From positions 1 through 15,741 of the forward strand of contig JAPULM010000070.1 in assembly GCA_027294925.1 (NCBI GenBank): a DNA stretch of 15,741 nt. Direction: 5' to 3'. The DNA is from a bacterium. Lineage in GTDB: Bacteria > Tectomicrobia > Entotheonellia > Entotheonellales > Entotheonellaceae. This document shows, piece by piece, positions 1-15,741 of the stretch (position 1 is its first letter; each line of letters opens with the position of its first letter). Made by a program: the position numbers and the translations under genes. The notes below the pieces were generated by a model. That model was not told the DNA's origin, did not search any database, and was given only the letters and a program-made list of their open reading frames with translations.

Positions 1-3000
1 GAGGTGCAGCGTGTGAACCTGACCACAGCGATTGGTTCATCATTGGTCAATACCTTGTACATTCTTGACGAGCCAAGCATTGGCTTGCACCCGCGCGACA
101 GTCGCCGCCTAGTGCAAATTCTTCACAACCTGAAGGCAAACCACAACACCATCGTGGTGGTTGAGCACGATCCTGAAATTATTCGGGAAAGCGACCGGAT
201 TCTGGATCTCGGCCCGGGTGCCGGCGAACAGGGCGGTGAAATTGTCTATTTTGGCGAGCCTGCCGGTATTCTGAAGGAGAAACGTTCTCTAACCGGACAA
301 TACCTGTCTGGCAAACGGCGCATCACGATGCCGACACAACGCCGTAAACCACGGCGCAACAACGCGCTTACCATTGGCGGCGCGTGCCAGCATAATTTGA
401 AGAACATTGATGTCGTCATTCCGTTAGGCATGTTGGTCTGCGTCACTGGTGTTTCCGGCTCGGGCAAGAGTACTCTGGTGCATAACGTGCTCTACAATGG
501 CTTACAAAAAGCGCGCGGTATTGTCGTTGGGCAGGTGGGTGCCTGCCGCAGCATTCAAGGCGGTAAGCATCTTGATGACATCATCATGGTTGATCAATCG
601 CCCATTGGCCGCACCCCTCGCGCCAACCCGGTGACCTACGTCAGAGCCTACACGCACATTCGACGTCTGTTTGGCACGACTCAAGCTGCTAAGGCGAACA
701 TGTTCACAGCCAGCACATTTTCGTTCAATGTCGTCGGTGGACGCTGTGAAACTTGTGAAGGGAGCGGCTTTGAAAAAGTTGAAATGCAATTCCTCTCTGA
801 CATTTTTGTGACCTGCCCGGATTGCGAGGGGGCACGTTTTCGCCCAGAGGTGTTGGAGGTCACCTATGAGGGCAAAACCATCGCCGAGGTCTTGCGGCTT
901 ACGGTGTCGGAAGCTGTCGTCTTTTTCCGCCATATGCCGGCCATTATTGAAGCCCTGCAGCCGTTAGAAGAAGTTGGACTGGACTATATTCGTCTAGGTC
1001 AACCCCTGAATACCCTCTCAGGCGGCGAATCACAGCGGCTCAAACTGGCATCTCATATGCGCCTGCAGGGCGATAGCAAATGCCTCTTGATCTTTGATGA
1101 GCCAACCACAGGCCTCCACTTTGAAGATATTCGCAAATTATTAGAGGCGTTTAATCGGCTGTTACAACAAGGCCATTCCTTGTTGGTTATCGAGCACAAT
1201 ATGGAAGTCGTCAAGTGCGCCGATTATCTCATTGACCTGGGTCCGGAAGGCGGCGATGCCGGCGGGCACGTCGTGGTTTGTGGAACTCCGGAAACAGTCA
1301 GTCAGTGCCAGGCATCCTATACCGGCCAGTTCCTGCGCCCCTACCTCAAGGATAAAGCTGCCAACATCTATCGTTTAGCCCGCCCCCATACCACAACGCC
1401 GTCGCTTCCCAAGCAGCAGGCCATTACGGTTAGCGGCGCACGCGAACACAACCTGAAAAATATTGAGGTACGCATTCCACGCGATCAATTTGTGGTAATC
1501 ACTGGTTTGAGCGGATCGGGAAAATCGACCCTGGCTTTCGACATTATCTTCGCCGAAGGACAACGTCGCTATATGGAGAGCTTGTCCGTCTACGTGCGAC
1601 AATTCCTCACCCTGTCCAGTAAACCAGAGGTTGACTTCGTCCACGGCGTACCGCCAACGGTAGCCATCGAACAACGCGTCACACGAGGTGGCAGTAAATC
1701 CACCGTGTCAACGGTAACCGAGGTGTATCACTATCTACGCCTCCTCTACGCCAAGATTGGTGTACAACACTGCCCAGGTTGTGATCGGCGTATCACCTCC
1801 CAAACTGCCGAGCAAATTCTGACCCACCTCATCACCACCTATCAGGGACGGCAGGTTACCTTCCTAGCGCCGATCGTCCAAGGGCGCAAAGGCTTTCACA
1901 AAGAGGTTTTCCTGCAGGCTGAAAAGGTAGGTTTGAGTCATCTACGGATCGACGGCGACATCGTCGCTTTAGCCGAGCGTCCATCGCTCGGCCGCTATCA
2001 AGAACACGATATTGACTTTGTTATTGGGGCAACGATGATCAGCAGCAAACGCCGGCAGATCATACAGAAATTACTCGCTCGTGGCCTGGAATTCGGACAA
2101 GGGGCTTGCACGGTACTTATCGATACACAACAGGAACATCTCTATAGCTTAAGATTCTTTTGCCCGCGATGTAGTCTGAGTTTTGCCGACTTGGACCCAC
2201 GCCTATTTTCCTTTAATAGCCGCCGCGGCGCCTGCCCGGCATGTAACGGCATGGGCGTTACCTATGATTTTGATTTGTCGCTCATGCTACCTGACCCTCA
2301 ACTGTCGCTACGCCAAAATGCCTTTGCCGTCTACAATGGTGGGCCGTTTAAGAAGCGCCACCGTGAACGATTTCTCAAACGCACGGCTAAGATCCTGGGC
2401 ATCAACCTGGACACGCCATTTGCCAAGCTTCGTCAACGCCAACGTCAGGCCCTATGGCACGGCATTGGAGAAGGCGAGGATGGCTTTGAAGGTGTGTTAC
2501 CCCATTGCCGCCGACTGCTGGAAAGCAGCTCTCGCGACAGTATCAAACAATACCTGGAACCGTTTATGAACCAAGTCGTATGCAATGCCTGCGACGGCGC
2601 TCGTCTACGTCCCCAGGCTCAAGCCGTTCGTATTGCCGGGCATTCGATCTATGACATCGTTGCACTGTCGGTAGATGCCGCTTTAGTCCGTATACAGAAA
2701 CTAGCCCTTGCAGATCGAGATGCACAGATTGCAGATCCGGTGCTAAAAGAAGTTCAGTCGCGCTTACGATGCATACAAGAAGTGGGGCTCGGTTATCTGA
2801 CCCTCGACCGCCGCAGTGACACGCTGTCCGGCGGCGAAGCCCAGCGCCTACGCTTAGCCGCCCAGCTTGGCTCTAATTTACGCGGCGTCTGCTATGTCCT
2901 GGATGAACCAACAATTGGCCTGCACCCACGCGACAATGGGCGGCTGTTAAACACGCTGGAACGCTTAAAAAGCCAGGGTAACAGCATCGTCGTGGTCGAA

Positions 3001-4197
3001 CATGATGAAGAAACGATCCGGCGTGCAGATTATGTGGTCGACCTCGGGCCAGGCGCCGGTAGACAAGGCGGCAAGGTCGTGGCGACGGGGACACCGGCGC
3101 AACTGGCTCAGTGTCCCGAATCGATTACCGGACGCTACCTGAACAACGGCTGGCATCAACAACCTAGTGTTCCTCAGCGATCACTCGACGAGCGCTCTTG
3201 GCTAACGGTGCATGGCGCTCGAGAACACAACTTAAAAAATATTGACGTGAGTCTCCCGCTGGAAACCTTTATCGCCATCACGGGTGTCTCCGGTTCAGGC
3301 AAGAGCACGTTAATCAAGCACACCCTCTACAATGCACTACGCAAACGCTTAACCGCTTTCAACGGGCGTGTTGGTGCTCACAACGGCCTAAGTGGTGTCG
3401 AACCCTTGCGGCGCGTTCTAGAGGTCGATCACACCCCCATTGGTAAAACACCGCGTTCGAACCCAGCCACTTATGTCGGCTTTTATGACGATATTCGCCG
3501 CTTGCTATCCCAAACCCCGGAGGCGCGGATGCGCGGCTATACACCTGGCCGTTTTTCATTCAACGTTAAAGATGGCCGTTGTGCCACCTGTGCCGGACAG
3601 GGTCAACGCAAAATCGAAATGAGTTTTCTGCCTAACGTCTTTGTTAGGTGCGAAAGCTGCAACGGTAACCGCTATACCGAAGACACCTTGGCAATCACTT
3701 ACAACGGCAAGCACGCCGCAGCGCTTTTGGCCATGACCATATCGGAGGCTCTGGTGTTTTTTGACAGCGTGGCCAAAATTAAACGGCCGCTGCAAATTCT
3801 CGAAGACGCCGGATTGGGCTATCTTCCGCTGGGTCAACCTAGCAATACCCTTTCGGGAGGCGAAGCACAGCGCATCAAGCTTGCTTATGAATTAAGTCGT
3901 TCGGCGCAGCCGGGAACACTTTATATTCTGGATGAACCCACCACCGGTCTCCATTTGGCGGATATCGAGAAACTCCTACATGTATTACAATCACTGGTGG
4001 AGCAGGGTAATACAGTGGTGGTTATCGAGCACAACCTTGACGTCATCCGGCAAGCCGATTACATCATTGACCTAGGCCCTGAAGGCGGCGATGCCGGTGG
4101 TGAAGTGGTCATTACCGGATCGCCAAACGATCTTGTGAAACATCCTGAAGCATCATACACCAGTCGCTTCTTACAAGCGCATCTCAAGAGGCATTAA
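1..4197 (+). CDS. uvrA: Tandem (double-length) UvrA excinuclease ABC subunit A, 5' end outside the window
   Basis: UvrA is the ATP-dependent DNA damage sensor of nucleotide excision repair and loads UvrB. The 1,398 codons in the window hold more than one UvrA. Counting from position 4, the sequence opens inside an ABC signature motif, followed by Walker B (LYILDEPSIGLHPRD, residues about 17-31). Then comes the second nucleotide-binding half of module one: Walker A GVSGSGKST near residue 150, a CxxC...CxxC zinc finger near 247-275, LSGGESQR near 338. A complete second UvrA follows: Walker A near 501, CPGC and CPRC/CPAC zinc sites, LSGGEAQR near 941, then a last half with Walker A near 1094, CATC...CESC zinc finger and LSGGEAQR near 1283. 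All motifs look intact in both modules. Normal UvrA is about 940 residues; chlamydial UvrA is a comparable tandem fusion of about 1,790. The reading frame is open at base 1, so the true start lies upstream. It ends 1 nt before the next gene. Confidence 0.96.
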   Translation, partial: EVQRVNLTTAIGSSLVNTLYILDEPSIGLHPRDSRRLVQILHNLKANHNTIVVVEHDPEIIRESDRILDLGPGAGEQGGEIVYFGEPAGILKEKRSLTGQYLSGKRRITMPTQRRKPRRNNALTIGGACQHNLKNIDVVIPLGMLVCVTGVSGSGKSTLVHNVLYNGLQKARGIVVGQVGACRSIQGGKHLDDIIMVDQSPIGRTPRANPVTYVRAYTHIRRLFGTTQAAKANMFTASTFSFNVVGGRCETCEGSGFEKVEMQFLSDIFVTCPDCEGARFRPEVLEVTYEGKTIAEVLRLTVSEAVVFFRHMPAIIEALQPLEEVGLDYIRLGQPLNTLSGGESQRLKLASHMRLQGDSKCLLIFDEPTTGLHFEDIRKLLEAFNRLLQQGHSLLVIEHNMEVVKCADYLIDLGPEGGDAGGHVVVCGTPETVSQCQASYTGQFLRPYLKDKAANIYRLARPHTTTPSLPKQQAITVSGAREHNLKNIEVRIPRDQFVVITGLSGSGKSTLAFDIIFAEGQRRYMESLSVYVRQFLTLSSKPEVDFVHGVPPTVAIEQRVTRGGSKSTVSTVTEVYHYLRLLYAKIGVQHCPGCDRRITSQTAEQILTHLITTYQGRQVTFLAPIVQGRKGFHKEVFLQAEKVGLSHLRIDGDIVALAERPSLGRYQEHDIDFVIGATMISSKRRQIIQKLLARGLEFGQGACTVLIDTQQEHLYSLRFFCPRCSLSFADLDPRLFSFNSRRGACPACNGMGVTYDFDLSLMLPDPQLSLRQNAFAVYNGGPFKKRHRERFLKRTAKILGINLDTPFAKLRQRQRQALWHGIGEGEDGFEGVLPHCRRLLESSSRDSIKQYLEPFMNQVVCNACDGARLRPQAQAVRIAGHSIYDIVALSVDAALVRIQKLALADRDAQIADPVLKEVQSRLRCIQEVGLGYLTLDRRSDTLSGGEAQRLRLAAQLGSNLRGVCYVLDEPTIGLHPRDNGRLLNTLERLKSQGNSIVVVEHDEETIRRADYVVDLGPGAGRQGGKVVATGTPAQLAQCPESITGRYLNNGWHQQPSVPQRSLDERSWLTVHGAREHNLKNIDVSLPLETFIAITGVSGSGKSTLIKHTLYNALRKRLTAFNGRVGAHNGLSGVEPLRRVLEVDHTPIGKTPRSNPATYVGFYDDIRRLLSQTPEARMRGYTPGRFSFNVKDGRCATCAGQGQRKIEMSFLPNVFVRCESCNGNRYTEDTLAITYNGKHAAALLAMTISEALVFFDSVAKIKRPLQILEDAGLGYLPLGQPSNTLSGGEAQRIKLAYELSRSAQPGTLYILDEPTTGLHLADIEKLLHVLQSLVEQGNTVVVIEHNLDVIRQADYIIDLGPEGGDAGGEVVITGSPNDLVKHPEASYTSRFLQAHLKRH

Positions 4198-4198
4198 C

Positions 4199-5113
4199 AT
4201 GTTACATCCTCCTAGGATGTCGGCGCCCGATTATGCGCCATTTCAGCGCGGGCCGTTTCGGCTCACGATGGGACTTGCACCCCTCGATCTACGAGACTGG
4301 ATTGAGCCAGATGAGCATATGTCAGCCGAACTAGCTGTAAAGGAGCACTTATTATGCCTGCGACACGAGGATGTCTTTGCTGCCCTGCCGGCAGCTAGAG
4401 CAGGTTCAGCAGAGGTGCTCGATCTCCTGCTTGCCCATCTGCCGACTCGCTTTCCAGCTCTGTATCGCCGGGTCGGCACCCAGCTGGACAATCTGCTAAC
4501 CGGTCAATGCTGGAATCTGACAGATGCCACCCTGCATCCACTTGACCTGGCAGGGCGTCTGGTGCAGGAAGACCTCTGTCTCATGCAACAGGCGGACAAC
4601 GGAACCACCTACCGTCTGGTGGGCGCCTCGGTTTGCTTTCCAACCCGTTGGCGACTAAGCGACAAGATGGGCAAATCCTTGGGCGCCATTCATGCCCCAG
4701 TGCCTGACTACGAACCTCAACTGGACGCAAGTATGGATCCGTTCTTCAGCCGATTGAAAACGGAACGGCCCGTTTGGCGGCTTAACTGGAGTCTCACGGA
4801 TGACCCGACCCTGTTTCAGCCGACTGGACATGGGCAACATACCCGCAATACAAATGTGACAGCCGCTAATGCAGGCGACACCGTATGGCTACGCATGGAG
4901 CGCCAAACCCTACGACGCCTTCCCGGCAGCGGCGACATTCTCTTTACCATCCGTGTGTATGTTCACCCGTTGTATAGCCTCGCCGCATACTCGGGCCAAG
5001 CGGTTGCCCTAGCGGCAGCCATACGGGCGCTACCACCAGCCATGCAGCGCTACAAGAGCCTACCACCAATCCGTGACGCCGTGTTGGCCTGGCTGGATAA
5101 CGTGGAGAGCTAA
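4199..5113 (+). CDS. Haem-dependent oxidative N-demethylase-like protein (DUF3445 / HODM alpha-subunit-like)
   Basis: This 304-residue protein matches the DUF3445 family (Pfam HODM_asu-like), named for a haem-dependent oxidative N-demethylase acting on dimethylamine-type substrates. Family-typical stretches are the N-terminal GPFRLTMGLAPLDLRDWIEP (residues 18-37), the central CFPTRWRLSDKMGK and GAIHAPVPDYEPQL (about 149-176), RLNWSLTDDPTLFQP, and the C-terminal ERQTLRRLPGSGDILFTIRV. No signal peptide or membrane segment is visible, so it is probably cytoplasmic. The ATG at 4199 lies 1 nt after the uvrA stop, with an AAGAGG ribosome-site-like sequence inside the uvrA end; an ATG six codons later (4217) is an alternative start. 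The tight spacing implies co-transcription with uvrA and the downstream methyltransferase. Family assignment is confident; the actual substrate here is unknown. Confidence 0.85.
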   Translation: MLHPPRMSAPDYAPFQRGPFRLTMGLAPLDLRDWIEPDEHMSAELAVKEHLLCLRHEDVFAALPAARAGSAEVLDLLLAHLPTRFPALYRRVGTQLDNLLTGQCWNLTDATLHPLDLAGRLVQEDLCLMQQADNGTTYRLVGASVCFPTRWRLSDKMGKSLGAIHAPVPDYEPQLDASMDPFFSRLKTERPVWRLNWSLTDDPTLFQPTGHGQHTRNTNVTAANAGDTVWLRMERQTLRRLPGSGDILFTIRVYVHPLYSLAAYSGQAVALAAAIRALPPAMQRYKSLPPIRDAVLAWLDNVES

Positions 5114-5116
5114 GCA

Positions 5117-5713
5117 TTGCCACGCGCGACCGTCCCTCCCCTCTGGCGCACAGTCTCCATTGCCACCCAGACCTTCCAGCTTTTCAACCTCGAGCACCCC
5201 CAAATTATCGCCCGTATTATCGATGACATCGACGCCGGGGTAAACGTCTACTATGATCGACGTTGGACCGTTACCGAACGGTTTTGCCGTTTCCTGCTAG
5301 ACCAACCCGCATGGGTGGCAGATCGCTCCATCCTCATCCTCGGTGCGGGCCTTGGTCTCGAAACGTTGGTCATCGGACGGCTTTGTAAGTCGCTTTATAT
5401 CAACGACCTCGCCCCAGCTGCGATTGAACTGTGTGAGCGCCAGTTGCGTCAGAATAACATAACAGACTTTATCTGTCTGCCGGGTCGTTATGAAACGCTA
5501 GAACTGCCACCTGTAGACCTCGTTGTGGGTTGCTTCCTGATCTATAACCGGGAAACTGCCGCCGCTATGCGGCAATTCCTGCAACGTTGTACAACGCCCG
5601 TGCTGCTGATCAACGACAATATGCCCATTTTGCACAGATTCATACGTGCAACGTCAAGATCACACCGTTCCCTCCTGCCTCCGGACGACGATCCATGTAT
5701 CCTGTTCACCTAA
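5117..5713 (+). CDS. Seven-beta-strand SAM methyltransferase, family-16 / ETF-beta lysine methyltransferase-like
   Basis: The 198-residue product carries a SAM-binding motif I (ILILGAGLGLETLVIG), an acidic end of the second strand (SLYINDLAP), and a VVGCFLIYNRE stretch at the position where family-16 lysine methyltransferases have their post-motif-II loop. The pattern resembles the ETF-beta/METTL20-type protein lysine methyltransferases more than small-molecule enzymes, but a nicotinamide-like or other substrate cannot be excluded. The frame is the same as that of the preceding gene and is open only from 5114. There is no in-frame ATG before the catalytic domain, so a TTG at 5117 is the most reasonable start, served by GGAGAG within the last codons of the upstream gene. 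Its expression is probably translationally coupled to that gene. Confidence 0.75.
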   Translation: MPRATVPPLWRTVSIATQTFQLFNLEHPQIIARIIDDIDAGVNVYYDRRWTVTERFCRFLLDQPAWVADRSILILGAGLGLETLVIGRLCKSLYINDLAPAAIELCERQLRQNNITDFICLPGRYETLELPPVDLVVGCFLIYNRETAAAMRQFLQRCTTPVLLINDNMPILHRFIRATSRSHRSLLPPDDDPCILFT

Positions 5714-5748
5714 TTTTGTATCGTGCAAATGCAGATGAATTATCGTAC

Positions 5749-5754
5749 TATAAT
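5749..5754 (+). promoter_or_regulatory. Candidate sigma-70 -10 box for the dioxygenase gene
   Basis: A perfect TATAAT lies 79 nt upstream of the dioxygenase ATG, in the 119-nt gap after the methyltransferase. No good TTGACA-like box is found at the proper distance (the hexamer 17 nt upstream is CAAATG), so promoter identity is only suggestive. Confidence 0.4.
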
Positions 5755-5832
5755 CCTGCTCAGCTATCCGACGCCTGACTTTAGACGCTTTCCAAACTAC
5801 AGGAGATCGCCTTAGATAAGAGGAAAATAAGT

Positions 5833-6687
5833 ATGCCAAATAGCACAAAGAACATCGACATTCGGCCGCTAGCTGGCGCACTCGGTGCCGAGATACACGG
5901 CGTGGACCTCGCTGCCGGCCTCAGTGATGCACAGTTCTCTGACATCCGCCGCGCCTTTCATGAACATAGCGTCATCTTCTTTCGCGACCAGGACCTGGCA
6001 CCTGAAGATCACATCGCCTTTGCTCAACGCTGGGGACAAATTAATGTCAACCGCTTCTTTAAAGCGGTGGATGGCTATCCGATCATTGCCGAAGTCCGCA
6101 AGGAGCCTGATCAGCAACGCAATATCGGTGGTGGCTGGCATACCGACCATTCATATGACACGGCACCGGCGATGGGCTCAATTCTATATGCACGTGAAGT
6201 ACCCGCTTTAGGCGGCGATACCATGTTTGCCAGCATGTATCTGGCCTATGAGGCGCTGTCGGATGGTTTAAAGAAGATGCTCGATGGCCTATATGCGGTA
6301 CATTCCAGCCGACATGTGTTTGGCGTCAATGCTCGCCGCATTTCCGAAACCGATCTCAAAAACCGCTTGGAAAACCCTGAACTCGCCACCCAGGACGCGA
6401 TACACCCGGTTGTCATCTGTCACCCCGACACCGGACGCAAAGCATTATACGTCAACCCCGGCTTCACCCTGCGATTTGACGGCTGGAGCGAGGAAGAATC
6501 AAAACCTTTATTGGGCTATCTCTATCAGCATGCCGTGCGGCCGGAATTTACCTGCCGATTTCGCTGGCAGGCGGGCTCGATGACACTTTGGGATAATCGC
6601 GCAACCTGGCATTACGCCCTCAATGATTATCACGGACAACGTCGCTTAATGCACCGTATCACAGTGGAAGGCGTGCCGCTAAATTAA
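5833..6687 (+). CDS. TauD/TfdA-family Fe(II)/2-oxoglutarate-dependent dioxygenase
   Basis: A complete 284-residue member of the TauD/TfdA family, which couples 2-oxoglutarate decarboxylation to hydroxylation of a substrate. The iron-binding facial triad is visible as H103-x-D105 (GGWHTDHSY) and H260 (ATWHYALNDY), and R271 is in place for 2-oxoglutarate binding (GQRRLMHR). The N-terminal IRPLAGALGAEIHGVDLAAGL is the family's usual opening, and length is normal. No signal peptide is seen, so it is cytoplasmic. The start is supported by AAGAGG about 10 nt upstream. Substrate cannot be inferred: the family includes taurine, alkylsulfate, 2,4-D and carnitine-pathway enzymes, and no transporter or sulfur-assimilation genes sit next to it. 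It has its own probable promoter and a weak terminator-like signal. Confidence 0.92.
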   Translation: MPNSTKNIDIRPLAGALGAEIHGVDLAAGLSDAQFSDIRRAFHEHSVIFFRDQDLAPEDHIAFAQRWGQINVNRFFKAVDGYPIIAEVRKEPDQQRNIGGGWHTDHSYDTAPAMGSILYAREVPALGGDTMFASMYLAYEALSDGLKKMLDGLYAVHSSRHVFGVNARRISETDLKNRLENPELATQDAIHPVVICHPDTGRKALYVNPGFTLRFDGWSEEESKPLLGYLYQHAVRPEFTCRFRWQAGSMTLWDNRATWHYALNDYHGQRRLMHRITVEGVPLN

Positions 6688-6701
6688 CAGTACGCTTTTT
6701 T
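6671..6701 (+). terminator. Weak intrinsic terminator-like element after the dioxygenase gene
   Basis: GCGTG (6671-6675) can pair with TACGC (6691-6695, including one G-U pair), followed directly by six T residues (6696-6701). The stem is short, and overlaps the stop codon, so this is a weak call. Confidence 0.3.
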
Positions 6702-6840
6702 GGCCAATCGATATGCTCTTCTTCGCCTAGCCGCCTGCAACATGCCGTGTGTCGTAAGCATCATTGAACGGTTGCCATTGTATTGTCAGCCCTGCCGGCT
6801 CTATACCCGTTCAGGCCAATAGGCAGGAGGAGCCAGACAG

Positions 6841-8269
6841 ATGTTGCAAAAGCGTCTTTTCATTATCCTGGTTAGCGGATTCTTAAGTTGGGGTTGTGCT
6901 TTTGATCAACAGTTTGATCAAAGTCCGGCATGGCCTTTGTGCGGACGTATCGCCGCCAACCGGCCGGATGGACAGCAACCGACGGCTGTACACCTGAACA
7001 CTGGGGGAATACCGCAGAGACTGACCTGCCAATCGCCTCACCCTTTGGACCTCGCCCCCTGGCCTCTGAAAATGACCGCTATGACTTCCATCGCGGTATC
7101 GATATTGCCACTGACGTCGGCACGCCAGTGTTCGCCATCGCCGATGGGGTGATCAAAATCGCCGGCGAGCACGCTAGCTATTCGGATCCGCTGGTGCAAA
7201 TACGGCATTATCGTCCGGGCTATTCATCTTGCCAGGAAGTTGGCTGCTACCATAGCAATTCCATGCACTTGAGCAGCGCTGTCGTGAACGTCGATGATGT
7301 CGTCAACAAGGGTGATTAATTGGTTATACCGGCATAAGCGCCAGCGGTTTTGCTCATCTGCACTTCGAAATTCGCGACGCCCCGGCTTTCGACCCTTTTA
7401 GCCGCTGGCAACGGGACGCCATTCACCCCCTGGAGGTACTCCCCTATCAGAGTACAGAGCCGCTCGCCATCACTTTTGACGCCGTTGATATCCATACACC
7501 AAACGCACCTATCGTACGGGTGATTGTACAGACCGCACGGGTTGATGTAAAACGCGTTGAACTTGAGCTCTATGACAGTAACCAGAACTTGATTCCACAA
7601 CCTGGCAATGTGCCGGATGCAAACGGATACAATGAGCATCCTGCCTGGTTTGACATGAATGTGTGGAACTTCCAATACACGCACAAGAATAGCACCAATT
7701 TCCCCTGGGAAAGTTTTGGCTTGGGCGGTGCCAACGAATGCCCATACTATGCCGAACATGGCGCCTCCTACGATGCGCACATCCATCTGGATGCGCAAGA
7801 TCCGGCCGATTTTCACATGGGTCGGTTTAACGGTGTAATCATCCAGCCAAACAAATACGTGCTGGGCAACTATTCTTTAAGCCTCACCTTTGAACAATTG
7901 CAGGGACCCGCCAATTGTATTGTTGCCAATGTGCTGCTGGCCACCGGAGATGTTTCCACCACCCAATGGGGTAATTGTCAAGGTTCATTTGCCCCGTAGG
8001 CCGATGCCAGGCGGTTACTGTCGATGGCGACACATCGAGCGCCTCTGTGGTAAGCGGCCCAATCCTACGGCATGCTGACAGGTGTAGGCGCACAACGAAC
8101 CTATACACCGAGTGCCGGCTACACCGGGGCAGACATGTTCACCTTTAGGATGAGCGATGGGAATGGTGGTAGTGATCGTGCAACCGTATTCATTACGGTC
8201 AACAAAGGCAAAGGCGGAAATAACCAAGGCAACGGTGGCCCAGATAAACCAAGAAATGGCAAGAAGTAG
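6841..8269 (+). pseudogene. Decayed lipoprotein M23 metallopeptidase with C-terminal Ig-like domain
   Basis: The remnant starts at an ATG after a strong GGAGGAG site. It encodes a lipoprotein signal (hydrophobic core, then LSWGC lipobox, Cys19) in frame 1. Between about 6918 and 7040 the homologous reading moves to frame 3, giving SPFGPR and YDFHRGIDI, the first zinc-site half (H-x3-D) of M23 peptidases, which cut peptidoglycan cross-links. At 7314-7319 the frame ends in TAA; reading one base back (7316, frame 2) restores LIGYTGISASGFAHLHFEIR, the HxH half of the zinc site, and continues to a TAG at 7997. Shifted pieces (AVTVDGDTSSAS at 8011 in frame 1, then [21 protein letters not shown] in frame 2) give an Ig-like/cadherin-like repeat of surface proteins, ending at 8269 in a Gly/Asn/Lys-rich tail. 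Three or more frameshifts plus a stop indicate a pseudogene. Clustered sequencing error is less likely because neighbouring kilobases are clean. Confidence 0.8.
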
Positions 8270-8285
8270 AGCGCTTGGTTCAAAA

Positions 8286-8307
8286 GAGGGCGTTAGCTGA
8301 TGCCCTC
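8286..8307 (-). terminator. Intrinsic terminator of the HU/IHF gene
   Basis: GAGGGC (8286-8291) and GCCCTC (8302-8307) form a perfect 6-bp stem that can extend by three further pairs (two G-U) around an AGCT loop. On the minus strand the hairpin is followed by TTTT (8285-8282). It lies 20 bp beyond the stop codon of the HU-type gene. On the plus strand no T run follows, so it mainly serves the minus-strand gene. Confidence 0.7.
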
Positions 8308-8327
8308 AACATCTTGTATGGAAAGCT

Positions 8328-8606
8328 CTAACGATTATCGACCATTTCGCGTAGTTCTTTGCCGGCTTTAAAGAAAGGGACTCTTTTGGCGGGGATATGA
8401 ACAGCTTTACCAGTTTTAGGATTGCGCCCCTCACGAGGATTGCGCCCTCGTATACGGAAACTTCCGAAACCTCGTAATTCCACTTTATCACCCTTGCTGA
8501 GTGCCTCTGTAATGCTACTCAGCAGGATATTAACGATCGTTTCAGTCTGTTTCTTGGTAAGATTAATCTCTTCGGCAACCTGCTCGACTAGCTCTGCCTT
8601 TGTCAT
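8328..8606 (-). CDS. HU/IHF-family DNA-binding nucleoid protein
   Basis: A complete 92-residue HU/IHF protein that dimerises and bends DNA. The N-terminal helical part (MTKAELVEQVAEEINLTKKQ) leads into VELRGFGSFRIRGRNPREGR and the DNA-binding arm signature GRNPKTGKAVHIPAKRVPFF, with the intercalating proline in the RNPKTG arm, then FKAGKELREMV at the C terminus. Length and motifs are standard. Sequence alone does not separate HU from an IHF subunit; the RGRNPREGRNPKTGK arm resembles IHF-like proteins of deltaproteobacteria-type groups. AGGAG lies about 10 nt upstream of the start. It is monocistronic, with a terminator on its 3' side and a TTGACA-containing promoter candidate on its 5' side. 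Confidence 0.95.
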   Translation of the reverse strand: MTKAELVEQVAEEINLTKKQTETIVNILLSSITEALSKGDKVELRGFGSFRIRGRNPREGRNPKTGKAVHIPAKRVPFFKAGKELREMVDNR

Positions 8607-8668
8607 CTCTCCGGATCTCCTGAGAGGAGGAGCGTCGAATCACGCAACGGTGGTAGATGGAAGAAGCG

Positions 8669-8698
8669 AACTTAGCATCGATTGGCCCTAATTGTCAA
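8669..8698 (-). promoter_or_regulatory. Candidate sigma-70 promoter of the HU/IHF gene
   Basis: On the minus strand a perfect TTGACA (plus-strand 8693-8698) is followed after 18 nt by TAAGTT (8669-8674), a partial -10 box. The 5' leader would be roughly 55-60 nt. Confidence 0.45.
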
Positions 8699-8714
8699 GT
8701 GTTATTCTCAATTT

Positions 8715-8730
8715 CCTCAATTAATTGAGG
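8715..8730. repeat. Perfect 16-bp palindrome, candidate operator
   Basis: CCTCAATTAATTGAGG is self-complementary over all 16 bases. It sits 16 bp upstream of the -35 box of the HU/IHF promoter and about 195 bp before the dehydrogenase start, so a dimeric regulator could act on either gene. No regulator is encoded in the window. Confidence 0.5.
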
Positions 8731-8924
8731 GGTATACATCAATCAGTTGGCCTCACTAGGATGGTCAGATTGCTTCCAGATAGTACCAAAGACCCTTTCA
8801 AGCCCTTCTTCACTTCAATCACCCAAATGGCTTGTTGGATGATTAGATGCGAAGACCTCTGGACGAGGTAAAAAAAGGTGGTATGATCGACAGATTAGAC
8901 ATCATCAGGCCGGGAGAGGTAGTC

Positions 8925-9905
8925 ATGCCAAATATTCTTATAACGGCACGCTATTTTGCTGTTGATCCTCAGCCATTAGAATTACTTCAGCGTCACGGCT
9001 GCACCATCCGGCAGCAGGATATTAACTGGACACAGGGTGACGGCAACGTGTCGGAAGCGAGAGCCATCGACCTATTGCATGAGGTAGACGCCGCGATTAT
9101 CTCGTCATTGCCGCTCACTGAAGCAGTGTTTGACAACACGCCGCAGCTCAAAATCGTTGCTATTCGTGGCGTTGGCTATGATTCGGTGGACATTAATGCC
9201 GCTACATCTCGCAGCATCCCCGTGGTGGTCGCAGCCGGCTTTACCGACAGCGTGGCTGACTATGTATTCGGGCTCATGCTGGCTGTCACCCGACAGGTGG
9301 CGGCAGCAGATCGTATGGTACGTGACGGGCGTTGGGACGTCCTGGTCAGCACCAATATCTGCCGCAAAAGGCTTGGCATTATTGGTCTGGGCCGCATTGG
9401 CAAAGCTGTTGCACGGCGGGCGCAGGGCTTTGAAATGCCATTGTTGGCAACCGATGTGGTACAAGATACGGCTTTTGCCCAACAGTACGGTATTACCTAT
9501 GTATCCTTGGCGGAACTTTTACAACAAGCCGATATCGTGTCGATCAATGCACCACTGCGGCATGACACACGTCACCTCATTGATCGTGATGCTCTACGCC
9601 TGATGAAACCGACCGCTGTTCTGATCAACACGGCACGCGGCGACTTGATCGATGAGGCAGCATTGGCCAACGCGCTGCGCGAGGGGCGTCTGGCAGGAGC
9701 GGGGCTTGACGTGTTTCACGACGAACCGTTACAGCATAATCCCTACCAGGGCCTGGACAATGTTGTGTTGTCGCCCCATCTCGCCGCCTACAGCAGGGAA
9801 GGATTGCGAGAAAGCGGTATCTTAGCGGCACGCGCCGTGCTCACCGTGCTCGAGGGCGGGCAACCGGAACCAGTGGTGCTGGTCAATCCGGAGGTCTATC
9901 GTTAA
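8925..9905 (+). CDS. D-isomer-specific 2-hydroxyacid dehydrogenase (NAD-dependent)
   Basis: A 326-residue enzyme of the D-2-hydroxyacid dehydrogenase family (phosphoglycerate, glyoxylate/hydroxypyruvate, D-lactate and C-terminal-binding-protein-like members), which interconverts 2-oxoacids and D-2-hydroxyacids with NAD(H). Counting from 8925, the Rossmann motif GLGRIG is at 154-159 with D177 suggesting NAD preference. The catalytic residues are R238 (NTARGDLID), E267 (DVFHDEP) and H285 (LSPHLAAYS). The substrate-loop glycines in AIRGVGYDSVD are present. The start at 8925 is chosen because MPNILITARYF begins directly in the first beta strand and GGGAGAGG lies 7 nt upstream; an upstream ATG at 8847 in the same frame adds residues unlike the family. 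It precedes the 353-residue protein by 71 nt and may share an operon with it. Substrate is not determinable. Confidence 0.93.
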   Translation: MPNILITARYFAVDPQPLELLQRHGCTIRQQDINWTQGDGNVSEARAIDLLHEVDAAIISSLPLTEAVFDNTPQLKIVAIRGVGYDSVDINAATSRSIPVVVAAGFTDSVADYVFGLMLAVTRQVAAADRMVRDGRWDVLVSTNICRKRLGIIGLGRIGKAVARRAQGFEMPLLATDVVQDTAFAQQYGITYVSLAELLQQADIVSINAPLRHDTRHLIDRDALRLMKPTAVLINTARGDLIDEAALANALREGRLAGAGLDVFHDEPLQHNPYQGLDNVVLSPHLAAYSREGLRESGILAARAVLTVLEGGQPEPVVLVNPEVYR

Positions 9906-9976
9906 TAAGGCCGTATTCCACTCACTACCGCGATGGCGCCAAGTACGCAAACGCTTTTTGCAGAAGGCAAACACCG

Positions 9977-11038
9977 ATGACGTTACCTACTCAATCTTTG
10001 CAATCGGCCACCTATGAGTTGCCCGACATGTTGGAGGTGAATGAATTTTACCAGGACAAAGGCTGGACAGATGGTCTGCCGATTATACCGCCGACAGAAG
10101 AGCTGGTGCTCGCCTGCCTTGAAGCCGGTGGCTTAGAAGCGGCTGACGTGGTAGGTGTCGAGCGGCTGCGAGAGCGACCGATTATCGCCGAGAAAGTTGC
10201 TGTTAATGCGGTCATGGCCGGCTGTAAGCCGGCCTATATGCCGGTGGTAGTGGCCGTTGTACGTGCGATGTGCCAGGAGCCGTTTAATTTGCATGGCAGC
10301 ACAGCCAGCACGGGCGGTAGCGCACCATTCATCATTGTAAATGGCCCCATCCGCAATGCAATTGGCCTGAATGCAACGCACAATGTATTGGCAAACAGTA
10401 GTCGAGCCAATGCCACTATCGGCCGTGCCATCCGTCTGCTGCTGATCAATGTGCTCGGCTGTATTCCAGGGCAGCTTGACCGTTCAACACTCGGACATCC
10501 GGGCAAGTTCACATTTTGTGTGGCGGAAGACGAAGAAGACAGTCCATGGACACCGCTGGCGCAAGAACGCGGCGTTCCACAAGGCGTGTCTGGTGTCACC
10601 GTCATGGCATGCGAAGCGCCACGCCAGGCGATGAACGAGTGGACACATGATCCGGAAGAAATTGTCGAGACGTTTGCCGCCGAAATGCGGCATAATATGC
10701 TAACCTATTCGGTTTGGTCTGGCAATTATGTCCTGATTATTCCAAAACAATTGCGTGAACTCATCACGGCTGCCGGCTGGACCAAAGATGACATTCGCGA
10801 GTATATATTTCGTTCTGCCCGTGTATTCCGGCACCAGTGGGCCACCGTGGGCAAAGCCAATATCGTGCATCGCAGTGGCGGCCCAAAGCAGGAATTCACC
10901 GCGCTGCGGGTGCCAGAGGATCTGCTTGTGGTTGCCGCCGGCGGCCCAGCCGGCGGCTTTGGTGCCATTATTCCTCCCTGGCTGGGCTCCAAAGCTAAAG
11001 CCATAACACAAGCAATTGATCACGAAAAAACGACTTGA
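9977..11038 (+). CDS. Conserved-looking protein of unknown function, next to a UGSC selenoprotein
   Basis: I cannot assign this 353-residue protein to a characterised family. It reads as a well-formed soluble protein: an N-terminal KGWTDGLPIIPPTEE (residues 28-42), a HGSTASTGGSAPFIIVNGPIR stretch in two parts near 106-126, GLNATHNVLANSSRANATIG (130-149), and a glycine-rich AAGGPAGGFGAIIPPWLG (320-337). Cysteines lie at 47, 83, 99, 162, 181 and 212 without a CxxC pair. No signal peptide or strong membrane helix is apparent. The small-residue-rich, Gly/Asn/Ser motifs suggest ligand or cofactor contacts, but that is only inference. It lies between a hydroxyacid dehydrogenase and a selenoprotein in the same direction with 71- and 82-nt gaps, so a joint role is plausible. 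The start ATG at 9977 has AAGG 9 nt upstream. Confidence 0.85.
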   Translation: MTLPTQSLQSATYELPDMLEVNEFYQDKGWTDGLPIIPPTEELVLACLEAGGLEAADVVGVERLRERPIIAEKVAVNAVMAGCKPAYMPVVVAVVRAMCQEPFNLHGSTASTGGSAPFIIVNGPIRNAIGLNATHNVLANSSRANATIGRAIRLLLINVLGCIPGQLDRSTLGHPGKFTFCVAEDEEDSPWTPLAQERGVPQGVSGVTVMACEAPRQAMNEWTHDPEEIVETFAAEMRHNMLTYSVWSGNYVLIIPKQLRELITAAGWTKDDIREYIFRSARVFRHQWATVGKANIVHRSGGPKQEFTALRVPEDLLVVAAGGPAGGFGAIIPPWLGSKAKAITQAIDHEKTT

Positions 11039-11075
11039 AACGTATTTGGTAACGGATGAAAAGCAGCCTGGAATT

Positions 11076-11100
11076 GTTGGGTTTCATTGCTCGACCCAAC
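11076..11100 (+). repeat. Intercistronic hairpin before the selenoprotein gene
   Basis: GTTGGGT (11076-11082) and ACCCAAC (11094-11100) form a perfect 7-bp stem with an 11-nt loop, ending 4 nt before the AAGGGAG ribosome site of the selenoprotein gene. No T run follows, so it is not a standard terminator. It might affect mRNA processing or access to the ribosome site. Confidence 0.45.
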
Positions 11101-11104
11101 CGAC

Positions 11105-11111
11105 AAGGGAG
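11105..11111 (+). promoter_or_regulatory. Ribosome binding site that fixes the selenoprotein start
   Basis: AAGGGAG lies 9 nt before the ATG at 11121. It supports that ATG over an earlier in-frame ATG at 11016, which lies inside the preceding gene and would add an unstructured, out-of-family leader. Confidence 0.6.
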
Positions 11112-11120
11112 AACCGTGTT

Positions 11121-11645
11121 ATGCGTATTCGTGTACTTGATCCGACTGCCGAAGTAACCGTCGCTACGGCCGCTATCCCAGAGCGTCTGGAGGCACTACA
11201 GGGTCGAACGATCGGCTTGCTGGACAATGGTAAAATCCACGTGCGTGAACTGCTCGACCATATGGAAGAGATCCTTCGGTCTCAGCATGGGGTCAGCCAT
11301 GTGTTACGATTCAAGAAGCCCGATGCAAGTCGTCCGGCGCCGGACGCGGTCATCGCAGACATGAAGCAGTGCGACGCCATCATTTCCGCGGTAGGGGATT
11401 GAGGCAGCTGCTCGTCGTGCAGTTTGCACGATGCTGTTACGGCTGAAAAAGCCGGCATTGCCGCCACTGCCATCATTACCGATCGATTTGTCCAAACAGC
11501 CCAGACGATGGCTGAGGTGTCAGGCCGTCCGGCATTTCCATTTGTCACCATTTCGCATCCGATTGCAAACAACGACAACGCTGTCCTCCGTAGCAAGGCG
11601 GAAACGGCCGTTGCACAGTGTCTGAAGATTTTGTCGAAGGGTTAG
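11121..11645 (+). CDS. UGSC-family selenoprotein with in-frame UGA (selenocysteine 94)
   Basis: The frame from ATG 11121 runs to a TGA at 11400-11402 and continues in the same frame without interruption to TAG at 11643-11645, giving 174 residues if UGA is read as selenocysteine. The surrounding motif is AVGD-U-GSCSSCSLHDA, with Sec94, Cys97, Cys100, His103 and Asp104. This fits the UGSC family of (seleno)proteins, whose members have U or C at this place followed by GSC. The N-terminal part (MRIRVLDPTAEVTV, TIGLLDNGKIHVRELLDHME) and the part after UGA (GIAATAIITDRF, PFVTISHPI) read as one alternating alpha/beta fold, so both halves belong together. A bacterial SECIS-like hairpin starts 12 nt past the UGA. 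The Sec/Cys cluster suggests a redox role, but no reaction is known to me. The selenocysteine insertion genes (selA, selB, selC, selD) are not in the window. Conventional gene calling would split or truncate this gene. Confidence 0.88.
11403..11436 (+). promoter_or_regulatory. Bacterial SECIS element downstream of the UGA
   Basis: TCGTGCA (11415-11421) pairs perfectly with TGCACGA (11425-11431) around a GTT loop (11422-11424). G-U and C-G pairs (11414/11432, 11413/11433) can extend the stem, or CAGC (11405-11408) can pair with GCTG (11433-11436) as a lower stem. The loop begins 19 nt after the UGA and starts with G followed by U, within the range described for bacterial SECIS hairpins bound by SelB. 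Confidence 0.78.
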
Positions 11646-11704
11646 CGAAGGCCAAAGAGGCTTTGGTGAAAGCGTTTTATGGCCGAGTCGAGAAGGACAA
11701 CTAA

Positions 11705-12277
11705 TGCCACAAACGCCTGGCGGACACCATGGAGGGACGTTGGCTGATTCTAAGCGGCTCTCTCATTCTGGTGCTGGTCTATGTGCTCATTGCTACGATT
11801 GATGTTTGGACTGACATCTGGGTGATCGTTGCATTGCTTATGGTCCAGAATCTGGCGCGCGGCTTGATTCAGACACCCATTATGACTATCGTGATGTCAA
11901 GTCTACCTGATGACCAAGTACGTATGGGTGCAGGGCTACGCGGACTCCTAAATAGCCTAGGCAGTACGTTCGGGGTGGCGTTTGCCGGTTACTGGTTACA
12001 ACAGCGGCTGGCAATACGGACCCGCTTGTTACAGGAAGATCAGCACCTGGCGGCGTTCGATGTGACATATCTTACCAATGAACTGCGTCGGCAGTTGCTT
12101 GCAGCGGGCGAGGTGGGCATGACACTACACGCTAAAATCCAGGTCGTCCTTAACCGGTGGTTGGCGCAAGAAGCATCAACCCTCGCCTATCATGATATGT
12201 TTATCCTGATGGCTCTCATTGTCTTGTTGGCCGCCATCCCTGTTGTTTGGTTGCGGCATCGGCGGGTGTCTGCTTAG
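11705..12277 (+). pseudogene. C-terminal remnant of a DHA2 (EmrB/QacA-type) MFS drug exporter
   Basis: The frame encodes only the last part of a 14-helix proton-driven multidrug exporter. Visible parts are RLADTMEGRWLILSG, hydrophobic segments (LILVLVYVLIATI; WVIVALLMVQNL), the family-like QTPIMTIVMSSLPDDQVRMG and a glycine-containing helix LRGLLNSLGSTFGVAFAGYW, then a loop of about 80 residues and a last helix FILMALIVLLAAIPVVW before a short basic tail. The N-terminal eight to ten helices, including the substrate and proton-coupling motifs, are absent: a TAA at 11702-11704 blocks the frame and upstream sequence is unrelated. Translation from the ATG at 11729 would give 182 residues, unlikely to transport anything. 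A deletion or recombination joint near 11700-11710 is the simplest reading. It converges on the antiporter gene with 35 nt between the ends. Confidence 0.8.
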
Positions 12278-12312
12278 GTTTCTACGTCATGCCGGCCTTA
12301 TGCGTCCTACGC

Positions 12313-13566
12313 TTATTCTGTTTCCACCGGTTGCGCCGATACGGCTTTATGTAACAAAGGCGCCATCGTCAAGCCCTGCACCAGGATGGAAAACACCACC
12401 ACAGCATAGGTGATGGTGAGTAAAAGATCGCGTGCTGACCCACTCGGCAGTGATAGCACCAGCGCCACCGAGATCCCCCCACGTAATCCACCCCAGGTCA
12501 TAATCTTAATGACATGCGGCGTAAAATCGCGAAAAAGTCGTAGCACGGTGACTGGAATACCTACACTGATGAAGCGGGCAGCGAGGACGACGGGAATTGT
12601 CAATAGGGCGGTGATCAGATAAGGGCCGGTCAACGTCACGATGAGAAGTTCGAGCCCAATCAGCACAAATAACACCGCATTGAGAATCTCGTCGAGCAAC
12701 TCCCAGAAGGTGTCGAGGTGGTCCCGCGTTTGATCAGACATCGCCAGCCGGCGCCCATGATTACCAACTAATAATCCGGCCGCAACAACGGCCAACGGGC
12801 CAGAGGTATGCAGGGCTAAGGCGAGTGCGTATCCACCGGTCACCAGGGCCAGGGTCAGAAGAATTTCGACCTGATAGTTGTCGATGCTTTTAACAAGACG
12901 GTAGGTGATCCAGCCCAAAACCAATCCCAACGTAATACCACCCAGGGTTTCTTGTAACAGCAAGGTTCCGACCTGCAAGGCATCGAAATGCTGTTCACCG
13001 CTCAACATTTCATAGATGGCCAAAAAGATCACCACCCCTATGCCGTCGTTGAACAGGGATTCACCGGTAATTTTGGTTTCCAACGACTCAGGCGCGTTGG
13101 CCTGCTTGAGCAAACCGAGCACCGCAATGGGATCAGTCGGTGAAATCAGTGCGCCAAACACCAGACAATAGACAAACGGCAGGGGCAGGCCGACCCAGCG
13201 TAAGATCAGGAACATCGAGCCCGCAACCAACAAAGTGGAGCCAAGGACACCCAGCGTCGCAAATGTAGCGATGGTGCCTTTTTGTTGTAGTAAATTATCG
13301 AGGTTGACGTGCAGCGCACCGGCAAACAGCAAAAAACTTAACATGCCCTGCATCAGCGTTTGATTGAAATCAATACTGGCGATGATCTGCTCTGCTTGGG
13401 CTTCGAAATTCAGGCCGAAATGGCTACCCACAATCAGCGCCAACGAAAACAACAACGAAATCAGCATCAGACCGATGATCGTTGGCAGTTTGATCCAGCG
13501 GTGATTTATATAGCTAAATAGCGCCGCTAAGGTGATCAGAAGGGCGATGATCTGAAAAACGTTCAT
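12313..13566 (-). CDS. CPA1-family Na+/H+ antiporter
   Basis: A 417-residue inner-membrane sodium(potassium)/proton exchanger of the CPA1 family (NhaP/YjcE-like). From the ATG at 13566, about 12 hydrophobic segments are seen. The ion-binding motif GESLFNDGIGVVIF carries the essential Asn173-Asp174 pair; ISPTDPIAVLGLL holds D145 in a conserved family loop; TWGGLRGGISVALVLSLP carries the conserved arginine region near the C terminus. The protein ends soon after the last helix, so it lacks the long regulatory cytoplasmic tail of eukaryotic NHEs. The start at 13566 is preferred over an in-frame ATG at 13605, whose extra 13 polar residues do not fit a first helix; a ribosome site is weak (AAGGA about 15 nt upstream). 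It is monocistronic with its own promoter candidate. Confidence 0.93.
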   Translation of the reverse strand: MNVFQIIALLITLAALFSYINHRWIKLPTIIGLMLISLLFSLALIVGSHFGLNFEAQAEQIIASIDFNQTLMQGMLSFLLFAGALHVNLDNLLQQKGTIATFATLGVLGSTLLVAGSMFLILRWVGLPLPFVYCLVFGALISPTDPIAVLGLLKQANAPESLETKITGESLFNDGIGVVIFLAIYEMLSGEQHFDALQVGTLLLQETLGGITLGLVLGWITYRLVKSIDNYQVEILLTLALVTGGYALALALHTSGPLAVVAAGLLVGNHGRRLAMSDQTRDHLDTFWELLDEILNAVLFVLIGLELLIVTLTGPYLITALLTIPVVLAARFISVGIPVTVLRLFRDFTPHVIKIMTWGGLRGGISVALVLSLPSGSARDLLLTITYAVVVFSILVQGLTMAPLLHKAVSAQPVETE

Positions 13567-13646
13567 GGTAAGGCGTGTATTCCTTTTGATGCAGTCCGGC
13601 CACAACGAGAAGAGATGATATCACCCGAATTTGTGCTATGCTAAAC

Positions 13647-13674
13647 GTTATGACGTGCGAAAAGATTTTGTCAA
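13647..13674 (-). promoter_or_regulatory. Candidate promoter of the antiporter gene
   Basis: On the minus strand a perfect TTGACA (plus-strand 13669-13674) is followed after 16 nt by CATAAC (13647-13652), a four-of-six match to the -10 consensus. The leader to the antiporter start would be about 75 nt. Confidence 0.4.
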
Positions 13675-13708
13675 GGAAGGAGGCCGCTAAAAGGTGGACT
13701 AAACCATC

Positions 13709-14581
13709 ATGCGCATTCTGCTAACGGGTGGCGCAGGTGATCTCTGCACCATTCTTACCCCCCTGTTGGAACAGCGGCGTGATACCCCGTTGCGTTTGGA
13801 TATTCGACCGCCGCTGGATTCACACGGTATCTACTTGCAAGGATCAATTTTGAATCGCGCCTGTCTCGCCAAGGCTTGTGTGGAGGTAGACTGTGTTGTG
13901 CATATTGCGGCCTGGCATGGTTTGCATGACGCCGCAGGCCTTAAGGATGTATACGCGTTTTGGGACCTCAACGTCACCGGAACGTTCAACGTATTCGAAG
14001 CTGCAGCGCGCGCCGGTATTCAGAAGGTCATTTACATCTCCAGCTCAAGCGTCAGGAGCCGGCACAGCATCTATGGACATACCAAAGTTTTGGGTGAGGA
14101 GATTGCCCAGACCTACGCAGCACGGCATGCGATGAACGTGGTGACGCTGCGTCCGCGTGGCTTTATCCCACACTGGAATCGGGCCACGTACACATCGTTT
14201 ATAGGCTGGGCGCAGTGGTTTTGGCGCGGCGCTGTACATATTAATGATGTCGCTCAAGCTGTGCTGAAAAGCCGCGACTTACTTGCCACCACAAGGTTAG
14301 ATTGTAACTTGGTGCTGCCTGTGGATGGGGCGTATGAGTACACCGATGAAGATTTGCAACAATGGGACAAGCGAGGATCGGGCACGACGTTTAAAACGTA
14401 TTACCCGGCCTACTACGAGTTGGCGCTTCGGTACGGCTTGAATCCGGCCGAAAAACCGACCAAACTCGACCTCTCAGAGAGCCGGAAATGGCTGGGTTAT
14501 AAACCCGTCTATAGCCTCAAAAATTTGCTCGAAGAGCTTGAGCGCTACGGTGCCGAGGGACCACCACCGCCATTTTCGTGA
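13709..14581 (+). CDS. NAD-dependent epimerase/dehydratase (extended short-chain dehydrogenase/reductase)
   Basis: A 290-residue extended SDR. It begins with MRILLTGGAGDLCTI, the Rossmann nucleotide-binding loop, and an acidic residue D31 after the second strand (LRLDIRPP) suggests NAD rather than NADP. The catalytic set is S111-S114 (ISSSSV) with Y122-x3-K126 (IYGHTK), and LNVTGTFNVFEAA is the family's usual fourth-helix pattern. The third glycine of the TGxxGxxG motif is replaced by Cys13, which is atypical. Members act on nucleotide sugars, uronates or steroid-like alcohols; no sugar-pathway neighbours indicate which. Ribosome binding is unclear: AAGGTGG lies about 12 nt upstream and GGAAGGAGG further out. 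It is divergent from the antiporter and 45 nt before a small ORF leading to a diiron protein. Confidence 0.9.
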   Translation: MRILLTGGAGDLCTILTPLLEQRRDTPLRLDIRPPLDSHGIYLQGSILNRACLAKACVEVDCVVHIAAWHGLHDAAGLKDVYAFWDLNVTGTFNVFEAAARAGIQKVIYISSSSVRSRHSIYGHTKVLGEEIAQTYAARHAMNVVTLRPRGFIPHWNRATYTSFIGWAQWFWRGAVHINDVAQAVLKSRDLLATTRLDCNLVLPVDGAYEYTDEDLQQWDKRGSGTTFKTYYPAYYELALRYGLNPAEKPTKLDLSESRKWLGYKPVYSLKNLLEELERYGAEGPPPPFS

Positions 14582-14626
14582 GAAACTGGGTGCCAAGGGT
14601 TAACGTTTTGCTAAAGGCGGTATGAG

Positions 14627-14773
14627 ATGGCGTGTGGGAAGTCAAGTTGCATTATTAGAGCGGTTCTGTTACAACAAGAGAAACGCGGACATGATGAATT
14701 AAAAGCACGCTATCAGCACTTATCCCTACGCGCCAAACTGGCCGCCATCTCTAAGGAGACCGATTATGAGTGA
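14627..14773 (+). CDS. Possible 48-residue small protein coupled to the ferritin-like gene
   Basis: An ATG at 14627 follows AAAGGCGG with suitable spacing and opens a 48-residue frame that ends in a TGA overlapping the start of the next gene (ATGAGTGA). The product begins MACGKSSCII, with two cysteines, and continues as a charged, probably helical segment (LLQQEKRGHDELKARYQHL, then LRAKLAAISKETDYE). I do not recognise it. The overlap is typical of translational coupling, and the residue composition looks coding, but a small ORF by chance is possible. Confidence 0.42.
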   Translation: MACGKSSCIIRAVLLQQEKRGHDELKARYQHLSLRAKLAAISKETDYE

Positions 14774-15741
14774 ACGTACACAAGCCTACCGAGAAAGGCT
14801 GCGCAATGGTGAATACGACCTCAGTTGGATGCAGGTTGACTCCGAGTGGGGAGTCAAAGCAACGCCCAGCAAGCGTGGGCTGACACTTGACGATATCAAC
14901 ATCGGCTCTTACGCGGTTATTCCTGACGATGTGAGTGATTCCCTGAGCTTTGCGCCACGCGGCGCCGACTTCGATCCGCACGACTTACCCGGCATGGGCT
15001 ATACGATCAATACCGCAGGAGAAGCCTGGGCACAAAATATGGGTAAGCTCTATGAAGAAGCGGTGGCTCGGCAATGGAGTTCAACTCGGGATATTCCATG
15101 GCACGAACTCAAACCTTTGCCTAAAGATCTCGAGCATGCCATGTGTCAGCTTTGCACATTTTTCACCGAAGTCGAATTCATTGCGGGCGACGTACCGGGG
15201 CGTTGGCTTGGCCAAGTCAACAATGCCTATCATGAAACCAAACTGTTCATGGCCACCCAGGTGATGGATGAAGCGCGTCATCTCGAGGTTTTTCGCAAAC
15301 GTGCGCTGGCCAACGGTGGTGGGCTGGGAAAATGCCCTCGGGAAGTGGAAGAAGGGTTAAAATACATATTTGACATACGCTCATTTCCGCAGATGCTGGC
15401 GCGTCTGCATTTATTCGGAGAAGGCCGTGTGCTGACCCTTTTCCGGCTTGGCGAATTGATCGCTCAGAATGAGGCTGAAAAGGCTATTTTTCGCCTCTGC
15501 GCACAAGATGAGTCCCGCCATCTAGCGTTTGGTTGTCTGCAGCTGAGTTATTTAATTGAGCAAGACCCCGATCGTATCGAGGAGATCCAAGAAGCATTGG
15601 ATATTGCCGAACAGCGTACGCTCGAGTTGGGTGCCACGCCGGAGCAATTGGAACCTTTGTTGATCCTGTTAGGCGGCGGCGAAGACAAGATGGACGACGG
15701 GATGGAAAAGTTTGCTTTCCTGCGTCGTAAGATGGTACAGG
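14766..15741 (+). CDS. Ferritin-like superfamily diiron protein, 3' end outside the window
   Basis: The frame from ATG 14766, with AAGGAG 7 nt upstream, stays open to the end of the window (325 codons visible). The protein has the four-helix diiron signature: E137 (FFTEVEFIAG), E169-x2-H172 (VMDEARHLEVF), a third-helix glutamate around E230-E236 (GELIAQNEAEKAIF) and E249-x2-H252 (QDESRHLAFG). The two D-E-x-R-H motifs are characteristic of ferritin-like oxidases and oxygenases such as R2-like, AurF-like and bacterial multicomponent monooxygenase-type proteins. A longer N-terminal region (residues 1-125) precedes the bundle. No partner reductase or ferredoxin is visible, and the exact subfamily and substrate are open. 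It probably follows the small ORF in the same transcript, perhaps with the epimerase. Confidence 0.85.
   Translation, partial: MSERTQAYRERLRNGEYDLSWMQVDSEWGVKATPSKRGLTLDDINIGSYAVIPDDVSDSLSFAPRGADFDPHDLPGMGYTINTAGEAWAQNMGKLYEEAVARQWSSTRDIPWHELKPLPKDLEHAMCQLCTFFTEVEFIAGDVPGRWLGQVNNAYHETKLFMATQVMDEARHLEVFRKRALANGGGLGKCPREVEEGLKYIFDIRSFPQMLARLHLFGEGRVLTLFRLGELIAQNEAEKAIFRLCAQDESRHLAFGCLQLSYLIEQDPDRIEEIQEALDIAEQRTLELGATPEQLEPLLILLGGGEDKMDDGMEKFAFLRRKMVQ

Follow-up and report, generated by a model that had tools for sequence, protein, structure and literature searches.

The window (the whole stretch of DNA analysed, 15,741 nucleotides) contains a gene of the UGSC family at positions 11121–11645 (+ strand). 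Its single reading frame of 174 codons opens with ATG at 11121, closes with TAG at 11643–11645, and holds one TGA, at codon 94 (11400–11402, +). Frame, family matches, and relatives, in which cysteine or TGA stands at this place, indicate that the codon is most likely read as selenocysteine (Sec), giving the motif Sec94-Gly-Ser-Cys97-Ser-Ser-Cys100 in a joined translation of 174 residues. An earlier inspection of the letters alone (the sequence-only reading) had described two pieces in the same frame, parted only by the TGA, and a joined product with Sec94, Cys97, and Cys100; coordinates and translation both agree with it. Nine nucleotides before the ATG lies the sequence AAGGGAG (11105–11111, +), a possible ribosome-binding site.

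Upstream on the same strand is a gene for a protein of 353 amino acids, here called N353 (9977–11038, +), whose homologues stand beside UGSC in most loci and have invariant residues Cys83, Arg150, and Glu184. It is preceded, at a distance of 71 nucleotides, by a gene of the D-2-hydroxyacid dehydrogenase family (8847–9905, +; assigned by family match), which possibly belongs to the same operon as N353 and UGSC; no match to it was found in 80 genome loci. Other frames of the window include a very long UvrA-like frame (4–4197, +; 1397 amino acids) that starts at the window edge and has repeated UvrA-type segments, presumably as in tandem UvrA fusions. A gene at 6930–7999 (+), which we take to be M23-peptidase-like from its motif HLHFEIR, is interrupted near 7317 by a frameshift, after which it continues in another frame, reflecting either a broken gene or a sequencing error. 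Downstream of UGSC, a 182-amino-acid piece (11729–12277, +) corresponds only to the final third of an MFS transporter of the EmrB type (TIGR00711 positions 325–485); the gene looks truncated, with its front part missing.

The readthrough protein, with cysteine placed at the TGA, matches the Pfam family PF24696 (UGSC) over residues 4–172 (E 4.6e-52, 177.1 bits against a curated cut-off of 25) and NF041046 over residues 27–171 (132.8 bits, cut-off 125). Both matches run through the TGA site and are far beyond chance, and the downstream half of the frame has the conserved family positions Asp104, Gly112, His146, and Pro147. The gene is thus a new member of UGSC, a family in print since 2008 or earlier, and the family named by the sequence-only reading is recovered across the full length. 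The seven-residue motif on which that reading relied holds in part: Gly95, Ser96, and Cys97 of the U/C-G-S-C core are invariant in an alignment of 51 sequences, but Cys100 is less conserved than the motif implies. At the latter position 88 Cys-form genes have Ala (46), Ser (37), Trp (2), Cys (2), or Tyr (1), and 12 other TGA-form genes have Cys (7), Ala (3), or Trp (2).

Only 17 relatives came back when protein sequences were searched with the window protein. Nine are short (95–105 amino acids), and in eight the last residue is precisely the Asp just before the TGA site, as expected of gene callers that read TGA as a stop; a truncated product is what the sequence-only reading had expected of standard annotation. 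Six are full length, with C at the site in five and W in the sixth (P0002); the remaining two are a 116-amino-acid piece with C and a 296-amino-acid protein that is unaligned at the site. The protein search that had been proposed as a check thus finds relatives aligning across the site with C rather than all ending before it. Together with the TGA-form genes described next, these relatives align the UGA with Cys or UGA of homologues, as in other bacterial selenoproteins.

Profile searches extend this picture. A search with 46 UGSC sequences gave at least 1713 matches, and one of 149 genomes from the phylum of genome G001 gave 20 matches in 11 genomes, of which 15 matches contain a single internal TGA; nine of the TGA loci were retrieved, and in each the TGA lies within D-U-G-S-C. 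Two contigs carry one TGA-form and one Cys-form gene each (L045, at 3376–3921 and 10823–11374; L025, at 123–674 on the minus strand and 9989–10540), so that both versions occur within one genome. A further UGSC gene that has both the in-frame TGA and the hairpin lies on the Paracoccus versutus plasmid pTAV4 (L091, 8423–8989, +), where the PLSDB table has no gene at that place. In a tree built from 107 rows, 14 are labelled U, among them P0002 by inference, and 93 are labelled C, one Cys gene entering twice (as L045 and L106); the label changes between U and C at least six times, three of the changes being forced by well-supported branches. The window sequence pairs with P0002, and their nearest kin is the Cys group P0003–P0006; several branches are long and their placement is unsure.

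A bSECIS-like hairpin lies directly behind the UGA (11413–11433, +), with a 9-bp stem (11413–11421 paired with 11425–11433) and the apical loop GUU (11422–11424), 19 nucleotides past the UGA. The bacterial SECIS model, as given in PMC13188914, places a G in the first two loop positions and the element 16–37 nucleotides after the UGA, and the window hairpin agrees with it in loop and distance. None of 200 shuffles gave an equally good hairpin. Folding of 64 nucleotides was more stable than shuffles (z −2.29; 6 of 200 as stable), that of 46 nucleotides weakly so (z −1.38; 18 of 200), and a search of the window against Rfam yielded nothing at the gathering threshold.

The same element recurs in the TGA forms. 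A stem of 6–9 bp with a GU(U/G/C) loop stands 19 nucleotides after the UGA in 13 of 13 TGA-form genes (12 sources). Among Cys forms (88 genes, 87 distinct proteins) a stem of at least 4 occurs at that place in 24 and a stem of 6 in 8, and the loop starts with G in none of the 24. In a looser scan with mononucleotide shuffles, p 0.1 was reached by 10 of the 13 TGA forms and 10 of the 88 Cys forms, with the actinobacterial TGA rows L095, L025, and L045 at only p 0.16 to 0.21. Pairing is kept in 94.2% of cells across eight pairs and 13 sequences; shuffles gave 82.0%, and none of 500 equalled the observed value. Two-sided changes number 8 cells against a shuffle mean of 1.6 (again 0 of 500 as high), although they fall in two sets (L095/L025/L045; L101 with L091) and represent fewer events than cells; they involve three pairs, a number reached by 46 of the 500 shuffles.

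Selenocysteine machinery accompanies the TGA forms. A tRNA-Sec of at least 60 bits is present in all nine TGA-form genomes searched, selA scores over its cut-off in eight (the exception being G042), and selB in seven; selA and a tRNA-Sec over 60 bits are both missing from two genomes whose UGSC has no TGA (G108 and G142). The 60-bit line was drawn because four loci of 46–49 bits were called tRNA-Ser by ARAGORN, which recognized tRNA-Sec (anticodon TCA) at the four top-scoring loci, one of them from G001, the TGA-form genome that this check covered out of the nine. Cys-form UGSC is also found in genomes with tRNA-Sec (G002, G003, and G006). Of 15 genomes that lack UGSC, 10 have a selA above the cut-off and 9 a tRNA-Sec of at least 60 bits, and 5 of 14 control genomes give a match above the gathering score of the tRNA-Sec model. 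Such machinery is thus common in the sampled genomes, and its correlation with TGA-form UGSC is supportive, not decisive.

Taken together, the homologues with C or TGA, the hairpin, and the machinery of other TGA-form genomes bear out the selenocysteine reading: we are confident, from comparative sequence evidence, that 11121–11645 encodes a UGSC selenoprotein in which the UGA at 11400–11402 would be decoded as Sec with the aid of the stem-loop directly behind it, and such decoding is very likely in the source organism itself. It is very improbable that the TGA is an ordinary stop, whether through a sequencing error or because a Cys-form gene is decaying and has acquired a nonsense mutation. 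The locus is known from a single record, and broken frames do exist in the window (the frameshifted peptidase-like gene and the truncated transporter gene), but the TGA falls exactly at the Sec/Cys position of the family, the half downstream of it matches the family up to residue 172, the hairpin has the place and loop seen in all 13 TGA forms examined, and the W of the nearest full-length relative is what would be expected of a TGA translated with what was presumably another code. That same W in P0002 is what could be said for an organism-wide reassignment of UGA to tryptophan or glycine (genetic code 4 or 25), a prospect we regard as negligible, since W occurs in no other of 18 alignment rows and two of ten other frames checked, N353 (9977–11038) and an epimerase (13709–14581), end in TGA, N353 thereby having a length that fits its ten best relatives, so that the code is not simply altered.

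The partner gene N353 accompanies UGSC closely. A homologue is present in 77 of 80 UGSC loci (it is absent from L004, L005, and L061), lies within 300 nucleotides of UGSC or overlaps it in 76 of the 77, and in 48 of the 77 has a start codon overlapping the UGSC stop codon in the gene calls made here. It is also found in the nine TGA loci of the 149-genome search and in L045 and L091, a tally that leaves aside the other UGSC copy of L025, which extends to the edge of its locus. The window N353 has 353 amino acids, against 350–356 in its ten best relatives, and its invariant residues (44 sequences) include Asp32 besides those named above. Searches with N353 gave no Pfam or NCBIfam match and at least 7999 relatives; among the best 120 of these, the ones with an organism name belong to Candidatus Tectomicrobia, Entotheonellaceae, and Binatia, and the window may derive from that part of the tree. 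The contrast with the 17 relatives of the UGSC protein illustrates how often annotation cuts such genes at the UGA. The conserved gene pairing suggests that the UGSC and N353 products most likely form one enzyme.

Two natural fusions of a UGSC-like domain with N353 were identified, one on a Vibrio europaeus plasmid (561 amino acids, L094 7368–9053), whose match to the UGSC profile is weak and just below the cut-off, and one at L105 1477–3198 (573 amino acids). Both have D-M-G-T-S where D-U-G-S-C is expected, and hence neither U nor C at the site; some UGSC relatives therefore manage without this redox site. The Vibrio fusion adjoins genes for enolase and aconitase X, and the other adjoins a gene that presumably encodes an aldehyde dehydrogenase. 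A fusion of UGSC with a domain termed Unknown_1 was reported in 2008 (PMC2398784), and Unknown_1 may be the same partner as N353.

The AlphaFold2 model of the window protein (pLDDT 91.3) has alternating strands and helices in a Rossmann/flavodoxin-like arrangement, consistent with the alpha/beta fold that the sequence-only reading had proposed. Sec lies between the strand at 86–92 and the helix at 95–110, just ahead of the third listed helix, and the Foldseek and VIA rows shown include lumazine synthases, flavodoxin-like proteins, and receiver domains. No direct match to PF07355 (GRDB) was obtained with the window protein at E values up to 10, PF24696 being the only family matched. Comparison of profiles with hhalign, in turn, aligned UGSC with the GRDB-type Sec domain, Sec on Sec (probability 81.8, E 1.1e-5, score 42.1), against 28.1 for the best of 100 column shuffles and 16.9 for the reversed profile, which points to remote homology with this domain. 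The GrdB set alone scored 35.2 (best shuffle 24.0); the short PrdB-like set alone scored 28.9, below one shuffle at 33.9. These results suggest a distant kinship, at the level of sequence profiles, between UGSC and the Sec domain of GrdB/PrdB. According to PMC13188914, the substrate of the glycine reductase system is bound by GrdB, a selenoprotein with a UxxCxxC motif; thioredoxin participates in this system, and PrdB is homologous to GrdB. In genomes from the phylum of G001, several short genes resembling GRDB (L110, L111, L134, L137, L139, L140, and L141) also have a TGA in frame, within the motif U-P-L/M-C, and likely encode selenoproteins as well.

The genes near UGSC in 85 loci include short-chain dehydrogenases (48), zinc alcohol dehydrogenases (45), amidohydrolases (28), aldehyde dehydrogenases (26), luciferase-like oxidoreductases (21), aconitase X (9, with its swivel subunit in 7), and members of the dihydroxyacid-dehydratase family (9); the genes were filtered by codon pattern, and each of these clusters, a part of all those present, was named from one representative. 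These neighbours suggest a role in small-molecule catabolism, acting on a small organic acid or carbonyl compound. Of 80 genome loci, only 4 have a thioredoxin reductase gene near UGSC, accompanied in each case by thioredoxin; such a reductase gene also occurs at 3 of the 5 plasmid loci with UGSC. Two of the four genome loci belong to one genus, and the count is a raw one that leaves the chance rate aside.

On this basis a mechanism can be sketched by analogy with GrdB. N353 would bind the substrate through Asp32, Cys83, Arg150, and Glu184, and the selenol of Sec94 would attack the substrate so held, or an adduct of it, at a carbon-heteroatom bond beside a carbonyl, yielding a selenenyl intermediate. 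Cys97 would resolve this intermediate, and thioredoxin would re-reduce the Sec/Cys pair. The distant homology to the GrdB/PrdB Sec domain is the source of the selenenyl step, and the type of reaction is taken over by analogy. A GrdB-like reductive cleavage fed by thioredoxin is, in our estimate, plausible though somewhat less likely than not. We tentatively picture UGSC and N353 as the two subunits of a reductase that is widespread among bacteria and haloarchaea, acts in catabolic pathways, and derives distantly from the Stickland enzymes glycine reductase and proline reductase, its Sec domain having become a free-standing, thioredoxin-fed subunit.

An unlikely though serious alternative is that UGSC–N353 is an enzyme of the lyase or hydratase type, in which Sec or Cys acts as a covalent nucleophile and no net redox change occurs. 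The fused forms fit such an enzyme, as they retain the N353 residues while having D-M-G-T-S in place of D-U-G-S-C, and so do the neighbouring aconitase X and dihydroxyacid-dehydratase family genes. N353 also gives Foldseek matches to fumarate hydratase (E 2.7e-3, TM 0.25), but these fold matches are too weak for use, and the thioredoxin and thioredoxin reductase genes at several loci, the invariance of Cys97 in 51 sequences, and the profile kinship with GrdB all argue instead for redox chemistry. The suggestion made in 2008, that UGSC proteins are thioredoxin-fold thiol oxidoreductases, for which N353 would be merely a protein client, seems to us improbable. The U-x-x-C spacing of the site is that of thioredoxin-type sites; however, the AlphaFold2 model is Rossmann/flavodoxin-like, profile comparison with the Sec domain of GrdB sets U on U, and no thioredoxin chain is among the Foldseek and VIA matches listed, an absence that by itself does not exclude a thioredoxin fold.

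For UGSC we drew on the available excerpts of PMC2398784, PMC13188914, PMC9312934, PMC9402790, and PMC7539508, and also of PMC1794560. The literature searched (subscription papers lay outside it) yielded, in the portions available, no function for UGSC and no stated link to GrdB; nor did the separate partner gene, the thioredoxin context, or the kinship with GrdB appear in those papers as accessible to us. The conserved partner, the nearby thioredoxin genes, and the GrdB kinship together turn the family into a concrete candidate two-protein complex with a testable class of reaction. If the two-subunit reductase is real, N353 would represent a new family of substrate-binding enzyme subunits with thousands of members and, in the searches made, no Pfam match.

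Compared with known systems, the window protein resembles selenoprotein B of glycine reductase and PrdB (PF07355) in the alignment of Sec on Sec, followed by a helix, an E-x-x-G segment, and later a proline-containing segment. The U-x-x-C-x-x-C arrangement is likewise shared with GrdB of the glycine reductase system, and the use of thioredoxin there (PMC13188914) parallels the thioredoxin genes near UGSC. In contrast to GrdB and PrdB, UGSC is far shorter, stands in other gene contexts, and lacks a direct Pfam match to their family; the partner N353 showed no kinship to GrdE in a profile test against a small set of six GrdE sequences (score 17.5, against 15.2 for the reversed profile). The closest likeness is to the UGSC family itself (PF24696, NF041046; PMC2398784), with which the window protein shares a full-length match, the U-G-S-C motif, the alternation of Sec and Cys, and the hairpin behind the UGA. 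Nothing was found that places the window protein outside this family, and what the present analysis adds to it is a separate, adjoining partner gene.
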